In this document: in pieces, positions 1 to 64,000 of the stretch
How positions within the stretch are numbered: the stretch's first letter is position 1
How the letters are laid out: each line of letters opens with the position of its first letter
Translations under genes and position numbers: made by a program
Source of the DNA: Halobaculum marinum
Lineage (GTDB): Archaea; Halobacteriota; Halobacteria; Halobacteriales; Haloferacaceae
Length of the DNA stretch: 64,000 nucleotides
Assembly: GCF_029338555.1 (NCBI RefSeq)
Contig: NZ_CP119989.1
Span: 2,542,001-2,606,000 of the forward strand
Direction: 5' to 3'
The notes under the pieces: model-generated
The model's input: only the letters and a program-made list of their open reading frames with translations
Told to the model about the DNA's origin: nothing
Database searches by the model: none

Positions 1-2123
1 GTCACCCCGAGTACGAGCACCAGCAGGTGCCCGAGCACGAGGACGACCAGCCCGCCGACGAGCGAGGCGGCGCCACCGTGCATCAGCCCGGGGAACATGA
101 TCGACGACGCGCCGTACTCGTTGATCGCCCACTCCGGCCCGTGTTCGAGCAGGAAGTGGAACTCGCCGTCGTGGGTGTACGCCCCGAAGAACAGGAGGTT
201 GACGACGAACGCCATCCCCGCCTTCGCGAGCAGCACCGCGGCGAGCCGTGTGTAGCTCAGCACGTTCACCAGCACGTCGAAGATCTCGATGATCTCCGCG
301 GGCGCGCCGACGAACAGCAGCACCGCGCCGACCAGGAACATCCCGAACCCGAGCCACCCGATGACCGGCGAGAAGCCGTTGAACCCGAGCGCGACGACCG
401 CGTGGGCGAACTCGCCGGACGCCTCCGGCGCGGCGCCGGAGCCGTCGAAGACGGTGAAGATGAAGTTCGGCTTGTAGTTCTGGTACACGCGACTGAAGAT
501 GAACAGCCAGAGGCCGTTCATCCCGATCAGCCACGAGCCCTTCTCGGTGAGCGCGGCCTTGAAGCCGTGGAACTCGAGTTCCTCGTAGAAGCCGAACACG
601 TAGCCGACGTTGAGGTGGATCAACGCGACGACGGTGGACACGAGGAGCCACGCCTGCGCCCAACTGATCTCGGCGGGCTGGAGCCCCTTGTGGAGCGGGG
701 CGCTGTGGAGGCCGACGACGCCCTCCCAGAAGTACGTCGCGATGACGTGCAGCCCGAAGAGTTCGCCGTAGAGCACGCCGAAGACCGCGGTGAAGATACC
801 GGCGGTCATCGTGACCCCGCCCATCGACTTGAAGCCGGGCGAGTCGAAGTTCGAGTACAGGTAGTAGCCGATGAGGCCGTAGAGGATACCGTACCCGAGG
901 TCACCGATCATGAACCCGAAGAACGCCGGGAACGTGAGGAACAGGACGACCGTCGGGTCGAACTCGCGGTAGTTCGGGCGTCCGACCGCCTGCACGAGCA
1001 CCTCGAACGGCGACGACAGCGAGCCGTTGCTCTGGACGACCGGCGGGTCGTCGTTGCGCATCACGACGTTGCCGCCGCCGTCTGCGACCGCCCGCTGGCG
1101 CTCCGGTTCGTCGTCCGCCTCGAGATCGGTCTCGGGACCGGCCTCCTCGACGGACGGCGGAACGTCCTCGCGGACCTGCAGGTCGCCGTCGGAGCCGAAC
1201 TCGGCGCGTTCGATCTCCTCGACCTCGGCGTGGCCGCCGACGGTGTCTTTCATCGTCGACTTGAACGACGTGACGCGGTCGGTCGGGATCCACCCCTCGG
1301 CGACGAACGCGTTGCGCGTCGTCGCGAACGACAGCGGTGCCTCGGCCTTCTGCACCTCGATGGCGAGCGTCTCCTCTGCCTCGAGCAGGAAGTCGGCGGC
1401 GTCGGCGGCGACGTCTTCGAGCGTCGACTCGACGTTGTCGAGTTCCGACTCGACCGAGCGCTGCTCGGACTCCAACGAGGCGACGTACTCCTCGGGGGAG
1501 ACGTCGTCCTCTTCGATCTCCGGCACCGACAGCGCGGCGAACTCGGCGCTCACCAGCGCGTCGGCCAGCACGCCCTCGTCGTCACCCTCGGTGCGGGCGA
1601 AGACGGCGAGCACGTCGTCGCCGAAGATCTCGTAGCTCGCGACCGCGGACGCGTCGACGACCGCGCGCTCGACGGTGTCGCGGTCGCCCTCACCGACGGC
1701 GACCTGCAGGGAGTCGTACCCTTGGAGCAGGTCGAGGTCGATACCGAGGTCGGCGAACGGCTCGACGGCCTCGATGCGCTCTTCGATCGACCGGAGCCGT
1801 GACTGGAGGTCGTTGCGGCGGTCCTCCAGCCCGTTGACCTCCTCGCGGAGGTCGTCGAGTTCCGCCGCGAGCTCCTCGTCGTCGATGACGACGTTCGAGC
1901 GCCCTGGCGTGGCGTCGTCGTCGGTGACACCGAGGATGGACTTCAGCGAACGGACGGTGACCAGCTTGTCGGCCGCGTCCTCCGCCTCAGCCTGCGGGTT
2001 CCCCTGTGCGAACCCCTCCCAGTTGCCACCGTACTCCGTGACGTGCAGGAGGTTCAGCCCGTGGATCGCCTCGACGACCGGCTCCATGTACGCTTTGGAG
2101 CCCGTCACCGAGATCTTGCTCAT
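1..2123 (-). CDS. atpI: A-type ATP synthase subunit I (membrane stator, partial)
   Basis: Subunit I/a of the archaeal A1Ao ATP synthase, which forms the membrane half-channel for ion flow and the stator. The start ATG is at 2123, 4 nt after the stop of atpH. The first ~370 residues form a soluble, coiled-coil-rich acidic arm; after that come membrane segments (motif GDLGYGILYG and others). Near the window edge (about 240-260) the sequence reads LSYTRLAAVLLA, which carries the Arg expected for ion translocation in this family. About 707 codons are visible and the C-terminus lies beyond base 1, so the gene is cut by the window edge and not truncated by nature. The identification rests on the motif set and on the atpH neighbour. 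Confidence 0.93.
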   Translation of the reverse strand, partial: MSKISVTGSKAYMEPVVEAIHGLNLLHVTEYGGNWEGFAQGNPQAEAEDAADKLVTVRSLKSILGVTDDDATPGRSNVVIDDEELAAELDDLREEVNGLEDRRNDLQSRLRSIEERIEAVEPFADLGIDLDLLQGYDSLQVAVGEGDRDTVERAVVDASAVASYEIFGDDVLAVFARTEGDDEGVLADALVSAEFAALSVPEIEEDDVSPEEYVASLESEQRSVESELDNVESTLEDVAADAADFLLEAEETLAIEVQKAEAPLSFATTRNAFVAEGWIPTDRVTSFKSTMKDTVGGHAEVEEIERAEFGSDGDLQVREDVPPSVEEAGPETDLEADDEPERQRAVADGGGNVVMRNDDPPVVQSNGSLSSPFEVLVQAVGRPNYREFDPTVVLFLTFPAFFGFMIGDLGYGILYGLIGYYLYSNFDSPGFKSMGGVTMTAGIFTAVFGVLYGELFGLHVIATYFWEGVVGLHSAPLHKGLQPAEISWAQAWLLVSTVVALIHLNVGYVFGFYEELEFHGFKAALTEKGSWLIGMNGLWLFIFSRVYQNYKPNFIFTVFDGSGAAPEASGEFAHAVVALGFNGFSPVIGWLGFGMFLVGAVLLFVGAPAEIIEIFDVLVNVLSYTRLAAVLLAKAGMAFVVNLLFFGAYTHDGEFHFLLEHGPEWAINEYGASSIMFPGLMHGGAASLVGGLVVLVLGHLLVLVLGV

Positions 2124-2127
2124 CCGC

Positions 2128-2460
2128 TCAGGCCTGAGCATGTACCGCCTCCTCGAACCGTTCCACCGCGAACTCGACGACCTCGTCGACGCGGTCGCTC
2201 GCCTCGTCGACGAGCTCGTTGCGTTCGCGGCGGCCCTCCGCGATGATCTCCTCGCGTTTCTCCTCGATCTGTTCGCGTGCCTCCTCGAGGCGCTCGGCCT
2301 CGATTCGGTCGGCCTCCGCCTCGGCCTCGGCGACGATCTCGTCGGCCTCCGAGCGGGCCTCCGAGATCCGCGCCTCGCGGTCGGCCTCCGCCTCGGCGAT
2401 CGTCTCCTCGGCGTCGGCTTCGGCCTCCTTCACGCGTTCGAGAACTTCGGGTCTCGGCAT
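2128..2460 (-). CDS. atpH: A-type ATP synthase subunit H (AhaH), peripheral stalk
   Basis: A 110-residue, almost entirely charged helical protein with Ala/Glu/Arg heptads over most of its length and no membrane segment, as expected for the peripheral-stalk coiled coil (subunit H/G) that braces A1 against the membrane subunit. It is immediately upstream of atpI with only 4 nt between the genes, the usual order at the head of archaeal ATPase operons. The start ATG at 2460 follows a non-coding stretch, so this is probably the first gene of the operon in this orientation. Length and composition fit the family; there is no catalytic motif to check. Confidence 0.9.
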   Translation of the reverse strand: MPRPEVLERVKEAEADAEETIAEAEADREARISEARSEADEIVAEAEAEADRIEAERLEEAREQIEEKREEIIAEGRRERNELVDEASDRVDEVVEFAVERFEEAVHAQA

Positions 2461-2509
2461 GGATATTCGTCGTCAGGAGTTTGCCCACGTCGATATAAGG
2501 TGTTTGCGG

Positions 2510-2603
2510 AACGCGCCGCCGACCAACGGGAGGCGGCGACGCCACGGCGGCGAGGTCTGTGGGCCGAGCCGCCCCCAACCAACGCGCCGCCGACCAACGG
2601 GAG
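2510..2603. repeat. Direct repeat upstream of atpH
   Basis: A 23-bp sequence beginning aacgcgccgccgacc occurs at 2510-2532 and again, identical, at 2581-2603. The following ~20 bp are also related (both end in ccacggcggcg). The copies lie between the atpH start and the 3' end of the arylsulfotransferase-like gene. Possible roles are a regulatory element or a small duplicated intergenic repeat; nothing in the sequence decides this. Confidence 0.7.
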
Positions 2604-2630
2604 CCGACGGCACCACGGCGGCGGTGAGGG

Positions 2631-4049
2631 TTAGCGCGCCCGAACCTCGTTGGCCGCCCGCTGCACCCCGCGCTTGATCGCCGCCCGCGACGCGACCACT
2701 TCGCCGACCGCCCACCCGAGGAGGACGAGCAGGCCGCCCACTGCGCCAGCGAACGCCCACGACCCCATCCACACCGGACGCAGCCACGGCGTCACGCCCG
2801 CCCACGTGTCCGCGAACTCGCCGGCGGGCCCGCCCACCGGCGTCCCCGCGAACGTGTTCTGCACCGCCGTCGCGAACGTCATCGAGTCGCCGGTTCCCTC
2901 GATGAGCCCCGCCGACCCGTAGATCCGGTAGGTGCCGGTGACGTCCTGATCGGCCATCGTCGGGCCGTTCGACCCGTCTCCGGTGGCGACGCGCTCGGCT
3001 TCGTACGGGCCCCACGTGGCGTAGTACTCCCAGACGATCTCACCGCGCGGCGTCACCTCGATCACCCGGTGGTTGAGCGAGTCCGTGATCAGCGTGTTAC
3101 CGTTCGGGAGGCGGTCGGCGTCGCGCGGCCACGCGAGTTGGCCGGTGCCCAGTTCCCACGTCTTCGTCCACTCGCCGTCGCGGCGCTCGTACTCGACGAC
3201 GCGGTCGTTCTCGGAGTCGGCGACGAGGATCGTCGGGTTCCCGTCCTCGCTGACGAGCCAATCGGGGTTGTGCTGCTCGTCCATGATGTCGTGGGCGCCG
3301 TCGCGCCCGAGGCGGTAGTCGATCTCCTTGGTCGAGCGGTTGATCACGATCGCCTGGTCGAAGTTGCGCGGGGAGACGAGGTACTGTCCCTCGGCGATCC
3401 GGTCGACGTCGTTGACGTGGGTCCAGTCCTCGTTGAAACCGCCGTCGGTGTCGTTCGGGTAGTGGTTACGGAACACCCACTCCCACACGATCTGGTCGGT
3501 GGTGCGGTTGTACACGACGACGCGGTCGTCTGAGATCTGCTCCTCCTCGTTCCAGTTGCGCATGTTCGCGATCACGAGGTTGCCGTTCGGGAGCATGTCC
3601 ACGTCGTGGGTGTCGTGCATGTCGAGGCGCTCCGTCCAGACGGGCTCGCGCGTCTCGGGGTCTAACTCGGCGACCGTCGTGCCGCCGGGGTTCGTCCCGA
3701 CGACGAGGAGGTTGCCGTTCGGGAGTGGGTCCACGTCGTAGAACCAGCGCGCGTTCTGGTTGTCGCCGTCGTACACCCACTCCGTCGAGCCGTTGGGCGC
3801 GACGCTGACGAGGCGTGCTGGCTTCTTCTCGGCGCCCTGACCCTGGAAGTGGAAGCCCTGTATCGCGACGACGGTGGAGCCGTTCGGCTCGGAGGCGATA
3901 GTCCCAGCCTCCAGTCCGACGGTACCGGGCGTGCCCGTGTCACCGGGCGCAATCGCCTGCGTCGCCGCGGGGGCGAACAGCCCCAAGACGACGACGGCGA
4001 CGAGGACCCGCGCCGCGGTCCGTCGCGAGACGGGGAGGGAAGATGACAT
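2631..4049 (-). CDS. Arylsulfotransferase (ASST)-like exported beta-propeller protein
   Basis: 472 residues. The N-terminus (residues 1-32) is a signal peptide or anchor, followed by repeated blades with the recurring LPNGN motif (DPLPNGNLLVV, MLPNGNLVIA, RLPNGNTLITD) and WxW/EWV turns, the pattern of arylsulfotransferase/PQQ-like propellers. A hydrophobic segment near residues 425-447 and a basic tail suggest C-terminal membrane anchoring with the propeller outside the cell. Haloarchaea carry several such proteins of unproven substrate. Sulfate transfer between phenolic compounds is the family reaction, but I cannot confirm the catalytic His, so treat the activity as unproven. It stands alone between the ATPase operon and the nucleobase permease. 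Confidence 0.75.
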   Translation of the reverse strand: MSSSLPVSRRTAARVLVAVVVLGLFAPAATQAIAPGDTGTPGTVGLEAGTIASEPNGSTVVAIQGFHFQGQGAEKKPARLVSVAPNGSTEWVYDGDNQNARWFYDVDPLPNGNLLVVGTNPGGTTVAELDPETREPVWTERLDMHDTHDVDMLPNGNLVIANMRNWNEEEQISDDRVVVYNRTTDQIVWEWVFRNHYPNDTDGGFNEDWTHVNDVDRIAEGQYLVSPRNFDQAIVINRSTKEIDYRLGRDGAHDIMDEQHNPDWLVSEDGNPTILVADSENDRVVEYERRDGEWTKTWELGTGQLAWPRDADRLPNGNTLITDSLNHRVIEVTPRGEIVWEYYATWGPYEAERVATGDGSNGPTMADQDVTGTYRIYGSAGLIEGTGDSMTFATAVQNTFAGTPVGGPAGEFADTWAGVTPWLRPVWMGSWAFAGAVGGLLVLLGWAVGEVVASRAAIKRGVQRAANEVRAR

Positions 4050-4180
4050 ACTGCGAACGGCGGGATGTGGGATGGAAACTCTTGTGCTCCGCTGTCGGAG
4101 CGCGAGAAGTCGAGTGACTGCGGGGAGTCGTCACGGAGGGCGGCGACGGGGATGCGGGGGCGACGAGTCGCGCGGCCGGA

Positions 4181-5635
4181 TCAGACGGCGCCGCCGAGGA
4201 CGCCGCCGGTGCGGACGAAGAAGTAGAGGACGAACGCGCCAGCGAGCGCCCAGTGGCCCAGGCGGACGTCCTCCAACTCACCCGCGGCGGTCTTCACCAG
4301 CGGGTACGAGATGATGCCGGCGGCGATGCCGTACGCGATGGAGAAGGTGAACGGCATCACGAGGATGGTGAGGCCGGCGGGCACCGCGTTGGTGTAGTCG
4401 GACCAGTCGATGTCGACCAGGTTGCGCATCATGAGCACCGCGATGGCGACCAGCGCGATGTGGCTCGCCCAGATCGGTACGGCGGCAGCGAGCGGCACGA
4501 CCGCCAGCGACAGCACGAACAGGACGGCGACGACGAGCGCGGTCATGCCGGAGCGACCGCCTTCCTCGACGCCGGCGGCGGACTCGATGTACGTCGTGAC
4601 CGTCGAGGTGCCGAGGATACCCCCCACGGTGGTGCCGATTGCGTCGGCCATCAGCGGCTTGTCGATGTCGGGGAGGTTGCCGTCCTCGTCGAGGAAGCCG
4701 GCGACCTGCGAGACGCCGACGAGTGTGCCGGCGGTGTCGAAGAAGTCGACGAAGAAGAACGTGAACACGATGAGCGCGAACGCGAGCGCGTCGACGTTCG
4801 CGAACCCGCCGATGAACGCGCCCACCAGCGGGGTGATGTCGTACCCGGCGGCCGAGTACGTCAGGTTGTCGAGCGCGGGCGCGAGCGACGCGTCGGCGAG
4901 GACGTAGCCGGCGTCCTCGGGGACGGTGAACGCCGCGAAGCCCGCCGCAGAAGCGATCCAGCCCAGCAGACTCGTCCCGAGGATGCCGATGACGATGCTC
5001 CCGGGGACGCCGCGGGCGTACAGCGCGAACGTGAGGAACAGGCCGACCATCGAGAGGATCGCGACCGGGTCCTGTGCGAACACGGGCGACAACTGGATGT
5101 ACGTCGCGGGGTCGGAGGCGACGACGCGCATCGCCTCGAGCCCGATGATCGCGAGGAACAATCCGATACCGCTCCCGACGGCGAACTTCACCGGTTCAGG
5201 GAACAGTTTGATCACGTACTCACGCGCCCCGGCGACGGTGAGCAGGATGAACACGATGCCTTCGACGAACACCGCCGCGAGCGCGGTGTTCCACGGGACA
5301 CCGAGTCCGAGGACGACGCCGAACGCGAAGAACGCGTTCAGGCCGAGGCCGGGCGCCTGGCCGAACGGCCGTTTCGCGTACAACGCCATCACGAACGTCG
5401 CGACCGCCGCCGACAGCAGCGTCACGACGGCGAGCATCTGCACGATCTCGGGGAACGACCGACCGAGGTCCGGCCCCGGGCCGTTCGCGACCGCGACCGC
5501 GAGGATACTCGGGTTGACGATGACGATGTAGCTCATCGTCAGGAACGTCGTGATCCCCGCGACCACCTCGGTCCGGAGGTCGGTGCCGAGTTCGTCGAAC
5601 TCGAAGTACTCCGCCAACTGTTGTTGCAGCCCCAT
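4181..5635 (-). CDS. NCS2-family purine/nucleobase permease (AzgA/PbuG type)
   Basis: 484 residues and about 12-14 hydrophobic segments. The N-terminus (FDELGTDLRTEVVAGITTFL) and the motifs TMSYIVIVNPSIL and GQAPGLGLNAFFAFGVV are diagnostic of the AzgA/PbuG branch of nucleobase:cation symporters, which import hypoxanthine, guanine or adenine. The ATG at 5635 is preferred over an in-frame ATG 18 nt upstream because homologues begin at MGLQQ. It lies in the same direction as an HTH-phosphoribosyltransferase regulator and pyrE, so import and salvage of nucleobases are plausibly linked here. The exact substrate cannot be read from the sequence. Confidence 0.88.
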   Translation of the reverse strand: MGLQQQLAEYFEFDELGTDLRTEVVAGITTFLTMSYIVIVNPSILAVAVANGPGPDLGRSFPEIVQMLAVVTLLSAAVATFVMALYAKRPFGQAPGLGLNAFFAFGVVLGLGVPWNTALAAVFVEGIVFILLTVAGAREYVIKLFPEPVKFAVGSGIGLFLAIIGLEAMRVVASDPATYIQLSPVFAQDPVAILSMVGLFLTFALYARGVPGSIVIGILGTSLLGWIASAAGFAAFTVPEDAGYVLADASLAPALDNLTYSAAGYDITPLVGAFIGGFANVDALAFALIVFTFFFVDFFDTAGTLVGVSQVAGFLDEDGNLPDIDKPLMADAIGTTVGGILGTSTVTTYIESAAGVEEGGRSGMTALVVAVLFVLSLAVVPLAAAVPIWASHIALVAIAVLMMRNLVDIDWSDYTNAVPAGLTILVMPFTFSIAYGIAAGIISYPLVKTAAGELEDVRLGHWALAGAFVLYFFVRTGGVLGGAV

Positions 5636-5842
5636 GGCGGCACACTTGTGCATACTTCACTTAACTATTCGGCTTTCTACCAACCAGATATACACGTACT
5701 TGGGTATCAGTTGGCGCAGACTCGTCAGAACGTTGTCCGGTGTAGGAACGTCTCGGCCGCGTTCGGTTCGAAACGAAGCGAGTCGTTCCCGCCGCGCGGT
5801 CGGTCGCGGTCCAGCCTGCGAGCCACACGCGCCGACCGGCGG

Positions 5843-5908
5843 GGTCGCCTGTGGAATCGCTCAGTGGATGGCTCCTCCTTGCGGTCGCCTGTGGAATTGC
5901 TCAGTGGG
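5843..5908. repeat. Two tandem copies of a 26-bp intergenic repeat (40-bp period)
   Basis: A 26-bp unit starting ggtcgcctgtggaa occurs at 5843-5868 and 5883-5908 with one or two mismatches, spaced exactly 40 bp apart. They lie in the 340-bp gene-free stretch between the permease start (5635) and the end of the HTH-phosphoribosyltransferase gene (5976). I see no gene in the stretch; the part near 5640-5700 is AT-richer and probably carries the permease promoter. Two copies are too few for a CRISPR array. Confidence 0.7.
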
Positions 5909-5975
5909 CGGCTCGGCCCGCGGACCTCGCCGCCGTCCGTCGTCGTCTCGCTCCCTGCGGTCGCTCGACGACGCC

Positions 5976-6689
5976 TTACTCGAACCGGGTCAACGCGCCG
6001 ACCGGCGCGTCGGTGATCTCCGCCGCGCGGTCGATCCCCTCGTCGCCGACGGCGATGAGCGCGAAGACGCCAGCCACGTTCGCGTCCGCCTGGAGCGCGA
6101 TGTCGAGCAGGAGTTCCTGCGTCTCGCCCGAGCGGATGAGGTCGTCGACGACGAGCACCGACTCCCCGCTGTCGATGGCCCCCGCGGGCAAGTAGTACGT
6201 CAACTCGATGCCGGAGGCGAGACGCTGTCGCGACTCGATGAACTCCTCGACGGCGGTCTCCTTCGACTTCTTCGCGTAGGCGAGGCGAGCGTCGAAGTGG
6301 CTGGCCATCGCGGCGCCGAGCGTGATCCCGTCGGTCGCCGCCGTCAACACCACGTCCGGCGTCTCGAACGCGAACGCCTCTGCCGCCACCGGCGCCACGA
6401 GGTCGAGGAACGGTTGGTCGAACACGACGCCGGAGTTGTCGACGTACCCCTCGTCGTCGAAGCCGATGCGCGCCTCCAACTCGGCGGCGAGCGTCTCCCG
6501 ACCGATCCCGCCGACGACCTCCTGAGCGCGCTCGGCGCCCGGCAGGACGTGGCCGTTGACGTAGCGGTTCAGGTCGCCCGCGGGCAGACCCGTCACCTCC
6601 GCCAACTCGTCGTACGTGCGCGTCTCTTTCAGCGTCCGCAACACGGCGACCGCCTGCAACTGCAGTGCGGCCTTCTCCGCTCGGTTCAT
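5976..6689 (-). CDS. HTH-phosphoribosyltransferase-type transcriptional regulator
   Basis: 237 residues. Residues 1-60 form a Cro/XRE-like helix-turn-helix (TYDELAEVTGLPAGDLNRY, then NGHVLPG). The rest is a type I phosphoribosyltransferase fold with a PRPP-loop-like sequence VLVVDDLIRSGET near residue 180. Proteins of this build act as ligand-sensing regulators of nucleotide or sugar metabolism in archaea, and some may also keep enzyme activity. The neighbours, a purine permease downstream and pyrE upstream on the same strand, support a role in nucleobase metabolism. The ATG at 6689 is part of a perfect palindrome (6687-6698), suggesting autoregulation at the start site. The effector is not known from sequence. 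Confidence 0.8.
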   Translation of the reverse strand: MNRAEKAALQLQAVAVLRTLKETRTYDELAEVTGLPAGDLNRYVNGHVLPGAERAQEVVGGIGRETLAAELEARIGFDDEGYVDNSGVVFDQPFLDLVAPVAAEAFAFETPDVVLTAATDGITLGAAMASHFDARLAYAKKSKETAVEEFIESRQRLASGIELTYYLPAGAIDSGESVLVVDDLIRSGETQELLLDIALQADANVAGVFALIAVGDEGIDRAAEITDAPVGALTRFE

Positions 6690-6698
6690 AGATCTATG
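6687..6698. promoter_or_regulatory. 12-bp perfect palindrome over the start codon of the HTH-PRTase gene
   Basis: The sequence catagatctatg is its own reverse complement and includes the complement of the start ATG (6687-6689). If the transcript is leaderless, a protein bound here would cover the transcription and translation start. The regulator encoded just downstream is the obvious candidate ligand. Confidence 0.5.
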
Positions 6699-6812
6699 CT
6701 CGTTCGTGCAAGTATGAACACTTCGGATCCGTGAGGGAACGAGGAGTGCAGGACTGTGTAACCGTGTAGCACGCGACCACCTGCGATGTGCGTGCCACAA
6801 CCGAGACGCGCG

Positions 6813-7358
6813 TCAGCGGTCCTCGAGCAGTCGTGTCGCGGTGAGGAGCGACTCCAGTTCGATGTCGTGGTCGGCGAGCAGTTCCTCGGCGCCCTCCTCG
6901 CGGTCGACGACGACGAGCACCTTCTCCACCGTCGCACCCGCCTCGCGCAGCGCTTCGACGGCGTCGAGTGCGGACTGGCCGGTGGTGGCGATGTCCTCCA
7001 GGACGACGACCTCCTCGCCCTCGTCGAGTTCGCCCTCGATGCGGTTGCCCGTGCCGTACTCCTTGGCGGCCTTGCGGACGATGACGTACGGCGAGTCGGT
7101 CTGGACGCTCGTGGCCGCCACGAGCGGGACGGCGCCGAGCGCGACGCCCGCCAACTTCGCGTCGCCCACGCGCTCGGCGTAGGCGTCGGCGATGAGGCGG
7201 AGGCAGGTCGGGTCCGTCTCGAAGCGATACTTGTCGACGTAGTAGTCGGAGGTGCCACCGTGGGAGAGTTCGAACTCCCCGAACAGGACGGCCTCGGCGT
7301 CGCGCAGCGCCGCGATCAGTTCGGCATCGGCGTCGCCCGCACCGGTCGTGTCGCTCAT
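6813..7358 (-). CDS. pyrE: Orotate phosphoribosyltransferase
   Basis: 181 residues, normal length. Catalyses orotate + PRPP to OMP in pyrimidine biosynthesis, in the cytoplasm. The substrate end reads [18 protein letters not shown], a typical archaeal PyrE N-terminus; [18 protein letters not shown] carries the flexible loop with the catalytic Lys; and [20 protein letters not shown] is the 13-residue PRPP-binding motif (two acidic residues followed by TTGQS). It is followed on the same strand by the HTH-phosphoribosyltransferase regulator. The start ATG at 7358 leaves a short acidic leader typical of haloarchaea. Confidence 0.96.
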
Positions 7359-7415
7359 ACGCGAGAGAGTCGGCCGCCGGCGCGAAAGGCTGTCGGTCCG
7401 CGGCGGCGACCGCGC

Positions 7416-7937
7416 TCAGTTGGCCGCCTCACACCGCTCGACGACGCTCGCGGGGACGGGCGCGTCGACCTCGTAGGCGCCGACAGTGTGGTCGGCAGCG
7501 CGGCCCTCGAAGACGACGCGGTACGTCGCGCCCTGCGTGGGGCACGCGAGCGCACTCCGGCCCGTGATGCGTGCCTCACCAACGTCGGTTCGGAGGTCGT
7601 TCCAGGCGACCTTCGTGCCGGCCTCGTCGACGACGACGACGCGGTCCTCGGAGGGGACGACCCCATCCGGGTGCTGGATCAGGATGGCCGTGTCGTTCCC
7701 CTCGGCGTCGATGCTGAACGCGAAGCCCTCGGGGCGGTCGATCGGTTCCCCGCCGAGGCCCGTCGCGACGACGCCGCCGATGCCCGCGACGCTGGTTGCG
7801 GCCAACAGCATGAACGCCAACGCCAGCGTCGGGAACATGACCCGGATCTGCTCGCGGACCGTCAGCCGCTCCTCCTCCTCCGCTTCCTCCTCCTGCTCGG
7901 GAGAGGCGTCGGTGGTCGCGGGGTCCGGGTCGCTCAT
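7416..7937 (-). CDS. Pilin-like membrane protein, unknown function
   Basis: 173 residues from the ATG at 7937; a 9-codon longer form exists but begins less like a haloarchaeal protein. An acidic N-terminal stretch (residues 1-28, Glu-rich) precedes a single hydrophobic segment at about 36-60, followed by a small beta-rich extracellular domain. The segment plus the strand pattern (AILIQHPDG, then DRVVVVDEAG) resembles archaeal type IV pilin-like proteins such as the one at 30313-30801, but no clear prepilin peptidase site is seen. Two Cys (in SALACPT and VERCEA) could form a disulfide. Located between pyrE and carS; no function is assigned. Confidence 0.65.
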   Translation of the reverse strand: MSDPDPATTDASPEQEEEAEEEERLTVREQIRVMFPTLALAFMLLAATSVAGIGGVVATGLGGEPIDRPEGFAFSIDAEGNDTAILIQHPDGVVPSEDRVVVVDEAGTKVAWNDLRTDVGEARITGRSALACPTQGATYRVVFEGRAADHTVGAYEVDAPVPASVVERCEAAN

Positions 7938-8039
7938 GGATCGACGGACGGGGTCGGAGGACAAAACCGCGTCGTCCCAATTCTCAACAGCGATACGAAG
8001 TGGCGGGGCGTACAGTGCGGTCCAGTCGCGGTGGGGCGC

Positions 8040-8597
8040 TCACCACGGCTCGTTCTTCGCGCCGATGAGGTACGCAATCACGTTCGTGACGACGTGGAGT
8101 ACCGGCGTCGCGACGAACACGACAGCGAGTCGTGCGGGCGTGAACGTCGCCAGCGTCCAGTCGGTCGCCAGCACGAGCGAGAGCAGCAGCGCGCCGACGA
8201 CGAAGTCGAGTTGGTCCAACCCCGGGAACGACGCGCCTCGCTCGCGCCCGGTGCGTCGCTTGAGGAACGAGGCGCCGATGTCACCCAGCATCGCGCCGAG
8301 GGCGAGCCCCAACGCCGCCGTGAGCGGGAACACGGGGAGCACGCCCGCCGCGAGGCCGACCGTGTCGGCGACGAGCGCGTTCACCGCGTTCAACGCCACC
8401 GCGAGTGCCACCCCGGCGAGCGTGCCGGCGGCGGTGCCGCGCCACGTCTTCCCGTCGCCGAGGATCCGTCGACCGCCCCACGTCCGCCCGCCGTCGATGG
8501 GCGCGCCGCCGCCCGCGAGCACTGCGGCGTTGTTCGGGACGTACGCCGGCAGCATCGCCCACAGCGCCCCCGCGACGAGTCCAACGAGTCCTGCCAT
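8040..8597 (-). CDS. carS: CDP-archaeol synthase
   Basis: 185 residues with four or five membrane spans. Transfers CMP from CTP to unsaturated archaetidic acid, giving CDP-archaeol, the common precursor of archaeal polar lipids, in the membrane. Diagnostic motifs are [14 protein letters not shown] at the N-terminus, LGDGKTWRG, and the acidic cluster [16 protein letters not shown] followed by [10 protein letters not shown], all hallmarks of the archaeal CarS (DUF46) family, which is related to CdsA. The proline dehydrogenase gene is divergent from it. Another lipid gene, egsA, is elsewhere in this window at 56317. Confidence 0.94.
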
Positions 8598-8726
8598 TTC
8601 CGTGTGGGTGCTCGCGGTGGCGTGTTAAGAACGGGGATTTCCTGTCGGAGCGGCGACCGTGGCGACAGCGGCCGAACGGGATCCGACAACACTCAAGGTC
8701 GCTGCGTGGCAAGGATTGCCGTCCAC

Positions 8727-9566
8727 ATGATCCCACCCATCGCGAGCCGATTCGTCGCGGGGGAGACGCCGGCAACGGCGTTCGACCACGTCCGCGCGGC
8801 GAACGAGGACGGCGTGAAGGTGATCCTCAACCTCCTCGGCGAGCACTACGACGACCCCGGCCCCGCCGCCAGCGACGCGGACACGTACGTCGACATCGTC
8901 CGCGACATCGGCAACACCGACCTCGACGCGTGCGTCTCGGTGAAGCCCTCCCAACTCGGCATCGACCTCGGTGACGACGTGTTCCGCGAGAACTTCCGCC
9001 GTGTCGTCGAGGCCGGCGACGAGCACGGCGTGTTCGTCTGGTGCGACATGGAAGACCACGAGACGACCGACGTGACGCTGGACGCCTTCGAGGCGTTGGC
9101 TCGCGAGTTCGAAGGTGGGGTCGGGCTGTGCGTGCAGGCGAACCTCCGGCGCACGCGCGAAGACCTCGACCGCCTCGTCGACGTGCCCGGCAAGATCCGG
9201 CTCGTGAAGGGTGCCTACGACGAGCCGGCGTCCATCGCCTACACCGACAAGGCCGACGTGAACGAGGCGTACCGCGAGGACCTGGAGTTCCTGTTCAAAG
9301 AGCGCGACGACGGTATCGCCGTCGGGAGCCACGACCCGAAGATGGTGTCGCTGGCAGCCGAGTTGTCGGCGGAGTACGGCGCCGACTACGAGGTGCAGAT
9401 GCTGATGGGGGTTCGTGAAGACGAACAGCGGCGCCTCGCCGCCGAGGGCGTCGAGGTGTGGCAGTACGCCCCCTACGGCGACAAGTGGTTCTCGTACTTC
9501 TACCGGCGCATCCGCGAGCGCAAGGAGAACGCCCTGTTCGCCTTGCGTGCGATCGCGGGGGTCTGA
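8727..9566 (+). CDS. Proline dehydrogenase (FAD-dependent)
   Basis: 279 residues, a stand-alone PRODH barrel without the PutA fusion. Oxidises proline to pyrroline-5-carboxylate. Visible family features are VFVWCDMEDH, RLVKGAYDEP (barrel strand with the substrate Lys/Gly loop), and the C-terminal YRRIRERKEN segment that binds the proline carboxylate and FAD. The ATG at 8727 is chosen because the long upstream reading frame is the antisense of carS. No pyrroline-5-carboxylate dehydrogenase is adjacent, so that step must be encoded elsewhere. Proline catabolism is common in haloarchaea growing on amino acids. Confidence 0.93.
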   Translation: MIPPIASRFVAGETPATAFDHVRAANEDGVKVILNLLGEHYDDPGPAASDADTYVDIVRDIGNTDLDACVSVKPSQLGIDLGDDVFRENFRRVVEAGDEHGVFVWCDMEDHETTDVTLDAFEALAREFEGGVGLCVQANLRRTREDLDRLVDVPGKIRLVKGAYDEPASIAYTDKADVNEAYREDLEFLFKERDDGIAVGSHDPKMVSLAAELSAEYGADYEVQMLMGVREDEQRRLAAEGVEVWQYAPYGDKWFSYFYRRIRERKENALFALRAIAGV

Positions 9567-9659
9567 CCGCCCCGGACGCGGCACCGCGCCACCGCCCGTC
9601 GCTCGCCCCGTGTAGAAGGGCTGATATGGGTCGGCCACGCACCCCGACGTGAGAACCGA

Positions 9660-10343
9660 ATGTCCACGTGGAAGCGCGACTTCGCGAGCGGGCTCGTCGT
9701 CGTCACTCCCGTCCTCGTCATCCTCTTCGTCGCCAACTGGCTGTACAACCTCCTGTCGACGCTGCCGTTCATCCCCACGATCGAACCGCCGGAGGGTGGC
9801 GTCGTCGCACCAGGAACGCCGTTCTCGTTCGTCAACGACTACCTCGTCACGGTGTACGGCTTCGCGGAGGTGATCATCGCGCTGGTCACCTTCGTGTTGC
9901 TCGTCTTCTCGGCGGGGTACCTCATGCGGACGACCTCCGGGCGACTCGCCGAGGGACTGCTCGACAACGCGATCAACCGCGTTCCCGGCCTCCGGGTCAT
10001 CTACAACGCGTCGAAGTTGGCCGTCGAGACGGCACTCACCGGCACCGAGGACCTCCAGACGCCTGTGAAGTTGGAGCCGTGGCAGGGGATGCGGATGACG
10101 GCGTTCAAGACCGGCCAGACGACCAGCGACGGGCGCGAGGTCGTATTCATGCCGACCGCCCCGAACATCACCACCGGGTTCGTGATGGAGGTGGACCCCG
10201 GCGACTTCGAGGAGACCGACGAGAAGGTGGAGGAGGCGCTCACCCGCATCCTCTCGGCTGGCTTCGGCGACGGCAACGAAGAGCCCGTCCGCCCGGACCG
10301 CCCCGCGCCGAGCGAGGTCCCCGGCGACGCCGACGACGACTGA
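9660..10343 (+). CDS. DUF502 family membrane protein
   Basis: 227 residues with two membrane segments (about 9-32 and 63-88) near the N-terminus followed by a soluble domain. The stretch between (FIPTIEPPEGG) and the conserved block NRVPGLRVIYNASK followed later by GFVMEVDPG match the DUF502 family, widespread in bacteria, plants and haloarchaea and of uncertain function, possibly related to transport or membrane organisation. The acidic C-terminal tail (residues 205-227) is a haloarchaeal addition. It is followed on the same strand by a hotdog thioesterase, 63 bp downstream. Confidence 0.85.
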   Translation: MSTWKRDFASGLVVVTPVLVILFVANWLYNLLSTLPFIPTIEPPEGGVVAPGTPFSFVNDYLVTVYGFAEVIIALVTFVLLVFSAGYLMRTTSGRLAEGLLDNAINRVPGLRVIYNASKLAVETALTGTEDLQTPVKLEPWQGMRMTAFKTGQTTSDGREVVFMPTAPNITTGFVMEVDPGDFEETDEKVEEALTRILSAGFGDGNEEPVRPDRPAPSEVPGDADDD

Positions 10344-10406
10344 GGTGCCGCCGGCCCCCGGGTGGCGAACCGAACCGTGAAGTGGGCCCGCGCTGGCGGG
10401 TCGTGC

Positions 10407-10865
10407 ATGGACGACGACACCCACATCGACGCCGACCACGTCGACATCCTCCAGACGTTCATCGAGAGCCACGGCTTCCTCTCGTGGCTCGACCTCACCG
10501 TCGAGGAGTTGGAGCGCGGTCGCATCGTCATGTCCGTCCCGTACGACGAGAAACTCGTCAACCCAGGCTCGCCCGTCGGCTCCATCCACGGCGGCATCGC
10601 GGCGACGCTCGTCGACACCGCCTCCGGGTTCGCCCTCCGGTCGACGTTCGACGACCCGACGACCGGGTCGCTGGCGACGACGGACCTCAACGTCACGTAC
10701 CTCCGCCCGGCGACGAACGACCTCCGCGTCGAAGCGGAGGTGCTCCGTACGGGCGGGTCGATGGGCTACACCGACACGCTCGTCTCCAGCGTCGCCCCCG
10801 ACGGCGAGGAGAAGGACGTCGCCGTCGGTCGCACCTCTTACCGGCTGTTCCACGACTCCGAGTAG
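10407..10865 (+). CDS. PaaI-type hotdog-fold thioesterase
   Basis: 152 residues. The motif NPGSPVGSIHGGIAATLVDTASGFAL is the central helix of the hotdog fold with the HGG element used for thioester hydrolysis in the PaaI/YbgC group (shown in part; residues about 50-75). The later segment LATTDLNVTYLRPA is the usual second strand. Likely hydrolyses a CoA thioester, substrate unknown. The ATG at 10407 gives an acidic N-terminus and normal length; an ATG 45 nt upstream overlaps the spacer and gives an Arg/Lys/Trp-rich leader unlike haloarchaeal proteins. Confidence 0.86.
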   Translation: MDDDTHIDADHVDILQTFIESHGFLSWLDLTVEELERGRIVMSVPYDEKLVNPGSPVGSIHGGIAATLVDTASGFALRSTFDDPTTGSLATTDLNVTYLRPATNDLRVEAEVLRTGGSMGYTDTLVSSVAPDGEEKDVAVGRTSYRLFHDSE

Positions 10866-10960
10866 AGAGCGCGACGGACGCGCACCGGCCGCGACTAACC
10901 GCGACCGACCGCGACCGAGCGAACTGTTATCCGCCGCCCGCGCGAACTCCGCACGAACCG

Positions 10961-12244
10961 ATGCACCGCGACGAGCCCGTGGAGTACGAGCCAGTGAGCG
11001 TCAAGGCCGTGCTGGCCGAGATGAAAGACACCGCCGAACTGCTCATCGACCTGTCGTTCTCGGCGGTCCTCCACGGCAGCCCCGACCTCGCGGCGGAGGT
11101 GCTCGCGCTGGAGTCGCGGATGGACGTGCTCCAACTCCAGGCTCGGATGAGCGTGATGATGGCCGCGCGCTCGCCCGAAGACGTGGAGGAACTGGCCCCA
11201 GTGTTGGGGATGGTCGGAGCCGCTGAGAAGATCAGCGACGCCGCCGGCGACATCGCCAAGATCGTCCTGGAGGAGGTCGGCCTGCCCGACGCGATGCGGG
11301 CGGCACTCCCCGAGGCCGTCGAGACGCTGGTGCGCGTGCCGGTCGCCCCCGACTCCCGGTACGTGGGACGGACGCTCGGCGGCATCAACATGGAGACGGA
11401 GACTGGCGTGCGCGTCATCGCCGTCCGGCGGGACCAGGCAACCGGGAAGGCGCGGTGGATCACGAACCCGGACCAGGAGACGGAGTTGCGGGCCGGCGAC
11501 ACGCTGATCCTCCGCGGCTTCGAGGAGGGACTCCGAGAGGTGTACGAGACCGCCTCGGGTGACCCGTACGAGTCGCCGGCGGCGCCCGACCCGCCGGACG
11601 CGGATCTGGAGCGCGCGGTCGACTCCATCGTGTTGATGAAGAACATGAGCGAGTTGGCGGTCGACCTGGCGTACGGCGCGGTGCTGTTCGACAGCCGCGG
11701 CGTCGCCGAGGAGGTGTCGGAGTTGGAGGCGGAGGTGGACGCGCTGAAGTCCCGTTTCGAGGCGTGGACACTTCAGGCGGCGGCGCGCGTCGACGACCCC
11801 GTGAGCCTCCGCGGCCTCGTCCACCTCGCGTCGGCGACGGAAGTGATCAGCGACGCCGCCCTGGAGATCAGCGAGGGCGTGCTCCGCGGACTGGACGCCC
11901 ACCCCGTCGTCGCGGAGGCGGTCGAGGAGTCCGACGAGGTGATCGTCAGACTCGTCGTCGCCGCCGGCGGCGACCTCGCCGGGTCGACACTCGGAGAACG
12001 CGAGGTGAAGACGGAGACGGGGATGCGCGTCATCGCCGTCCGGCGAGGTGGCACCGACGGCGCCGACGCGGACGACCCCGACCACGCGGGCGGGGAGGAA
12101 GACGGGGACGGCGAGTGGGTCGTGTCGCCGCGGGCGTCGACCCGACTACGCGCCGGCGACGTCCTCATCGCGAAGGGGACGCGCGCCGGTGCCGAGCGCC
12201 TGTCTGTGCTCGCGGGGGCGCCCGAGGAGTTCGACCTCGAGTGA
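10961..12244 (+). CDS. Tandem PhoU-like/TrkA-C (RCK-C) protein
   Basis: 427 residues arranged as an internal duplication. Each half has a PhoU-like helical part (MKDTAELLIDLSFSAVLHGS in the first, MKNMSELAVDLAYGAVLFDS in the second) followed by an RCK_C/TrkA-C domain (GRTLGGINMETETGVRVIAV and GSTLGEREVKTETGMRVIAV; residues about 122-200 and 330-420). RCK_C domains bind small ligands and regulate potassium channels or transporters, but there is no membrane segment here and no channel gene next to it. I infer a cytoplasmic regulatory subunit for a transporter encoded elsewhere. The ATG at 10961 follows a TATA-like gttat element. Confidence 0.83.
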   Translation: MHRDEPVEYEPVSVKAVLAEMKDTAELLIDLSFSAVLHGSPDLAAEVLALESRMDVLQLQARMSVMMAARSPEDVEELAPVLGMVGAAEKISDAAGDIAKIVLEEVGLPDAMRAALPEAVETLVRVPVAPDSRYVGRTLGGINMETETGVRVIAVRRDQATGKARWITNPDQETELRAGDTLILRGFEEGLREVYETASGDPYESPAAPDPPDADLERAVDSIVLMKNMSELAVDLAYGAVLFDSRGVAEEVSELEAEVDALKSRFEAWTLQAAARVDDPVSLRGLVHLASATEVISDAALEISEGVLRGLDAHPVVAEAVEESDEVIVRLVVAAGGDLAGSTLGEREVKTETGMRVIAVRRGGTDGADADDPDHAGGEEDGDGEWVVSPRASTRLRAGDVLIAKGTRAGAERLSVLAGAPEEFDLE

Positions 12245-12272
12245 GCCACGCCGTCGACCCGACGTTCCGGCG

Positions 12273-12329
12273 GCTGAGAGTCACTCGGGCGAGAGACAGC
12301 CGCTCGAACTGCTGAGAGTCACTCGGGCG
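12273..12329. repeat. 19-bp direct repeat at the 3' end of the zinc-ribbon gene
   Basis: The sequence gctgagagtcactcgggcg occurs at 12273-12291 and 12311-12329. The right copy contains the last codons and the stop of the gene ending at 12319; the left copy is an echo of that gene end 38 bp further on. It looks like a short duplication rather than a control element. Confidence 0.6.
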
Positions 12330-12717
12330 GCTGCCGGTCGGTCGGCTCCTCGATCACTGCGCCACAGGAGGGGCACGGGCCCGGGCGCGGCGACCGGAGC
12401 GTCGCGCACGCGTCACACAGCACCAACCGTCGCGCCGCCCCCGGGTCACCCCACGCCACCGCCGCTTCCCGCTCGGCAGCGGCGCGTTCGGCGTCCGCAG
12501 GTCGCCCCGCCGCCAGTGCCGCACCTGGGGAGAAGCGCGTGCCGGCGAGCGAGGTCGCCCCTTCTTCAGCAGCCATCCGCATCGTGTGCTCCACGAGCAC
12601 GTCGTTGCGGAGTCGATCAAGCAACCGCAGCAGGCCGAGGAACGCGGCGGTCGGCACGAGACAGAGCACGCCCGTGAGCACCAACTGGACCAGCGGGTCG
12701 GCCGTGAGAGCGGCCAT
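12319..12717 (-). CDS. Small membrane protein with C-terminal zinc ribbon
   Basis: 132 residues. One membrane segment at about 10-30, then a cytoplasmic helical part, and near the C-terminus a CxxC...CxxC zinc ribbon (CDACATL and CPSCG, residues about 100-120). The protein has more Arg and Ala and fewer acidic residues than most neighbours. Haloarchaeal proteins with this build are annotated only as domains of unknown function. Stop TGA is at 12319, overlapping a 19-bp repeat. The neighbour upstream on the same strand is another small membrane protein. Confidence 0.7.
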   Translation of the reverse strand: MAALTADPLVQLVLTGVLCLVPTAAFLGLLRLLDRLRNDVLVEHTMRMAAEEGATSLAGTRFSPGAALAAGRPADAERAAAEREAAVAWGDPGAARRLVLCDACATLRSPRPGPCPSCGAVIEEPTDRQPPE

Positions 12718-12826
12718 CGAACGTGTTCAGGGGCCGCATCGTCTTTGCGGTTCCGACGGCTCCGTCCGCGGTGGGGACCGGCGGTCGACGCGGCGTCGAC
12801 GACTCGGCCACGCGTTCGCTCGACCG

Positions 12827-13180
12827 CTACTCGTCGACGGCCCGCAGCGCCCGCACAGCCGACGCGACCGTGAGGACGGAGGCGACGAACAGGGTGGTGG
12901 CGGACGCCAGCACGACCGCCAGCAGCAGGAAGTAGCCGTCCGCGCCCAACACCGGATACGCGCGCGTGCCGCCGACCGGCCCCAGCAGTTCGAGCGCCCG
13001 GACGAGGTACACCACGACCGCGAGCGCGACGCCGACGCCGACGCCCACGCCGACGTTGCGCTTGACCGACAGCGTCTCCAGCAATCCGGCAATCGGCGGT
13101 CGGTCGGGCCGTCGCTCGGCGGGGTCGACGGCCCCGTCTCGTGGCTCGGTCTCACCGGCGTCGACGTGCTCCTCGCTCAC
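12827..13180 (-). CDS. Small two-span membrane protein, unknown function
   Basis: 117 residues from a GTG at 13180. The reading frame is open further upstream, but that part is antisense to the receiver gene at 13323 and crosses its promoter, so a GTG start with the sequence VSEEHVDAGE is preferred. Two hydrophobic segments are seen, about 44-64 (VGVGVGVGVALAVVVYLV) and 84-108. No conserved motif is recognised. It lies divergent to the receiver-domain gene. Confidence 0.6.
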   Translation of the reverse strand: MSEEHVDAGETEPRDGAVDPAERRPDRPPIAGLLETLSVKRNVGVGVGVGVALAVVVYLVRALELLGPVGGTRAYPVLGADGYFLLLAVVLASATTLFVASVLTVASAVRALRAVDE

Positions 13181-13322
13181 GCCCGCCGGTTGGGTCCGGC
13201 GGGTCAAAGCCCCATCGCCCGCGGTCGAAGCCACGCCACTGCGACTGTGTGTTTCGGTACGTACGCGACTGAATAATGCGTCTATGTTAAATAGATCCGG
13301 CGCCGCCGACGAGTGAGGGGGG

Positions 13323-13742
13323 ATGTCAGCACATATCACGGAGGGGGATGCGGAGGAGAACACAGGAGACACCGACCGCGTCCAGGTCGTCCACGTCGAA
13401 CACGACTGCGAGGTGGCCGCGCTCGCGGAGCAGTACCTATCGATCGCGTATCCGGAGATCGACCTCCGACACGTCGCCGACCCGGACGCGGTGGCCGCCG
13501 CGGTCGCCGACGGCGCTGACTGCGTCGTCACGGACCACCGGCCACCGCTGACAGACGCGGCAGCCGTCGCCGAGACGGTGTCGAACGTCGATTCGGACGT
13601 CCCCGTCGTCGTGTACTCCGCGGCGCCCGACGAGACGCTCGTGAATGCCGACGGCGTCGTCGCCAAGCGGGCGGGCCTCGACGGCCTCGACACCCTCGTC
13701 GAGCGCGTCGTCGACGCCGTGGGGCGGGCGAACGTGGACTGA
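13323..13742 (+). CDS. Stand-alone response-regulator receiver domain
   Basis: 139 residues. The fold elements are in order: acidic pair near VVHVEHDCEVA, phosphoacceptor region DCVVTDHRPPLTD (Asp at about residue 66), the VPVVVYSA strand carrying the conserved Ser/Thr position, and the VVAKR lysine. No output domain follows, so it may pass phosphate on or bind partner proteins. No kinase gene is adjacent; the nearest is at 22976. Upstream a TATA-like ttaaatag at 13287-13294 and a purine-rich gagggggg just before the ATG support this start. Confidence 0.82.
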   Translation: MSAHITEGDAEENTGDTDRVQVVHVEHDCEVAALAEQYLSIAYPEIDLRHVADPDAVAAAVADGADCVVTDHRPPLTDAAAVAETVSNVDSDVPVVVYSAAPDETLVNADGVVAKRAGLDGLDTLVERVVDAVGRANVD

Positions 13743-13792
13743 CCGAGTCGTGTGAGTCGAGCGGTGCCGACCGAGGGACGCCGACTACCACG

Positions 13793-15124
13793 TCACTCCG
13801 CACCGGCGCCCGCGTGCGCTGCGAACCTGCGGCCGCGCGCGAGGAAGTACACTACGCCGACGAGTCCGACGACCGTCGCGAGGCCGAACGCCACCGTCGG
13901 GTCGCGCCCGTAGAGCCACCCGCCCGCGAGTGCACTCGGGATGGTGATCACGTTCCTGACGAGGTAGTACGTCCCCGTGACCCGCCCGCCGGCGTCCGCC
14001 TCGGCGGGACCGACGATCAACGCCTTGTGTGCGGGGAGGCCGGCGAAGCGCAACCCGGAGAACGCGAACAGCGCCGCGTACACCGCGGGGTCGGTGGGTG
14101 CGGTGATCAGCGCCGCGGGGAACACCGCGTAGACGGCGAACCCGAGCGCGACGACCGGCTTCAGCCCGACCCGGCGCGTGAGGCGGGCGACCGGCACCAT
14201 CGTCGCGAGCGCCACCGCCATCTCGACACCGAGGAGGACGCCGAAGTACGCCTCCGGTGACAGCGTCCCGACGACCGGGAGGCTGGCCGTCACGCCCGCG
14301 TCGACGACGACGAGCACGAAGAACACGTACACCATTCCGTTGGCGAACCGGACGAGCGTGTCGGCGACGAGCAGTGGTCGCAGCGGGTCGGGGAGCGAGC
14401 GGAGGTCCGACAGCACCGCCTCCACGCCCGCGAACGACTTCCCGAAGGAGTCGTTGGAGGCGTCGTACAGCACGTACTGCGCGAGGGTCGCGAGTGCCCC
14501 GACGACCGCCGCGCCGAGTAAGACCAGCCGGAACCCCTCGGTGAACGCGTACGCGGAGACGGCGGCGGCGGCCAGGAGCGGGCCGAGCAGGAAGGCGGTC
14601 CGCCGGAACGTCTCGGTCGCGGCGAACCCGGAGGCGAGGCGGTCTGGGGGGACAGACTGCTTGACGACCGCGAAGGTGGCCCCCAGACCGAACGACTTCC
14701 ACGCTTGCGACAGGAACAAGCCGACGAACACGAGTACGACCGCGAGGTTCGTCGGCCCGACGGTCACGTCGCGGAACAGGTCGGCTGCCCACCACACGAG
14801 GAAGCCGACGGTGGAGGCGAGACCGAACAGCGTGAGCGAGGTGCGCGAGCCGAGGCGATCCGAAAGCGCGCCACCGGGGTACGGGAACACCGCCGAGATC
14901 AGGTTGCCGACGCTCCCGTACAACCCGATTGCGAGACTCGTCGCGCCGAGCACCTGGAGGTACTGCGGGAGGTACCGCCCGGTGGCCTGGAACCCGAGGC
15001 TGAAGGCGAACATCGCGAGCGAGAGGACGAACACGTCGCGCGGGAGTGCGACCACCTGCCGGAAGGCGTCGAACGGGTCCGGTTCCGCGTCCGCGGGGGT
15101 GCGCGTCGGGTCGCCTTCGTCCAT
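13793..15124 (-). CDS. MFS transporter
   Basis: 443 residues with about 12 hydrophobic spans. The loop between spans 2 and 3 reads PGGALSDRLGSR, the typical major-facilitator GxLaDrxGrR motif, and a second copy of that pattern (VARLTRRVGLK) follows in the C-terminal half. An acidic cytoplasmic N-terminus of about 25 residues precedes the first span. Substrate cannot be predicted; the sequence is in the drug-efflux-like part of the superfamily. It stands alone, divergent from the phosphodiesterase gene at 15293. Confidence 0.88.
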   Translation of the reverse strand: MDEGDPTRTPADAEPDPFDAFRQVVALPRDVFVLSLAMFAFSLGFQATGRYLPQYLQVLGATSLAIGLYGSVGNLISAVFPYPGGALSDRLGSRTSLTLFGLASTVGFLVWWAADLFRDVTVGPTNLAVVLVFVGLFLSQAWKSFGLGATFAVVKQSVPPDRLASGFAATETFRRTAFLLGPLLAAAAVSAYAFTEGFRLVLLGAAVVGALATLAQYVLYDASNDSFGKSFAGVEAVLSDLRSLPDPLRPLLVADTLVRFANGMVYVFFVLVVVDAGVTASLPVVGTLSPEAYFGVLLGVEMAVALATMVPVARLTRRVGLKPVVALGFAVYAVFPAALITAPTDPAVYAALFAFSGLRFAGLPAHKALIVGPAEADAGGRVTGTYYLVRNVITIPSALAGGWLYGRDPTVAFGLATVVGLVGVVYFLARGRRFAAHAGAGAE

Positions 15125-15292
15125 CGGTCCGTGCTGTGGCCGGGCCGCGCAAAACGTTACTGCCCGGGGGCCGAGCGTGGCGACCGACGAGGGGGTCAGT
15201 GGCCTCGACCACCGTGCCCACCCGGGGGGAACCGCCAGACACCGGCCGCCAGAACCTGAATTACTTTACGCGGCCCCGCGGATAGGGCTGCT

Positions 15293-16642
15293 ATGGGACT
15301 GTTCGATCGGCTACGTGGGGACGACGATCCCCGTGTCGCCTTCGTCGGTATCGACGGGGTTCCGCACTCGCTGCTGGAGGACCACCCGGACCGGTTCCCG
15401 AACTTCGCCGCCCTCGCCGAGGAGGGGTCGGCGGGCGCCATCGACTCCATCGTGCCGCCAGAGTCGTCCGCCTGCTGGCCCGCCCTCACCACCGGAGTCA
15501 ACCCCGGTGAGACGGGCGTGTACGGGTTCCAGGACCGCGAAGTGGGAAGCTACGACACGTACGTCCCGATGGGGCGTGACGTGCAGGCGACCCGCCTGTG
15601 GGACCGCGTCGCCGAGAACGGACGCGACGCGACGGTGCTGAACGTCCCCGTGACGTTCCCGCCCCAGCGCAACGTCCAGCGCATGGTGTCTGGGTTCCTC
15701 TCCCCCAGCGTCGACAAGGCCGCGCAGCCCGACGAGTTGCGCGAGTACCTCGAGTCGATCGACTACCGGATCGACACGAACGCCAAACTCGGGCACAAAG
15801 ACGACAAGTCGGAGTTCCTCGACGTCTGCCACGAGACCATCGACAAGCGCATGCAGGCGTTCGAGCATTACATCGAGCAGGACGACTGGGACCTGTTCTT
15901 CGGCGTGTTCATGACGACCGACCGGGTGAACCACTTCCTGTTCGAGGACTACGCCCGCGACGGCGAGTACTACGAGGAGTTCATGGAGTTCTACGAGAAG
16001 GTCGACGACTACGTCGGTCGGATCCGCGAGATGCTCCCGGAGGACGTGACGCTCGTCGTCGCCTCCGACCACGGCTTCACCGTCCAAGACTGGGAGGTCG
16101 ACATCAACCAGTGGCTCGAGAACGAGGGGTGGCTCACCTTCGAGGACGACGACCACGAGGAACTGGGCGACATCGCCGACGACGCCCGGGCGTACTCACT
16201 CATCCCCGGTCGGCTGTACATCAACCTCGAGGGACGCGAACCGCGCGGGTCGGTCCCGCAGGAGGACTACGACGCGGTCCGTGACCAACTGAAAGCCGCC
16301 ATCGAGGCGATGGAGGGCCCCGACGGCAAGCCCGTCGCACAGCGCGTCGTCGAGAAGGAGGAGGCGTTCCGCGGCGACCACGACACCATCGCGCCGGATC
16401 TGGTGATCATCCCGTCGCACGGCTTCGACCTGAAGGCGAAGTTCAAGCCGGGCGACACCGACGACGTGTTCACCACCGGCCCGCGCAACGGGATGCACAG
16501 CTTCGAGAACGCGACCCTGTTCGTCGACGACCCCGACGCGAACATCACCGACGCCGACCTGTACGACATCGCGCCTACCATCCTCGACCTGATGGACATG
16601 GAGTACGCCCGCGCCGACTTCGACGGCGGCTGTCTGATCTGA
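15293..16642 (+). CDS. Type I phosphodiesterase/alkaline phosphatase-superfamily protein
   Basis: 449 residues, cytoplasmic by sequence. The metal-binding and nucleophile elements of the superfamily are visible: VGIDGVPHSLL (first Asp), the SSACWPALTTGVNPG stretch supplying the nucleophilic Ser/Thr, and VVASDHGF (Asp-His pair) at about residue 260. The C-terminal part has RNGMHSFENA, the usual His ligand region (G-x-H). Proteins of this group hydrolyse nucleotide or sugar-phosphate esters; many haloarchaeal copies lie in cell-surface or nucleotide-sugar clusters, but that context is not present here. Substrate unknown. Confidence 0.85.
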   Translation: MGLFDRLRGDDDPRVAFVGIDGVPHSLLEDHPDRFPNFAALAEEGSAGAIDSIVPPESSACWPALTTGVNPGETGVYGFQDREVGSYDTYVPMGRDVQATRLWDRVAENGRDATVLNVPVTFPPQRNVQRMVSGFLSPSVDKAAQPDELREYLESIDYRIDTNAKLGHKDDKSEFLDVCHETIDKRMQAFEHYIEQDDWDLFFGVFMTTDRVNHFLFEDYARDGEYYEEFMEFYEKVDDYVGRIREMLPEDVTLVVASDHGFTVQDWEVDINQWLENEGWLTFEDDDHEELGDIADDARAYSLIPGRLYINLEGREPRGSVPQEDYDAVRDQLKAAIEAMEGPDGKPVAQRVVEKEEAFRGDHDTIAPDLVIIPSHGFDLKAKFKPGDTDDVFTTGPRNGMHSFENATLFVDDPDANITDADLYDIAPTILDLMDMEYARADFDGGCLI

Positions 16643-16661
16643 GTCGGGCGTCCTCGCGCGT

Positions 16662-17288
16662 CTATCCGAAGTTCTCGACTTTCGCCTCGTCTGCGTAGCC
16701 GGCGGACTCCAGCGCCGCGAGTGCGGTGTCGACGAAGTCGGCGAAGCCGTACACGAACGCCTGCTCGCCGTCGACCCCCGTGACCGCGTCCGCGACGGCG
16801 CCGTCGATGTCGCCGTCGGTGACGACGACGCTCGCGCCGCGGTCGGCGAGCGTGTCGAGGCGCTCGGTGTGGGCCGGTTCGTCGTCGAGGTACACGACCG
16901 CCGCCTCGTTGCCCGCGTCCAGCGCCGCCTCCGCGATGGCGACGGCGGGGCCGACGCCGGGACCGCCCGCGAGGACGACCGCCCGCGCCTCGCCTTCGTA
17001 GTAGTCGTCGCCGAACGGGCCGCTCATCTCGATTTCGTCGCCCGCGGTCAGGTCCGCGAGGTATCGCGAGAACTCGCCGCCGTCCAGTCCGACGGTCGTC
17101 TCGTAGCTCCCGTCCGTGTCCGCCGAGGAGATGGTGTAGAAGCGCGACTCCTCTGTGCCGTCGACCGTCGCCGTGAGGCGGACGAACTGTCCGGGCTTCC
17201 CGTCGAACGCCGCCGGCGAGTCGAGCGTCACCGCGACGGTGTCCGGACCGACCTCCGCGACCGACCGCACTGCGACTGTTGCGTCCAT
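16662..17288 (-). CDS. Ferredoxin-NAD(P)+ reductase-like flavoprotein
   Basis: 208 residues from the ATG at 17288. The N-terminal barrel has the FAD motif SRFYTISSA (RxYS type, Arg-x-Tyr-Thr/Ser) followed by the flavin-phosphate region; the second half starts with VVLAGGPGVGPAVAIAEAAL, the NAD(P)-binding glycine loop. The C-terminus is short (KVENFG). The size fits a minimal reductase of the ferredoxin-NADP reductase superfamily. It lies upstream and opposite to korAB, which reduces ferredoxin, so exchange of electrons between ferredoxin and NAD(P)H is plausible but unproven. Confidence 0.82.
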   Translation of the reverse strand: MDATVAVRSVAEVGPDTVAVTLDSPAAFDGKPGQFVRLTATVDGTEESRFYTISSADTDGSYETTVGLDGGEFSRYLADLTAGDEIEMSGPFGDDYYEGEARAVVLAGGPGVGPAVAIAEAALDAGNEAAVVYLDDEPAHTERLDTLADRGASVVVTDGDIDGAVADAVTGVDGEQAFVYGFADFVDTALAALESAGYADEAKVENFG

Positions 17289-17649
17289 GCCCGTCCGTAT
17301 CCACGGGGAGTACCCGAACCTGTCGCTTCCGGCGCGACTGTCACCCCTGCTCGACCGGGAACGTGCGCCGATACGGGCCGGAACGTCGCCCCGTTCGACC
17401 CACCTCGGTTCGTCGGTCGTCGAACCGGACTGGGACGCGTGTCGGTGCGCCGTCGGCGACGAACGGCGTCTGTGACGGTCCCACAGGGAGCACGGATCGA
17501 ACCGATCGAACGTGTGATTCGGGGCGCGGTTTCGAGTGTTCGATTCACGCGTGTTCGAAACGGAGTTCGTTCGTCCGCCGAACGCTCGGAAACGTGGGTT
17601 CCCCCCTTTCAGAAGGCTTTTCCACCGACCGCGGGAAGGGGTGACCAGT
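17289..17649 (+). promoter_or_regulatory. Intergenic region with korA promoter and ribosome binding site
   Basis: 361 bp between the divergent flavin reductase and korA. I see no credible gene. A T-rich ggcttttcc element lies near 17612-17620, and a strong Shine-Dalgarno-like aaggggtga ends 5 nt before the korA ATG at 17650, which fixes that start over in-frame codons further upstream. The middle (17500-17600) has several short ttcga-containing repeats of unknown meaning. Confidence 0.6.
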
Positions 17650-19419
17650 ATGCCAGCGGACTTCAACTGGGCCATCGGCGGGGAGGCCGGCGATGGCATC
17701 GACTCCACCGGGAAGATCTTTGCGCAGGCGCTCTCCCGGGCGGGTCGACACGTCTTCACGTCGAAGGACTTCGCCTCCCGGATCCGGGGCGGCTACACCG
17801 CGTACAAGGTGCGTACGTCGACCGAGAAGGTTCGGTCGGTCGTCGACCGCCTCGACGTGCTCGTCGCCCTCACGCCGCGAACCATCGAGGAGAACATGGA
17901 CGAGCTCCACGAGGGCTCGGTCATCATCTACGACGGGGACCGGACGACGATGTCCGACGTCGAGATTCCCGACGGGATGGTCGACCTCGACGTTCCCCTC
18001 AAGGCGCTCGCGGAGGACGCCGGCGGCGCCATCATGCGCAACGTCGTCGCGCTCGGCGCGGCGTGTGAGGCGACGAGCTTCGACATCGAGCACCTCGACT
18101 CCTCGCTGAAGAAGCGCTTCGGCGACAAGGGGCAGGCCATCGTCGAGAACAACAAGCAGGCCGCGCGCCTCGGGCAGGAGTACGTTCAGGAGAACTACCC
18201 CGACGCCGACCTCGACTACGACCTCGACACCACCGACAACGACTACGTCCTGCTCAACGGGGACGAGGCGATCGGCATGGGCGCCATCGCCGCCGGCTGT
18301 AAGTTCTACGCCGGCTACCCGATCACGCCCGCGACGGACGTGATGACGTACCTAAAGGGCCGCATCGAGCACTTCGGCGGCCACGTCGTGCAGGCGGAGG
18401 ACGAACTCGCTGCGATCAACCTCGCGCTCGGCGGCGCCCGCGCGGGCGCTCGCTCGATGACCGCGACCTCGGGTCCCGGTATCGACCTGATGACCGAGAC
18501 GTTCGGGCTCGTCGCGACCTCCGAGACGCCGCTGGTCATCGTCGACGTGATGCGCTCGGGTCCCTCCACGGGGATGCCGACCAAGCAGGAGCAGGGCGAC
18601 CTCAACATGATGCTGTACGGCGGTCACGGCGAGATTCCGCGGTTCGTCCTCGCCCCGACCACCGTCGAGGAGTGCTTCTGGAAGACCGTCGAGGCGTTCA
18701 ACCTCGCCGAGAAGTACCAGACGCCCGTCTACCTGGCGGCGGACCTCGCGATGGCGGTCACCGAGCAGACGTTCGAGCCGGAGGCGTTCGACATGGACGC
18801 CGTCGAAATCGACCGCGGCAAGGTCGTCGACGAGGACACCATCGAGGACCACCAGACCGAGTCTGGCGGCTTCAAGCCCCACGAGATCACCGAGGACGGT
18901 ATCTCACCGCGCGCGTTCCCCGGCACCGCCGGCGGCGCGCACATGTCCACCGGCCTCGAACACGACGAACAGGGTCGTCGCACCGAGGACACCGAGATGC
19001 GCGTGAAGCAGGTCGACAAGCGCAACCGGAAGGTCGAGACGGCGAAGGAGCGTGAGGACTTCTCCCCGCGCGAGTTCGGCGACGCCGACGCGGACAACCT
19101 CATCGTCACCTGGGGCTCCAACGAGGGGACCCTCGTCGAGGCGCTGGAGTACCTCGACGACGACGACGTCGATGTGCGCATCCTCTCGTGCCCGTACATC
19201 TTCCCGCGCGCCGACCTCACCGAGGAGTTCGAGGCGGCCGACCAGGTCGTCGTCGTGGAGTGTAACGCGACGGGGCAGTTCGCGGACGTCGTCGAGCACG
19301 ACACGCTCCAGCGCGTGAAGCGGATCAACAAGTACGACGGCGTGCAGTTCAAGGCAGACGAACTCGCGGCGGAGATCAAAGAGACGCTGGCCGCCGACGG
19401 CCAGGAGGTGGAAGCATGA
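17650..19419 (+). CDS. korA: 2-oxoglutarate:ferredoxin oxidoreductase alpha subunit
   Basis: 589 residues. Fused gamma-alpha architecture: residues 1-190 form the gamma-like domain (IGGEAGDGIDSTGKIFAQAL at the start, then GGYTAYKVR), and residues from ~205 the pyrimidine-binding alpha domain (YAGYPITPATDVM, TATSGPGIDLM). With korB it oxidises a 2-oxoacid with CoA and reduces ferredoxin, replacing the dehydrogenase complex of bacteria. The length fits the haloarchaeal 2-oxoglutarate enzyme better than the longer pyruvate enzyme, so Kor is preferred over Por from memory of the two families. Stop and the korB start overlap (ATGA), so the two are co-translated. Confidence 0.9.
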   Translation: MPADFNWAIGGEAGDGIDSTGKIFAQALSRAGRHVFTSKDFASRIRGGYTAYKVRTSTEKVRSVVDRLDVLVALTPRTIEENMDELHEGSVIIYDGDRTTMSDVEIPDGMVDLDVPLKALAEDAGGAIMRNVVALGAACEATSFDIEHLDSSLKKRFGDKGQAIVENNKQAARLGQEYVQENYPDADLDYDLDTTDNDYVLLNGDEAIGMGAIAAGCKFYAGYPITPATDVMTYLKGRIEHFGGHVVQAEDELAAINLALGGARAGARSMTATSGPGIDLMTETFGLVATSETPLVIVDVMRSGPSTGMPTKQEQGDLNMMLYGGHGEIPRFVLAPTTVEECFWKTVEAFNLAEKYQTPVYLAADLAMAVTEQTFEPEAFDMDAVEIDRGKVVDEDTIEDHQTESGGFKPHEITEDGISPRAFPGTAGGAHMSTGLEHDEQGRRTEDTEMRVKQVDKRNRKVETAKEREDFSPREFGDADADNLIVTWGSNEGTLVEALEYLDDDDVDVRILSCPYIFPRADLTEEFEAADQVVVVECNATGQFADVVEHDTLQRVKRINKYDGVQFKADELAAEIKETLAADGQEVEA

Positions 19420-20282
19420 GTTCCCAGGTCAGGTTCACCGACTTCAAATCGGACAAGCAGCCCACGTGGTGTCCCGGATGCGGCGACTTCGGGACGATGA
19501 ACGGCATGATGAAGGCGCTCGCGGAGACGGGCAACGACCCCGACAACACGTTCGTGGTCGCCGGCATCGGCTGTTCGGGCAAGATCGGCACGTACATGCA
19601 CAGCTACGCCATCCACGGCGTCCACGGTCGCGCGCTCCCGGTCGGCGCGGGCGTGAAGATGGCCAACCCCGACCTCGAAGTGATGGTCGCGGGCGGCGAC
19701 GGCGACGGCTACTCCATCGGCGCGGGTCACTTCGTCCACGCCGTCCGTCGCAACGTCGACATGAGCTACGTCGTGATGGACAACCGCATCTACGGGCTGA
19801 CGAAGGGGCAGGCCTCCCCGACCTCGCGCGAGGACTTCGAGACCTCGACGACGCCCGAGGGGCCCCAGCAGCCCCCCGTCAACCCGCTCGCGCTCGCGCT
19901 CGCCTCGGGTGCGACGTTCATCGCCCAGTCGTTCTCCAGTGACGCGCTGCGCCACCAGGAGATCGTCCAGAAGGCCATCGAGCACGACGGCTTCGGCTTC
20001 GTCAACGTGTTCTCGCCGTGCGTCACGTTCAACGACGTGGACACGTACGACTACTTCCGCGACTCGCTGGTCGACCTGGCGGAGACGGACTACGACCCGA
20101 CCGACCGCGAGGCGGCCAAGGAGAAAGTCCTCGACGCCGACAAGGAGTACATGGGTGTGCTCTACCAGGACGAGGACTCCGTGCCGTACGAGGAGACCCA
20201 CGGTCTCGACTCCAACATGAGCGAGATCGACCACGACGGCGCCCCCGAGGGCGCGATGGATCTGGTCCGCGAGTTCTACTAA
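19416..20282 (+). CDS. korB: 2-oxoglutarate:ferredoxin oxidoreductase beta subunit
   Basis: 288 residues. Binds thiamine diphosphate and the [4Fe-4S] cluster: CPGCGDFG (residues 15-21) and GCSGKIG carry cluster cysteines with a further Cys in SPCVTF, while GGDGDGYSIGAGH to MDNRIYGLTKGQ is the thiamine-diphosphate motif (GDG to N). It overlaps korA by 4 nt. Together they form the CoA-dependent 2-oxoacid oxidoreductase of the citric acid cycle, delivering electrons to the 2Fe-2S ferredoxin used by haloarchaea. Confidence 0.92.
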   Translation: MSSQVRFTDFKSDKQPTWCPGCGDFGTMNGMMKALAETGNDPDNTFVVAGIGCSGKIGTYMHSYAIHGVHGRALPVGAGVKMANPDLEVMVAGGDGDGYSIGAGHFVHAVRRNVDMSYVVMDNRIYGLTKGQASPTSREDFETSTTPEGPQQPPVNPLALALASGATFIAQSFSSDALRHQEIVQKAIEHDGFGFVNVFSPCVTFNDVDTYDYFRDSLVDLAETDYDPTDREAAKEKVLDADKEYMGVLYQDEDSVPYEETHGLDSNMSEIDHDGAPEGAMDLVREFY

Positions 20283-20447
20283 CCACCCGCGTTTCGGCGT
20301 TTCTCTTTCGAGTTCCTCACGGTACCCGGCCGAGTCCTGGGCACGTCGCTGTGTTCCACCCGTGTAGACTCCACGCCATCGATCGGTCCCACTCCCGCTC
20401 GGCACACAACACGGGAGCGGCCACCGTCGGTCCCGGCGCGACCGATC

Positions 20448-21161
20448 TCAGTTGACCGCCTTGGACAACTCGGCGCCGGCTTTGAACTTCACGACGTTCT
20501 TCGCGGCGATCTTGATCTCTTTCCCCGTCTGCGGGTTGCGCCCGGTGCGGGCCGAGCGCTTCGAGATGCTGAACGTCCCGAACCCACCGAGCGAGACGTC
20601 TTCGCCCGCGGCCAGCGTGCGCGTCGCCACGGTGACGAACGCGTCGAGCCCCCGCTTCGCGTCGGCCTTCGACAGGCCGCTGTCGCGCCTCTTCCCGACT
20701 TCGCGGACGATCATGTCCGCGTCGACTACGACATCGGCGTCGCCGCAGCGGTAGGCCGCCGCGGCGCGGCGCTCGTCGTGCCGTCCGGGCGTCAGGTCCA
20801 GCGCGGCCGCGAGCTCCGGGCACGGACCGAAGGCGACCGGGGAGTCGTCAGACTGCCCCCGGCTCCGACGGCCCGGGCGCTTCCGCACGACGAACGCGCC
20901 GAACGCGGGCAGCGCGACGGAGTCGCCCGCCGCCAGCGCCCGCGTCGTCACCGCTGTGAGCCCGTCGAGAACCCGTCCGGCGTCGCCCGCCGACAGGCCC
21001 GCTTCGCTCGCCATCTTCTCGATCAACTCCGGCTTACTCGTCGCTGCTCCGACACCCGTCGTGGTGGCCAGCGCCAGTCCCGCGGCGGTCGAGAGGACGG
21101 CGCCCCGGCGGAGCAGCGTTCGTCGCGAGAGTCGTTCTTCTGTCGCAGTCCCAGTAGTCAC
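20448..21161 (-). CDS. Tat-exported protein with two HU/IHF-type DNA-binding domains
   Basis: 237 residues. The N-terminus has a twin-arginine motif (SRRTLL, residues 12-17), a hydrophobic core (GAVLSTAAGLALATT) and a likely cleavage region around residue 40. Two HU-like domains follow. The second (about 140-237) is a full HU: GGFGTFSISKR, then RTGRNPQTGKEI, and the basic C-terminus VVKFKAGAEL; residues 193-212 fit the PROSITE HU/IHF signature position by position. The first (about 42-125) keeps the helices and FGAFVVRKR but its DNA arm is altered (RSRGQSDD in place of the NPQTG turn). HU is a bacterial nucleoid protein that is rare in archaea, and an exported tandem version is unusual. The function is inferred only as binding DNA outside the cytoplasmic membrane. 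Confidence 0.85.
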   Translation of the reverse strand: MTTGTATEERLSRRTLLRRGAVLSTAAGLALATTTGVGAATSKPELIEKMASEAGLSAGDAGRVLDGLTAVTTRALAAGDSVALPAFGAFVVRKRPGRRSRGQSDDSPVAFGPCPELAAALDLTPGRHDERRAAAAYRCGDADVVVDADMIVREVGKRRDSGLSKADAKRGLDAFVTVATRTLAAGEDVSLGGFGTFSISKRSARTGRNPQTGKEIKIAAKNVVKFKAGAELSKAVN

Positions 21162-21181
21162 GACGTAGTATCGCTGTTGGT

Positions 21182-21192
21182 AGATATAGTCG
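21182..21192 (-). promoter_or_regulatory. TATA element of the HU-like gene
   Basis: On the minus strand the sequence reads CGACTATATCT, with its centre about 26 nt before the ATG at 21161, the usual spacing for a leaderless haloarchaeal transcript. The rest of the 354-bp stretch to 21515 has no credible gene; a T-rich tract at 21484-21490 (ccgtgaaaaaatcg on the plus strand) could be the terminator of the PRC-barrel gene. Confidence 0.6.
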
Positions 21193-21515
21193 TAGTGTGC
21201 GTACCAGTTGATCGAGGCCCGTAGACGCCGACTCAGCAGCGAGCAGCTCGTGGCCGACGGCGGGGTCGGCGCTGGTGTCGGCGTCGGCGGATTCCGGGCG
21301 GTCGTGGTCCCCGAGAATAAGTGGCAGCGTCTGGGCTACCGCCCCCCGACGACGGCTGCTCCGTCAGGAACCACAGACGCCGGCGCGCGTCAGACGCCCC
21401 GATCCCGGCAATCTCCAACGCTCCAGTTCTTCCGACGCCGCGACAGCCAGACGGCGAATGCGCTTGTCGACGTCGACCGTCCGTGAAAAAATCGAGGCTT
21501 CCGACGTGGCAGCGC

Positions 21516-21761
21516 TCAGAAACTGTCCTTGAGTCGAACTTCGTCGTCGGTGATGGTGTGAATCCGGTTCTCGTCGAGCATGTAGTCGTCTTCGTCAGCG
21601 GAACCCCAGCCGAGTTTCGATCGGACCGAGTCGGTGAGTCCCAGGTCGGCGTCTACGTACGCGGTTCCGTCTTTCACTTCCGTGACCATTCCGATCTTCT
21701 GGCCGACGGAGTCGACCACTGCTTTCCCCTCGTCTTCTTCTGTAACGTGGTTTCGGTCCAT
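21516..21761 (-). CDS. PRC-barrel domain protein
   Basis: 81 residues. A short acidic, beta-rich protein whose strands VVDSVGQKIGMVTEV and GTAYVDADLG fit the PRC-barrel, a domain found in RNA-processing and photosynthetic or cell-division proteins and common as a stand-alone gene in haloarchaea. Its binding partner is unknown. The start is supported by an AT-rich promoter (attgttattacg at about 21788-21799, read on the other strand). It lies upstream of the HU-like gene on the same strand, but the 354-bp gap argues against a shared transcript. Confidence 0.8.
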   Translation of the reverse strand: MDRNHVTEEDEGKAVVDSVGQKIGMVTEVKDGTAYVDADLGLTDSVRSKLGWGSADEDDYMLDENRIHTITDDEVRLKDSF

Positions 21762-22027
21762 CGCGCTTGAGCCGACACGTGGTGTGAGGATTGTTATTAC
21801 GAGCGTATTCGGACGAGACGTGGAGTAGACCCGTGTTTGGTCGACGACAGTCGTCCATACTCGGCTAGTAAGCGTCGGGTTGCGTTCCCAGTAGCCCAGA
21901 GTTTGAGTCAGCTTCGTCCGTGAGCCACCCAGCAGTGTCCCGAGTCAGTGTCGACGGGGTCGGAGCTGGTGGTATCGACTACTGGCGTGCCGATCACAGT
22001 CGACCTCACCGAGGTGTCCACACCGGG

Positions 22028-22870
22028 CTATCGCTCCCGCACGACGACGAACTCCGCCAGATCCCGGAGGTACCCACGCGCATCCGACTCGCCGATTCCG
22101 GCGGTCTCCAGCGCCTCCAGCGCGGCGTCCGCCTGATCGCGGGCGCGCTGGTCGGCCTCCGCGGGTGTGAGATCCGTCACCTGCAACAGCGAGGGTCGGT
22201 CGACGGCCTCGTCGACGCCGGTCGGCTTCCCCAACTCGTCGGCGTCGGCGGTCGCGTCGAGCACGTCGTCGCGAATCTGGAAGGCGACGCCGACCCGCTC
22301 TGCGTACTCGCCGAACGACTCGATCGTGAAGCCGTCGGCGCCCGCGGCGACGGCCCCCAACTCGGCGGCGGCGCGAAACAGCGCGCCCGTCTTGCGGCGC
22401 GCCAGCGTCATGTACTCCGCCTCGTTCGTCGGCTTGGCGACCAACTCGGTCGCCTCGCCCTCGCCCAGCTCCACCATCGCCTCGGCGACGACCTGCATCG
22501 CCTGCTCGTTCGTCGAGAACAGGTGGAACGCCTCGCCGAGCATCCCGTCGGAGGCGACGATAGCGGGGCCGTAGCCGAACTCGGCCCACGCGCTCGGCGT
22601 GCCGCGGCGGACGTCCGAGCGGTCGATGATGTCGTCGATCACCAGCGACGCGTTGTGGACGAGTTCGACGCCGACGGCGAAGTCGACCGCGTCCTCGGGG
22701 TCGCCGCCGGCGGCCTCACACGAGAGGAGCGTCACGGTCGGGCGGACGCGCTTGCCGCCCGCGAGCGCGACGTGTTCGATCTCGTCGCCGAGTTCCGACG
22801 GCTCGACCGCACCCGTCACCTCGGCGAGGCGCTCGTTGGCCATCGCGACCCGACGCTCCAGATACTCCAT
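22028..22870 (-). CDS. Polyprenyl (geranylgeranyl-type) diphosphate synthase
   Basis: 280 residues. Condenses isopentenyl diphosphate with an allylic diphosphate. The first Asp-rich motif is VIDDIIDRSDVRRG (residues about 77-90) and the second is FQIRDDVLDATAD; GGKRVRPTVTLLSCEA is the usual diphosphate-binding stretch. These support an active trans-prenyltransferase. The product length depends on residues before the first motif, where Glu/Leu/Val-His-Asn-Ala-Ser (VELVHNASL) suggests a long-chain (C20 or longer) product as needed for archaeol or quinone side chains, but I cannot fix it. A gap of 105 bp separates it from the kinase operon upstream. Confidence 0.88.
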   Translation of the reverse strand: MEYLERRVAMANERLAEVTGAVEPSELGDEIEHVALAGGKRVRPTVTLLSCEAAGGDPEDAVDFAVGVELVHNASLVIDDIIDRSDVRRGTPSAWAEFGYGPAIVASDGMLGEAFHLFSTNEQAMQVVAEAMVELGEGEATELVAKPTNEAEYMTLARRKTGALFRAAAELGAVAAGADGFTIESFGEYAERVGVAFQIRDDVLDATADADELGKPTGVDEAVDRPSLLQVTDLTPAEADQRARDQADAALEALETAGIGESDARGYLRDLAEFVVVRER

Positions 22871-22975
22871 CTACCGACAGTCGGGGCCGGGCGGAAAAGA
22901 GGGTACCGGAAGCCGGATCGAACGCCCGGGAGTCCCCGCGGTGTTCGCCGGCCAAACCGAGCGTCGCCCCGCCGC

Positions 22976-23989
22976 TCACTCGGTGTCGACGCCCCTGAAC
23001 TCGAACCGGGCGCCGCCGTCGGCCGACTCGGTGACCGTGAGGTCCCAGTCGTGGGCGGCCGCGACCGCCGAGACGACGGCGAGCCCGAGCCCCGAACTCG
23101 ACCTGGCTGTCGTGTACCCCTCCTCGAGGACCACTTCCCGTCGGTCTACCGGGATCCCGGAGCCGTCGTCGGACACGTGGAAGCCGTCCGCCAGCGGGCC
23201 GACCGTCACCGTGGCGTCGCCGGCGCCGTGTTCGACCGCGTTCCGAAAGAGGTTCTCCAAGAGCTGTTTCAACCGGAACTCGTCGGCGACCACGGTGACG
23301 TCCGCCGGCGTTCGGAGGGTCGCTCCCCGGTCGGAAACGGCGCCCCAACTCTCCTCGGCCTGCGCGGCCAAAGAGAGTCGGGTCGTGTCGATCCGATCGC
23401 GGTCGGTCTCGATCAACAGCAGCGCCTCGTCGATCATCCGGTTCATCCGGTCGAGCGCGTCGGTGCACTTGTCGAACGCCTCCACCTCGCCGGTTTCGCG
23501 GGCCCGCCTGAGGTAGCCGGTGAGGATGTTGAGCGGGTTCCGCAGTTCGTGTCGGAGCGTCCGCGAGAAGCGTTCCATCCGCATCGCCTGCTCGCGGAGG
23601 CTGATCGTCTGTCGCCGCTGGGTCAGGAGGTTCGCGACGGTGTGGAGCAGCGACTGCCGGTCGACCGGGGCGGCGGTCACCTCGTTGACGAGCATCGGCG
23701 GTTCTGCCGTGACCGGGTCGGGGAGCGTCACGGAGACCGACGAGAGCTCTCGGCGGACGAGCAACACGGGACACAGCACCGGCGCCGTGGCCCGTTTGTG
23801 GGCGGCGATCGCGACCCGGTTGGCCGGAAAGGAACTGTCGTCGACGAGGATCAGGTCGGGGTCGGCTTGCGCGATGTCCGTCTCGTCGGTCACGTCGTAG
23901 TACGACCCGAGGATCGACGCCAGCGCGCGGCGGTTCCCCCGTTCGGCCACCAACAGTTGGATCGTCGCCCGGGGCGGTTCGGCGCTCAT
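22976..23989 (-). CDS. Histidine kinase with N-terminal receiver-like domain
   Basis: 337 residues with no membrane segment. Residues 8-125 are receiver-like (ILVDDSS with Asp50/51) without a clear output Lys; 130-205 the DHp dimerisation helices with the phosphorylatable His147 in LRHELRNPLNIL; 225-335 an HATPase domain with N-box RNAVEH and glycine boxes DDGSGIP and SSGLGLAVV. A cytoplasmic sensor kinase. Its start overlaps the stop of the KaiC-like gene (ATGA), so the two are translated together and probably act together, by analogy with KaiC-SasA type pairs in bacteria, though no Kai clock claim can be made. No response regulator follows in the operon. Confidence 0.9.
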   Translation of the reverse strand: MSAEPPRATIQLLVAERGNRRALASILGSYYDVTDETDIAQADPDLILVDDSSFPANRVAIAAHKRATAPVLCPVLLVRRELSSVSVTLPDPVTAEPPMLVNEVTAAPVDRQSLLHTVANLLTQRRQTISLREQAMRMERFSRTLRHELRNPLNILTGYLRRARETGEVEAFDKCTDALDRMNRMIDEALLLIETDRDRIDTTRLSLAAQAEESWGAVSDRGATLRTPADVTVVADEFRLKQLLENLFRNAVEHGAGDATVTVGPLADGFHVSDDGSGIPVDRREVVLEEGYTTARSSSGLGLAVVSAVAAAHDWDLTVTESADGGARFEFRGVDTE

Positions 23990-25461
23990 TTCGCTCCGTG
24001 ATCGGAGGCGTCATCGACTTGCAGCGACCCCTCGAGGACTCCCTGCATGTCTTGAATCGGCTCGCCCACGGAGAGCCCGTCTCCACCGATCTCGAACTCC
24101 CGGAGTCGCGTCTCGAAGGGGCCGACCCGCTTCTTCAACACGCCGACCGCCCGTCGAAGCTCACCCTTGTGCTCGAAGAAGTTCTGGAACACGATGTTGT
24201 CGGCGAGGTAGCTGAGGTTCGCGCTGGTGGGCCGCGGAAGCCCCATCACTTCGCTCCGCTCGTCGATCAAGATTACGGAGACGTTCATGTTGGTCAGGAA
24301 GCGGGTGAGCGCGTGGAGCTTCCGCCGGAGGTCGATCGCCTCCTCGTCCCCCTTGATGGCGGTGCGATACCCCTCGATTCCGTCGATGACGACGAGGGTC
24401 GGGTCGCGCGCCTCCACCTGGGTGCGCACCAGGCGACCGAACTCCTCGGGCGACTGCTTCAGCGGTTCGATCGTGTCGATCGTGAGCCGGCCCGACTCCC
24501 GTAGCGACTCGATCGGGATGCCGAACGACTCCGCACGGTAGCTGAACAGCGCCAGCGACTCCTCGAACAGGTACGCCAGCGCGTCCCCGCCATCCGCCGC
24601 GACGGACGCGAGGAACGCCGTCGCCGTCGTGGACTTCCCGACGCCCGAGGGACCGCTGAGTATCGTCACCGTCCCCTCCTCCAGTCCCCCCGCCAACAGT
24701 TTGTCGAGGTTCGGCTCTCCCGAGGACAGCGGCTCCGGGTCGAACGTTCGCGAGTGGTCTCCCGGGACGAGCGCGGGGTACACGTCGATGCCCGCCTCTC
24801 GGATCTCCATCCCGTGGGTCCCGTCCTGTTGCCCCACGCCGCGGTGTTTGGGGACGGAGATTCGCCCGCCCTCGACGCCCGTCTCGAGTGAGATCACCCC
24901 GTCGCTCAGCGACATGAGCTGATCTTCCATCTGGTCGCTGGCGGTCTTCGTCGCGACGACCGTCGTCCCCCGCCCCTTGAGGAAGCGCATGAACGCGATG
25001 ATCCGCCGGCGGAACTGGTACTCCGTCGGCTCGATGTACTGCAGTTGGGTGATGGGGTCGATGAGGATGCGGTCGGGGTCGAGTCGCTCGATCGCTTCGC
25101 GCATGTCGGCGATCATCGAGAACTCGTCGACGTCGACGGGTTGCGCGATGTCGTACGTCTGCGACCGCTTGAAGAACTCCGACTCCGGACCCACGTCGAG
25201 GAAGTCGGCCTCCGAGAGGTCGAGGCCGAACGCCGCGGCGTTCGTCAGCAGGTTCTCGCGCGACTCCTCGCCGTGGACGAACAGCACCCGCTCGTCGTTG
25301 TCGAGACCCTCGACGAGGAACTCCATCCCGAGCGTCGTCTTCCCGGTCCCCGGCGCCCCGAGAACCAGATACATCCGACTGCCGACGAACCCGCCGTTCA
25401 ACAGCGTGTCCAACCCATCAACACCCGACGAAACGGTCTCGAACGACGCTGGATCACCCAT
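23986..25461 (-). CDS. KaiC-like ATPase (two RecA domains)
   Basis: 491 residues from the ATG at 25461, supported by a GGAGGG ribosome binding site about 9 nt upstream; an earlier in-frame ATG lies in the promoter. Two RecA/KaiC domains: Walker A GAPGTGKTTL (Lys41) with VDEFSMIADM and LDPDRILIDPIT in the first, GPSGVGKSTTA with DPTLVVIDGIEGY in the second. Such proteins bind ATP and often control kinases. The gene heads an operon with a histidine kinase overlapping by 4 nt. Whether it autophosphorylates like cyanobacterial KaiC is unknown. TATA-like tatatacgata lies about 25500-25520. Confidence 0.9.
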   Translation of the reverse strand: MGDPASFETVSSGVDGLDTLLNGGFVGSRMYLVLGAPGTGKTTLGMEFLVEGLDNDERVLFVHGEESRENLLTNAAAFGLDLSEADFLDVGPESEFFKRSQTYDIAQPVDVDEFSMIADMREAIERLDPDRILIDPITQLQYIEPTEYQFRRRIIAFMRFLKGRGTTVVATKTASDQMEDQLMSLSDGVISLETGVEGGRISVPKHRGVGQQDGTHGMEIREAGIDVYPALVPGDHSRTFDPEPLSSGEPNLDKLLAGGLEEGTVTILSGPSGVGKSTTATAFLASVAADGGDALAYLFEESLALFSYRAESFGIPIESLRESGRLTIDTIEPLKQSPEEFGRLVRTQVEARDPTLVVIDGIEGYRTAIKGDEEAIDLRRKLHALTRFLTNMNVSVILIDERSEVMGLPRPTSANLSYLADNIVFQNFFEHKGELRRAVGVLKKRVGPFETRLREFEIGGDGLSVGEPIQDMQGVLEGSLQVDDASDHGAK

Positions 25462-25658
25462 ACGACGGTCCCTCCGGGTAAGGGCGTAATGAAAATGCAT
25501 GATAGTTATCGTATATATCCGACGGGCGACACTCGGAGCAGACGGCTGTCTGCACGTCGGGTGGGGGCGATTCGACTCGGCGGTGTGGAAGGGACGAGGG
25601 TCGGCGACGGGGCGCTCGACCGCCGGGATTCGTCACGGCCCCGACGACGCCGACCGAT

Positions 25659-26612
25659 CTACTCGAACTGCTCGATCAGCGCGGGCACCACGTCGAACAG
25701 GTCGCCGACGATGCCGTAGTCGGCGATGTCGAAGATCGGTGCGTTCGGGTCGGTGTTGATCGCGATGATCGTCTCGGCGCCCTTCATCCCGGCGACGTGC
25801 TGGACGGCGCCGGAGATACCGATGGCGAGGTACACGTCGGGAGTGACCTGCTTGCCGGACTGACCGACCTGCCGGTTCTTCGGGAGCCAGCCGTTGTCGA
25901 CGATTGGTCGCGAGGAGGACATCGTCGCGCCGGTCGCCTCGACGAGTTCCTCGATCAGTTCGAGGTTCTCCTCCTCCTCGATGCCGCGCCCGACGGAGAC
26001 GAGGAAGTCCGCGTCGGCGATGTCGACGTCACCAGCGCCGACCTCTTCGAAGCCCTGGACGCGCGCGCCGGAGGCGCTCTCGTCGAACTCGTAGTCGAAC
26101 GCCTCGACGGGCACGTCGGCGCGCTCCTCGACGGCGGCCCATTCGCCCCCGCGGACGGTGACGGCGAACGGCTCCTCGCTCAGTTCCACTGTGGTCGCGA
26201 CCTTCGAGGCGTACATCTCGCGGGTCGCCTCCAGTCCGCCGTCGTACGCGAGGCCGACGGCGTCGGCGACCAGCGGGAGGTCGAGGCGGTTGGCGACCGC
26301 CGGCGCGTAGTCGAGCCCGTTGACCGAGTTGGGCATCAGCAGCGCCGTCGGGGACAGCTCCTCGAACAGCGCCGCCGTGGCTCCGGCGTACAGGTCGTGG
26401 TTGAACTCCGCGCCCGCCTCGACGGTGTGGATCGCGTCCACACCGTCGAGCGAGAGCGTCTCGGCGAGCGCGTCGGTGTCACCGGCGATGACCGCGAGGT
26501 GGAGGTCGCCGCCGAGGTCGGCGGCGAGTTCGCGACCCGCACGGACCATCTCGACGCTCACGTCGCGCACGGCGCCGCGGCGGTGGTCGGCGACCGCGAG
26601 CACGTCGCTCAT
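25659..26612 (-). CDS. etfA: Electron transfer flavoprotein alpha subunit
   Basis: 317 residues. The C-terminal FAD domain has SRPIVDNGWLPKNRQVGQSG and the VYLAIGISGAVQHVAG strand that binds the flavin and ribityl chain, the signature of EtfA. With EtfB it accepts electrons from acyl-CoA or other dehydrogenases. The start overlaps the etfB stop by 4 nt. No EtfQO or acyl-CoA dehydrogenase is beside it, so the electron donors and acceptor are encoded elsewhere. Confidence 0.95.
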   Translation of the reverse strand: MSDVLAVADHRRGAVRDVSVEMVRAGRELAADLGGDLHLAVIAGDTDALAETLSLDGVDAIHTVEAGAEFNHDLYAGATAALFEELSPTALLMPNSVNGLDYAPAVANRLDLPLVADAVGLAYDGGLEATREMYASKVATTVELSEEPFAVTVRGGEWAAVEERADVPVEAFDYEFDESASGARVQGFEEVGAGDVDIADADFLVSVGRGIEEEENLELIEELVEATGATMSSSRPIVDNGWLPKNRQVGQSGKQVTPDVYLAIGISGAVQHVAGMKGAETIIAINTDPNAPIFDIADYGIVGDLFDVVPALIEQFE

Positions 26613-27400
26613 TCGGACACCACCCCCTTGTTCCGGAGCACGTCAGCCAGTTGTGCGGCCTGCTCCTCGGCGGAGCCGTCGAAGTACGTCGCGTCCGACT
26701 CCGTCTCCGGTTCGTACATCGCGGTGCGCGAGATGGGGGAGGCGACGGCGTCGGCGTCGAGCCCCAAGTCGTCCAGTCCGTACTCGGCGATCTCCTTGCT
26801 CTGGGCCGCGCGGATCCCGCGCAGACTCGCGTAGCGAGGTTCGTTCAGGCCGGTCTGGATCGTGAGCACCGCCGGCAGGTCCACGTCGGTCAGTTCCTCG
26901 ATGCCGCCCTCCAACTCGCGGTGGACGTGCGCCGTCGACAGGTCGTCCTCGGTCTCGAGGTGGTTGACGACCGCCGCCCAGTCGAAGCCGATGTCGTCGG
27001 CCAGCGACACGCCGGTCGCGCCGAAGCCGTCGTCGGCCGCCTGGACGCCCGTGAGCACGAGGTCCGGCTCCTCCTCGGCGATGACCGCCGACAGGAGCCG
27101 CGTCTTCGCCGCCACGTCCAACTCGGCGGCGGCGACGTCGTCGTCCCACACGCGGACCGCGCGGTCGACGCCTTTCGCGAGCGCCATTCGGATCGTCTCT
27201 TCGGAGCGCTCGGGACCGATCGTGACGGAGACGGTCTCCACGTCGTCGTACGCCTCAGACAGTTGGACGGCCGCCTCGACGGCGTAGTCGTCCCACTCGT
27301 TGAGGTCGTACTCGAGGTACTGCTCCCCGATGTCCGTCCCGTCGATCTCGAAGTCGTCGGCCGCCTCCGCGACCTCCTTGACCGTGACGAGGATCTTCAT
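26609..27400 (-). CDS. etfB: Electron transfer flavoprotein beta subunit
   Basis: 263 residues, first gene of the etfBA pair. The N-terminus reads MKILVTVKEVAEAADDFEID, typical of EtfB, with the AMP/flavin-binding strands (LNEWDDYAVEAAVQL and VSVTIGPERSEETIRMALAKG) following. Partner of EtfA in electron transfer from fatty-acid or amino-acid oxidation. The ATG at 27400 is followed upstream by a non-coding spacer. Confidence 0.95.
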   Translation of the reverse strand: MKILVTVKEVAEAADDFEIDGTDIGEQYLEYDLNEWDDYAVEAAVQLSEAYDDVETVSVTIGPERSEETIRMALAKGVDRAVRVWDDDVAAAELDVAAKTRLLSAVIAEEEPDLVLTGVQAADDGFGATGVSLADDIGFDWAAVVNHLETEDDLSTAHVHRELEGGIEELTDVDLPAVLTIQTGLNEPRYASLRGIRAAQSKEIAEYGLDDLGLDADAVASPISRTAMYEPETESDATYFDGSAEEQAAQLADVLRNKGVVSE

Positions 27401-27479
27401 CGCGCAAACGTTGCCGTGGTCCGCGGTAAACAGTTTCGGAACCGCCAGCGGCGACGACCGCGCGGGCGCCGACGGTTGC

Positions 27480-28754
27480 TCAGGCGGTCGACTCGTCGTC
27501 GCCGTCGTCCGCCGACTCGTCGGCCAGCGAAATCAGGTTCTCGCGACCGAGGCGGAGCTTCTCGATCCGACCGTCGTCGGCCATCGCCGACAACAGTTGG
27601 GACACCTTCGCGTCCGACCAGCCGGTGCCGCTGACGATGTCTCCCTGCCGCATCCGCCCGCCGTTCTGTTCGAGGAGGCGTTCGACGCGCTCCTCGTCCG
27701 AGAGCAGTTCAAGGTCCTCCGTGGCGTCGTGCCCGTCGTCGGCGACCGCCGTCGCCTCGCCCGCGATGGCGCCGTCTGCGTCCGTCGCCGCGGCGCCGGT
27801 GCCTGCGTCTGGCGTCGCCTTCCCGCCGGGGACGTGCTCGGACACACCGGCGGCCGCGTCCGCCGACGCGTCGCCAGCGGTCGAATTCGCGTTCGCGGCG
27901 GCCCCGGCGTCTCCCTCCCCGTCGCCGACGGTCACGTTCGGGACGACCACGTCCGCCGCGCGGAGGCCGCCACGCCGGTAGGCGATGGCGGCGACCGCCA
28001 CGAGCAGCACCGCGCCCCCGCCGACGATCCAGGCGACCGGGAGGTTCAGTCCGCCCTCGGTCGAGGCGTACGCGATCTCGATGTCGCCAGCCTCGAACGT
28101 CTGTGGCCCCTCGACGATGATCCGCCGGTCGTTGATCGAGCGGCGGAACCCGTCGGAGACGTCGCTCACCTCGTACCCCTCGGGCGGCACGATGACGAGG
28201 CGTTGGGTGTCCGACAGCGACCCGAGCCACGTCCCGTTGTTCGGCGTCTCGAAGGCGTCTCCGAGCACGAGCGTCCCGTTCTCGCCCTGGGCGAGGAAGC
28301 CCTCCCACGTGAACTGGAGGCGCAGCGTACCGGTCTGGTTGCGGAGGACCGTAGACCGGTTCACGTTACTGATCGCCATCTCGCGGCCGGTGGCCTCCGA
28401 CGCTTGGGCCGCGGCGTTGCGGAACAGGTCGATAGACGGACCGCCGCTCGCGTCGCCACTCTCGTACTCGCTGGCGTACTCGCGGAACGCCGCGCGGTCG
28501 GTCTCGTCGGACAGCGGTATCGTCGTCTCGACGGTCCACTCGGCTGCGGAGTCGGCGCGCAACGAGATGGAGAAGTTCGTCCGCGGCGTCCCGACCACCG
28601 TCGCCGCAGGGCCCGCGGGGGCCAGTCGCGACGGCGGTGTCGGCTCCGCGGTCGCCGGCGCGGGGACGGAGCCAGACCCCGTCAGCGCCGCTGCCGGGCC
28701 GGCGACGACCGAGAGGAGCACGACGAGCGCGGCGAGGAGGGCGGCGTACCGCAT
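27480..28754 (-). CDS. Membrane-anchored protein with C-terminal winged HTH (haloarchaeal)
   Basis: 424 residues. Signal peptide 1-24 (ending AAALTGS), an extracellular beta-rich domain (25-250), one membrane segment at about 253-273 (VAWIVGGGAVLLVAVAAIAYRRGG), a long low-complexity Ala/Asp/Gly linker inside the cell, and a winged helix near 355-410 (LSDEERVERLLEQNGGRM to SDAKVSQLLSAM, then GRIEKLRLGREN). This is the layout of a membrane-tethered one-component regulator: outside sensing domain, inside DNA-binding domain. Such proteins are common in haloarchaea but few have been studied. It is divergent from the secreted protein at 28911, a likely target or partner. Confidence 0.82.
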   Translation of the reverse strand: MRYAALLAALVVLLSVVAGPAAALTGSGSVPAPATAEPTPPSRLAPAGPAATVVGTPRTNFSISLRADSAAEWTVETTIPLSDETDRAAFREYASEYESGDASGGPSIDLFRNAAAQASEATGREMAISNVNRSTVLRNQTGTLRLQFTWEGFLAQGENGTLVLGDAFETPNNGTWLGSLSDTQRLVIVPPEGYEVSDVSDGFRRSINDRRIIVEGPQTFEAGDIEIAYASTEGGLNLPVAWIVGGGAVLLVAVAAIAYRRGGLRAADVVVPNVTVGDGEGDAGAAANANSTAGDASADAAAGVSEHVPGGKATPDAGTGAAATDADGAIAGEATAVADDGHDATEDLELLSDEERVERLLEQNGGRMRQGDIVSGTGWSDAKVSQLLSAMADDGRIEKLRLGRENLISLADESADDGDDESTA

Positions 28755-28878
28755 GCTATGTCATCGACTCTTGGCGTTCTGGCAAAACACTTTCCATCGG
28801 GGTCGATAACGGAACGGTATCCGGCGATTTCGCTCCGGCGTCGGGCGGTCCGTCGGGTCGGTCGCCCGTGTGGAGCGG

Positions 28879-28887
28879 TTTTTTATC
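28879..28887 (+). promoter_or_regulatory. TATA element of the secreted protein gene
   Basis: tttttatcg about 26 nt before the ATG at 28911, consistent with a leaderless transcript starting there; an in-frame ATG at 28890 would lie immediately after the TATA box and is therefore rejected as the start. Confidence 0.6.
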
Positions 28888-28910
28888 GGATGAACCGGTA
28901 CTCCTCACAG

Positions 28911-30230
28911 ATGCGAGTCATCCCCGTCTTCCTCGCGGCCCTCCTGGTGTTCGCCGCGGTCGGGGTCGGCACACCCGCCCCACCGTCGGCCACGGTGCGA
29001 GGCGACGCCGACGCCGTGGCGACCGCGCCCGACGCGGTCACCGCGACTGCGACCACGATCGAACACAACGCGTCCGGCGCGATACGGGTGCTCGAACTCA
29101 ACCAGAGCGAACCCGCCACTGCCGACGTGGACGTGGTGACGATCGAGGCCGGAACCGCGACGGCGCTCGACGCGAACAGCTCCGCCGCTCGGATCGAGAC
29201 GATCGCTCTCCGCGAACGAATCGAAGGCGCGAACGCGAGCGACGAGCGACAAAAGGAGATCCTCGACGGCCTCAACGAAGTCGAGAAAGACGTGATCACC
29301 CTCCACAGCGAGCGGCGCGCGGCGATCGCCAGCTACGCGAACGGCGACATCTCTGCGCGACAACTGCTCGTCGAGTTGGCCGAAGTCCGAGCGTCGGCAA
29401 ACGTGCTCGCAGAGCGCGTGCGCATCGTGAGCCGACTCGCCGAGCGCAGCGACGACGTCTCGGTCGACCGAAACAGGGTCGCGCGCCTCGAACTTGATCT
29501 CCGGACGTTCGACGGCCCGGTCCGGTCGCGATCCGCCAACGCGCTCGCCGGCGACCGCCTCGCCTCGACGCGGGTGTACGTCGCGGCGACCGAACACAGC
29601 GTCACGCTCTCGACTGTCGTCGACGGCCAGTACGTCCGCGAGACGTTCCGTGGCGACCTCCGGAGCCGCGACACCCGCGGTATCGACGAGGTGACCGCAC
29701 AGAACGTGACCGCACAGAGCTACCCCGAGATATGGGCGGCGGCGGGCGGCGAGGCCGCCACCCTCGGCTCCGGCGGGACGTTCATCTCCACCCTCCAGTA
29801 CCCCAACGGAACGCTGACGGCGTTCGTCGGCGGGGGGAGCGAACAGGTGTTCATGGAACACCAGCAGATCGACCTCGGCGGTATCAAGCACGGGCCGACG
29901 GCGACGCGGACGCTCGACGTGTCACTCGTCGTCAACCGAACGTTCCCCGGCGGGCCACTGCGGGTCGCCGTCGTCGACCCGGCCACCGGGGACCCCATCG
30001 ACGCGGTCGTGAAGATCCAGCCCGAAGACGGCGCGAGCACCGAGGTCGGGACGACTGGCGACGACGGCGTCCTCTGGACCGTCTCGCCGCGCGGCGAGTT
30101 CGTCGTCACTGTGGTCGAAGTCGGTTCGACCGACGTGTCCTTCGTCTCCGTCGCTCCGACGGAACCGAAGACGGTCGCGGAGACGCTCGACTCGAACGGC
30201 GGGTCGGCCAGCGCCGAGCCGCCGGAGTGA
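28911..30230 (+). CDS. Secreted haloarchaeal protein with Ig-like C-terminal domain, unknown function
   Basis: 439 residues. N-terminal signal peptide (MRVIPVFLAALLVFAAVGVG), then helical, Glu/Arg-rich region (about 100-190, ERQKEILDGLNEVEKDVI), then beta-rich domains, ending with an Ig-like/PEGA-type domain that contains VVDPATGDPIDAVVKI and GVLWTVSPRG. There is no membrane segment at the C-terminus, so it is probably released or held to the surface by partners. It matches no enzyme family I recognise; proteins like it occur only in haloarchaea as far as I know. Divergent from the HTH membrane protein. Confidence 0.72.
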   Translation: MRVIPVFLAALLVFAAVGVGTPAPPSATVRGDADAVATAPDAVTATATTIEHNASGAIRVLELNQSEPATADVDVVTIEAGTATALDANSSAARIETIALRERIEGANASDERQKEILDGLNEVEKDVITLHSERRAAIASYANGDISARQLLVELAEVRASANVLAERVRIVSRLAERSDDVSVDRNRVARLELDLRTFDGPVRSRSANALAGDRLASTRVYVAATEHSVTLSTVVDGQYVRETFRGDLRSRDTRGIDEVTAQNVTAQSYPEIWAAAGGEAATLGSGGTFISTLQYPNGTLTAFVGGGSEQVFMEHQQIDLGGIKHGPTATRTLDVSLVVNRTFPGGPLRVAVVDPATGDPIDAVVKIQPEDGASTEVGTTGDDGVLWTVSPRGEFVVTVVEVGSTDVSFVSVAPTEPKTVAETLDSNGGSASAEPPE

Positions 30231-30281
30231 GCGAGTCAGCGTCGCGACCCAGGGCCGAGACGGGGCCGCCGTCGGCGAGCA

Positions 30282-30287
30282 TTTATC
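30282..30287 (+). promoter_or_regulatory. TATA element of the pilin-like gene
   Basis: tttatc, with its centre about 27 nt before the ATG at 30313, suggesting a leaderless transcript for that gene separate from the upstream one. Confidence 0.5.
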
Positions 30288-30312
30288 ACCGAACACGCGA
30301 CCAGCACCGTCG

Positions 30313-30801
30313 ATGGCTCGCCCGTCACGACGCCGTGGACCGCTCGCCCGCGCGAACGCGTCGGTCGTCGGGGTCGCCGTGCTCGTTGCCGCCGCCGTCG
30401 CACTGTCGGCGACGGTCGCGAGCGCCGCGTTCGCGCTGACACCCGCCGAACCGGCACCGGTGGCGGCGGTCGACGTGTCCGTCTCCGGCGCCACCGTCAC
30501 GCTCACCCACGCCGGCGGCGACGCGCTCGACGTGCGGACCCTCCGCGTCGTCGTCGCCGTCGACGGGACGCCACTGCGCCACCAGCCGTCGGTGCCGTTC
30601 TTCGCACAGCGGGGGTTCCGCAGCGGCCCGACGGGACCGTTCAACAGCGCCGCCGACCCGCGCTGGACGGCCGGGGAGACCGCCTCGTTCGCGCTCGCTG
30701 GGACGAACCGACCGCAGATCGAACCGGGTACGAGCGTGGAGGTGACCGTCTACCGGGACGGTCGACGACTGGTGACGGCGACCGTGTCCGGTGGAGCGTG
30801 A
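30313..30801 (+). CDS. Type IV pilin-like protein
   Basis: 162 residues. Basic start (ARPSRRRG), single hydrophobic helix at about 17-42 (SVVGVAVLVAAAVALSATV), then a beta-rich domain with DVSVSGATVTLTHAGGDALD, a strand pattern shared with archaeal type IV pilin domains. The basic leader with a Gly before the helix could be a prepilin peptidase site (RRG|P), but the usual residue pattern is not conserved. Likely exported and possibly assembled into a surface filament; no pilus assembly genes are in the window. Confidence 0.65.
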   Translation: MARPSRRRGPLARANASVVGVAVLVAAAVALSATVASAAFALTPAEPAPVAAVDVSVSGATVTLTHAGGDALDVRTLRVVVAVDGTPLRHQPSVPFFAQRGFRSGPTGPFNSAADPRWTAGETASFALAGTNRPQIEPGTSVEVTVYRDGRRLVTATVSGGA

Positions 30802-30890
30802 CTCCCCCCGCGAGGAGTCGCGGAGTGGTGAGGAATCGGCGGGACAATCGCGGTGTCGACTGGACGAACGCCGCGCCGACCGCGGCCGGA

Positions 30891-31592
30891 TCAGTCGTCG
30901 GCGGTCGTCGGTTCCTCGGCCGGCTCGGTCGCCTCGTCAGCGACATCGGCGTCGTCGCTGGCGCCGTCGCCGTCTTCGGGGACGGTCGCGACGCTCGTGA
31001 TGGCGCGGGGCGTGCCGCGGTGGCGCTGCTGGATGAAGTGGCGGGTGTCCTCGAAGCCGGCGGCCTGGAACATCTCCTCGGCCTCCTCGGCGTCGTAGAA
31101 CAGCATGATCGCGTCGGCGAGCTTCTGGAACGGTTTCAGCTTGGGGTAGTCGGGGCCGACGACGAGCACGGTGCCGCCGGGTTTGACGACGCGGCGGAAC
31201 TCCCGAAGCGCCTCGACGGGGTTGGGCCAGTACTCGATGGAGCCGGACGACCACAGTTTGTCGAAGCTGTCGTCTTTGAACGGGAGGCGCTCGGCGTCGC
31301 CCATGTGGAAGCGGACCTTCCCGTCTTTGCCGAACTTCTTGAACGCCTGCGAGAACTGCCCCCGCGACTGGTCGAGCGCGTACACCTCGTCGACGTGGTT
31401 GAGCAGCCCCTCCGTCGCGAAGCCGGTGCCGGCGCCCACGTCGAGCACGCGGTCGTCGCGGTCGGCGTCGAACCACTCCAGCGCCTGGTTGCGCATCCGG
31501 TCGTCCCAGATGTACGGGTTGATCGTGTCGTAGACGCGCGAGAAGTACTTGTAGAACAGCCGCGCGTTGTCCTTGTCCTCCAGGATACCCAT
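30891..31592 (-). CDS. SAM-dependent methyltransferase, quinone-type
   Basis: 233 residues. Motif I VLDVGAGTGFATEGLL (about 50-65), then DQSRGQFSQAFKKFG and RFHMGDAERLPFKDDSFD, the order of the class I methyltransferase fold. The N-terminus (LFYKYFSRVYDTINPYIWDD) resembles the menaquinone/plastoquinone methyltransferase group (MenG/MPBQ type), whose proteins methylate a quinone ring at the membrane. The C-terminal 35 residues are an acidic, low-complexity tail. I infer a role in methylmenaquinone synthesis but other substrates are possible. Confidence 0.8.
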   Translation of the reverse strand: MGILEDKDNARLFYKYFSRVYDTINPYIWDDRMRNQALEWFDADRDDRVLDVGAGTGFATEGLLNHVDEVYALDQSRGQFSQAFKKFGKDGKVRFHMGDAERLPFKDDSFDKLWSSGSIEYWPNPVEALREFRRVVKPGGTVLVVGPDYPKLKPFQKLADAIMLFYDAEEAEEMFQAAGFEDTRHFIQQRHRGTPRAITSVATVPEDGDGASDDADVADEATEPAEEPTTADD

Positions 31593-31715
31593 TAGCCTCG
31601 CGTTGGGCCGCGCCGGTCATAACCCCCACGGAACCCAGGGGCGGGCGTCGGTTCCGACGGACCGTGGCTGGCCGCGATAGCCGGGTACAAGTCGGGCCGG
31701 GACGCACGCGGGGGT

Positions 31716-32459
31716 ATGCAGCTCTCGGAGGCGACGTGGACCGAGGTGCGCGACGCCGACCTCGCGGCGGCGCTGCTCCCCGTAGGGAGCACCGAACAAC
31801 ACGGCCCGCACGCCCCGCTCGGCACCGACGCACTGACGGCACAGGCGGTCGCCGACGCGGCGGCCGCGAAGTGGGCAGACGACGACGGACGGGACGGCGA
31901 CCTCCTCGTCGCACCGCCGGTCCACGTCGGCGTCGCCGAGGAGCACCGCGCGTTCGACGGCACACTGTGGGTGTCGCCCGACACCTTCCGCGCGTACGTC
32001 CGCGAGACGGTCGAGAGCCTCGCGTTCCACGGCGTCGGCCGCGTCGTGCTCGTCAACGGGCACGGCGGCAACGTCGAGGCGCTGGCCGAGGTCGCCCGCC
32101 GCGTCTCGCGCGACGAGGCGACCGACGCGTACGCGGTGTCGTTCACGTGGTTCGAGGCGGTGGGCGAGCACTCGAGCCGGATGGGCCACGGCGGTCCACT
32201 TGAGACGGCGTTGCTGCGCCACGTCGCGCCCGACCTCGTCCACGAGGACCGAGTCGAGGAGGCTCGCGACGGCGGGAGCGACCGCTGGGGCGAGTGGGTC
32301 CGCGGCGTCAACCTCGCGCACGACAGCGACGAGTTCAGCGACAACGGCGTCGTCGGCGACCCAACCGAGGGAGACGCCGCGCTCGGCGAGGAGCTGCTCG
32401 ACCGGGCGAGTGACGCGCTCGTCGACGTCGCGGGCGCGGTCAGCGAGCGCGAACGGTAG
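31716..32459 (+). CDS. Creatininase-family hydrolase (ArfB-like)
   Basis: 247 residues. Metal-binding elements: LLPVGSTEQHGPHAPLGTDA (Glu, His and Asp ligands near residues 26-40) and VLVNGHGGN (about 112-120), then RMGHGGPLETALL. The family includes creatinine amidohydrolase and archaeal ArfB, the formamide hydrolase of riboflavin and coenzyme F420 biosynthesis; haloarchaea need both cofactors, so ArfB is the likeliest role, but the family also has members of other function. Isolated between the methyltransferase and DUF5790 genes. Confidence 0.78.
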   Translation: MQLSEATWTEVRDADLAAALLPVGSTEQHGPHAPLGTDALTAQAVADAAAAKWADDDGRDGDLLVAPPVHVGVAEEHRAFDGTLWVSPDTFRAYVRETVESLAFHGVGRVVLVNGHGGNVEALAEVARRVSRDEATDAYAVSFTWFEAVGEHSSRMGHGGPLETALLRHVAPDLVHEDRVEEARDGGSDRWGEWVRGVNLAHDSDEFSDNGVVGDPTEGDAALGEELLDRASDALVDVAGAVSERER

Positions 32460-32534
32460 TCGACCCAGAAGTGGGAGGGGGAGACGACGCTGACGAGGGG
32501 GACCGAGTCGGTGGAGTCGTCGTCGTGCGTCGCG

Positions 32535-32972
32535 TTACGCCTCCGCCTCCTCCTCACCGTCGGCTTCGGCGTCGACGCCGTCGGCGTGGGCGTCCTCGAG
32601 GTCGCTTTTGATCTGCGGGACGACGCTCGCGAGGTCGCCCACCTGCTCGTGGGCCTCCTCCAGCGTCTCGACGAGTTCCTGGAGCGACTCGATCTCTTCG
32701 GCGAGTTCCTCGTCGTCTTCGAACGCGCCGGCGCGCTCGCCCATCACGTACTGCTTCTTCGCCTGCCGGAGCTCCTCGACGGCGTCGCCCGTGTCGAGGG
32801 CCGAGCGGAGGCCGTTGAGCGCGCCGAGCACGTTGTCCGCCTCCGTGTCCCACACCGCGTCCGCCGTCGGGAGCGTCGCCTTCGCGTTCGCGAGGTGTGC
32901 CTCGACGTCCGCGCGCATCTCGTCGGCCGCTTCCCCGAACAGGTCGTCGTCGTCGAAGGTCGCTTGTGGCAT
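32535..32972 (-). CDS. DUF5790 family haloarchaeal protein
   Basis: 145 residues, very acidic and helical. The N-terminus MPQATFDDDDLFGEAADEMRAD and the later stretches ADNVLGALNGLRSALD and AKKQYVMGERAGAFED agree closely with DUF5790 as I remember it, a family restricted to haloarchaea with no known function. A coiled coil is likely across residues 85-135. The protein ends in an all-acidic tail. It lies between the creatininase-family gene and mptD. Confidence 0.8.
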   Translation of the reverse strand: MPQATFDDDDLFGEAADEMRADVEAHLANAKATLPTADAVWDTEADNVLGALNGLRSALDTGDAVEELRQAKKQYVMGERAGAFEDDEELAEEIESLQELVETLEEAHEQVGDLASVVPQIKSDLEDAHADGVDAEADGEEEAEA

Positions 32973-33078
32973 ACTCGAAGGTCTCGGCGGACGTTCTTAA
33001 ACGGTCGCCCGAAAGTGAAAGTGAAATCCCGCGGTTCGTCACCCGAGCCGCTCGGATACGGGCATCCAGCCGTCGGAG

Positions 33079-33101
33079 TCGATCGGTCGATCGGTCGATC
33101 G
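33079..33101. repeat. 8-bp tandem repeat
   Basis: The unit tcgatcgg is repeated nearly three times, in the 162-bp spacer between the DUF5790 start and the dihydroneopterin aldolase stop. No function is apparent. Confidence 0.5.
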
Positions 33102-33134
33102 CTCCCGCCGGTCACGCGTTGCCGGTGCCGCCGC

Positions 33135-33494
33135 TCACGCGTCGGCGGTACCGTCGTCGATGACCTCCACGAGTTTCATCAGCGGGTAGCCGTCCTCCAT
33201 CTCCATGCGGGTGCGGACGGTGACGCCCTCGTACACGATCCGCATCTGGACTTGCATCAGGTGGCCCGACAACTCGGTGTAGCCGTTGTCGTGGGCGATG
33301 TCGGCGGCGACGGCGTCGTCGTCGATGGCGACCGTCACCGACTCGCAGAACGGCTGGTTCTCGATCGACTCGGCGATGGCTGTCTCCAGCGAGCGCGTGC
33401 TCCGGGGCGACACCGGCGTGCCGGCGAACTGGTGGTACAGCGAGCCGAACTTGATCCCGGCTTCGAAACACGCCTGCTGGGCGTCGGTGACCAT
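33135..33494 (-). CDS. mptD: Archaeal dihydroneopterin aldolase
   Basis: 119 residues, the normal size for the archaeal MptD family, which is unrelated to the bacterial FolB. Converts dihydroneopterin to 6-hydroxymethyl-dihydropterin for pterin/folate synthesis, which haloarchaea use. Supported by the N-terminal FEAGIKFGSLYHQFAGTPVS, the central ENQPFCESVTVAID, and DNGYTELSGHLMQVQMRI, which I recall as hallmarks of the family. The next gene upstream is divergent (azf). Confidence 0.82.
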   Translation of the reverse strand: MVTDAQQACFEAGIKFGSLYHQFAGTPVSPRSTRSLETAIAESIENQPFCESVTVAIDDDAVAADIAHDNGYTELSGHLMQVQMRIVYEGVTVRTRMEMEDGYPLMKLVEVIDDGTADA

Positions 33495-33634
33495 ACTGGG
33501 CGGTCGCGACGGGCGGGGAAAGTCGTACCGGGCGTGGCTGTCGGTCCCGTCGTCGGCGCCGACGTGTCAGTACGGCGACCCGGGACCCCGCGAACCGCAC
33601 CTTACTTACCCGCGCTCGTCGGAACACCGACCGA

Positions 33635-34438
33635 ATGGACGAACCGGTGCTGCTCACGGGCGCTGGCGGCCGCGTCGGGCGTGCGATCCTCGCCGGGATC
33701 GGCGAGGCGTACGACTGGCGACTCCTCGACCGCGAACCCCTCGCGGACGCGAACCTACCGTCGGGCGTCGCCACCGAGGACGTGGTCGTGGCGGACGTGA
33801 CCGACGAGGCCGAGATGCGCGCGGCCGTCGAGGGGGTCGGCGCCGTCGTCCACCTCGCCGGCGACCCCCGACCGAACGCCCCGTGGGACTCCGTGCTCAC
33901 GAACAACATCGACGGCACCCAGACCGTACTCGCGGCCGCCGCCGACGCCGGTGTCGACCGGTTCGTGTTCGCCTCCTCGAACCACGCGGTGGGCGCCTAC
34001 GAGACCGACGACCGGACGCCCGACATGTACCGCAAGGACGACGAGTTCCGCCTGAACGGGTCGGAACTCCCCCGACCCTCGAACCTGTACGGCGTCTCCA
34101 AGGCCGCCGGCGAGACGCTCGGACGCTACTACCACGACCACCACGACATCGCGGTCGCGAGCGTCCGCATCGGCAACCTCACCAAGGGGCACCCGCCGAA
34201 GGAGTACGAGCGCGGGCAGGCGATGTGGCTGTCCCACCGCGACTGTGCGCACCTGTTCGACTGCTGTCTCACCGCCGACTACGACTACGAGATCGTGTAC
34301 GGTATCTCCGACAACGACCGCAAGTACTACTCCATCGAGCGCGCCCGCGACGTGCTCGGCTACGACCCGCAGGACAATTCGGCGGACTTCACCTTCGCAG
34401 GCGAACCGAAGGAAGAGGCCGAACCGGACTCCGCGTAG
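33635..34438 (+). CDS. azf: NAD-dependent glucose-6-phosphate dehydrogenase (archaeal Zwischenferment)
   Basis: 267 residues, an extended SDR, not related to the classical Zwf. The N-terminal MDEPVLLTGAGGRVGRAIL is the NAD-binding glycine loop; SNHAVGAYE and PSNLYGVSKAAGETLGRYY contain the Ser/Tyr-x-x-x-Lys catalytic set. The long stretches resemble the Haloferax enzyme of the oxidative pentose phosphate pathway as I remember it, including the C-terminal NDRKYYSIERARDVLGYDP. Relatives such as uronate dehydrogenase cannot be fully excluded. A TATA-like ccttacttacc lies upstream at about 33600. Confidence 0.88.
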   Translation: MDEPVLLTGAGGRVGRAILAGIGEAYDWRLLDREPLADANLPSGVATEDVVVADVTDEAEMRAAVEGVGAVVHLAGDPRPNAPWDSVLTNNIDGTQTVLAAAADAGVDRFVFASSNHAVGAYETDDRTPDMYRKDDEFRLNGSELPRPSNLYGVSKAAGETLGRYYHDHHDIAVASVRIGNLTKGHPPKEYERGQAMWLSHRDCAHLFDCCLTADYDYEIVYGISDNDRKYYSIERARDVLGYDPQDNSADFTFAGEPKEEAEPDSA

Positions 34439-34458
34439 GCGTGTCGTCGCCTCGCCGC

Positions 34459-35190
34459 TCAGAATAACCCCTCGACGTCCTCCTCTTTCCGGCGCTCCTG
34501 ATCGACCAGTCCCGACAGCCGGTCGTACACCAGCCGTCGCTCCTGTGGCGTGTCCACCCGAAGCAGGTCGAACAGCAGCGCGGCGAATCGCGACCGGCCG
34601 ACCGTCTCCTCCTCGCGGGCGTACCGCCCGGCGTCGGCGACGACCGATTCGTCGAGGCCGTACTCTTCGGCGAGCGCCTCGGCCGCCAGCGACGCGGCGT
34701 CCAGCGACAGCGACGTGGGGGCGACGCGTTCGCCCTCGTGCGCGAGCGGTGGCGCGGGACCCCGTTCGACGCGCTCGGGGTCGGCAGCCAGCCGCGAGAG
34801 TGCCGTCCGCACCCGAGCCACGTCGACGCCGCGGTAGTCGTTTGGGAGGCCAGCGAGGTACTCGCGGGCGCTCTCGGTGAGGCCGGTCGCACCCGACCAG
34901 TTGCGCTCGCGGGCGTGGTGCTGTGCTGCCGTGAACTGGATCAGTGCGTGGAACAGCGCCTCGTCGCGGACGAGTGTCCCGTCAGGCGACGTTGCGGCGT
35001 CGGGGGCTCCGCAGGCCGCCTCGTCGATGGCGGCCCGCAGTTCGAGCCAGACGCCCTCCCACGGGTCGTGAGCGGCGTGGTACTCGCCGGCGGTGTAGAG
35101 GGCGATTCCAGCACGGAGAGCGGCCCGGCGCGTCTGCTCGTCGGGAATTCGGTCGTCGGGCGCCGGTGTGGGATCGGTGTCTGGTGCCAT
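34459..35190 (-). CDS. DUF309 domain protein
   Basis: 243 residues from the ATG at 35190. The central feature is YHAAHDPWEGVWLELR (about 40-55), the helical His/Trp motif of the DUF309 family, followed by a helical segment LFHALIQFTAAQHHARER. The second half (about 140-243) is haloarchaea-specific and contains DAASLAAEALAEEYGL and LLRVDTPQERRLVYDRLSG. Function unknown. The reading frame is open a further 244 codons upstream but that part runs through tRNA-Arg and the lipoprotein gene on the other strand, so it is not coding. Confidence 0.8.
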   Translation of the reverse strand: MAPDTDPTPAPDDRIPDEQTRRAALRAGIALYTAGEYHAAHDPWEGVWLELRAAIDEAACGAPDAATSPDGTLVRDEALFHALIQFTAAQHHARERNWSGATGLTESAREYLAGLPNDYRGVDVARVRTALSRLAADPERVERGPAPPLAHEGERVAPTSLSLDAASLAAEALAEEYGLDESVVADAGRYAREEETVGRSRFAALLFDLLRVDTPQERRLVYDRLSGLVDQERRKEEDVEGLF

Positions 35191-35242
35191 CGGACTGCGT
35201 CGTCGACAGCGGTGACTGTCGGGTGTAGCGTCGGAAAGGAAA

Positions 35243-35315
35243 CGTCCGGACGGAGATTTGAACTCCGGTCCCTGGCTCCGCAAGCCAAGAGGATAGTCCA
35301 CTACCCTACCCGGAC
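35243..35315 (-). tRNA. tRNA-Arg (anticodon GCG)
   Basis: Reads on the minus strand as a full cloverleaf: acceptor GTCCGGG/TCCGGAC with one G-U pair, anticodon stem TTGGC/GCCAG around the loop TTGCGGA giving anticodon GCG (Arg, CGC), and T arm CGGAG-TTCAAAT-CTCCG. The discriminator is G and no CCA is encoded. No intron. It sits between the DUF309 and lipoprotein genes. Confidence 0.9.
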
Positions 35316-35445
35316 TCATCTCAACCGATGCCAGCGCCACGTAAAGGGGTTCCGATTCGACCGACCCGTGTGGGCGGGCACCGTGACACAAGCGTGCGGT
35401 TGCGCCTACGCCGGGCTTTTGGGCGCGGATGGCGACCGGCGAGCC

Positions 35446-35967
35446 ATGGACAGACGACGGGTACTCGCGGGCGCCGCCAGTGTCGGGACGTTCGCGCTCG
35501 CTGGCTGCACTGGCGCGGCGGGGGACGGCTCCGACGGTGACAGCGAGGAGACGACTGACGACACCGAGACGGGCGGCGCTGGTTCGAACACGTCGGAAGG
35601 GGGCGACGGCGAGAGCGACGGCCCGTCGATCACCGACACGCAGTTCGAGCGACTCGGTGACGCCGACGAGTCTGGTGGGCGTGGGAGCATCCGGTTCAGC
35701 GACGCGACCGTCACGTGCGCGGGGGTCATCCAGGGGCGAAACGGCTGCATGGAGGCGGCCTTGGACGCCGCGACGTACGACGCGAGCGCGGACGAACTCC
35801 GTGTCCGCGTGACGACCGTCGACGAGGGTGGGGACGCCTGCACCCAACAGATCGTCGACCGCGAGTACGAGGCGACCGTGACGTTCGAGGGTGGCCTCCC
35901 GGGTCGCGTCGTGCTCGAACACGAGTGGATGGACGGCGTGTACGAAGTCGCCGTGGCGACGCGGTGA
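35446..35967 (+). CDS. Tat-exported lipoprotein, unknown function
   Basis: 173 residues. The N-terminus MDRRRVLAGAASVGTFALAGC has a twin-arginine motif and a lipobox (LAGC, Cys21), as usual for haloarchaeal lipoproteins exported by Tat and anchored by lipid. A Ser/Asp/Glu/Gly-rich linker of about 45 residues follows, then a small beta-rich domain with three further Cys (VTCAGVIQ, NGCMEA and DACTQQ). No family recognised; the domain may be disulfide-linked outside the cell. Confidence 0.8.
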   Translation: MDRRRVLAGAASVGTFALAGCTGAAGDGSDGDSEETTDDTETGGAGSNTSEGGDGESDGPSITDTQFERLGDADESGGRGSIRFSDATVTCAGVIQGRNGCMEAALDAATYDASADELRVRVTTVDEGGDACTQQIVDREYEATVTFEGGLPGRVVLEHEWMDGVYEVAVATR

Positions 35968-36110
35968 GCGCGTAGCCTCAAATACGATCCCGCCACACCC
36001 GTCGTATGAGCGACGGCACGGCGGACGCCGGACGGACGGACGGCGAGGAAACCGACCGACCGCGCGGCAGATCCGGACGAACGGGAACCCTTATGCGCGA
36101 GACTGACTCA

Positions 36111-36117
36111 GGAGGGG
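36111..36117 (+). promoter_or_regulatory. Ribosome binding site of the RPA gene
   Basis: ggagggg ends 8 nt before the ATG at 36126. With a TATA-like ccttatgcg at about 36088, it selects 36126 over the in-frame ATGs at 36006 and 36093, which lie upstream of or within the promoter. Confidence 0.7.
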
Positions 36118-36125
36118 ATACGATT

Positions 36126-37562
36126 ATGGGCGCTATCGAGGACGTCTACGACGACCTGGACGCCGACGTCCCCTTCGAGGAGTTCGAGGCCGCCGTCGAG
36201 CAGAAGGTCGAGGACATGGGCGGACTGGCCGACGAGGAGACCGCGGCGATGCTCATCGCCCACGAGTTGCGCGACGAGGAGGTGAACACGGTCGCGGACA
36301 TCGAACCGGGGATGGACGAGGTGAAGTTCCTCGCGAAGGTGATGACCGTCGGCGAGGTTCGCACCTTCGAGCGCGACGGCGAGGACGAGGACGGCCACGT
36401 GCTCAACGTCGAGGTGGCCGACGAGTCCGGCCGCGTCACCATCTCGCTGTGGGACAAGGTCGCCGTCGACGCGAAAGAACACCTCTCGCCGGGCGACGTG
36501 CTCCGGATCATGGGGCGCCCCAAGGAGGGGTACAGCGGCCTGGAGGTCGCCGCCGACAAGGTCGAACCCGACGAGGACGCCGAGGTCGACGTGGAGGCCG
36601 TCGAGCAGTACCGCGTCGAGGACCTCACGATGGGCGCCTCCGACGTCGACCTGCTCGGGAAGGTGCTCGACGTCGACACCGTCCGGACGTTCGACCGCGA
36701 CGACGGCACCGAAGGGAAGGTGTCGAACATGACCGTCGGCGACGAGACGGGTCGCGTGCGCGTCACCATGTGGGACGAGATGGCCGACCGCGTCGAGGAG
36801 TTGTCCGCTGGGCAGTCCGTCGAAATCGTCGACGGCTACGTCCGCGAGCGCGACGGCAGCCTCGAACTGCACGTCGGCTCGCGGGGCGCCATCGACGAGG
36901 TCGACGAGGACGTGGAGTACGTCCCCGAGACGACCGACATCGCCGACCTCGAACTCGACGACGTGGTCGACATCGCCGGCGGCGTCATCGAGACGAGCGA
37001 GAAGCGCACTTTCGACCGCGACGACGGCTCGCAGGGGCAGGTGCGCAACGTCCGCATCAAAGACGACACCGGCGAGATCCGGGTGGCGCTGTGGGGCGAC
37101 AAAGCCGACCGCGACATCGACCTCGCGGACAAGGTCGTCTTCACCGACGTGGAGATCCAAGACGGCTGGCAGGACGACCTCGAAGCCTCCGCAGGCTGGC
37201 GGTCGTCCGTCTCCGTGCTGGAGAACGCCGGGGGCGGTGCCGGCGGGGCGTCCGGGTCCGACGGCGCGGCCGACCGAGACGCTGGCCAGGGCGGTCTCGA
37301 CTCGTTCGACTCCGGCGACTCCGGTGGGTCTGGTGGCACTGCCGCGACGGCGACCGCGACGACCGACGACGACGCGACCGACGACGAGGGTGGTGTCGTT
37401 GAGTTCACCGGGACGGTCGTGCAGGCCGGCGACCCGGTCGTCCTCGACGACGGCACGCAGACGCGATCGGTGAAGACCTCTGCGAAACTCCGCCTCGGCG
37501 AAGAGGTCACCGTGCGGGGCGTCGAATCCGACGGCACCATCGACGCCGACGACGTGTTCTGA
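36126..37562 (+). CDS. rpa2: Replication protein A-type single-stranded DNA-binding protein
   Basis: 478 residues. Three OB folds in a row, recognised by repeated strand pairs: VRTFERDGEDEDGHVLNVEV with ISLWDKVA, VRTFDRDDGTEGKVSNMTV with VTMWDEMA, and KRTFDRDDGSQGQVRNVRI with VALWGDKA (residues about 65-355). A Gly/Ser/Ala/Thr-rich linker follows (about 385-430), and a last small OB-like domain ends the protein. It coats single-stranded DNA in replication and repair. No zinc finger is seen, and the context (histone and deacetylase downstream) resembles the rpa2 locus of Haloferax as I remember it. Confidence 0.88.
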   Translation: MGAIEDVYDDLDADVPFEEFEAAVEQKVEDMGGLADEETAAMLIAHELRDEEVNTVADIEPGMDEVKFLAKVMTVGEVRTFERDGEDEDGHVLNVEVADESGRVTISLWDKVAVDAKEHLSPGDVLRIMGRPKEGYSGLEVAADKVEPDEDAEVDVEAVEQYRVEDLTMGASDVDLLGKVLDVDTVRTFDRDDGTEGKVSNMTVGDETGRVRVTMWDEMADRVEELSAGQSVEIVDGYVRERDGSLELHVGSRGAIDEVDEDVEYVPETTDIADLELDDVVDIAGGVIETSEKRTFDRDDGSQGQVRNVRIKDDTGEIRVALWGDKADRDIDLADKVVFTDVEIQDGWQDDLEASAGWRSSVSVLENAGGGAGGASGSDGAADRDAGQGGLDSFDSGDSGGSGGTAATATATTDDDATDDEGGVVEFTGTVVQAGDPVVLDDGTQTRSVKTSAKLRLGEEVTVRGVESDGTIDADDVF

Positions 37563-37644
37563 GGGGCGGCGACGCACGGCGCGGCGACCCAACGCTCGCC
37601 CGGCGACGCTCCCGTGTGGCGAGAAACCACGACAAAGGAAACCG

Positions 37645-37650
37645 TTATAC
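37645..37650 (+). promoter_or_regulatory. TATA element of the histone gene
   Basis: ttatac, about 27 nt before the ATG at 37674. This spacing favours 37674 over the ATG at 37668 as the start of a leaderless transcript. Confidence 0.6.
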
Positions 37651-37673
37651 ACGCAACACTCCGGCGTATGTGT

Positions 37674-38108
37674 ATGACTGTCGAGTTGCCGTTCGCGCCC
37701 GTCGACGACGTCATCCGTCGCAACGCGGGTGACCTCCGGGTCAGCGCCGGCGCGGCCGAGGAGTTGGCCGGACGCGTCCAGCGCCACGGCGCGTCGCTGG
37801 CGGCCGACGCCGCCGAGCGGGCGGCCGCCGACGGACGAAAGACGCTGATGCCGGCGGACTTCGGCGTCGAACAGGTCGTCGACCGGTCGTCGCTGACGCT
37901 CCCCATCGCGCCCGTCGACCGCATCGCTCGGCTCGACATCGACGACTCCTACCGCGTCTCGATGGACGCCCGCGTGGCGCTGGCGGACGTCCTCGAGGAC
38001 TACGCGGACAACGTCGCTCGCGCCGCCGCGCTGCTCGCGCGCCACGCCGACCGACGCACGGTCCAGGCCGACGACATCGAGACGTACTTCGCGCTGTTCG
38101 AGGGGTAG
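37674..38108 (+). CDS. Doublet archaeal histone (two histone folds in one chain)
   Basis: 144 residues. First fold about 1-68 (ELPFAPVDDVIRRNAGDLRVS to LMPADFGVEQV), second about 75-142 (LPIAPVDRIARLDIDDSYRVS to TVQADDIETYFAL). Each has the histone-fold helix-strand-helix order, giving an intramolecular dimer as in other haloarchaea. The surface is acidic, like all haloarchaeal proteins, so DNA compaction may be weaker than in bacteria or thermophiles. The stop is 2 bp before the deacetylase ATG, so the two are almost certainly one transcript. Confidence 0.93.
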   Translation: MTVELPFAPVDDVIRRNAGDLRVSAGAAEELAGRVQRHGASLAADAAERAAADGRKTLMPADFGVEQVVDRSSLTLPIAPVDRIARLDIDDSYRVSMDARVALADVLEDYADNVARAAALLARHADRRTVQADDIETYFALFEG

Positions 38109-38110
38109 CC

Positions 38111-39124
38111 ATGCGGTTCGGCTACAGCGAGTCCTGTCTCGACCACGACACCGGCGACCGCCACCCCGAGAACCCCGACCGCCTGCGGGCGATCAAAGAG
38201 GGGCTCAAGCGCAAACACGGCGTCGAGTACGTCGAAGCCGCCCCCGCCTCCCGCGCGGCTATCGACGCGGTCCACGACACCGACTACGTCGACGAGGTCG
38301 TCGACTTCTGCGAGTCCGGCGGCGGCAACTGGGACCCCGACACCGTCGCCTCTGCGAACACGTGGGACGCCGCGCTCGCGGCGGCGGGGCAGGCGCAGTG
38401 GGCCGCCGAGGAGGGATTACAGGGAGCGCCGGGGCGCGACACGCCGTTCGCGCTCGGGCGTCCGCCGGGGCACCACGCCGTCGAGGACGACGCCATGGGC
38501 TTCTGTTTCGTCAACAACGCTGCCGTCGCCGCGCAGGCGGTCATCGACGACCCCGACACCGACGTGCAGCGCGTCTCCATCTTCGACTGGGACGTCCACC
38601 ACGGCAACGGGACACAGGACATCTTCTACGACCGCGGCGACGTCTTGTACAGTTCGATCCACGAGGAGGGACTGTACCCGGGGACGGGTGCTGCCGAGGA
38701 GACCGGCGAGGGCGACGGCGAGGGAGCCACACTGAACGTGCCGCTCCCGGCGGGCGCCGGCGACGCGGACTACCTGCGCGCAATCGACGAGTTGATCGCG
38801 CCCGTCACCGAGCGCTTCGGCGCCGACCTCCTGATCATCTCGGCGGGGTTCGACGCCCACCGTCACGACCCCATCTCCCGGATGCGCGTCTCCACCGAGG
38901 GGTACGCGCTGATGACCGACCGGGTGCGCACGCTCGCCGAGGAGGCGGGCGCGGGACTCGCCTTCGTGCTCGAGGGCGGCTACGGACTCGACACCCTCTC
39001 CGAGGGAGTGGCGATGGTGCACGAGACGTTCGACGGTCGGCCGCCGATCGAACCGGACAAACAGCCGGAAGACGCGACGGTGCCGCTGGTCGACGACATC
39101 CGCGAGCAGTTCGATCTGGAGTAG
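38111..39124 (+). CDS. Class I/II-type histone deacetylase family protein
   Basis: 337 residues. Zinc hydrolase of the arginase-deacetylase fold: GRPPGHHAVEDDAMGF carries the two catalytic His, IFDWDVHHGNGTQDIFY gives the Asp-x-His zinc ligands, ISAGFDAHRHDPIS the second Asp ligand, and VLEGGYGLDTL the closing Gly-Gly-Tyr. The active site is complete, so deacetylation of lysine or of small amides is expected. The 2-bp gap from the doublet histone suggests that the histone or another DNA-bound protein could be a substrate, but this is inference. Confidence 0.93.
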   Translation: MRFGYSESCLDHDTGDRHPENPDRLRAIKEGLKRKHGVEYVEAAPASRAAIDAVHDTDYVDEVVDFCESGGGNWDPDTVASANTWDAALAAAGQAQWAAEEGLQGAPGRDTPFALGRPPGHHAVEDDAMGFCFVNNAAVAAQAVIDDPDTDVQRVSIFDWDVHHGNGTQDIFYDRGDVLYSSIHEEGLYPGTGAAEETGEGDGEGATLNVPLPAGAGDADYLRAIDELIAPVTERFGADLLIISAGFDAHRHDPISRMRVSTEGYALMTDRVRTLAEEAGAGLAFVLEGGYGLDTLSEGVAMVHETFDGRPPIEPDKQPEDATVPLVDDIREQFDLE

Positions 39125-39148
39125 GTCACGCCGGCGCCGCCGCGCCGC

Positions 39149-40606
39149 TCACACCGAGGGCTCGAAGTACTCGCGGAGGTCGACGCCGAAGGTGGTCGCC
39201 AACTCGCCGACCTCCGTACCCGCGAGCACGTCGTAGCCACGTTCGAGTGCCGACTCCACACGGGCGCCGAGGGCGGCGTCGAACAGGCGGTCGGACGAGA
39301 GGACGGCGACGGCGTCGCGCTCGGCGGGCGGTCGCTCGCGCTCGACGACGTAGCGACCGTCGGCGACGAACGGGCCGTACGCCTCGGGGTCAGTGGCGTA
39401 CTTCCCGTAGAAGCCGGCGGCGTGCTCGCGGACGTGGACCGGCGGTCCCTCGTGACGTTCGATCGCCGGCAGTTCTCGCGCGGCCAGTTCGACGAGGAGG
39501 ACGGCGCGTCGGGCGTCGGTGTCGGCGTCGGCGTCGCCGCCGTCGTCGCGTTCAGTCGCGAACGTCGCCGACCGGAGCGGGTCGAACCCCATCCCGGACA
39601 GTTCTCGCTCGATCCCAGACAGCGAGCGGCGGAGTTGTGGGTACAGTTGGTCGTCCACGAGGTCGGGGGCGTCGAAGACGACCGCGACCGGCGCGGTGCC
39701 CCGTCGCTCGACGTGGGCGCGCACCGCCTCGGCGTCCACCGGTGCGGGGTCGTCCGGGAAGAACGGCTCCGTCCGCGGGTCGGCGAGCAGGTCGCGGGCG
39801 TGGTGCTGGAGGCGCGCGAGGTTGTCGCCAGAGAGGACGGCCGCGACGTTGCGCTCGGGGTCGGTGGGGTCGATGACGACGAGCGGGTCGTCGAACGTGG
39901 CGGTGCCGTGGTCTACGGGGTCGAACCGCACCGGCGGGTGCCAGTCGGCGACCGCTTCGAGCGTCTCGCGGACGCCGCCGTGTTCGAGCACGAGCAACTC
40001 GGTGAGGTACCCCGAGAACCCCCGCGTGCGGAGGTTGCTCCCGTACACGCCGATTCCCTTGAGAAACGCCTTGAGCACGCGCACGTCGCCCGCGAGGTCG
40101 TCGTCGAGGCGCTCGACGAGGAACTCGTTGTGGAACGGGGTGCGGTCGACGGCGGATCGGATCTCGGTTGCGGCGTCGACGCCGTAGCAGGGGACCAGGT
40201 CCACGTCGAATCCGTCGGTCGTCCCGACGACGTACGGGTGCTCGGCGTACTCCTCTTCTCCCTCCGGGAGCACCGCGTGGCCCACCTGGAGGCCGTACCG
40301 CTCCAAGTCCTCGCGTGAGAGTGCCGTCGGGAAGCGGACGAACAGGTCGATGTCGCGGTCGCCGGCGAGCCACGTGCCGCGGGCGGTCGACCCCACGGTG
40401 AGCACGTCGGCCTCGTCGGCGGGGGCCGGGAGGTCGGCGACCGCCGCACGAGCGCGGGCGGCGAGGTCGGCGGCGGCCTCGTCGAGGCGGTCGCGTTCGG
40501 CGGCGTCGGGCGTCACCCGCTCGTGGACCGTGGACAGCACCGCGTCGAGGTCGTCGCCGCCGGCCGCCGCGTCGGCTGCGTCGGCGTCGGCGTCCGGGTC
40601 GGTCAT
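39149..40606 (-). CDS. cca: CCA-adding tRNA nucleotidyltransferase (archaeal class I)
   Basis: 485 residues. Adds CCA to tRNA 3' ends; none of the tRNA genes in this window encodes CCA. Catalytic centre GSTARGTWLAGDRDIDLFVRF (GS and the DxD carboxylates, residues about 73-92), third carboxylate in FDVDLVPCYGV, and the later helical region with YGSNLRTRGFSGYLTELLV as in archaeal enzymes. The N-terminal 45 residues are an acidic extension. It converges with the deacetylase gene. Confidence 0.94.
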   Translation of the reverse strand: MTDPDADADAADAAAGGDDLDAVLSTVHERVTPDAAERDRLDEAAADLAARARAAVADLPAPADEADVLTVGSTARGTWLAGDRDIDLFVRFPTALSREDLERYGLQVGHAVLPEGEEEYAEHPYVVGTTDGFDVDLVPCYGVDAATEIRSAVDRTPFHNEFLVERLDDDLAGDVRVLKAFLKGIGVYGSNLRTRGFSGYLTELLVLEHGGVRETLEAVADWHPPVRFDPVDHGTATFDDPLVVIDPTDPERNVAAVLSGDNLARLQHHARDLLADPRTEPFFPDDPAPVDAEAVRAHVERRGTAPVAVVFDAPDLVDDQLYPQLRRSLSGIERELSGMGFDPLRSATFATERDDGGDADADTDARRAVLLVELAARELPAIERHEGPPVHVREHAAGFYGKYATDPEAYGPFVADGRYVVERERPPAERDAVAVLSSDRLFDAALGARVESALERGYDVLAGTEVGELATTFGVDLREYFEPSV

Positions 40607-40742
40607 ACACCTCCTTCCGGCGGGCGGCTAACGAGCGTGTCGGTCGGTGACGGCGCCTCGGTGGCGGGGTGTGCCAACACCTCGCTCGGGCGGGGGCGAA
40701 ACGAAAGCACTTTCAAATTCACCCCGCTACGTAGGGATGCGA

Positions 40743-40845
40743 GCCGAAGTAGCTCAGCTGGTAGAGCGCCTCGCTGTTACGGGATTCAGGTCCCCTGTCT
40801 CCCGCAGATACGAGGTGGTCCCAGGTTCGAGTCCTGGCTTCGGCG
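40743..40845 (+). tRNA. tRNA-Asn (anticodon GTT) with 30-nt BHB intron
   Basis: Acceptor GCCGAAG/CTTCGGC, D stem GCTC/GAGC, anticodon stem CCTCG/CGAGG, anticodon GTT at 40776-40778, T arm CCAGG-TTCGAGT-CCTGG, discriminator G; no CCA. The intron is 40780-40809, between positions 37 and 38. The bulge-helix-bulge is complete: three-base bulges TAC and ATA, central four-pair helix CTGT with GCAG, inner helix GGGA with TCCC. A ctttcaaatt TATA-like element lies about 40710-40720. Confidence 0.93.
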
Positions 40846-40915
40846 CTTCTTTCCGACCTCACTCGCAGAGGTATTCTATCGGTATCCTTACCGAACATCC
40901 GATCCACTCGTCGTC

Positions 40916-41428
40916 GTGGACGAGCGACAGGATCGGTTCGAGCAGCTCGAAACGACGGAGAAACGAGGACAAGCGAGCGAGGCGATTCTGAAAGCTGCGT
41001 TCCTCACGCGGGGGATTCCCGTGTTGACGCCAGAGTACGACAACGAACCCTACGACTTCGTGATCGACCTCTCCGGCACCTTCCACCGGATCCAAGCGAA
41101 GACGGCGTATCGCGGAAAACCTGAGACGGTTCAGTTCGAGACGGTTCGAACGAGAACTCGGAGCGAGGGATACGACAGAGAAGGGTATGCCGGCGAAGTC
41201 GAGTTCTTCGCAGTGTACGACCCGATCCACGACGACGCGTACCTCGTCGACGTCGACGACGCGCCCCGTGGGAAAATGGAGATCCGGCGAGAGCCGACTT
41301 CGAACGGGCAACGAGTTGGTGTGAACTGGTTCGAGGATCTGCTCCTCGATACAGTGCTGTCGACCGTCGGGGAGAGAGAGGAAACTACTTGCCGGCGGCC
41401 CGACAACGCCGCAGGCGAGGGCCCGTAG
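40916..41428 (+). CDS. PD-(D/E)XK nuclease between two tRNA genes
   Basis: 170 residues from a GTG at 40916; no ATG suits the open frame. Start region VDERQDRFEQLETTEKRGQ; catalytic set Glu22 (GQASEAIL), Asp47 (NEPYDFVID), and the Gln60-Ala-Lys62 of RIQAKTAY, a QxK variant of the ExK motif. Resembles the PDDEXK family (as in Pfam PDDEXK_5) that includes homing-type enzymes from tRNA introns; this match is from memory. Its stop TAG (41426-41428) lies inside the tRNA-Met gene, and it starts 70 bp after tRNA-Asn. Codon and base usage are AT-richer than in neighbours, suggesting transfer. Substrate unknown. Confidence 0.8.
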   Translation: MDERQDRFEQLETTEKRGQASEAILKAAFLTRGIPVLTPEYDNEPYDFVIDLSGTFHRIQAKTAYRGKPETVQFETVRTRTRSEGYDREGYAGEVEFFAVYDPIHDDAYLVDVDDAPRGKMEIRREPTSNGQRVGVNWFEDLLLDTVLSTVGEREETTCRRPDNAAGEGP

Positions 41429-41522
41429 CTTAGTCTGGTATAGCACCCGGCTCATACTCCGTGCGGCTCCGACCGGCGGATGGGTCACCGGGCGGTCGAG
41501 GGTTCGAATCCCTCCGGGCCCA
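41419..41522 (+). tRNA. tRNA-Met (elongator, anticodon CAT) with 30-nt BHB intron
   Basis: Acceptor GGGCCCG/CGGGCCC, anticodon stem CCCGG/CCGGG, anticodon CAT at 41453-41455, T arm GAGGG-TTCGAAT-CCCTC, discriminator A; no CCA. The intron is 41457-41486, between positions 37 and 38. BHB: bulges TAC and TCA, central helix CTCA with TGGG (one G-U), inner helix TCCG with CGGA. The first base pair of the D-stem lacks the initiator features and the anticodon stem is not GGG/CCC, so elongator tRNA-Met. It overlaps the last 10 nt of the nuclease gene. Confidence 0.92.
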
Positions 41523-41611
41523 GTTCACACCGTCCATCGACGCTCGTGAGCTACGCTGACGCGAACCTGAAACAACCACTTTACTGTCGCTGACGCAATA
41601 CTAACGCGGTT

Positions 41612-42043
41612 ATGTCAACCACAGAAGAGCGACAGCGCGAGATCGCCACCACGATCAGCGGCGCCTTCGTCGACGCCTACAACACCGGCGCGACGGGGCT
41701 CATCGACGACGTCGTCACGGACGACTTCGTCTGTCACCACACCGCGGCGGGCGAGGAACTCCACGGCGCCGACGAGTACAAGACCCGGATCGACGACCTG
41801 CGGTCGGCGTTCTCCGACTTCTCCATGGCGGAGGAACAACTCATCGTCGACGGCGACCGAGCCGCGGGCTACTACCGGTGGGGCGGCACCAACGACGGCG
41901 AGTTCATGGGCGCCCCCGCGACCGGCGCGGAACTGGAGACGCGGAGTCTCACCATGATGCGGATGGAGGGCGACAAGATGGCCGAGATGTGGGTGTACGG
42001 CGACAACGCCGACGTGGCGAGACAACTCGGTATCGAGCGATAA
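41612..42043 (+). CDS. SnoaL-like/ester cyclase-fold protein
   Basis: 143 residues. Small alpha+beta protein with FVDAYNTGATGLIDDVVTDDFVCHHTA at the start, then a cone-shaped barrel region ending SLTMMRMEGDKMAEMWVYGD, the common pattern of the SnoaL/NTF2-like group. Such proteins can be isomerases, cyclases or non-enzymatic binders; nothing here points to one. TATA-like ctttactg lies about 41577-41584. Located downstream of tRNA-Met. Confidence 0.72.
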   Translation: MSTTEERQREIATTISGAFVDAYNTGATGLIDDVVTDDFVCHHTAAGEELHGADEYKTRIDDLRSAFSDFSMAEEQLIVDGDRAAGYYRWGGTNDGEFMGAPATGAELETRSLTMMRMEGDKMAEMWVYGDNADVARQLGIER

Positions 42044-42124
42044 GCACCCCGTCCCGCGGCTGTCCCGGCCCCATCCGCTTTTTTAGGCCCCGTCCGACGC
42101 TCCGACTATGCCGGAGGGACCCCG

Positions 42125-43096
42125 ATGACCGACCGTGACCGTCTGGTCGTCGTCAGCGACGACCCGAAGTACGACGCCGACCGCATCGGCGAGATGCTCG
42201 GCTGTCGCGTCGAGACGGCTGACCTCTCGACGCCCGCGCTCCTGCGCGAGCACGCCGCCGACGCGGACGCGGTCGTCGTGAACGTCGACTCGTCGGTGCC
42301 GGGCGACGTGCTCGCGGACCTGGATCTGTCGGTCGTCGCTCGCGGCGCCGTCGGCGTCGACGGCGTCGACGTGGCCGCCGCCGCCGACCACGGCGTCCAG
42401 GTCGTCCACGCGCCCGACTACTGCCTCGACGAGGTCGCTGACCACGCGGTCGCACTCCTCACCGCGCTCGCGCGTGGCGTCCCCGCCTACGCCGCTCGCG
42501 CCGAGGCGGGGTCGTGGGACTGGGAGCCGCCGTACCCGATCGCACGGCTCGCGGACTGTACCGTCGGCCTCGTCTCGTTCGGTCCCATCGCTCGTCGATT
42601 CGCCGACCGGATCGCGCCGCTCGTCGACGACGTGGTCGCCACCGACCCGTACGTCGACGACGAGGCGTTCTACGAGCGCGACGTCGAGCGCGTCGAGGTC
42701 GACGAGTTGTGGCGGCGCGCCGACCACGTCTCCGTCCACGCCCCGCTGACCGACGAGACGGAGGGCATGGTCGACGACGACGCGTTCACGAGTCTCCCCT
42801 CGCACGCGGTCGTCGTCAACACCGGTCGCGGGGGTGTCGTCGACGAGGACGACCTCCTCGCGGCGCTGGAGGCGGGCGATATCGCCGCCGCCGGCCTCGA
42901 CGTGTTGGCCGAGGAGCCGCCCGCGGCGGACCACCCGCTGTTCGGTCGCGAGGACGTGGTCGTCACGCCCCACGTCGGGTGGTACTCCGGCGCGGCCGAC
43001 CGCGACCTGAACGAGTCCATCGCGCGCGACATCGGTCGCGTCTTCCGCGGGGAGGAGCCGCTCGGACTCGTCGACCCCGAGGCGGACTGGCTGTAG
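42125..43096 (+). CDS. D-2-hydroxyacid dehydrogenase family protein
   Basis: 323 residues. Rossmann domain beginning CTVGLVSFGPIARRFADRI, where the usual GxGxxG loop is modified to GLVSFGPIA. The catalytic triad is present: Arg in VVNTGRGGVVDEDDLLAAL, Glu in DVLAEEPP, and His in VVTPHVGWYSG. The family includes phosphoglycerate dehydrogenase, glyoxylate reductase and C-terminal binding proteins; at this length and with no ACT domain it is not a full SerA. Substrate unknown. Confidence 0.86.
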   Translation: MTDRDRLVVVSDDPKYDADRIGEMLGCRVETADLSTPALLREHAADADAVVVNVDSSVPGDVLADLDLSVVARGAVGVDGVDVAAAADHGVQVVHAPDYCLDEVADHAVALLTALARGVPAYAARAEAGSWDWEPPYPIARLADCTVGLVSFGPIARRFADRIAPLVDDVVATDPYVDDEAFYERDVERVEVDELWRRADHVSVHAPLTDETEGMVDDDAFTSLPSHAVVVNTGRGGVVDEDDLLAALEAGDIAAAGLDVLAEEPPAADHPLFGREDVVVTPHVGWYSGAADRDLNESIARDIGRVFRGEEPLGLVDPEADWL

Positions 43097-43115
43097 CCCG
43101 CGCGACGCCGACGGG

Positions 43116-44051
43116 TCAGCAGTAGGTGTCGCGAACCGTCCGCGCGAGGACGCCGTCCGCGCGGAAGGCGATGTACACGACGACGTAGCCGCCCTCGGCA
43201 GGCCGCAGGACGAACACCTCGCGCGGGTCGTCGTCCGCGAGGTCGTCGTTGACGCGGTCGACCAGCGGTTCCAGCGGTGTCGTCCCCGACCGGAACTCCC
43301 CCAGCAGGTCGCGAGCGCCCGCCTCCGCGAACACGTACAGCGCGCCGTTCGGCTCGCCGTCGGTGTCGCGCGTGACGCGCGACCCCATCCCCTCGCCGGC
43401 GGCACGCGCCTCCTCCCACGTCTCGCGGGCCGCCTCGAACATCGGCTCCACCCCGTCGGCGAACCAGTAGCGGCTCTCGCGCTCGATTGTCACCGACTCG
43501 ACTCGCGCGAGCGGGGGCGCCGCGGCGGCGTCGTCGGTGTCGCGGGGGTGGCCGCTCTCGGGGTCGGGCCACCGGAGACTCGCCGTCACGACGTACCCCG
43601 GTGAGAGGCTGTCGAGGGTGCTCTCGAGGTCGCTGTTGCCGTCGCGGTCTCCGTCGTCGCTGTCGGTCGCATCGTCCGGAGTCGCGGCGACTCGCACCGG
43701 CTCGAACCCCACATCGGGCGCCGGCCCCGGGCCGGGGTCGGGCGTGTCGAGGTCGACGAACACCAGCGCGTCGTCGTCGCGGTCGAGCACGCGGTAGCGC
43801 CGCGGTCCGAGTCCGGTAGCGTCGCCGTCGGTAGTGCCGTCTACAGGCGCCTCGGTCGCCGGCGTGTCCCGGGCGGAGGCGTCCGCGGCGGATTCTGTGC
43901 CAGCGGCGTCTGCGGTGGCTGCGGTGTCTGCGGTGTCGGTCCGGTCGGTGTCGGTCGCGTCTTCGACCCAGTCGTCGTCGGCGTCGTCGGCCCACGGGTC
44001 GACGTTCCCCGTCGAGGAGTCGTCGTCCGCCGGGCCGTCGCTCCCGTCCAT
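43116..44051 (-). CDS. Haloarchaeal protein of unknown function (DUF6663-like)
   Basis: 311 residues from the ATG at 44051. The N-terminal ~80 residues are a low-complexity acidic/Ala/Thr stretch with repeats of the type DTADTAATADAA, probably disordered. The folded part starts at LGPRRYRVLDRDDDALVFVDLD and includes RVESVTIERESRYWFADGVEPMF (shown in part) and RPAEGGYVVVYIAF. I recognise it as a haloarchaea-specific family only in outline. No catalytic motif. It converges with the hydroxyacid dehydrogenase gene. Confidence 0.7.
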   Translation of the reverse strand: MDGSDGPADDDSSTGNVDPWADDADDDWVEDATDTDRTDTADTAATADAAGTESAADASARDTPATEAPVDGTTDGDATGLGPRRYRVLDRDDDALVFVDLDTPDPGPGPAPDVGFEPVRVAATPDDATDSDDGDRDGNSDLESTLDSLSPGYVVTASLRWPDPESGHPRDTDDAAAAPPLARVESVTIERESRYWFADGVEPMFEAARETWEEARAAGEGMGSRVTRDTDGEPNGALYVFAEAGARDLLGEFRSGTTPLEPLVDRVNDDLADDDPREVFVLRPAEGGYVVVYIAFRADGVLARTVRDTYC

Positions 44052-44176
44052 ACCCCCTGAAGCGGCCCGTCCGGTAAGCGCGTGTCGCTCTGCGGCGACG
44101 ACGCGACCGCCGGCCACGCAACTCAGGTGCGGTTCGCCTGCGACCCGCCCGCGACCCGCTCGCGGCCCGCCCGCGA

Positions 44177-45601
44177 TTACCCGGTCGGGTCGACGTTCTG
44201 GTTCCGGTGGAACAGGTTCGCAGGGTCGTAGCGGCGCTTCACCGCGACCAACCGGTCGTAGTTGTCGCCGTACAGCAGGCGTCCGGTCTCCGTTCCGTCG
44301 CCCGGGAAGTTGCCGTAGGCACCCGAGGCGACGCCGGTCGACCGGACGCGCTCGACTCCGCTGCGCGCCCACTCGACGTTCGCCTCGGTGTCGGCGTCGT
44401 CCTCCCAGTTGGCCTCGAAGGTGAGCATGAACGGCCGACCGCGGTGGGGGTAGGCGGTCGCGTCGGGCGGCACGTCGTCGATGGCGCCGCCGAGGTGCCA
44501 CAGGTCCACCGTCGACAGCGGCGACGGCATCCGCTCGGCCGACCGCGCCACGAGTTCGAGCACCTCGTCGGTCAACTCGTCGACGTACGTCGACTTCCAG
44601 TAGTAGTTGCGCCCGTCGGGGTAGTCCTCGTCGAGCAGCGTCTGGAGGTCGGTGTACGCCATCGACTCGCTCAGGTCGGCGACGGGGTCGGCCGCCTCCC
44701 GGATGGGTCGGAACTCGGCGTCCGCGACGTCGGCTGGGCCGTCGTAGCAGCCGAGGAACGCGAGCGCGAGCGACCCCCACGACGCCTCGGGGAACTCGTC
44801 CAGTTCCGGTACCGTCGCGGCGAACGCGACCACGCTGGACTCCGGGGGCGCGTGCGCCGCGTAGTCGCGGAAGGCCCGCAGCGCGCGCGCAGCGTCGGCC
44901 ATCGGGTGCCAGACGAACAGCACCGGCACCTCGGGGCCGACCTCGTGGAGGCGGTACTCGAACGAGGTGACCACGCCGAAGTTGCCGCCACCGCCGCGCA
45001 CCGCCCAGAACAGGTCCGGGTTCGCGTCGGCGTTCGCGGTGCGCACCTCGCCGTCGGCGGTGACGACCTCGACGCCCGTGAGGTTGTCCAGCGAGAGGCC
45101 GTGCTCACGCCGGAGGTGTCCGACCCCGCCGCCGAGCGTCAGTCCCGCGACGCCCGTCTCGCTCACGACGCCGAGGGGCACGGCGAGTCCGTGCAGTTGC
45201 GTCTCGCGGTCCACGTCGCCGATGGTCGCGCCACCCTGGACGCGTACCCGGCGGGTATCGCGGTCGACGAACACGCCGGTCATCGCCGAGAGGTCGACCA
45301 CGACGCCGCCGTCACACGTCGCGGTGCCGGCGACGTTGTGGCCGCCGCCCCGCACCGCCAGCGGCAGGTCCTGCTCCCGGGCGAACGACACCGCGTCGAC
45401 CACGTCGGCGGTGCCGGCACACCGGACGATCAGCGCGGGGTGCTTGTCGACGGTGCCGTTCCAGAGGCTGCGCGCCTCCTCGTAGCCGGCGTCCGAGGGA
45501 CGGAGCACCTCGCCGTGGATCCCTGCTACGAACGACTCGACCGCGCCGTCGTCGAGTCGTTCGAGCGTCGCTTCGCCGTCGTTCACACCGGTTTGGGCCA
45601 T
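44177..45601 (-). CDS. FAD-linked oxidase, berberine-bridge enzyme type
   Basis: 474 residues from the ATG at 45601. FAD-binding PCMH domain with LAVRGGGHNVAGTA (His88, the covalent 8-alpha-histidyl site) and ETGVAGLTLGGGVGHLRREHGL. The second covalent Cys of this group is replaced by Ser in VVSETG, so flavin attachment is at most single. The C-terminal BBE segment is present (GNFPGDG to YGDNYDRLVAVKRRYDPANLFHRNQN). These enzymes oxidise sugars or aromatic alcohols with oxygen; substrate unknown. Confidence 0.9.
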   Translation of the reverse strand: MAQTGVNDGEATLERLDDGAVESFVAGIHGEVLRPSDAGYEEARSLWNGTVDKHPALIVRCAGTADVVDAVSFAREQDLPLAVRGGGHNVAGTATCDGGVVVDLSAMTGVFVDRDTRRVRVQGGATIGDVDRETQLHGLAVPLGVVSETGVAGLTLGGGVGHLRREHGLSLDNLTGVEVVTADGEVRTANADANPDLFWAVRGGGGNFGVVTSFEYRLHEVGPEVPVLFVWHPMADAARALRAFRDYAAHAPPESSVVAFAATVPELDEFPEASWGSLALAFLGCYDGPADVADAEFRPIREAADPVADLSESMAYTDLQTLLDEDYPDGRNYYWKSTYVDELTDEVLELVARSAERMPSPLSTVDLWHLGGAIDDVPPDATAYPHRGRPFMLTFEANWEDDADTEANVEWARSGVERVRSTGVASGAYGNFPGDGTETGRLLYGDNYDRLVAVKRRYDPANLFHRNQNVDPTG

Positions 45602-45822
45602 ATCGACGTACCTATCGCTCGCTGAAAGGATGGCTTCGCCGACAGGATCGGTGGTCGGTCCGTTCCCGGTTCGTCCCGGTGAGAGCGGATGGCGTCCGCG
45701 TCCGGCCAAACACGTACAGTCGGCACCTCGGGTGCCCTCCGGGTGCGTCTCGAACGCGCGCAGCGTATTCTTCGGCGCGCGAGGGGCGCGACAACAGGGC
45801 TAACCCCGCGCGGCGGGAACGG

Positions 45823-46590
45823 GTGTCCGTGTTGAACGCCGGCTTCCGTGATCGGGCCATCTACCTCCGCGACGCCGACGCGCTGGTGGTCGCGGACCTC
45901 CACGTCGGGCGCGCGGAGGCCTCCGACGTGGCGTACCCGCTCGGCGAGGCCGGAGACCTCGCCGAGCGACTCTCGGCGCTCCTCGCCCACTTCGACCCGG
46001 CAGAGGTCGTGTTCGCCGGCGACGTGCTCCACCGGTTCGACCGCGTCTCGCTGGCGGCGGCGGACTCGCTGGCCGCGCTCGTCGACGCCTGCCGCGACGC
46101 CGGCGCACGGCCCATCCTCGTCCGCGGCAACCACGACACGGCGCTGGCCGACGCGTGGGACGGGCCGATCCACGACGCCTACGAACTCGACCGATGGGGT
46201 GGGGGCGAGGACGGAGACGCACCCGCGGTCGTCCGCCACGGCCACGCCGCACCGCCGGCGGCGGAAACGGCGGGGCTGTACCTGGTCGGCCACGACCACC
46301 CGACCATCGCCATCGAGGGACAGCGCCACCCCTGTCACCTGTACGCCCAGGACGCCTACCGCGGCGCCGACGTGCTGATGCTCCCCGCGTTCAGCCGCCT
46401 CGCCGCCGGCGTCGAGGTGAACGGGATGACCGCCCGCGACTTCCAGTCGCCGTTCGTCACCGACGCGAACGCCCTCCGACCGATCCTCGCGCGCGGCGAC
46501 GGCGCCCCCGGCGACGCGGACGGCGACGACTCCCGGGACGACAGTCCGCTGGAGTTCCCGCCGCTCGGCGAGTTTCGCCGGCTCCTGTAG
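45823..46590 (+). CDS. Archaeal metallophosphoesterase (SbcD/Mre11-related)
   Basis: 255 residues from a GTG at 45823 (a second GTG at 45829 is possible). Conserved metal ligands appear in order: VVADLHVGRAEAS (D-x-H), VFAGDVLHRFD (GD), LVRGNHDTAL (GNHD), and VGHDHPTIAIEG (GHxH-like). A C-terminal acidic tail follows. The family (small archaeal phosphoesterases) is widespread, with some members active on cyclic or linear phosphodiesters. Divergent from the FAD-linked oxidase. Confidence 0.87.
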   Translation: MSVLNAGFRDRAIYLRDADALVVADLHVGRAEASDVAYPLGEAGDLAERLSALLAHFDPAEVVFAGDVLHRFDRVSLAAADSLAALVDACRDAGARPILVRGNHDTALADAWDGPIHDAYELDRWGGGEDGDAPAVVRHGHAAPPAAETAGLYLVGHDHPTIAIEGQRHPCHLYAQDAYRGADVLMLPAFSRLAAGVEVNGMTARDFQSPFVTDANALRPILARGDGAPGDADGDDSRDDSPLEFPPLGEFRRLL

Positions 46591-46632
46591 GGCGGGGAAG
46601 GCTTTTGCCGGTAGGCGTGACACACTGTGACA

Positions 46633-46863
46633 ATGGCCGCGATCAACGAGTGTCTCGGCTGTGGCGTCGACTTCGACCACAGCGACGGCGACTGCCCCGA
46701 GTGCGGGTGGAGCGCCCGCGAGTTCGCCGGGCGCGGTCGGTACGGGTTGGCGAAGGACGGCCACGGCGAACCGGAGGACGACGGCGACGGCGACGGCGAC
46801 CGTGGCGGACGGGGGTCCGCGCGCGGGCCGCCGCCGGGGCCGGACGGCCTGATCGGCTTCTGA
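46633..46863 (+). CDS. Small zinc-ribbon protein
   Basis: 76 residues. N-terminal zinc ribbon of the CxxC...CxxC type (CLGCGVDFDHSDGDCPECGW), then a Gly/Asp-rich acidic stretch. No catalytic part. Small zinc-ribbon proteins like this are common in haloarchaea and their partners are unknown. It starts 42 bp after the phosphoesterase stop and may share its transcript. Confidence 0.78.
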   Translation: MAAINECLGCGVDFDHSDGDCPECGWSAREFAGRGRYGLAKDGHGEPEDDGDGDGDRGGRGSARGPPPGPDGLIGF

Positions 46864-46872
46864 CCCCGCGTC

Positions 46873-47721
46873 TCAGTCCGAGAACGTCGACAGCGGCGGT
46901 CGGTCCTCCGCGTGACGCGCGTCGTTGAGCGCGTCGCACACCGTCCCCTGGCCGCCCATGTTCACGCCCGCGAGTCTGGTCCGCTGGCGGACCACCTCGA
47001 AGTCGTCCGGGTCGATCGGATCGCCCTCCGGGGTGCGGAACAGTTCATCGTGGTCGTCGTCGAGCAGTCCCGTCGCCGCCGCCTTCTCGCGGTAGCGGAC
47101 GAGTGGGTCGACCGCGACCGCCACGGCGACGGCGCCGTCGCGGACCCACACTGGGACCGTTCCGTCGGTCGTCTCGTCGAAACGCACGTCCTCGGGTGTG
47201 AGAGCGGCGATCTGGTCGCCGGTGAGTCCAGCGTCGAGCAGCGCCCCAGTGGCGTCGTGCTGGCGGGCGATGCGGGCCTTGCGGTCCAGTTCCGCGCGGA
47301 CGGGCGCCACGTCGCCGTCGGCGTCGGGGAACGCCTCGCCGAACGGGAGTCCCTCGTTGATTCCGCGGTTGATCTCCCGTTCGTGCATGTGCTCGCGGAG
47401 TTCGACGTCCACGTCCGCGACTGTCGGCAGCGACGCGACCTCGTCGCGGGCGTCGCCGGCCATCATCCACGCGAACGCGGGCGAACACCACGCCGTCGGG
47501 AGCGTGAACGCGACGAACACCGCGTCGCCGTCGCCGTCGGCGGCGGCGGTGATCCGGATCTCCTCGACGTAGTCCAACTCGACGATGGACGTGTCGAGTT
47601 CCGGGTCGGTGACGCGGTCCAGTCGCTCGCGGACCGCCGCGGGCGTCGTCTCCCCGGGTGCCTCGGCGGACGCGTCGTCGCCGTCGGCGGGCCCCTCGGC
47701 GCGGGACCGGTCCGACGACAT
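46873..47721 (-). CDS. MIP18/DUF59-type iron-sulfur assembly protein with C-terminal extension
   Basis: 282 residues. Residues about 25-110 form the MIP18/PaaD-like domain: TDPELDTSIVELDYVEEIRI and FTLPTAWCSPAFAWMMAG with the conserved Cys. The family delivers iron-sulfur clusters. The ~170-residue C-terminal part (DHDELFRTPEGDPIDPDDFE and others) is not a domain I recognise. The ATG at 47721 shares one base with the stop of the amidohydrolase gene (TGATG), so the two are co-translated. The partner enzyme receiving the cluster is not obvious. Confidence 0.82.
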   Translation of the reverse strand: MSSDRSRAEGPADGDDASAEAPGETTPAAVRERLDRVTDPELDTSIVELDYVEEIRITAAADGDGDAVFVAFTLPTAWCSPAFAWMMAGDARDEVASLPTVADVDVELREHMHEREINRGINEGLPFGEAFPDADGDVAPVRAELDRKARIARQHDATGALLDAGLTGDQIAALTPEDVRFDETTDGTVPVWVRDGAVAVAVAVDPLVRYREKAAATGLLDDDHDELFRTPEGDPIDPDDFEVVRQRTRLAGVNMGGQGTVCDALNDARHAEDRPPLSTFSD

Positions 47722-48791
47722 CAGTCGTCGGCGGGGGTCGCGCTCGTGCCCCCGGCGTAGTGGTCGGCGAGGCCGAACTCCTGTGTGAGCGTGTCGCTGC
47801 GGAACTCCTCCTTCTTGGCCTCGATGTCGATGTCGTACAGTTCCGCGGCGTTCTCGCCGAGGATCTTTCGCTTCGTGTCGACGCCGAACTCGACGCCGTA
47901 CTCGTCTTTCTGCTCGTCGGTCAACTCGGCGTCCATGAACGTCTCCACGAGCCAGTCGGGGTTCCACAGCGCGTAGTCCGACCCGAACAGGAGGCGGTCC
48001 TCGCCGAGCCAGAACAGCAGTTCGCCCATGATCTCACCGAACTTGCGCGGGCGGTGGACCGCCAGCGGCGCCGCGACCGCGAGGCCGCCGTACACGTTCG
48101 GCTCCTGGGCGGCGATCCAACAGAAGTCGTCGAGTCGCGGCAGGCCGACGTGCTCGACGACGAAGTTCAGTTCCGGGAACGAGGTGGCCGCGTCGTCGAC
48201 GTCGGCCACGTCGAAGGCGTCGCGGTTGAGCGGGCGGATGGTCGGCCCCTTGTGCGGGTGGATGTTCTCGATGCCGAGTTCGGCGCACTTGTCGAGGAAC
48301 TCGAACGCCTCCTCGCTGTCGAGACGCCACCCCTTCGAGTCGCCGTTCCACTCGGCGGTGTACAGCTTCACCCCCTGGATGTCGTACTCCTCCTTCTGCC
48401 GCTCCAACTCGCGCATCCCCTCCTCGCCGTCGCGCGGGTCGAACCGCCCGTTGAGCACGAACCGCTCGGGGTAGCGCTCGGCGAGTTCGGCGTTGTCCTC
48501 GATGGTGTTGAACCCGTCCGCGTAGAAGTCGCGGAGGTACGTCGGCTGGAAGATGCCCATGTCGACCGCGGCGTTGCCGAACAGGTCCTGGGCCATCCGG
48601 TCGGCGCCGTACTTCCGGTACTCCTCCAGCGACCACTGCTTGTCCTCGGGCGTGAACCCGGTGTGGTAGTCGTAGAAGCACTGGATGAACTGCTCACCCC
48701 CCTCGTGAGTGACGTTCTCCTCGCTCGCGTCCCACAGGTGCAGGTGCGAGTCGATCACGAACAGTTCCTCCCCCTCGTCTGTCACGTACAT
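47721..48791 (-). CDS. Amidohydrolase-superfamily protein (amidohydrolase_2 type)
   Basis: 356 residues. TIM-barrel metal enzyme with ligands FVIDSHLHLWDASE (HxH), NIHPHKGPTIRPLN (His), NFVVEHVGLPR (His) and LLFGSDYALWNP (Asp), complete for one metal ion. Proteins of this type include aromatic-acid decarboxylases and lactonases. It is translated ahead of the MIP18-like gene and divergent from a zinc alcohol dehydrogenase. The start ATG at 48791 touches an operator-like repeat. Substrate unknown; the gene neighbourhood is discussed in the findings. Confidence 0.85.
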   Translation of the reverse strand: MYVTDEGEELFVIDSHLHLWDASEENVTHEGGEQFIQCFYDYHTGFTPEDKQWSLEEYRKYGADRMAQDLFGNAAVDMGIFQPTYLRDFYADGFNTIEDNAELAERYPERFVLNGRFDPRDGEEGMRELERQKEEYDIQGVKLYTAEWNGDSKGWRLDSEEAFEFLDKCAELGIENIHPHKGPTIRPLNRDAFDVADVDDAATSFPELNFVVEHVGLPRLDDFCWIAAQEPNVYGGLAVAAPLAVHRPRKFGEIMGELLFWLGEDRLLFGSDYALWNPDWLVETFMDAELTDEQKDEYGVEFGVDTKRKILGENAAELYDIDIEAKKEEFRSDTLTQEFGLADHYAGGTSATPADD

Positions 48792-48908
48792 CTGTGGTGT
48801 GCTAGCACAACTGTATCTTCATAAACACCATAGTCGATTATTTGGTACTTTTTCCCTGGCTGGAACGTCAGGAAATCTTATCACTGTGGTGTGTTAGCAC
48901 TTATCCAC
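48792..48908. promoter_or_regulatory. Divergent promoter with two copies of a 17-bp operator-like repeat
   Basis: The unit ctgtggtgtgctagcac is at 48792-48808, starting right after the amidohydrolase start codon, and again with one change at 48884-48900, 8 bp before the alcohol dehydrogenase ATG. Within the first copy, 48798-48809 is a perfect 12-bp palindrome (tgtgctagcaca). TATA-like elements for both directions lie between (about 48812-48828 and 48870-48882), so both copies would cover leaderless transcription starts and could act as operators. Confidence 0.7.
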
Positions 48909-49949
48909 ATGCGAGCCGCGAGACTCCACGCGTACACGGACGACATGGCGAGCGCGCTGACTATCGAGGACGTCGAGCGCCCCGCCGTCGAGGCCTCTGA
49001 CGACGTGATCGTCGAAGTCGAGGGGGCGGGGTGGTGCCAGACGGACAACCACATCATCGAGGGGATGTGGCAGGAGTACGTCCCCCAGGAACTCCCGCTC
49101 ACGCTGGGCCACGAGAACGCCGGCACCGTCGTCGAGGTCGGCTCGGAGGTGTCGACCGTCTCGGTCGGCGACAGCGTCATCTGCCACCCGGTGATGACCT
49201 GCGGGACCTGCCGCCCGTGCCGACAGGGGGAGGACATGTACTGTGAAGACGTGCGCTTCCCCGGCCTCACACACGACGGCGGGTTCGCGGAGTTCCTCCA
49301 CACGAACGAACGCGCCGTCATCCCGCTGCCCGGCGGCGTCGACACCACCGACATCGCGCCCCACGCCGACGCGGGGATCACGGCGTACCACGCGACGAAG
49401 AAGGCGGTACGGGAACTGAACCCGGGCGACACCGCGGTCGTCATCGGCGTCGGCGGCCTTGGCCACATCGGCCTCCAGTGTCTCGACGCCATGAGCGCCG
49501 CCGACATCGTCGCGCTCGACGTGAAGGAGTCCGCCCGCGACCTCGCCGCCGAACTCGGCGCGCGCCACACCATCGACCCCTCGACGGAGGACGTGGCGAG
49601 CGTCATCGCCGACCTCACCGACGAGGTGGGAGCCCAGCAGGTGGTCGACTTCGTGGGGCGCGACCAGACGACGGCGCTGGCGCCCGACATCGTCGCCGCC
49701 GGCGGCGACCACCACATCGTCGGCTACGGCGGCCACATCCACGAGCCCGCGCAGTCGCTCGTGAACGGCGAGTTCAGCTACAAGGGGACGCTCGTCGGAC
49801 GCTACACCGAGTTGCAGGAACTCGTCGCGCTCGTCGACCGCGGGATGGTCGAACTCCGCACCAGCCGCTACGACCTCGACGACGTGAACACCGTCGCAGA
49901 ACGGCTCGAACACGGCGAGATCGAGGGACGCGCGGTTATCACGCCGTAA
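48909..49949 (+). CDS. Zinc-dependent alcohol dehydrogenase (MDR)
   Basis: 346 residues. Catalytic zinc ligands Cys and His in GAGWCQTDNHI and TLGHENAGTVVE; the structural zinc lobe CGTCRPCRQGEDMYC gives four Cys; the NAD(P) loop is VIGVGGLGHIGLQCLDA. The GHENAG and GLGHIG pattern fits the NAD-dependent alcohol dehydrogenase branch. Start at the ATG 48909, after the operator copy. Divergent from an amidohydrolase operon and likely controlled with it. Confidence 0.93.
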   Translation: MRAARLHAYTDDMASALTIEDVERPAVEASDDVIVEVEGAGWCQTDNHIIEGMWQEYVPQELPLTLGHENAGTVVEVGSEVSTVSVGDSVICHPVMTCGTCRPCRQGEDMYCEDVRFPGLTHDGGFAEFLHTNERAVIPLPGGVDTTDIAPHADAGITAYHATKKAVRELNPGDTAVVIGVGGLGHIGLQCLDAMSAADIVALDVKESARDLAAELGARHTIDPSTEDVASVIADLTDEVGAQQVVDFVGRDQTTALAPDIVAAGGDHHIVGYGGHIHEPAQSLVNGEFSYKGTLVGRYTELQELVALVDRGMVELRTSRYDLDDVNTVAERLEHGEIEGRAVITP

Positions 49950-50038
49950 CCGGGCGGCTCTGACCGCCCTGTGACTCTCGGTCACTCGGCGGTCGCCGCC
50001 GCCGCAACCGATTCCTCGGTGGGGCCTGATGAGCGAGT

Positions 50039-51184
50039 ATGAGCGACGCCGACGCCGACGAGGAGGTCGTCCCGGATGCGAGCGACGACCCCGTCACCGA
50101 CCCGATGGGGGACGTGTACCGCGTGCTGGGGCCGGACGGCGAGATTCGCGGCGAGGTGCCCGACCTCTCCGAGGACGCCCTCGTAGACATCTACCGCGAC
50201 ATGGTGACCGCGCGGCGGTTCGACGAGCGCGCGGTCAGCCTCCAGCGACAGGGTCGCATCGGCACCTACGCCGCCATCGAGGGGCAGGAGGCCAGTTCCG
50301 TCGCCGCGACGCACGCCCTCCGAGACGACGACCCCGTGTTCTACCAGTACCGCGAACACGGCGCCGTCATCGCGCGCGGCTTCCCCGCCGAGTACCTCGC
50401 CTACTGGATGGGCCACGAGTCTGGGACCGCCGGCCTCGCCGACATCGACGTGTTCCCGCTCAACATCGGCATCGCGGCGCACATGCCCCACGCCGTCGGC
50501 GCGGCGATGGCGTTCGACTACCGTGACGACGACCGCGTCGCGTGCGCCCACTTCGGCGACGGCGCGACCTCGGAGGGGGACTTCCACGAGGCGCTCAACT
50601 TCGCCGGCGTGTTCGACGCGCCGAGCGTGTTCGTCTGCCACAACAACGGGTGGGCCATCTCCATCCCGCGCGAGGACCAGACCGCCAGCCCCACGCTCGC
50701 ACAGAAGGCCGACGCGTACGGGTTCGAGGGCGTCCGCGTCGACGGGATGGACCCGCTGGCGGTGTACCGCGTCGTCGACGAAGCCGCCCGGAAGGCCCGC
50801 GGCGAGACGGACAGCGACCACCGCCCGACGCTGATCGAGACGGTCGAGTACCGCTTCGGCGCCCACACCACCGCCGACGACCCGAGCCAGTACCGCGACG
50901 ACGACGCGGGCGACGCGTGGCGCGCGTGGGACCCGATCCCCCGGATGGAGGGGTTCCTCCGGAACGAGGGTATCGCCGACGACGACCTGGTCGAGTCGGT
51001 CCGCGAGGAGGCCGACGAGCGCGTCGCCGCCGTCATCGACGAGGCCGAGCGGTTCGAGGCCGACCCCGCCGACATGTTCGCGGACGTGTACGCCGAGACG
51101 CCGGCGGAACTCCAGCGACAGAAGGAGGGACTGCTCGCCGCGATCGAACGGCACGGGCGGGACGCGTTCCTGCGCGAGGAGTAG
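50039..51184 (+). CDS. 2-oxoacid dehydrogenase E1 component, alpha subunit
   Basis: 381 residues. Thiamine-diphosphate motif FGDGATSEGDFHEALNFAGV (GDG to NN) and the regulatory-loop region; the N-terminus has FYQYREHGAVIARGF and the long helical interface characteristic of E1-alpha chains of pyruvate or branched-chain 2-oxoacid dehydrogenases. Haloarchaea carry several E1 alpha-beta sets whose roles are unclear. No E1-beta, E2 or E3 gene is beside it, which is unusual. It may pair with a beta subunit elsewhere. Confidence 0.88.
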   Translation: MSDADADEEVVPDASDDPVTDPMGDVYRVLGPDGEIRGEVPDLSEDALVDIYRDMVTARRFDERAVSLQRQGRIGTYAAIEGQEASSVAATHALRDDDPVFYQYREHGAVIARGFPAEYLAYWMGHESGTAGLADIDVFPLNIGIAAHMPHAVGAAMAFDYRDDDRVACAHFGDGATSEGDFHEALNFAGVFDAPSVFVCHNNGWAISIPREDQTASPTLAQKADAYGFEGVRVDGMDPLAVYRVVDEAARKARGETDSDHRPTLIETVEYRFGAHTTADDPSQYRDDDAGDAWRAWDPIPRMEGFLRNEGIADDDLVESVREEADERVAAVIDEAERFEADPADMFADVYAETPAELQRQKEGLLAAIERHGRDAFLREE

Positions 51185-51225
51185 GCCCCGACCACACAGT
51201 ACCACTCGACCGACAGCCGAGCGCC

Positions 51226-52518
51226 CTACAGGTCAGACAGCACCGCCCGCGCGGCGGTCCGCCCGCTCTCCATCGCCCCTTGGATCGACGACCACTCCGT
51301 GTAGTCGCCCGCGAGATACACCGATCCCTCCGGGTCGCGAGCGCCGGGGAGCGACTCGTGGACGCCCGGTGGTTGGGCGAACTGCGCGAACTCGATTCGG
51401 TCGGTGTGGATCGGCTCCAGCCGGCCGAAACTGCGCTCGGGGTACCACGCGTCGAGCGCCTCGCGGGTGTCCGCCGCGAGGTCGTCGGTGTCGCGGAAGC
51501 GGGCGTCGTAGCCGAGGAACGTCGCACACAGCAACTGCTCGCCGTCGGGGGCGTACGCCGGCGCCACGTCGGTGAGCGGGACGACGACGTTCGGTGAGCC
51601 GTCGTCGCTGTTCAGCAGGATCTTCTTGCCCGTCTCGACGGGCGTCGTCGCCGGCAGGCGGTAGTACTGCGTCGTCGACGGGAGACCCTCCGTCGGAATC
51701 GCCGCCACGTCGGTCAGATCGCGAGCCGTCTTCGGGTCGGTCGCGACGACCGCGGCGTCGGCCTCGACCGCGCGGTCGGTCGTCTCGACGGTGACGCCGG
51801 CGGTCGCGCCGTCGGCGGGGTCGACCCCCTCGACGCCCTCACTGGTGACCACCGTCGCCCCGGCGGCCTCCGCGGACGCCCGCAGTTGCTCTGGGATCGC
51901 ACCCATCCCCTCGCTCGGGACGCCGATGCGGCCGTCCGAGAGTGCGCGGAAGGTGTACGCGAACACGTGCTTGGAGGTCGCCAGCGACCGGTCGAGCGTG
52001 ATCCCGCCGTAGAACGGGGCGACGAAGTTCTCGACGTACTTCTCCGAGAAGCCCCACTCGCGGAGGTACTCGCGGATGCTCGTGTCGTGCCCGGCGAAGA
52101 ACCACGACTCGTCGCGACCCGCGAGGTCCTGTCGGAGCGCGAGCGTTCGGAGTTTGTCCGTCGTCGTCACCTCGCGGTTGAACACCGACTCGACGAGCGC
52201 GCGTGGGTCGCGCAGCGGGTCCGAGAGGACGCTCCGGGTCCCCTCGTTCGCCGAGCAGATGACCGCACCCGGGAGGAATCCCCGCAGATCCAGCGCGTCC
52301 ACGTCCAACTCCCGCTGGACGGCGGGGTAGCCCGTGAACAGCACTTGGAAGCCGCGGTCGAGCGTGAAGCCGTCCTCGCGGCGCGTGCGGACGCGACCAC
52401 CAACCTCGCGGCGGCGCTCGTAGACGGTGACCTCGGCACCCCCCTCCGCGAGGTGGCGGGCGGCGACCAGCCCCGCGAGCCCCGCGCCCGCGACGACGAC
52501 GGCGTTCGATTCCGACAT
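51226..52518 (-). CDS. FAD-dependent amine oxidase/phytoene desaturase-like flavoprotein
   Basis: 430 residues from the ATG at 52518. FAD loop VVVAGAGLAGLVAARHLAEGG at the N-terminus, then VGGRVRTRREDGFTLDRGFQV, and the C-terminal VYLAGDYTEWSSIQGAMESG, which closes the flavin site in the amine oxidase/protoporphyrinogen oxidase/desaturase superfamily. Substrate not identifiable; carotenoid or porphyrin-like compounds are possible. The upstream reading frame is the antisense of the threonine-synthase-like gene. Confidence 0.87.
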   Translation of the reverse strand: MSESNAVVVAGAGLAGLVAARHLAEGGAEVTVYERRREVGGRVRTRREDGFTLDRGFQVLFTGYPAVQRELDVDALDLRGFLPGAVICSANEGTRSVLSDPLRDPRALVESVFNREVTTTDKLRTLALRQDLAGRDESWFFAGHDTSIREYLREWGFSEKYVENFVAPFYGGITLDRSLATSKHVFAYTFRALSDGRIGVPSEGMGAIPEQLRASAEAAGATVVTSEGVEGVDPADGATAGVTVETTDRAVEADAAVVATDPKTARDLTDVAAIPTEGLPSTTQYYRLPATTPVETGKKILLNSDDGSPNVVVPLTDVAPAYAPDGEQLLCATFLGYDARFRDTDDLAADTREALDAWYPERSFGRLEPIHTDRIEFAQFAQPPGVHESLPGARDPEGSVYLAGDYTEWSSIQGAMESGRTAARAVLSDL

Positions 52519-52638
52519 ACACCGGCTTGGTGCGGGCGACACAAAGGCGTACCCGGTCGCGGTCGGTCGGGGGCCGACGGCGCCGGCCACGCGCCGGAAC
52601 CAGCACATCCTTGCGCCGCCGGTCCCAACTGTCGGCGA

Positions 52639-53817
52639 ATGCAGACGACGGACGCGTTCGACGGGCTGGCGTGTACCGACTGCGGGGAGTCGTTCGGCGT
52701 CGACGAACACGGGCGCTGTCCCGACTGCGGCGCGCCGCTGTCGCCGACGTACGACCTCGACGCCGTCGACGCCGACGGCTTCGGCGACGCGGACGCGCCG
52801 GGGCAGTTCCGCTTCGGCGACCTCCTGCCGGTCACCGCCGACGCGACGGTCACGGCGGGCGAGGGCGACACCCCGCTGGTCCGGACCGACCGCCTCGCCG
52901 AGGAACTGGGCGTCGGTGCGGCGTTCCTGAAGGACGAGGGGCGCAACCCGACCGGGACGTACCACGACCGCGGGATGAGCCTCGCGGTGACCGCTGCCGC
53001 CGAGCGTGGCCTCGAACCGCTCGCGCTGGCGGCCGCCGGCAACGCCGGCCAGTCCGCGGCGGCCTACGCCGGGCGCGCCGACCTCCGGTCGTACTCGTTC
53101 GTCCCCTCGCGCACGGCGTTCTCGAACAAGGCGATGGTGAACGTCCACGGGGGCGAGATGCGCGTCGTCGGCGGGCGCTACGGCGACGCCGCCGCCGCAG
53201 TCGACGACCAACTCGCGGCGGAGTACCACTCGCTCCAGGAGTTCACGACGCCGTACCGCCACGACGGTGCGAAGACGCTCGCGTACGAACTGCTCGACGC
53301 GGGCGACTCGACGCTCCCGGACGCGGTCGTCCTCCCGGCGAGCACGGGCGAACTCGTCGTCGGCGTCGTCCAAGGGCTCCGAGACCTCGTCAGACTGGGC
53401 CTCGCCGACGAGGTGCCGGACGTGTACGCGGTGCAAGCCGCCGGTTGTGCGCCCATCGCGACCGCGGTGGAGTCGGGGGCGAACGCCGTCGAACCGTGGG
53501 CCACGCCAGACACCATCGTCGGCGAAGTCGAAATCGAAGCGCCCGCCGGCGGCGACCTCGCGCTCTCTGCGCTGCAGGAGGTCGACGGCGACGCGCTCAC
53601 CGTCGAAGACGACGACGCGCTGGAGAGCGCGGTGACGGTCGCGCAGACGGAGGTCGTCGAGGTCGGGGGCGCCGGCGGCGTCGCGCTCGCCGGCGCGTGG
53701 CACCTCGCCGAGGACGGGACGCTCGGCGCCGACGACGAAGTCGTCGTCGTCAACCCCGACGCGGGCGTGAAGACGCCCGACGTGCTCCGGAGTCACCTGA
53801 TGGGCAAGGGGATCTGA
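52639..53817 (+). CDS. Threonine-synthase homologue lacking the PLP lysine
   Basis: 392 residues. N-terminal zinc ribbon CTDCGES and CPDCGAP (residues 12-31), then the fold-type II PLP domain. The cofactor-lysine site, which in family members reads NPTG(S/T)FKxRG, here reads NPTGTYHDRG, with His109 replacing Lys (codon CAC at 52963-52965). The phosphate loop AAGNAGQSAAAYAG is kept and the second Gly loop is changed to PASTGELVVG. If the DNA is correct this protein cannot form the usual Schiff base, so it is probably not a classical threonine synthase. Divergent from the amine-oxidase-like gene. Confidence 0.85.
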   Translation: MQTTDAFDGLACTDCGESFGVDEHGRCPDCGAPLSPTYDLDAVDADGFGDADAPGQFRFGDLLPVTADATVTAGEGDTPLVRTDRLAEELGVGAAFLKDEGRNPTGTYHDRGMSLAVTAAAERGLEPLALAAAGNAGQSAAAYAGRADLRSYSFVPSRTAFSNKAMVNVHGGEMRVVGGRYGDAAAAVDDQLAAEYHSLQEFTTPYRHDGAKTLAYELLDAGDSTLPDAVVLPASTGELVVGVVQGLRDLVRLGLADEVPDVYAVQAAGCAPIATAVESGANAVEPWATPDTIVGEVEIEAPAGGDLALSALQEVDGDALTVEDDDALESAVTVAQTEVVEVGGAGGVALAGAWHLAEDGTLGADDEVVVVNPDAGVKTPDVLRSHLMGKGI

Positions 53818-53864
53818 CCGGCGACCACCGGACGCGAACTCGTTCGAGCCGGTGACTATTTCCG

Positions 53865-53878
53865 TTAGACAGGTCTAA
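53865..53878. promoter_or_regulatory. Perfect inverted repeat, probable DtxR operator
   Basis: ttagac-ag-gtctaa, 15-28 nt before the ATG of the DtxR-family gene, at the place expected for the TATA box or transcription start. Inverted repeats of this kind are typical targets of metal-dependent DtxR/MntR/SirR regulators, so self-repression is likely. Confidence 0.7.
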
Positions 53879-53892
53879 ATCACGACGATCAG

Positions 53893-54615
53893 ATGTTGAG
53901 CGACGTGATGGAGGACTATCTGAAGGCCATCTACGTTCTCCAGACGGAGGAGGGGCCGCCCGTGTCGACCTCGGCCATCGCCGAGCGCGTGGGGAAGACC
54001 CCGCCGACGGTGACGAGCATGCTCGACACCCTCGAAGAGCGCGGCCTCGTCGAGCGCGAGAAGTACAAGGGCGCAGAGCTCACCGACGAGGGGCGGACGG
54101 TCGCGCTGGAGGTCCTGCGGCACCACCGGCTGCTGGAGGCGTACCTCGCCGAGCACCTCGACTACTCCTGGAGCGAGGTGCACGACGAGGCCGACGCGCT
54201 GGAACACCACATCAGCGAGGAGTTCGAGCGGCGCGTCGCCGCGGCGCTCGGCGACCCGGCGGTCGACCCCCACGGCGACCCGATTCCCGGCGAGGACCTC
54301 CAGCCGCCGGCCGACGACGGGTCGCGCCCGCTCACCGACTTCGCGGTCGGGGACCGGGTGGTGATCGCTCGCGTCAGCGACCGCGACGACGAGGAGCTCG
54401 AGTACCTCGACCGCGCGGGGATCACGCCGGGGACGACCGTCGAGATTCGCGACGTGGCCCCCTTCGGGATGGTGACCGTCGGCGTCCCCGACGGTCCCGA
54501 CGGCGACGCCGAGCACGAACAGAGTCTCCCCGAGAGCGTCGCCGCTGCCGTCAGGGTCCGTCAGACGGACGCCGACGACGCCGCCGCGACCGACGCGGGG
54601 GTGGGCGGTGCGTGA
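53893..54615 (+). CDS. DtxR/MntR-family metal-dependent transcriptional regulator
   Basis: 240 residues. N-terminal winged helix (VMEDYLKAIYVLQTEEGPPVSTSAIAERV shown in part; residues 5-65), metal-binding dimerisation helices with LRHHRLLEAYLAEHL and EVHDEADALEHHISEEF (His/Glu ligands), and a C-terminal SH3-like FeoA-type domain (FAVGDRVVIARVSD and later). Full-length architecture. It senses Mn2+ or Fe2+. The next gene, a GDT1-type transporter, overlaps by 4 nt, so the pair is an operon under the inverted repeat at 53865. Confidence 0.93.
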   Translation: MLSDVMEDYLKAIYVLQTEEGPPVSTSAIAERVGKTPPTVTSMLDTLEERGLVEREKYKGAELTDEGRTVALEVLRHHRLLEAYLAEHLDYSWSEVHDEADALEHHISEEFERRVAAALGDPAVDPHGDPIPGEDLQPPADDGSRPLTDFAVGDRVVIARVSDRDDEELEYLDRAGITPGTTVEIRDVAPFGMVTVGVPDGPDGDAEHEQSLPESVAAAVRVRQTDADDAAATDAGVGGA

Positions 54616-55328
54616 CGTACTGGGAGATCGTCGTCGTCGCCGCCGTCTCACAGCTTGCGGTCCTCCCCGGTGAGAAGGTCCAGTTCATCATCGCCGGGCT
54701 GTCGACGCGCTACCGCCCGGCGCTCGTCGTCGCGGCGGCTGGCACCGCCTTCGCCGGCTGGACGGCACTGGAGATTGCCTTCGGCGCCGCGCTCCAGTCG
54801 ATGCTGTCGGCGGCGGTCCTCGACGCGTTCACCGCGGTCATGTTCCTCGCGTTCGCCGTCCTGCTCGTGCGGTCGGCCCCCGGCGCGGACGCTGGCCCGC
54901 AGCCGACAGAGACAGACGGGGGCGAGGTACAGGGCACCGAGGTGCTCCCGGGCGTCGACGGCAGCGTGACGCTGCTCGGACACGAACTGTCCGGCAGTGT
55001 CGGGAGCTTCCTCTCCATCTTCTCGATGATGGCGGCCGGCGAGTTCGGCGACAAGACGCAGTTGATCACCATCGGCCTCGCCGCCCAGTACGGCGCCACC
55101 TCGGCGATCTGGGTCGGCGAGATGGCGGCCATCATCCCCGTGAGCCTGGCGAACGCGTACCTGTTCCACCGCTTCAGCCACCGCTTCGACCTGCGGAAAG
55201 CGCACCTCGCCGGCGCGGCGCTGTTCGCGTTCTTCGGCCTCGACACGGTGCTGGCACTGACGACCGGCTTCTCCGTGTGGGAGACCGTCGTCGGAACCGT
55301 CTCGACGGCGGTGCTCGCGGCGGTGTAG
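54612..55328 (+). CDS. TMEM165/GDT1-family cation transporter
   Basis: 238 residues with six or seven membrane segments and a GTG start overlapping the regulator's stop. The family has two copies of an ExGDKT motif; the second is canonical (GEFGDKTQL, Glu144-Lys148) while the first is altered to PGEKVQF (Glu21-Lys22). Members export Mn2+ or Ca2+/H+ in other organisms. Co-transcription with a DtxR-type regulator makes Mn2+ export the most likely role. The loop between the two repeats (about 89-125) is long and Thr/Asp/Gly-rich. Confidence 0.87.
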   Translation: MTYWEIVVVAAVSQLAVLPGEKVQFIIAGLSTRYRPALVVAAAGTAFAGWTALEIAFGAALQSMLSAAVLDAFTAVMFLAFAVLLVRSAPGADAGPQPTETDGGEVQGTEVLPGVDGSVTLLGHELSGSVGSFLSIFSMMAAGEFGDKTQLITIGLAAQYGATSAIWVGEMAAIIPVSLANAYLFHRFSHRFDLRKAHLAGAALFAFFGLDTVLALTTGFSVWETVVGTVSTAVLAAV

Positions 55329-55384
55329 CCGGTGGCGCGCGAGAACCGGGGCGTTATTCACGGCAGCGGCCCCTTCTGTGGGTA

Positions 55385-56098
55385 GTGACCGTCCTCGCTT
55401 CCCTCCTCGCGGGCGTCGTATTCGGCCTCGCGCTCGCGGCGCCGCCCGGTCCGATGAACGCCGTCATCGCCGAGGAGAGCGTGCTCCGTGGATGGACCGC
55501 CGGCGTCCGCGCCGGGTTGGGCGCCGCGACCGCCGACGCCATCTTCTTCGTCCTCGCGCTGGTGGGCGCGGTCGGCTTCCTGAACCGCGCACCGCTTATC
55601 AAGGGTGTGATGGTCGGCGTCGGCGGCCTCCTCATGCTGTACTACGCCTACGGCGCCGCGCGCGAGGTTCGCGGCTCGTTCCTCGGCGTCGACACCGACA
55701 TCGTCGACGACGAGTCCGCGGGCTTCCGCAAGGCGCTGGCGCTGGCGCTGGCGAACCCCTACCAGGTGCTGTTCTGGCTCACCGTCGGCGTCGGCCTGCT
55801 GGAGCCTGGTCGAGTCGACGTGTTCGCCGCCGCCGAGGTGGCGGAGTTGGCGGGCGCGCTCGTCGTCGAGACGGGGAGCCCCGCGCTCGTCGTCGGCTTC
55901 TTCGGCGGCATCGGCCTGTGGGTGACGGGGTTCCCCGGCGCACTGGTGGCCGCCCGCAGGCGCGTCGAGGCGCTCGCCCCCGCCGTCGCCGCGCTGTCGG
56001 CGCTACTCCTCGCGGCGTTCGGCGTCCTGTTCCTCGTCGACGCCGCCGGGACGCTCGTCCCGGTCGTCGAGGCGGCGCTGTCTGGGCTGGTGGGCTGA
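55385..56098 (+). CDS. LysE/RhtB-family transporter
   Basis: 237 residues from a GTG at 55385, with about six membrane segments. VVFGLALAAPPGPMNAVIAEESVLRG at the N-terminus (shown in part) with the PPGPMNAV element is characteristic of the LysE family, and ANPYQVLFWLTVG is the conserved central motif. Members export amino acids or cations. It follows the GDT1-type gene by 56 bp on the same strand, so it may belong to the same metal-response group, or may be an amino-acid exporter with no link. Confidence 0.82.
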   Translation: MTVLASLLAGVVFGLALAAPPGPMNAVIAEESVLRGWTAGVRAGLGAATADAIFFVLALVGAVGFLNRAPLIKGVMVGVGGLLMLYYAYGAAREVRGSFLGVDTDIVDDESAGFRKALALALANPYQVLFWLTVGVGLLEPGRVDVFAAAEVAELAGALVVETGSPALVVGFFGGIGLWVTGFPGALVAARRRVEALAPAVAALSALLLAAFGVLFLVDAAGTLVPVVEAALSGLVG

Positions 56099-56286
56099 CA
56101 GGCGACCGAGTCTGCTCCGGACCCGGCGCGCGTGGTCGCACACCCGCGGACGCGCCGGGCCGCTCGTCAGGCGAGTCGCATCGTCGGCAGTGGTCGCGGT
56201 CTCCCTGATGAACGTTCACCTGCCGAGCGCCGCGCGTGGCCGGGTGGCCGCGAGGTGGCTCCGACGGGTGGCCTGACACGACAACC

Positions 56287-56295
56287 GATATAACG
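56287..56295 (+). promoter_or_regulatory. TATA element of egsA
   Basis: gatataacg, with its centre about 26 nt before the ATG at 56317, giving a leaderless transcript. The stretch 56099-56286 upstream of it has no credible gene. Confidence 0.65.
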
Positions 56296-56316
56296 CCCCC
56301 TGCGAAACCGAGGGCC

Positions 56317-57363
56317 ATGTTCGCGAAGTCGACGTGGATCAAGCTCCCCCGGAACGTCCTGCTCGGACACGGCGTGCTCGACGACGTCGGGACAGCCGTG
56401 GCGGAGCTGTCGCTGGCCGGGACGCCGCTGCTCGTCACCTCGCCGACGCCCGACGACCTCGCTGGTGACCGACTCCGTGCGCAGTTCGACGGCGCCGAGA
56501 CCGTGACCGTCGACACCGCGAGCTTCGAGGCCGTCGGCGAGATCGTCGAGGCCGCAGAGGCCGCCGGCGCGACGTTCCTCGTCGCGCTCGGCGGCGGGAA
56601 GCCGATCGACCTGGCGAAGATGGCCGCCGACGAGTTGGGCGTCGGGTTCGTCTCCGTCCCGACGGCCGCGAGCCACGACGGCATCGTCTCGGGGCGCTCC
56701 TCCATCCCGGAGGGCGACACGCGCCACTCGGTCGCGGCGGACCCGCCGCTGGCGGTGATCGCCGACACCGAGATCATGGCGAACGCGCCGTGGGCGCTCA
56801 CGACCGCCGGCTGTGCGGACATCATCTCCAACTACACCGCGGTGAAAGACTGGCGCCTCGCCCGCCGGCTGAAGAACGTCGAGTACAGCGAGTACGCCGC
56901 CGCCCTGTCGGAGATGACCGCCGAGATGCTCGTCGACAACGCCGACTCGATCAAGAAGGGGTTGGAGGAGTCGGCGTGGGTCGTCTCGAAGGCGCTCGTC
57001 TCCTCGGGGGTGGCGATGTCCATCGCGGGGTCGTCGCGCCCCGCTTCGGGCGCAGAACACCTGTTCTCCCACCAACTCGACCGTATCGCCGAGAACCCCG
57101 CGCTCCACGGCCACCAGGTCGGCGTGGGGTCGATCCTGACGGAGTTCCTCCACAGCGGCGAGAACGGGCAGTGGCGCGCCATCCGCGACGCGCTGACGGC
57201 GATCGGTGCACCGACGACCGCCGCCGAACTCGGCATCGACGACGAGACCGTCATCGAGGCGCTCACCACCGCCCACACCATCCGCGACCGCTACACCATC
57301 CTCGGCGACGGCGTCAACGAGGAGGCGGCCATCGAGGTCGCGACGTTCACCGGCGTCATCTGA
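56317..57363 (+). CDS. egsA: sn-Glycerol-1-phosphate dehydrogenase
   Basis: 348 residues. Reduces dihydroxyacetone phosphate to glycerol-1-phosphate, the archaeal lipid backbone. LGGGKPIDLAKMAADEL is the NAD(P) loop, SVPTAASHDGIVSGRSSI the substrate region, and the zinc ligands appear in SGAEHLFSHQLD and HGHQVGVGSI. Length and motifs are normal. The only other lipid-backbone gene in the window is carS (8040), so the two are not one operon. A TATA box 26 nt before the start supports the ATG at 56317. Confidence 0.96.
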   Translation: MFAKSTWIKLPRNVLLGHGVLDDVGTAVAELSLAGTPLLVTSPTPDDLAGDRLRAQFDGAETVTVDTASFEAVGEIVEAAEAAGATFLVALGGGKPIDLAKMAADELGVGFVSVPTAASHDGIVSGRSSIPEGDTRHSVAADPPLAVIADTEIMANAPWALTTAGCADIISNYTAVKDWRLARRLKNVEYSEYAAALSEMTAEMLVDNADSIKKGLEESAWVVSKALVSSGVAMSIAGSSRPASGAEHLFSHQLDRIAENPALHGHQVGVGSILTEFLHSGENGQWRAIRDALTAIGAPTTAAELGIDDETVIEALTTAHTIRDRYTILGDGVNEEAAIEVATFTGVI

Positions 57364-57372
57364 CTCGCGCGG

Positions 57373-58116
57373 TCAGTCGTCGCCGTGCGTGGGGCGCCCA
57401 CGCGACCCCTCCGAGGCTCCCCGGAGGTCGGCCCGTTCTTCCAGTCGTCGGAGTCGCTCGCCGAGCGGCGGGTGCATCGACAGCGACCCAAGGAGTCGCC
57501 GGAGGCGGCCGCCGACGGGCGTCGCGGGGCCGAGGTGGCCGCCGGCCGCGAGACGGGCGAGCGCGTCGCGAAACGCCGTCCCCGAGCGGCGGGCGGCGTC
57601 GGCGTCGGCGTCGTACTCCGTCCACCGCGCGACGCGCATCGAGAGGTACGTCAGCGGCACCGCCAGCGCGGCGCCGACGATCAGGCCCTCGCGACCGAAC
57701 AGGCTCGCGTCGACCGCCCACGCGACAGCGTAGGCGCACGGGATGCCGACGCGGATCGGAACGTGCGCCCGGGCGAGGTGGGCGTGCTCGTGGCGCACCA
57801 CCGCCGCGACGCCCGCGGGGTCCAGTTCCCGGAGCAGTCCGGTGGAGACGAACACGCGCCCGTGGCCGGCGGTGAGGCCGGCGGCGTACGCGAGCACGCG
57901 CCCGTCGCGCCGGAGGACGCCGACGCGGCCTGCGGGGACGCCGACGCGTTCGACCGCGCGAGCGACGTCGTCGGGGAGGGGTTCGGGGCGTTCGGAACGG
58001 GCGACGACGTGGGGAGCCAGGCGCACGCCGAGGAGACCGACGGCGATGAGCGCCCACAGCTCCCACCAGTCGGTCGCCCACGAGAGGACGGCGGAGAGCC
58101 GCGAGTGGAGGGTCAC
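57373..58116 (-). CDS. M48-family membrane metallopeptidase
   Basis: 247 residues from a GTG at 58116 that places the first membrane segment (WWELWALIAVGLLGVRL) near the N-terminus. The catalytic zinc motif is VVRHEHAHLARAH (HExxH), and EYDADADAARRSG provides the third ligand Glu. Membrane segments between (about 135-160) suggest an HtpX-like enzyme, with the active site toward the cytoplasm. The N-terminus is uncertain because the frame stays open upstream. It converges with egsA. Confidence 0.83.
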   Translation of the reverse strand: MTLHSRLSAVLSWATDWWELWALIAVGLLGVRLAPHVVARSERPEPLPDDVARAVERVGVPAGRVGVLRRDGRVLAYAAGLTAGHGRVFVSTGLLRELDPAGVAAVVRHEHAHLARAHVPIRVGIPCAYAVAWAVDASLFGREGLIVGAALAVPLTYLSMRVARWTEYDADADAARRSGTAFRDALARLAAGGHLGPATPVGGRLRRLLGSLSMHPPLGERLRRLEERADLRGASEGSRGRPTHGDD

Positions 58117-58192
58117 ACGGTCGAGTACGCGTGCGAGCGTGTAGGCTTTTCCCCGCGAATCGACCGGATACGTCCCCGAACTGTCCAGTCGG

Positions 58193-58708
58193 CTACAGCG
58201 GGTACTCGGCGACCTGCGGGTACATGAGTTCCTCCGGGTGGTCGTCGACCCACCGCACCGCAGCGATTTCACCGTCGCGCGCCCGCGGCGCTCCCCCGTC
58301 GTAGGTGGCGTCGAACACGACGACGAGCCGGTACAGCGGGTCGCGCTCGGGGGCGTGGACCGCGATCCGGTGGGCCATCACCAGCCCTGTAAGCGTGATG
58401 TCGACCCCGGTTTCTTCGCGCACCTCGCGGACCGCTGTCGTCGACAGCGCCTCCCCCGGTTCCTGCTTCCCGGCTGGCTCGGACCACCCCGCCTCGTCGA
58501 CGTGACGCACGACGAGCGCCCGTCCGTCGCCCCGGCGGACCCACGCACCCGCGCCGCCGACGGTGCCGGCGTCGAACCGCTCGCGGGTGCGGTCCCACTC
58601 GGCGGTCGACACGTCCCAGCGATCGGGCGCGACGGGGCAGTCGCCCCACCCGCGCTGTAGTTTCGCGAGCGCCTCGTCGACGACGCCGCGCGACTCCCCC
58701 GTTTCCAT
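58193..58708 (-). CDS. Nudix hydrolase
   Basis: 171 residues. The Nudix box GKQEPGE to REVREETGV (Gx5Ex7REUxEExGU with all residues matching) is intact at about residues 80-103. Members hydrolyse nucleoside diphosphates linked to another moiety; a housecleaning role is usual. The N-terminal 60 residues (DVSTAEWDRTRERFDAG) are an extension of unknown role. Starts at the ATG 58708. Confidence 0.92.
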   Translation of the reverse strand: METGESRGVVDEALAKLQRGWGDCPVAPDRWDVSTAEWDRTRERFDAGTVGGAGAWVRRGDGRALVVRHVDEAGWSEPAGKQEPGEALSTTAVREVREETGVDITLTGLVMAHRIAVHAPERDPLYRLVVVFDATYDGGAPRARDGEIAAVRWVDDHPEELMYPQVAEYPL

Positions 58709-58810
58709 GTCCGACCGTGTGGACGAACAGTGCATGAAGGTCGCGGTCGTCGGAGGCCGTACGACAGCCGAACCCGAAGAGGCAATAGCGCCCGGCCCCA
58801 CGCTTCGACA

Positions 58811-59452
58811 ATGGCTACAGCGGACGCGAGCGGCCCGCTCGGCACGGTGAAACAGTACCCGCGCGCGACCGTCGCAGTCGTCTCGGTCGTGGGGTACGCA
58901 CTGGTCATCGGCACGTTCGCGGGCGTCGTCCCGCAGTCGGTGTTCCCCTCGCTCACGCAGGGCGAGGTGAACCTCCTGAGTCACGCCATCGCCGCGGTCA
59001 ACACCGTGACGACGATTCTCCTGGTGCTCGGGTGGCGCTGGATCCGCGCCGGCGAGGTGCGGAAACACGCCGCCGCGATGAGCGCGTCGTTCGGGCTGAT
59101 CATGGTGTTCCTCGTCATGTACCTCGCGAAGGTGGGCGGCGGGCCCGGCGAGAAGCACATCGTCATCCGCGAGACGGCGTTCCTCGGCGCGTACGCCGGC
59201 ACCGTGGAACTGGTGTACCTCGCGATGCTGGCGATCCACATCGTGCTCTCGGTGGTGACGGTGCCGGTCGTGCTCTACGCCATCGTGCTCGGGGGGACCC
59301 ACACGCCCGAGGAACTGCGGACGGAGACGCCCCACAAGCGCGTCGGTCGGTGGGCCGCGGGGACGTGGATCGTCTCGCTCACGCTCGGCGTCGTGACGTA
59401 CGTCCTGCTCAACTGGGTGTACGCCTACGAGTTCGTCCGCGTCGCGCGGTAG
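58811..59452 (+). CDS. DUF420 family membrane protein
   Basis: 213 residues with five or six membrane segments. The family occurs in haloarchaea and bacteria and is often placed near cytochrome oxidase genes, where a role in heme-copper oxidase assembly has been proposed. Family traits here are NLLSHAIAAVNTVTTILLVLGW, KHAAAMSASFGLI and LAIHIVLSVVTVPVVLYA; conserved His in LLSHAIA and RKHAAA could be functional. No oxidase gene is adjacent. Start at the ATG 58811. Confidence 0.84.
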   Translation: MATADASGPLGTVKQYPRATVAVVSVVGYALVIGTFAGVVPQSVFPSLTQGEVNLLSHAIAAVNTVTTILLVLGWRWIRAGEVRKHAAAMSASFGLIMVFLVMYLAKVGGGPGEKHIVIRETAFLGAYAGTVELVYLAMLAIHIVLSVVTVPVVLYAIVLGGTHTPEELRTETPHKRVGRWAAGTWIVSLTLGVVTYVLLNWVYAYEFVRVAR

Positions 59453-59538
59453 CGACGCCCGCGCCTCCCGCCCCCGACTTCCCGGCCCACCCGACCGCGT
59501 TCCGAACCTCTTTGTCCGGACACGCGCACCGGTCGGGC

Positions 59539-60885
59539 GTGACTGACCTCTCCGAGCGGACCGACTGGATCGGCGACGTGTTCACCAGCAGCGTCGGCTG
59601 GGACCTCCTCGAAGACCTCGTAGACGTGGGCAACCGGATGGCGGGCCAACCCGGCGAACGCGAGGGACTGGAACTCGTGCGCGACGCGCTCGCGGCGGCT
59701 GGCTGTCGCGACGCCCACATCGACGAGTTCGACATCCAGGGGTGGGTGCGCGGCGACGCCGCCCTCCACGCTGGCGAGCGCACCGAGCACTGTATCGCGC
59801 TCCCCCGGTCGCCCGCCGGTGAGGTGAGCGGCGAGTTCGTCGACCTCGGCTACGGGATGCCCGACGACTTCGAGGACGGCGACGTGGAGGGCAACGTGGT
59901 GATGGTGTCCTCGGACACGCCCGACGACGTGGACCGATTCGTCCACCGCACGGAGAAGTACTACTACGCCGTCGAGCACGGCGCCGCCGCGTTCGTGTTC
60001 GCGAACCACGTCGAGGGCCAACTCCCCCCGACCGGCTCCGTCGGCACCGAGGAGGACCCCATCGGCGACATCCCCGCCGTCGGCGTCAGCGCCGAGGTGG
60101 GCGCGCGCCTCGCCCGGCGCTCCGTCGGCGACGACGTGAGCGTAACCGTCGACTGCGAGACGCCCCAGACGACGAGCGGGAACGCGATAGCGGAACTGGG
60201 CCCGGACACCGACGAGGAGGTGCTCGTCTCCTCGCACGTCGACGCCCACGACATCGCCGAGGGCGCGATGGACAACGGCGCCGGCACCGCCTCCATCGTC
60301 GAGGTGGCGAACGCGCTGGCGGGGATGGAAGACGAGTTGGACACGCGCGTCCGCTTCGTCGCCTACGGCTCGGAGGAGGTCGGTCTCGTCGGCTCCGGCG
60401 TCGAGGCCGAGCGCGCGGACCTGGACGCGATCAAAGCCATCGTGAACGTCGACTCCAACGTGTTCGGGCGGACGCTGTCGCTGTCGACGCACGGGTTCGA
60501 CGGCCTGACCGCGGCGGCGGAGCGACTGGCCGACCGCTTCGACCACCCGGTGTCGACCAGCGAGGCGCAGGTGCCCCACAGCGACCACTGGCCGTTCGTG
60601 GTCCACGGCGTCCCCGGGTTCATGGTCGCCGGCGAGACTGAGGGCCGCGGTCGCGGCTGGGGCCACACCGAGGCCGACACCCTGGAGAAGTTGGAGGCGC
60701 GGAACCTCCGCGAGCAGGCGATCCTGTTGATCGCGCTCGTCGCGGACGTCGCCGACTCGGAGACGGAGGTGGCCCGTCGCGAGCCAAGCGAGATCGCCGC
60801 CGCGCTGGAGGACGAGGACAAGGCCACCGGCATGAAGGTGATCGGTGACTGGCCGTACGACGACGCGGGCAACGTGATCGAGTAA
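59539..60885 (+). CDS. M28-family metallopeptidase (PA-domain type)
   Basis: 448 residues from a GTG at 59539. The zinc site is complete: VSSHVDAHDIAEGAMDNGAG (His and bridging Asp), AYGSEEVGLVGS (Glu catalytic and ligand), and NVDSNVFG plus GWGHTEADT (Asp and final His). A PA-type insertion (DIPAVGVSAEVGARLARR) sits in the middle. Family members cleave N-terminal residues from peptides. No signal peptide, so it is probably cytoplasmic. The GTG gives the family-like N-terminus, and no better ATG exists. Confidence 0.9.
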   Translation: MTDLSERTDWIGDVFTSSVGWDLLEDLVDVGNRMAGQPGEREGLELVRDALAAAGCRDAHIDEFDIQGWVRGDAALHAGERTEHCIALPRSPAGEVSGEFVDLGYGMPDDFEDGDVEGNVVMVSSDTPDDVDRFVHRTEKYYYAVEHGAAAFVFANHVEGQLPPTGSVGTEEDPIGDIPAVGVSAEVGARLARRSVGDDVSVTVDCETPQTTSGNAIAELGPDTDEEVLVSSHVDAHDIAEGAMDNGAGTASIVEVANALAGMEDELDTRVRFVAYGSEEVGLVGSGVEAERADLDAIKAIVNVDSNVFGRTLSLSTHGFDGLTAAAERLADRFDHPVSTSEAQVPHSDHWPFVVHGVPGFMVAGETEGRGRGWGHTEADTLEKLEARNLREQAILLIALVADVADSETEVARREPSEIAAALEDEDKATGMKVIGDWPYDDAGNVIE

Positions 60886-61004
60886 GGCGAGCGGCCGCGA
60901 CGGCCACGGAGCGCGTGCCAGCCGCGGTGACGCGACGGCCGCGGCGACTCCACGCACGTAGCAGACCCCGCCGGTTAAGTCACCCCCAGAACTACCCCGA
61001 CACC

Positions 61005-61712
61005 ATGACCGACTTCCGCGCGGCGCTGGCGGGCGACGACGGCACCCTCCGTACCGCCGTCGAGGCCGCCGGCGGGGCGGTCGTCGCAACCGACGCCGAC
61101 CCGGACCTCGTCGCCACCTTCGGCGAGCGAGCGCTCGTCGACACCGCACTCGCCGACCCCACGGCCCCGATCCTGCCGGTCGCGGCGGGGGAGGGCCACC
61201 ACTCGGTGCCGAAGGTCGACGCCGCCGAGGTGTTCGCCGAGGTGGCCGCCGGCGAGGGGTGGACCGTCGACCACGCGACGCTCGGCGTCGAGGTCGGCGA
61301 CGGCCCGACCGACCGCGCGCTGTTGGACGCGACGCTGATGACCGCCGAACCGGCGCGCATCTCCGAGTACGCCGTGCACGCGGGCGGCGAAGCGATCGAC
61401 CGCTTCCGGTCGGACGGCGTCGTCGTCGCGACGCCCACGGGGTCGACCGGCTACGCGCGCGCCGCCGGCGGGTCGATTCTCGCACCCGGAACCGGGCTCT
61501 CGGTCGTGCCAGTGTCGCCGTTCGCGACGATGGCAGACACGTGGGTCGTCGACGACGAGGCGGTCCTCCGCGTCGAGCGCGACGACTGCGACGTGCGCCT
61601 CATCATCGACGGCGAGATTTCGGGGGTCGTGCCGCCCGAGACGGACATCCGCGTCGCCGTCGACGACCGCGTCCCACTCTTGCGGGTCCCGCTGATCGGA
61701 CCGCCCCGGTAG
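61005..61712 (+). CDS. NAD kinase-like protein with altered GGDG motif
   Basis: 235 residues. The second half is NAD-kinase-like: VVVATPTGSTGYARAAGGSIL contains the conserved TGSTxY element, and DCDVRLIIDGE fits a following strand. The catalytic GGDGT motif of NAD kinases is replaced here by FGERA (residues 39-43, Glu41 at the position of the Asp). The loss suggests reduced or different activity, or a regulatory role; haloarchaea often carry two NAD-kinase-like genes. It could also keep activity through Glu41. Confidence 0.8.
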   Translation: MTDFRAALAGDDGTLRTAVEAAGGAVVATDADPDLVATFGERALVDTALADPTAPILPVAAGEGHHSVPKVDAAEVFAEVAAGEGWTVDHATLGVEVGDGPTDRALLDATLMTAEPARISEYAVHAGGEAIDRFRSDGVVVATPTGSTGYARAAGGSILAPGTGLSVVPVSPFATMADTWVVDDEAVLRVERDDCDVRLIIDGEISGVVPPETDIRVAVDDRVPLLRVPLIGPPR

Positions 61713-61795
61713 GCCCCAGACGACGGGGGCGGCCCACCCGTCGCGGGCGCCCGGGATTGGAAAGCTTCTAATGAGTCGTGGACGGAATCACAGCT

Positions 61796-62248
61796 ATGTT
61801 ACCGTCACCGCTGGAGTTCCTCGTCCCGCTCGGGGCGCTGGAGTCCGTGGCGGAGGTGCTGCCGTTCGTCATCCTGGCGGTCGTGCTCGTCAACCTCGTC
61901 ACGCGCCTGCTCGCCCAGCGCAGCTACGTGCGCGCTGCCGAGGACGGCGACGACGACGAGGCGATGAGCCGGTACCTGCCCCACGAACTCGTCAGCTTCC
62001 TCCTGATCGTCCTGTCGTTCACCTTCATGATCGTCGAACCGCACGGCGGGATGGTGCTGTCCGTCCTCGTGCTCGGGATGGTGGTCGCCGACTTCTTCGA
62101 GTACGAGGCGCGCCGCGTCGAAGCGCGCAACGACATGGAGATGGACCGCCCCAACAGCGCACTCGCCGCCTCCGCGCTCGTCGTCGCCTACGCCGGCTAC
62201 CAGTCGCTGTTCTTCATCGTCGCGCCGGTGTGGAACGCCATCGTCTGA
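61796..62248 (+). CDS. Small haloarchaeal membrane protein, unknown function
   Basis: 150 residues from the ATG at 61796. Three or four membrane segments at about 15-38, 65-85, 87-105 and 125-148 with a central polar stretch (RSYVRAAEDGDDDE and FFEYEARRVEARNDMEMDRPN). Homologous proteins appear restricted to haloarchaea. No motif or function. A TATA-like ttctaatg about 26 nt upstream supports this start over the in-frame GTG at 61778. Confidence 0.72.
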   Translation: MLPSPLEFLVPLGALESVAEVLPFVILAVVLVNLVTRLLAQRSYVRAAEDGDDDEAMSRYLPHELVSFLLIVLSFTFMIVEPHGGMVLSVLVLGMVVADFFEYEARRVEARNDMEMDRPNSALAASALVVAYAGYQSLFFIVAPVWNAIV

Positions 62249-62346
62249 GGCGACCCACACCGCGACGCGTTCTCACTCGGACCACCACCGCACTCCCGAA
62301 CCGCCGGGAGGCGAACCCCTTTCCGCGCACTCGCGCACCGACGCGT

Positions 62347-63342
62347 ATGGCTAGCTACGACACCGCGCTGTTCGTCGGCGGCACGCGCTTCATCGGTCGC
62401 CACACCGTCGAGGCGTTCCTGGAGGCCGGCTACGAGGTGACGACCGTCACGCGCGGCGAGCACGACGACCCGTTCGCCGACCGCGACGGCGTGGACAACC
62501 GCACCGGCGACCGGACCGTCCGCGCGGACCTCGAAGCCGCCCGCGACGCCGTCGACCCGGACGTGGTCGTCGACTTCGTCGGCCTCCACCCCGGCGAGGT
62601 GCGCGCGGCGACCGACGTGTTCGCCGACAGCCGCTACGTGTACGTTTCCTCGGGGTCGGCGTACGTCCCCGGCGACGTGCCGATGCGCGAGGACGAGACG
62701 GACCTGCACCCCTGTGACCCGGAGCAGGAGGACGAGGACTCAGTCGAGACGTACGGCCCGCGCAAGGCCGAGTGCGACCGCGCGGTGTTCGCGGCCGCCG
62801 AGGAAGGCGTCGAGGCGATGGCCGTCCGCCCGATGCTCGTGCAGGGGCCACACGACTACACCGAGCGCTTCGGCTACTGGGTGCACCGCGTGGCCGAACA
62901 CGACCGCGTGCTGGTGCCCGGCGACGGCGGGTCACTGCTCCACCGCGTGTACGTGCGGGACCTCGCGGACGCGCTCTTGCGCGTCGCCGAAGATGGTGAG
63001 CCGGGGGAGGCGTACAACGCCGCCGACCGCTCGGCGTACTCACTGGGTCGGTCGCTACAGCTGATCGCCGACGCGCTCGACACCGAGGTCGATGTCGTCA
63101 CCGCCAGCGAGCGAGAGTTGGCCGCCCACGACGTGGAGCCGACGGCGTTCCCGCTGTACACGCCCGACCCGATGCTCGTCTCGACCGACAAACTCGCCGC
63201 GCTTGGGTGGGAGTCGACGCCGCCGGCAGAGGCCGTCGCCGAGACCGCGCGGGCGCACGTTGACGCCGGCGTCACGGGTCCCGAGGAGTCGTTAGACCGG
63301 GAGACGGAGGAAGCCGTGATCGACGCGCTGCACGGGGAGTAG
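62347..63342 (+). CDS. NAD-dependent epimerase/dehydratase (extended SDR)
   Basis: 331 residues. NAD loop ALFVGGTRFIGRHTVEAF at the N-terminus, then YVYVSSGSAYVPG and ETYGPRKAECDRAV (the Tyr-x-x-x-Lys of the SDR). The VRPMLVQGPHDYTERFGYWVHR and LVPGDGG segments resemble the nucleotide-sugar or CsoR-like epimerase branch; substrate unknown. A second, related gene follows at 63409. Both use the same motif spacing, so they arose by duplication. Confidence 0.87.
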   Translation: MASYDTALFVGGTRFIGRHTVEAFLEAGYEVTTVTRGEHDDPFADRDGVDNRTGDRTVRADLEAARDAVDPDVVVDFVGLHPGEVRAATDVFADSRYVYVSSGSAYVPGDVPMREDETDLHPCDPEQEDEDSVETYGPRKAECDRAVFAAAEEGVEAMAVRPMLVQGPHDYTERFGYWVHRVAEHDRVLVPGDGGSLLHRVYVRDLADALLRVAEDGEPGEAYNAADRSAYSLGRSLQLIADALDTEVDVVTASERELAAHDVEPTAFPLYTPDPMLVSTDKLAALGWESTPPAEAVAETARAHVDAGVTGPEESLDRETEEAVIDALHGE

Positions 63343-63408
63343 CGGGACGTACCGGCGAAGCCGTCGAGGACCGCGCCCTTTTCGATGCCCGCCCGCCACG
63401 CACCTCGT

Positions 63409-64000
63409 ATGGCAGACACCGCGCTCGTCATCGGCGGCACGCGCTTCATCGGGCGACACGTCGTCGAGGACCTGCTCGACAACGACTACGAGGTGACGAT
63501 CTTCAACCGCGGCAACCACGACAACCCGTTCGCGGACCACGACGACGTGAGCCACGTCGAGGGTGACCGCCGCGACGACACCGACCTGAAGGCAGCGGCG
63601 CTGTCGGTCCAACCGGACATCGTCATCGACTGCGTCGCCTACTACCCGGAGGACGTGCGCGTCGCGGTCGACGTGTTCGCCGACGTGGACGGCTACGTGT
63701 ACATCTCCTCGGGGTCGGCGTACGGCGTCGAGGAGATTCCCAAGCGCGAGGACGAGACGGAACTGTGTGACTGCACCGAGGAGCAGGCGACCGACGACTC
63801 TCACGCCTCCTACGGCCCGCGCAAAGCCGAGGGCGACCGCATCGTGTTCGAGGCCGCCGAAGACGGCGTGAACGCGATGAGCCTCCGCCCGTGCATCGTG
63901 TACGGTCCCCACGACTACACCGAGCGCCTCGACTACTGGATCGACCGCGTGCTCAACTACGACCGCGTCGTCGTCCCCGGCGACGGCCAGAACCTCTGGC
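63409..64000 (+). CDS. NAD-dependent epimerase/dehydratase, second copy (partial)
   Basis: Tandem paralogue of the preceding gene, cut by the window edge; 197 codons visible. Opens ADTALVIGGTRFIGRHVVEDLL, with VYISSGSAYGVEE and SYGPRKAEGDRIVFEAA, then SLRPCIVYGPHDYTERLDYWID, aligning with the upstream gene from its start onward with similar spacing and many identical residues. The gap between the copies is 66 bp. Both probably act on nucleotide-linked or small sugar substrates. C-terminus not visible. Confidence 0.88.
   Translation, partial: MADTALVIGGTRFIGRHVVEDLLDNDYEVTIFNRGNHDNPFADHDDVSHVEGDRRDDTDLKAAALSVQPDIVIDCVAYYPEDVRVAVDVFADVDGYVYISSGSAYGVEEIPKREDETELCDCTEEQATDDSHASYGPRKAEGDRIVFEAAEDGVNAMSLRPCIVYGPHDYTERLDYWIDRVLNYDRVVVPGDGQNLW

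Follow-up and report, generated by a model that had tools for sequence, protein, structure and literature searches.

The window analysed here is a 64,000-nucleotide stretch of Halobaculum marinum contig NZ_CP119989.1, in which a small nuclease gene lies between two tRNA genes. The features of this locus, in window coordinates, are as follows.

40743..40845, + strand: tRNA-Asn(GTT) gene, the presumed cognate tRNA of the nuclease (Rfam tRNA, 61 bits; ARAGORN, Asn with intron)
40780..40809, + strand: tRNA-Asn intron, 30 nt, after position 37, a proposed interruption of the nuclease target (ARAGORN; predicted fold compatible with a bulge-helix-bulge)
40850..41375, no strand: inserted segment, approximate limits, missing from the Asn-Met interval in 10/10 congeners (empty-site alignment)
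40916..41428, + strand: PDDEXK_5 (I-Ssp6803I-like) nuclease, 170 aa, GTG start, TAG stop (PF11645, 2OST, AF2 model with Foldseek)
40979..41101, + strand: stretch covering the catalytic residues, Glu22 (40979-40981), Asp47 (41054-41056), and Gln60 and Lys62 (41093-41101), invariant in 34 relatives
41379..41418, + strand: tRNA-Met upstream region, GGAAACTACTTG...GGCCCGACAA, kept in empty sites and overlapped by the nuclease frame (empty-site alignment)
41419..41522, + strand: tRNA-Met(CAT, elongator) gene, whose bases 8-10 are the nuclease stop codon (Rfam; ARAGORN)
41457..41486, + strand: tRNA-Met intron, 30 nt, in all congeners with or without the nuclease (ARAGORN; congener comparison)

As the ARAGORN default (bacterial code, no introns) misses both intron-bearing tRNAs, the intron option was required; with it, both introns are 30 nt long and fall after position 37, while their bulge-helix-bulge (BHB) status is a fold prediction only. 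A first-pass annotation of this DNA had described two such intron-bearing tRNA genes flanking a 170-residue nuclease of AT-richer base use than its neighbours. Rfam and ARAGORN confirmed the arrangement, and the base use was confirmed by a G+C content of 60.8% in the nuclease ORF versus 69.7% in the window and a GC3 of 74% versus 89-93% in neighbouring genes. No group I intron was found at the locus, where an Rfam search over 36-46 kb returned just the two tRNAs. The same annotation read the nuclease TAG as bases 8-10 of tRNA-Met, which the ORF at 40916-41428 bears out, and proposed that the host tRNA is used to terminate the frame, which we could not sustain. The final ~18 codons cross the tRNA-Met upstream region, which nuclease-free congeners conserve. 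In the closest relatives in the Asn-Met interval the nuclease mostly ends 28-45 bp before tRNA-Met, which makes the shared stop a local accident, particular to the window copy. Overlap with a downstream tRNA also occurs in unrelated phage copies (My1, Sf-FR1 and phi-pp2), and the shared stop was therefore rejected as a functional feature.

The window protein matches PF11645 (PDDEXK_5) with E=2e-25 and 89.7 bits against a curated cut-off of 26.1, and phmmer matches it to I-Ssp6803I (PDB 2OST; E=1e-4). Its AF2 model has a pLDDT of 89.5, and the top four PDB matches returned by Foldseek are 2OST chains, with E down to 1e-9. No NCBIfam model covers the protein, and a plasmid tblastn search gave no match. 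The E-D-Q-x-K active site is met by the residues picked out in the first-pass annotation (Glu22, Asp47 and Gln60-x-Lys62), which are invariant across 34 aligned relatives, and the kinship to a tRNA-Met group I-intron homing enzyme suggested there is right at the level of both sequence and fold. I-Ssp6803I, the best sequence and structure match, is the homing enzyme of the cyanobacterial tRNA-fMet intron. It is encoded within that group I intron, whereas the window nuclease and related ones come from free-standing genes next to tRNAs, for the most part other ones, and the introns near window-type nucleases are 30-40 nt, protein-spliced BHB introns. Between the closest pairs of the Asn-Met clade dN/dS is mostly 0.04-0.22, indicating that the nuclease protein is kept functional. 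Some Pro-linked members of the family carry two or three tandem domains per polypeptide (L180, L188, L190, L194, L195 and L182; L012, L015 and L109), as if a multimer were evolving toward a single chain.

In 10/10 congeners sampled, tRNA-Asn and tRNA-Met are kept at a spacing of roughly 85-130 bp and the nuclease is absent, as the first-pass annotation would have it for an inserted gene. The tRNA-Met intron is found in every congener whatever its nuclease state, and a link between the nuclease and this intron was rejected. The tRNA-Asn intron is present in 7/11 species, the nuclease-bearing one included, such that six nuclease-free congeners have it and four do not; we read the six as scars, which is not proven. 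This intron (window 40780-40809; congeners L032-L040) is nearly identical in the seven while the adjacent tRNA-Met intron varies, which suggests a recent spread of the Asn intron.

PF11645 occurs in 192/391 sampled genomes of the haloarchaeal class, sporadically and with broken and lost copies. A tRNA gene lies within 800 bp (≤800 bp) of the nuclease in 133/137 haloarchaeal loci, at a median of 161 bp and on the same strand in 133/133, against a chance expectation that we estimate at 2-3%, taking a density of about 50 tRNA genes per 3.5 Mb. The earlier expectation that homologues would adjoin tRNA genes is thus borne out almost always. The gap between tRNA and nuclease in haloarchaea is 50-500 bp, and the insertion itself therefore does not split the tRNA. 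Among 33 further loci, mostly from the same taxonomic family, 26 have a tRNA and seven do not; together with L027 and L029, the latter fall in a divergent, low-scoring PF11645 subfamily (L027, L029, L308, L309 and L312-L316) whose members lack a tRNA gene within 1.5 kb. On the nuclease tree, tRNA identity changes label nine times, where the minimum is 7 and the shuffled mean 45, so that nuclease clades correspond to tRNA identity almost one to one. The window protein falls in the Asn-Met clade (100/99 support) together with sequences of other genera and of another family.

Since sequence downstream of tRNA genes is generally variable, these could be small nuclease genes gathering passively at tRNA genes as general insertion hotspots. 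We regard this as scarcely credible and already disfavoured, given the strict fidelity of clade to tRNA, the shared strand, the immediate adjacency without an integrase and the linked tRNA alleles described below. Several loci have unusual arrangements. In L118, one of the four exceptions to adjacency, the 3' end of tRNA-Pro is present and is preceded by an inserted integrase-like gene; that gene ends just before a 14-nt 3' tRNA-Pro remnant (L118:1340-1450), upstream of the Pro-linked nuclease, which suggests integration into a variant tRNA-Pro. L299 and L317, both among the further loci, are the only opposite-strand cases seen: each has a reversed nuclease between two intron-bearing tRNA-Asn copies, intact in L299 and a remnant in L317. 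In L306 (G241:C3:891348-894644), on a Halorubrum chromosome, the PDDEXK_5 gene lies in a dense provirus-like array with at least eight tRNA genes (Asp, Pro, Ser x3, Leu x2 and Tyr).

The adjoining tRNA is usually non-standard, with either an intron or an altered anticodon stem, although exceptions exist. Among Asn-linked nucleases, those in 17 genomes adjoin an intron-bearing tRNA-Asn, and none of these nucleases is broken; in six genomes the linked tRNA-Asn is intronless, with a broken nuclease in three and a different stem in one (G095). Within Halorubrum, 16/21 nuclease-bearing genomes have the tRNA-Asn intron versus at most 1/12 nuclease-free ones (p=2e-4). For tRNA-Lys, across three genera, the intronless form was found in 0/9 nuclease-linked genes versus 16/22 nuclease-free congeners (p=2e-4), and for tRNA-Arg all three nuclease-linked genes (3/3) have introns, the intronless form being present in 232/391 genomes. 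Neither p-value is corrected for phylogeny, and the same is true of all our tests of intron or stem against the nuclease. Intron and nuclease co-occur with intact exceptions, since at least three apparently intact nucleases lie beside a standard intronless tRNA-Asn (H. aquaticum, H. tebenquichense and H. kocurii). Apparent Tyr, Gly and Gln tRNAs at some intron-bearing loci were rejected as ARAGORN anticodon mis-calls of Asn and Arg.

As introns are removed from RNA, the intron association points to the gene, that is DNA, as the target rather than to the tRNA. This bears on the idea that the enzyme is a toxin that cleaves tRNA and that the linked tRNA variant is its antidote. The match of clade to tRNA and the stem changes would fit RNA recognition as well; for Asn, Lys and Arg, however, the linked variant is an intron, which is removed from the mature tRNA and so could not protect it, and both the fold and the closest relative are those of DNA endonucleases. 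We give this idea next to no credence.

The tRNA-Pro and tRNA-Asp genes provide the stem variants. The tRNA-Pro(TGG) locus is syntenic across the genus of the window organism. In four nuclease-free congeners tRNA-Pro is 97-100% identical, against 84% in the 300 bp upstream, and in seven nuclease-bearing congeners it is of three divergent types. Between nuclease-free and nuclease-bearing congeners its identity is 83%, little above the 77% of the flank. We surveyed 148 genomes of the host taxonomic family and obtained the tRNA-Pro sequence from 136. None of the 107 genes with a CGGGC/GCCCG anticodon stem has an adjacent nuclease or remnant (0/107), whereas 12/12 tRNA-Pro genes with a nuclease or remnant have non-consensus stems (Fisher 1e-9, uncorrected for phylogeny). 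The consensus stem is likewise absent from nuclease-linked tRNA-Pro outside that taxonomic family. In Halorubrum, the same variant tRNA-Pro accompanies intact nucleases, one containing a stop and one deleted remnant, and in six genomes no nuclease at all; the variant has been retained despite a broken or lost nuclease in seven genomes. This series is the life cycle of a homing gene, with the tRNA left behind.

The largest nuclease clade, Asp clade III, comprises 58 loci from at least six families, and in 57/58 the adjoining tRNA-Asp has a stem other than CGACC (CAACC in 55; the others CGGCC or TCACC). The remaining locus, L016, has a nuclease with intact residues beside the common CGACC stem. 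For Asp clades I and II it is the CGACC stem that adjoins the nuclease, in 32/33 loci, the sole exception having an internal stop. How nucleases of these two clades would be protected against beside the common stem is unexplained and counts against the immunity model.

We think it probable, with these reservations, that the nucleases are free-standing homing endonucleases. Each would cut its cognate tRNA gene in the anticodon region and spread together with a copy of that gene that resists cutting; cleavage, exact target and immunity are inferred. Each lineage keeps to one tRNA gene, next to which it is inserted. The enzyme would cut the anticodon region of a recipient's standard, uninterrupted tRNA gene, and recombinational repair would copy across the donor locus, comprising the nuclease and a tRNA allele that can no longer be cut. 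That allele may be of one of two types, having either a small BHB intron at 37/38 (Asn, Lys and Arg) or altered anticodon-stem base pairs (Pro and the main Asp clade). The nuclease would later decay and disappear, the altered tRNA persisting. Features of free-standing homing endonucleases are met in that nuclease-free alleles exist at the same site, in the congeners and at the Pro locus, and distribution is sporadic with decay. Our comparisons demonstrate homology, tRNA adjacency, the match of clade to tRNA, empty sites, linked alleles, purifying selection, and decay with the tRNA retained. That the enzyme cuts DNA, at which site it does so, and that an intron or a changed stem confers immunity are inferences, and biased transfer is likewise only proposed. 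The empty sites and tRNA adjacency thus support the first-pass proposal of a homing-type nuclease inserted beside tRNA genes, albeit with cleavage inferred. Its further suggestion that the target could be the unspliced tRNA locus fares less well: the intronless gene is the likelier target and the intron more plausibly confers immunity, and every congener has the Met intron whether or not it carries the nuclease.

The enzymes might instead recognise the tRNA 3' end and spacer, a site that insertion of the nuclease gene destroys, in which case tRNA variants and introns would be co-converted hitchhikers that provide no immunity. In most loci the insertion closely follows the tRNA on its downstream side, phage nucleases begin 2-50 bp from an intact tRNA, and the intact nucleases beside standard intronless tRNA-Asn and common-stem tRNA-Asp would be accommodated. 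Hitchhiking leaves unexplained, however, why Asp clade III is tied to an altered stem in 57/58 loci over many families, why unrelated stem types accompany Pro nucleases and the consensus stem never does, and why introns recur in Asn, Lys and Arg. We judge a 3'-end target unlikely, though not negligible.

Cleavage of the anticodon region with a resistant allele has partial parallels in described systems. SegB of T4/T6 phages is a GIY-YIG homing endonuclease of tRNA arrays that cuts tRNA-containing DNA and favours inheritance of the tRNA region; a 2026 paper reports that it does not favour any particular isotype of tRNA (PMC13096335). Like the haloarchaeal PDDEXK_5 nucleases, SegB is free-standing and beside tRNA genes, but its fold is unrelated, and PDDEXK_5 clades each keep one tRNA and a specific allele, in contrast to its lack of isotype preference. 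Both free-standing and collaborative homing have been described, the latter combining a free-standing nuclease with an ORF-less group I intron (PMC3984707). Here too the nuclease is separate, its target would be the intron insertion site, and intron and nuclease would spread jointly; the difference is that the intron is a BHB tRNA intron without catalytic RNA, for which stem changes can substitute. Randau and Soll, as cited in PMC4390854 and PMC3293823, hypothesised that tRNA introns shield tRNA genes from integrating elements. Their hypothesis shares with ours an intron that protects a tRNA gene from a mobile element, and differs in that the threat here would be a tRNA-specific nuclease, with the protected allele moving together with the nuclease gene. 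In the open-access literature searched we found nothing on tRNA-linked PDDEXK_5 nucleases, on linked tRNA alleles or on a link to BHB introns.

If our reading is true, I-Ssp6803I would change from a one-member curiosity to part of a broad family of archaeal and phage nucleases devoted to tRNA genes, with most members outside introns. It would also provide a testable driver for the gain and loss of archaeal tRNA introns and for the swap of an essential, highly conserved tRNA gene by a divergent one. The linked tRNA alleles predict the base pairs read by each enzyme and could aid in finding new site-specific DNA cutters. We raise more tentatively, as a serious possibility that we stop short of believing, a standing arms race between haloarchaeal tRNA genes and tRNA-specific homing nucleases, in which gene-drive-like spread with a resistant tRNA is a main cause of sporadic BHB introns and of abrupt tRNA replacement.

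Relatives of the nuclease are also found in viruses, where a same-strand tRNA lies within about 350 bp in 25/34 loci, 22 of these within 100 bp; the 34 include several near-duplicates. Those adjoining a tRNA come from haloviruses (HSTV-4 and HRTV-24), Ackermannviridae, T5-like, T4-like and other phages. Given that tRNA arrays occur in haloviruses and phages and that tRNA genes often serve as integration sites, the enzyme could alternatively act in defence, as a restriction-like activity against viruses or integrating elements that have standard tRNA genes or attP tRNA fragments, with the altered host tRNA as the mark of self; the integrase-type insertion at the variant tRNA-Pro of L118 is in keeping with this. 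The same nucleases are, however, carried in viral tRNA arrays themselves, their presence is sporadic with decay and loss, and we saw no defence-island context, albeit without a systematic survey. We consider a defence role very unlikely. In three Ackermannviridae phages (L343, L380 and L381) a tRNA-Asn lies directly 5' of the nuclease, and at pair 31-39 its anticodon stem differs from the stem in E. coli tRNA-Asn. In Pseudomonas phage BUCT640 (L391), the PDDEXK_5 relative lies away from any tRNA and overlaps the pieces of a split DNA polymerase, which is the kind of place where homing genes occur.
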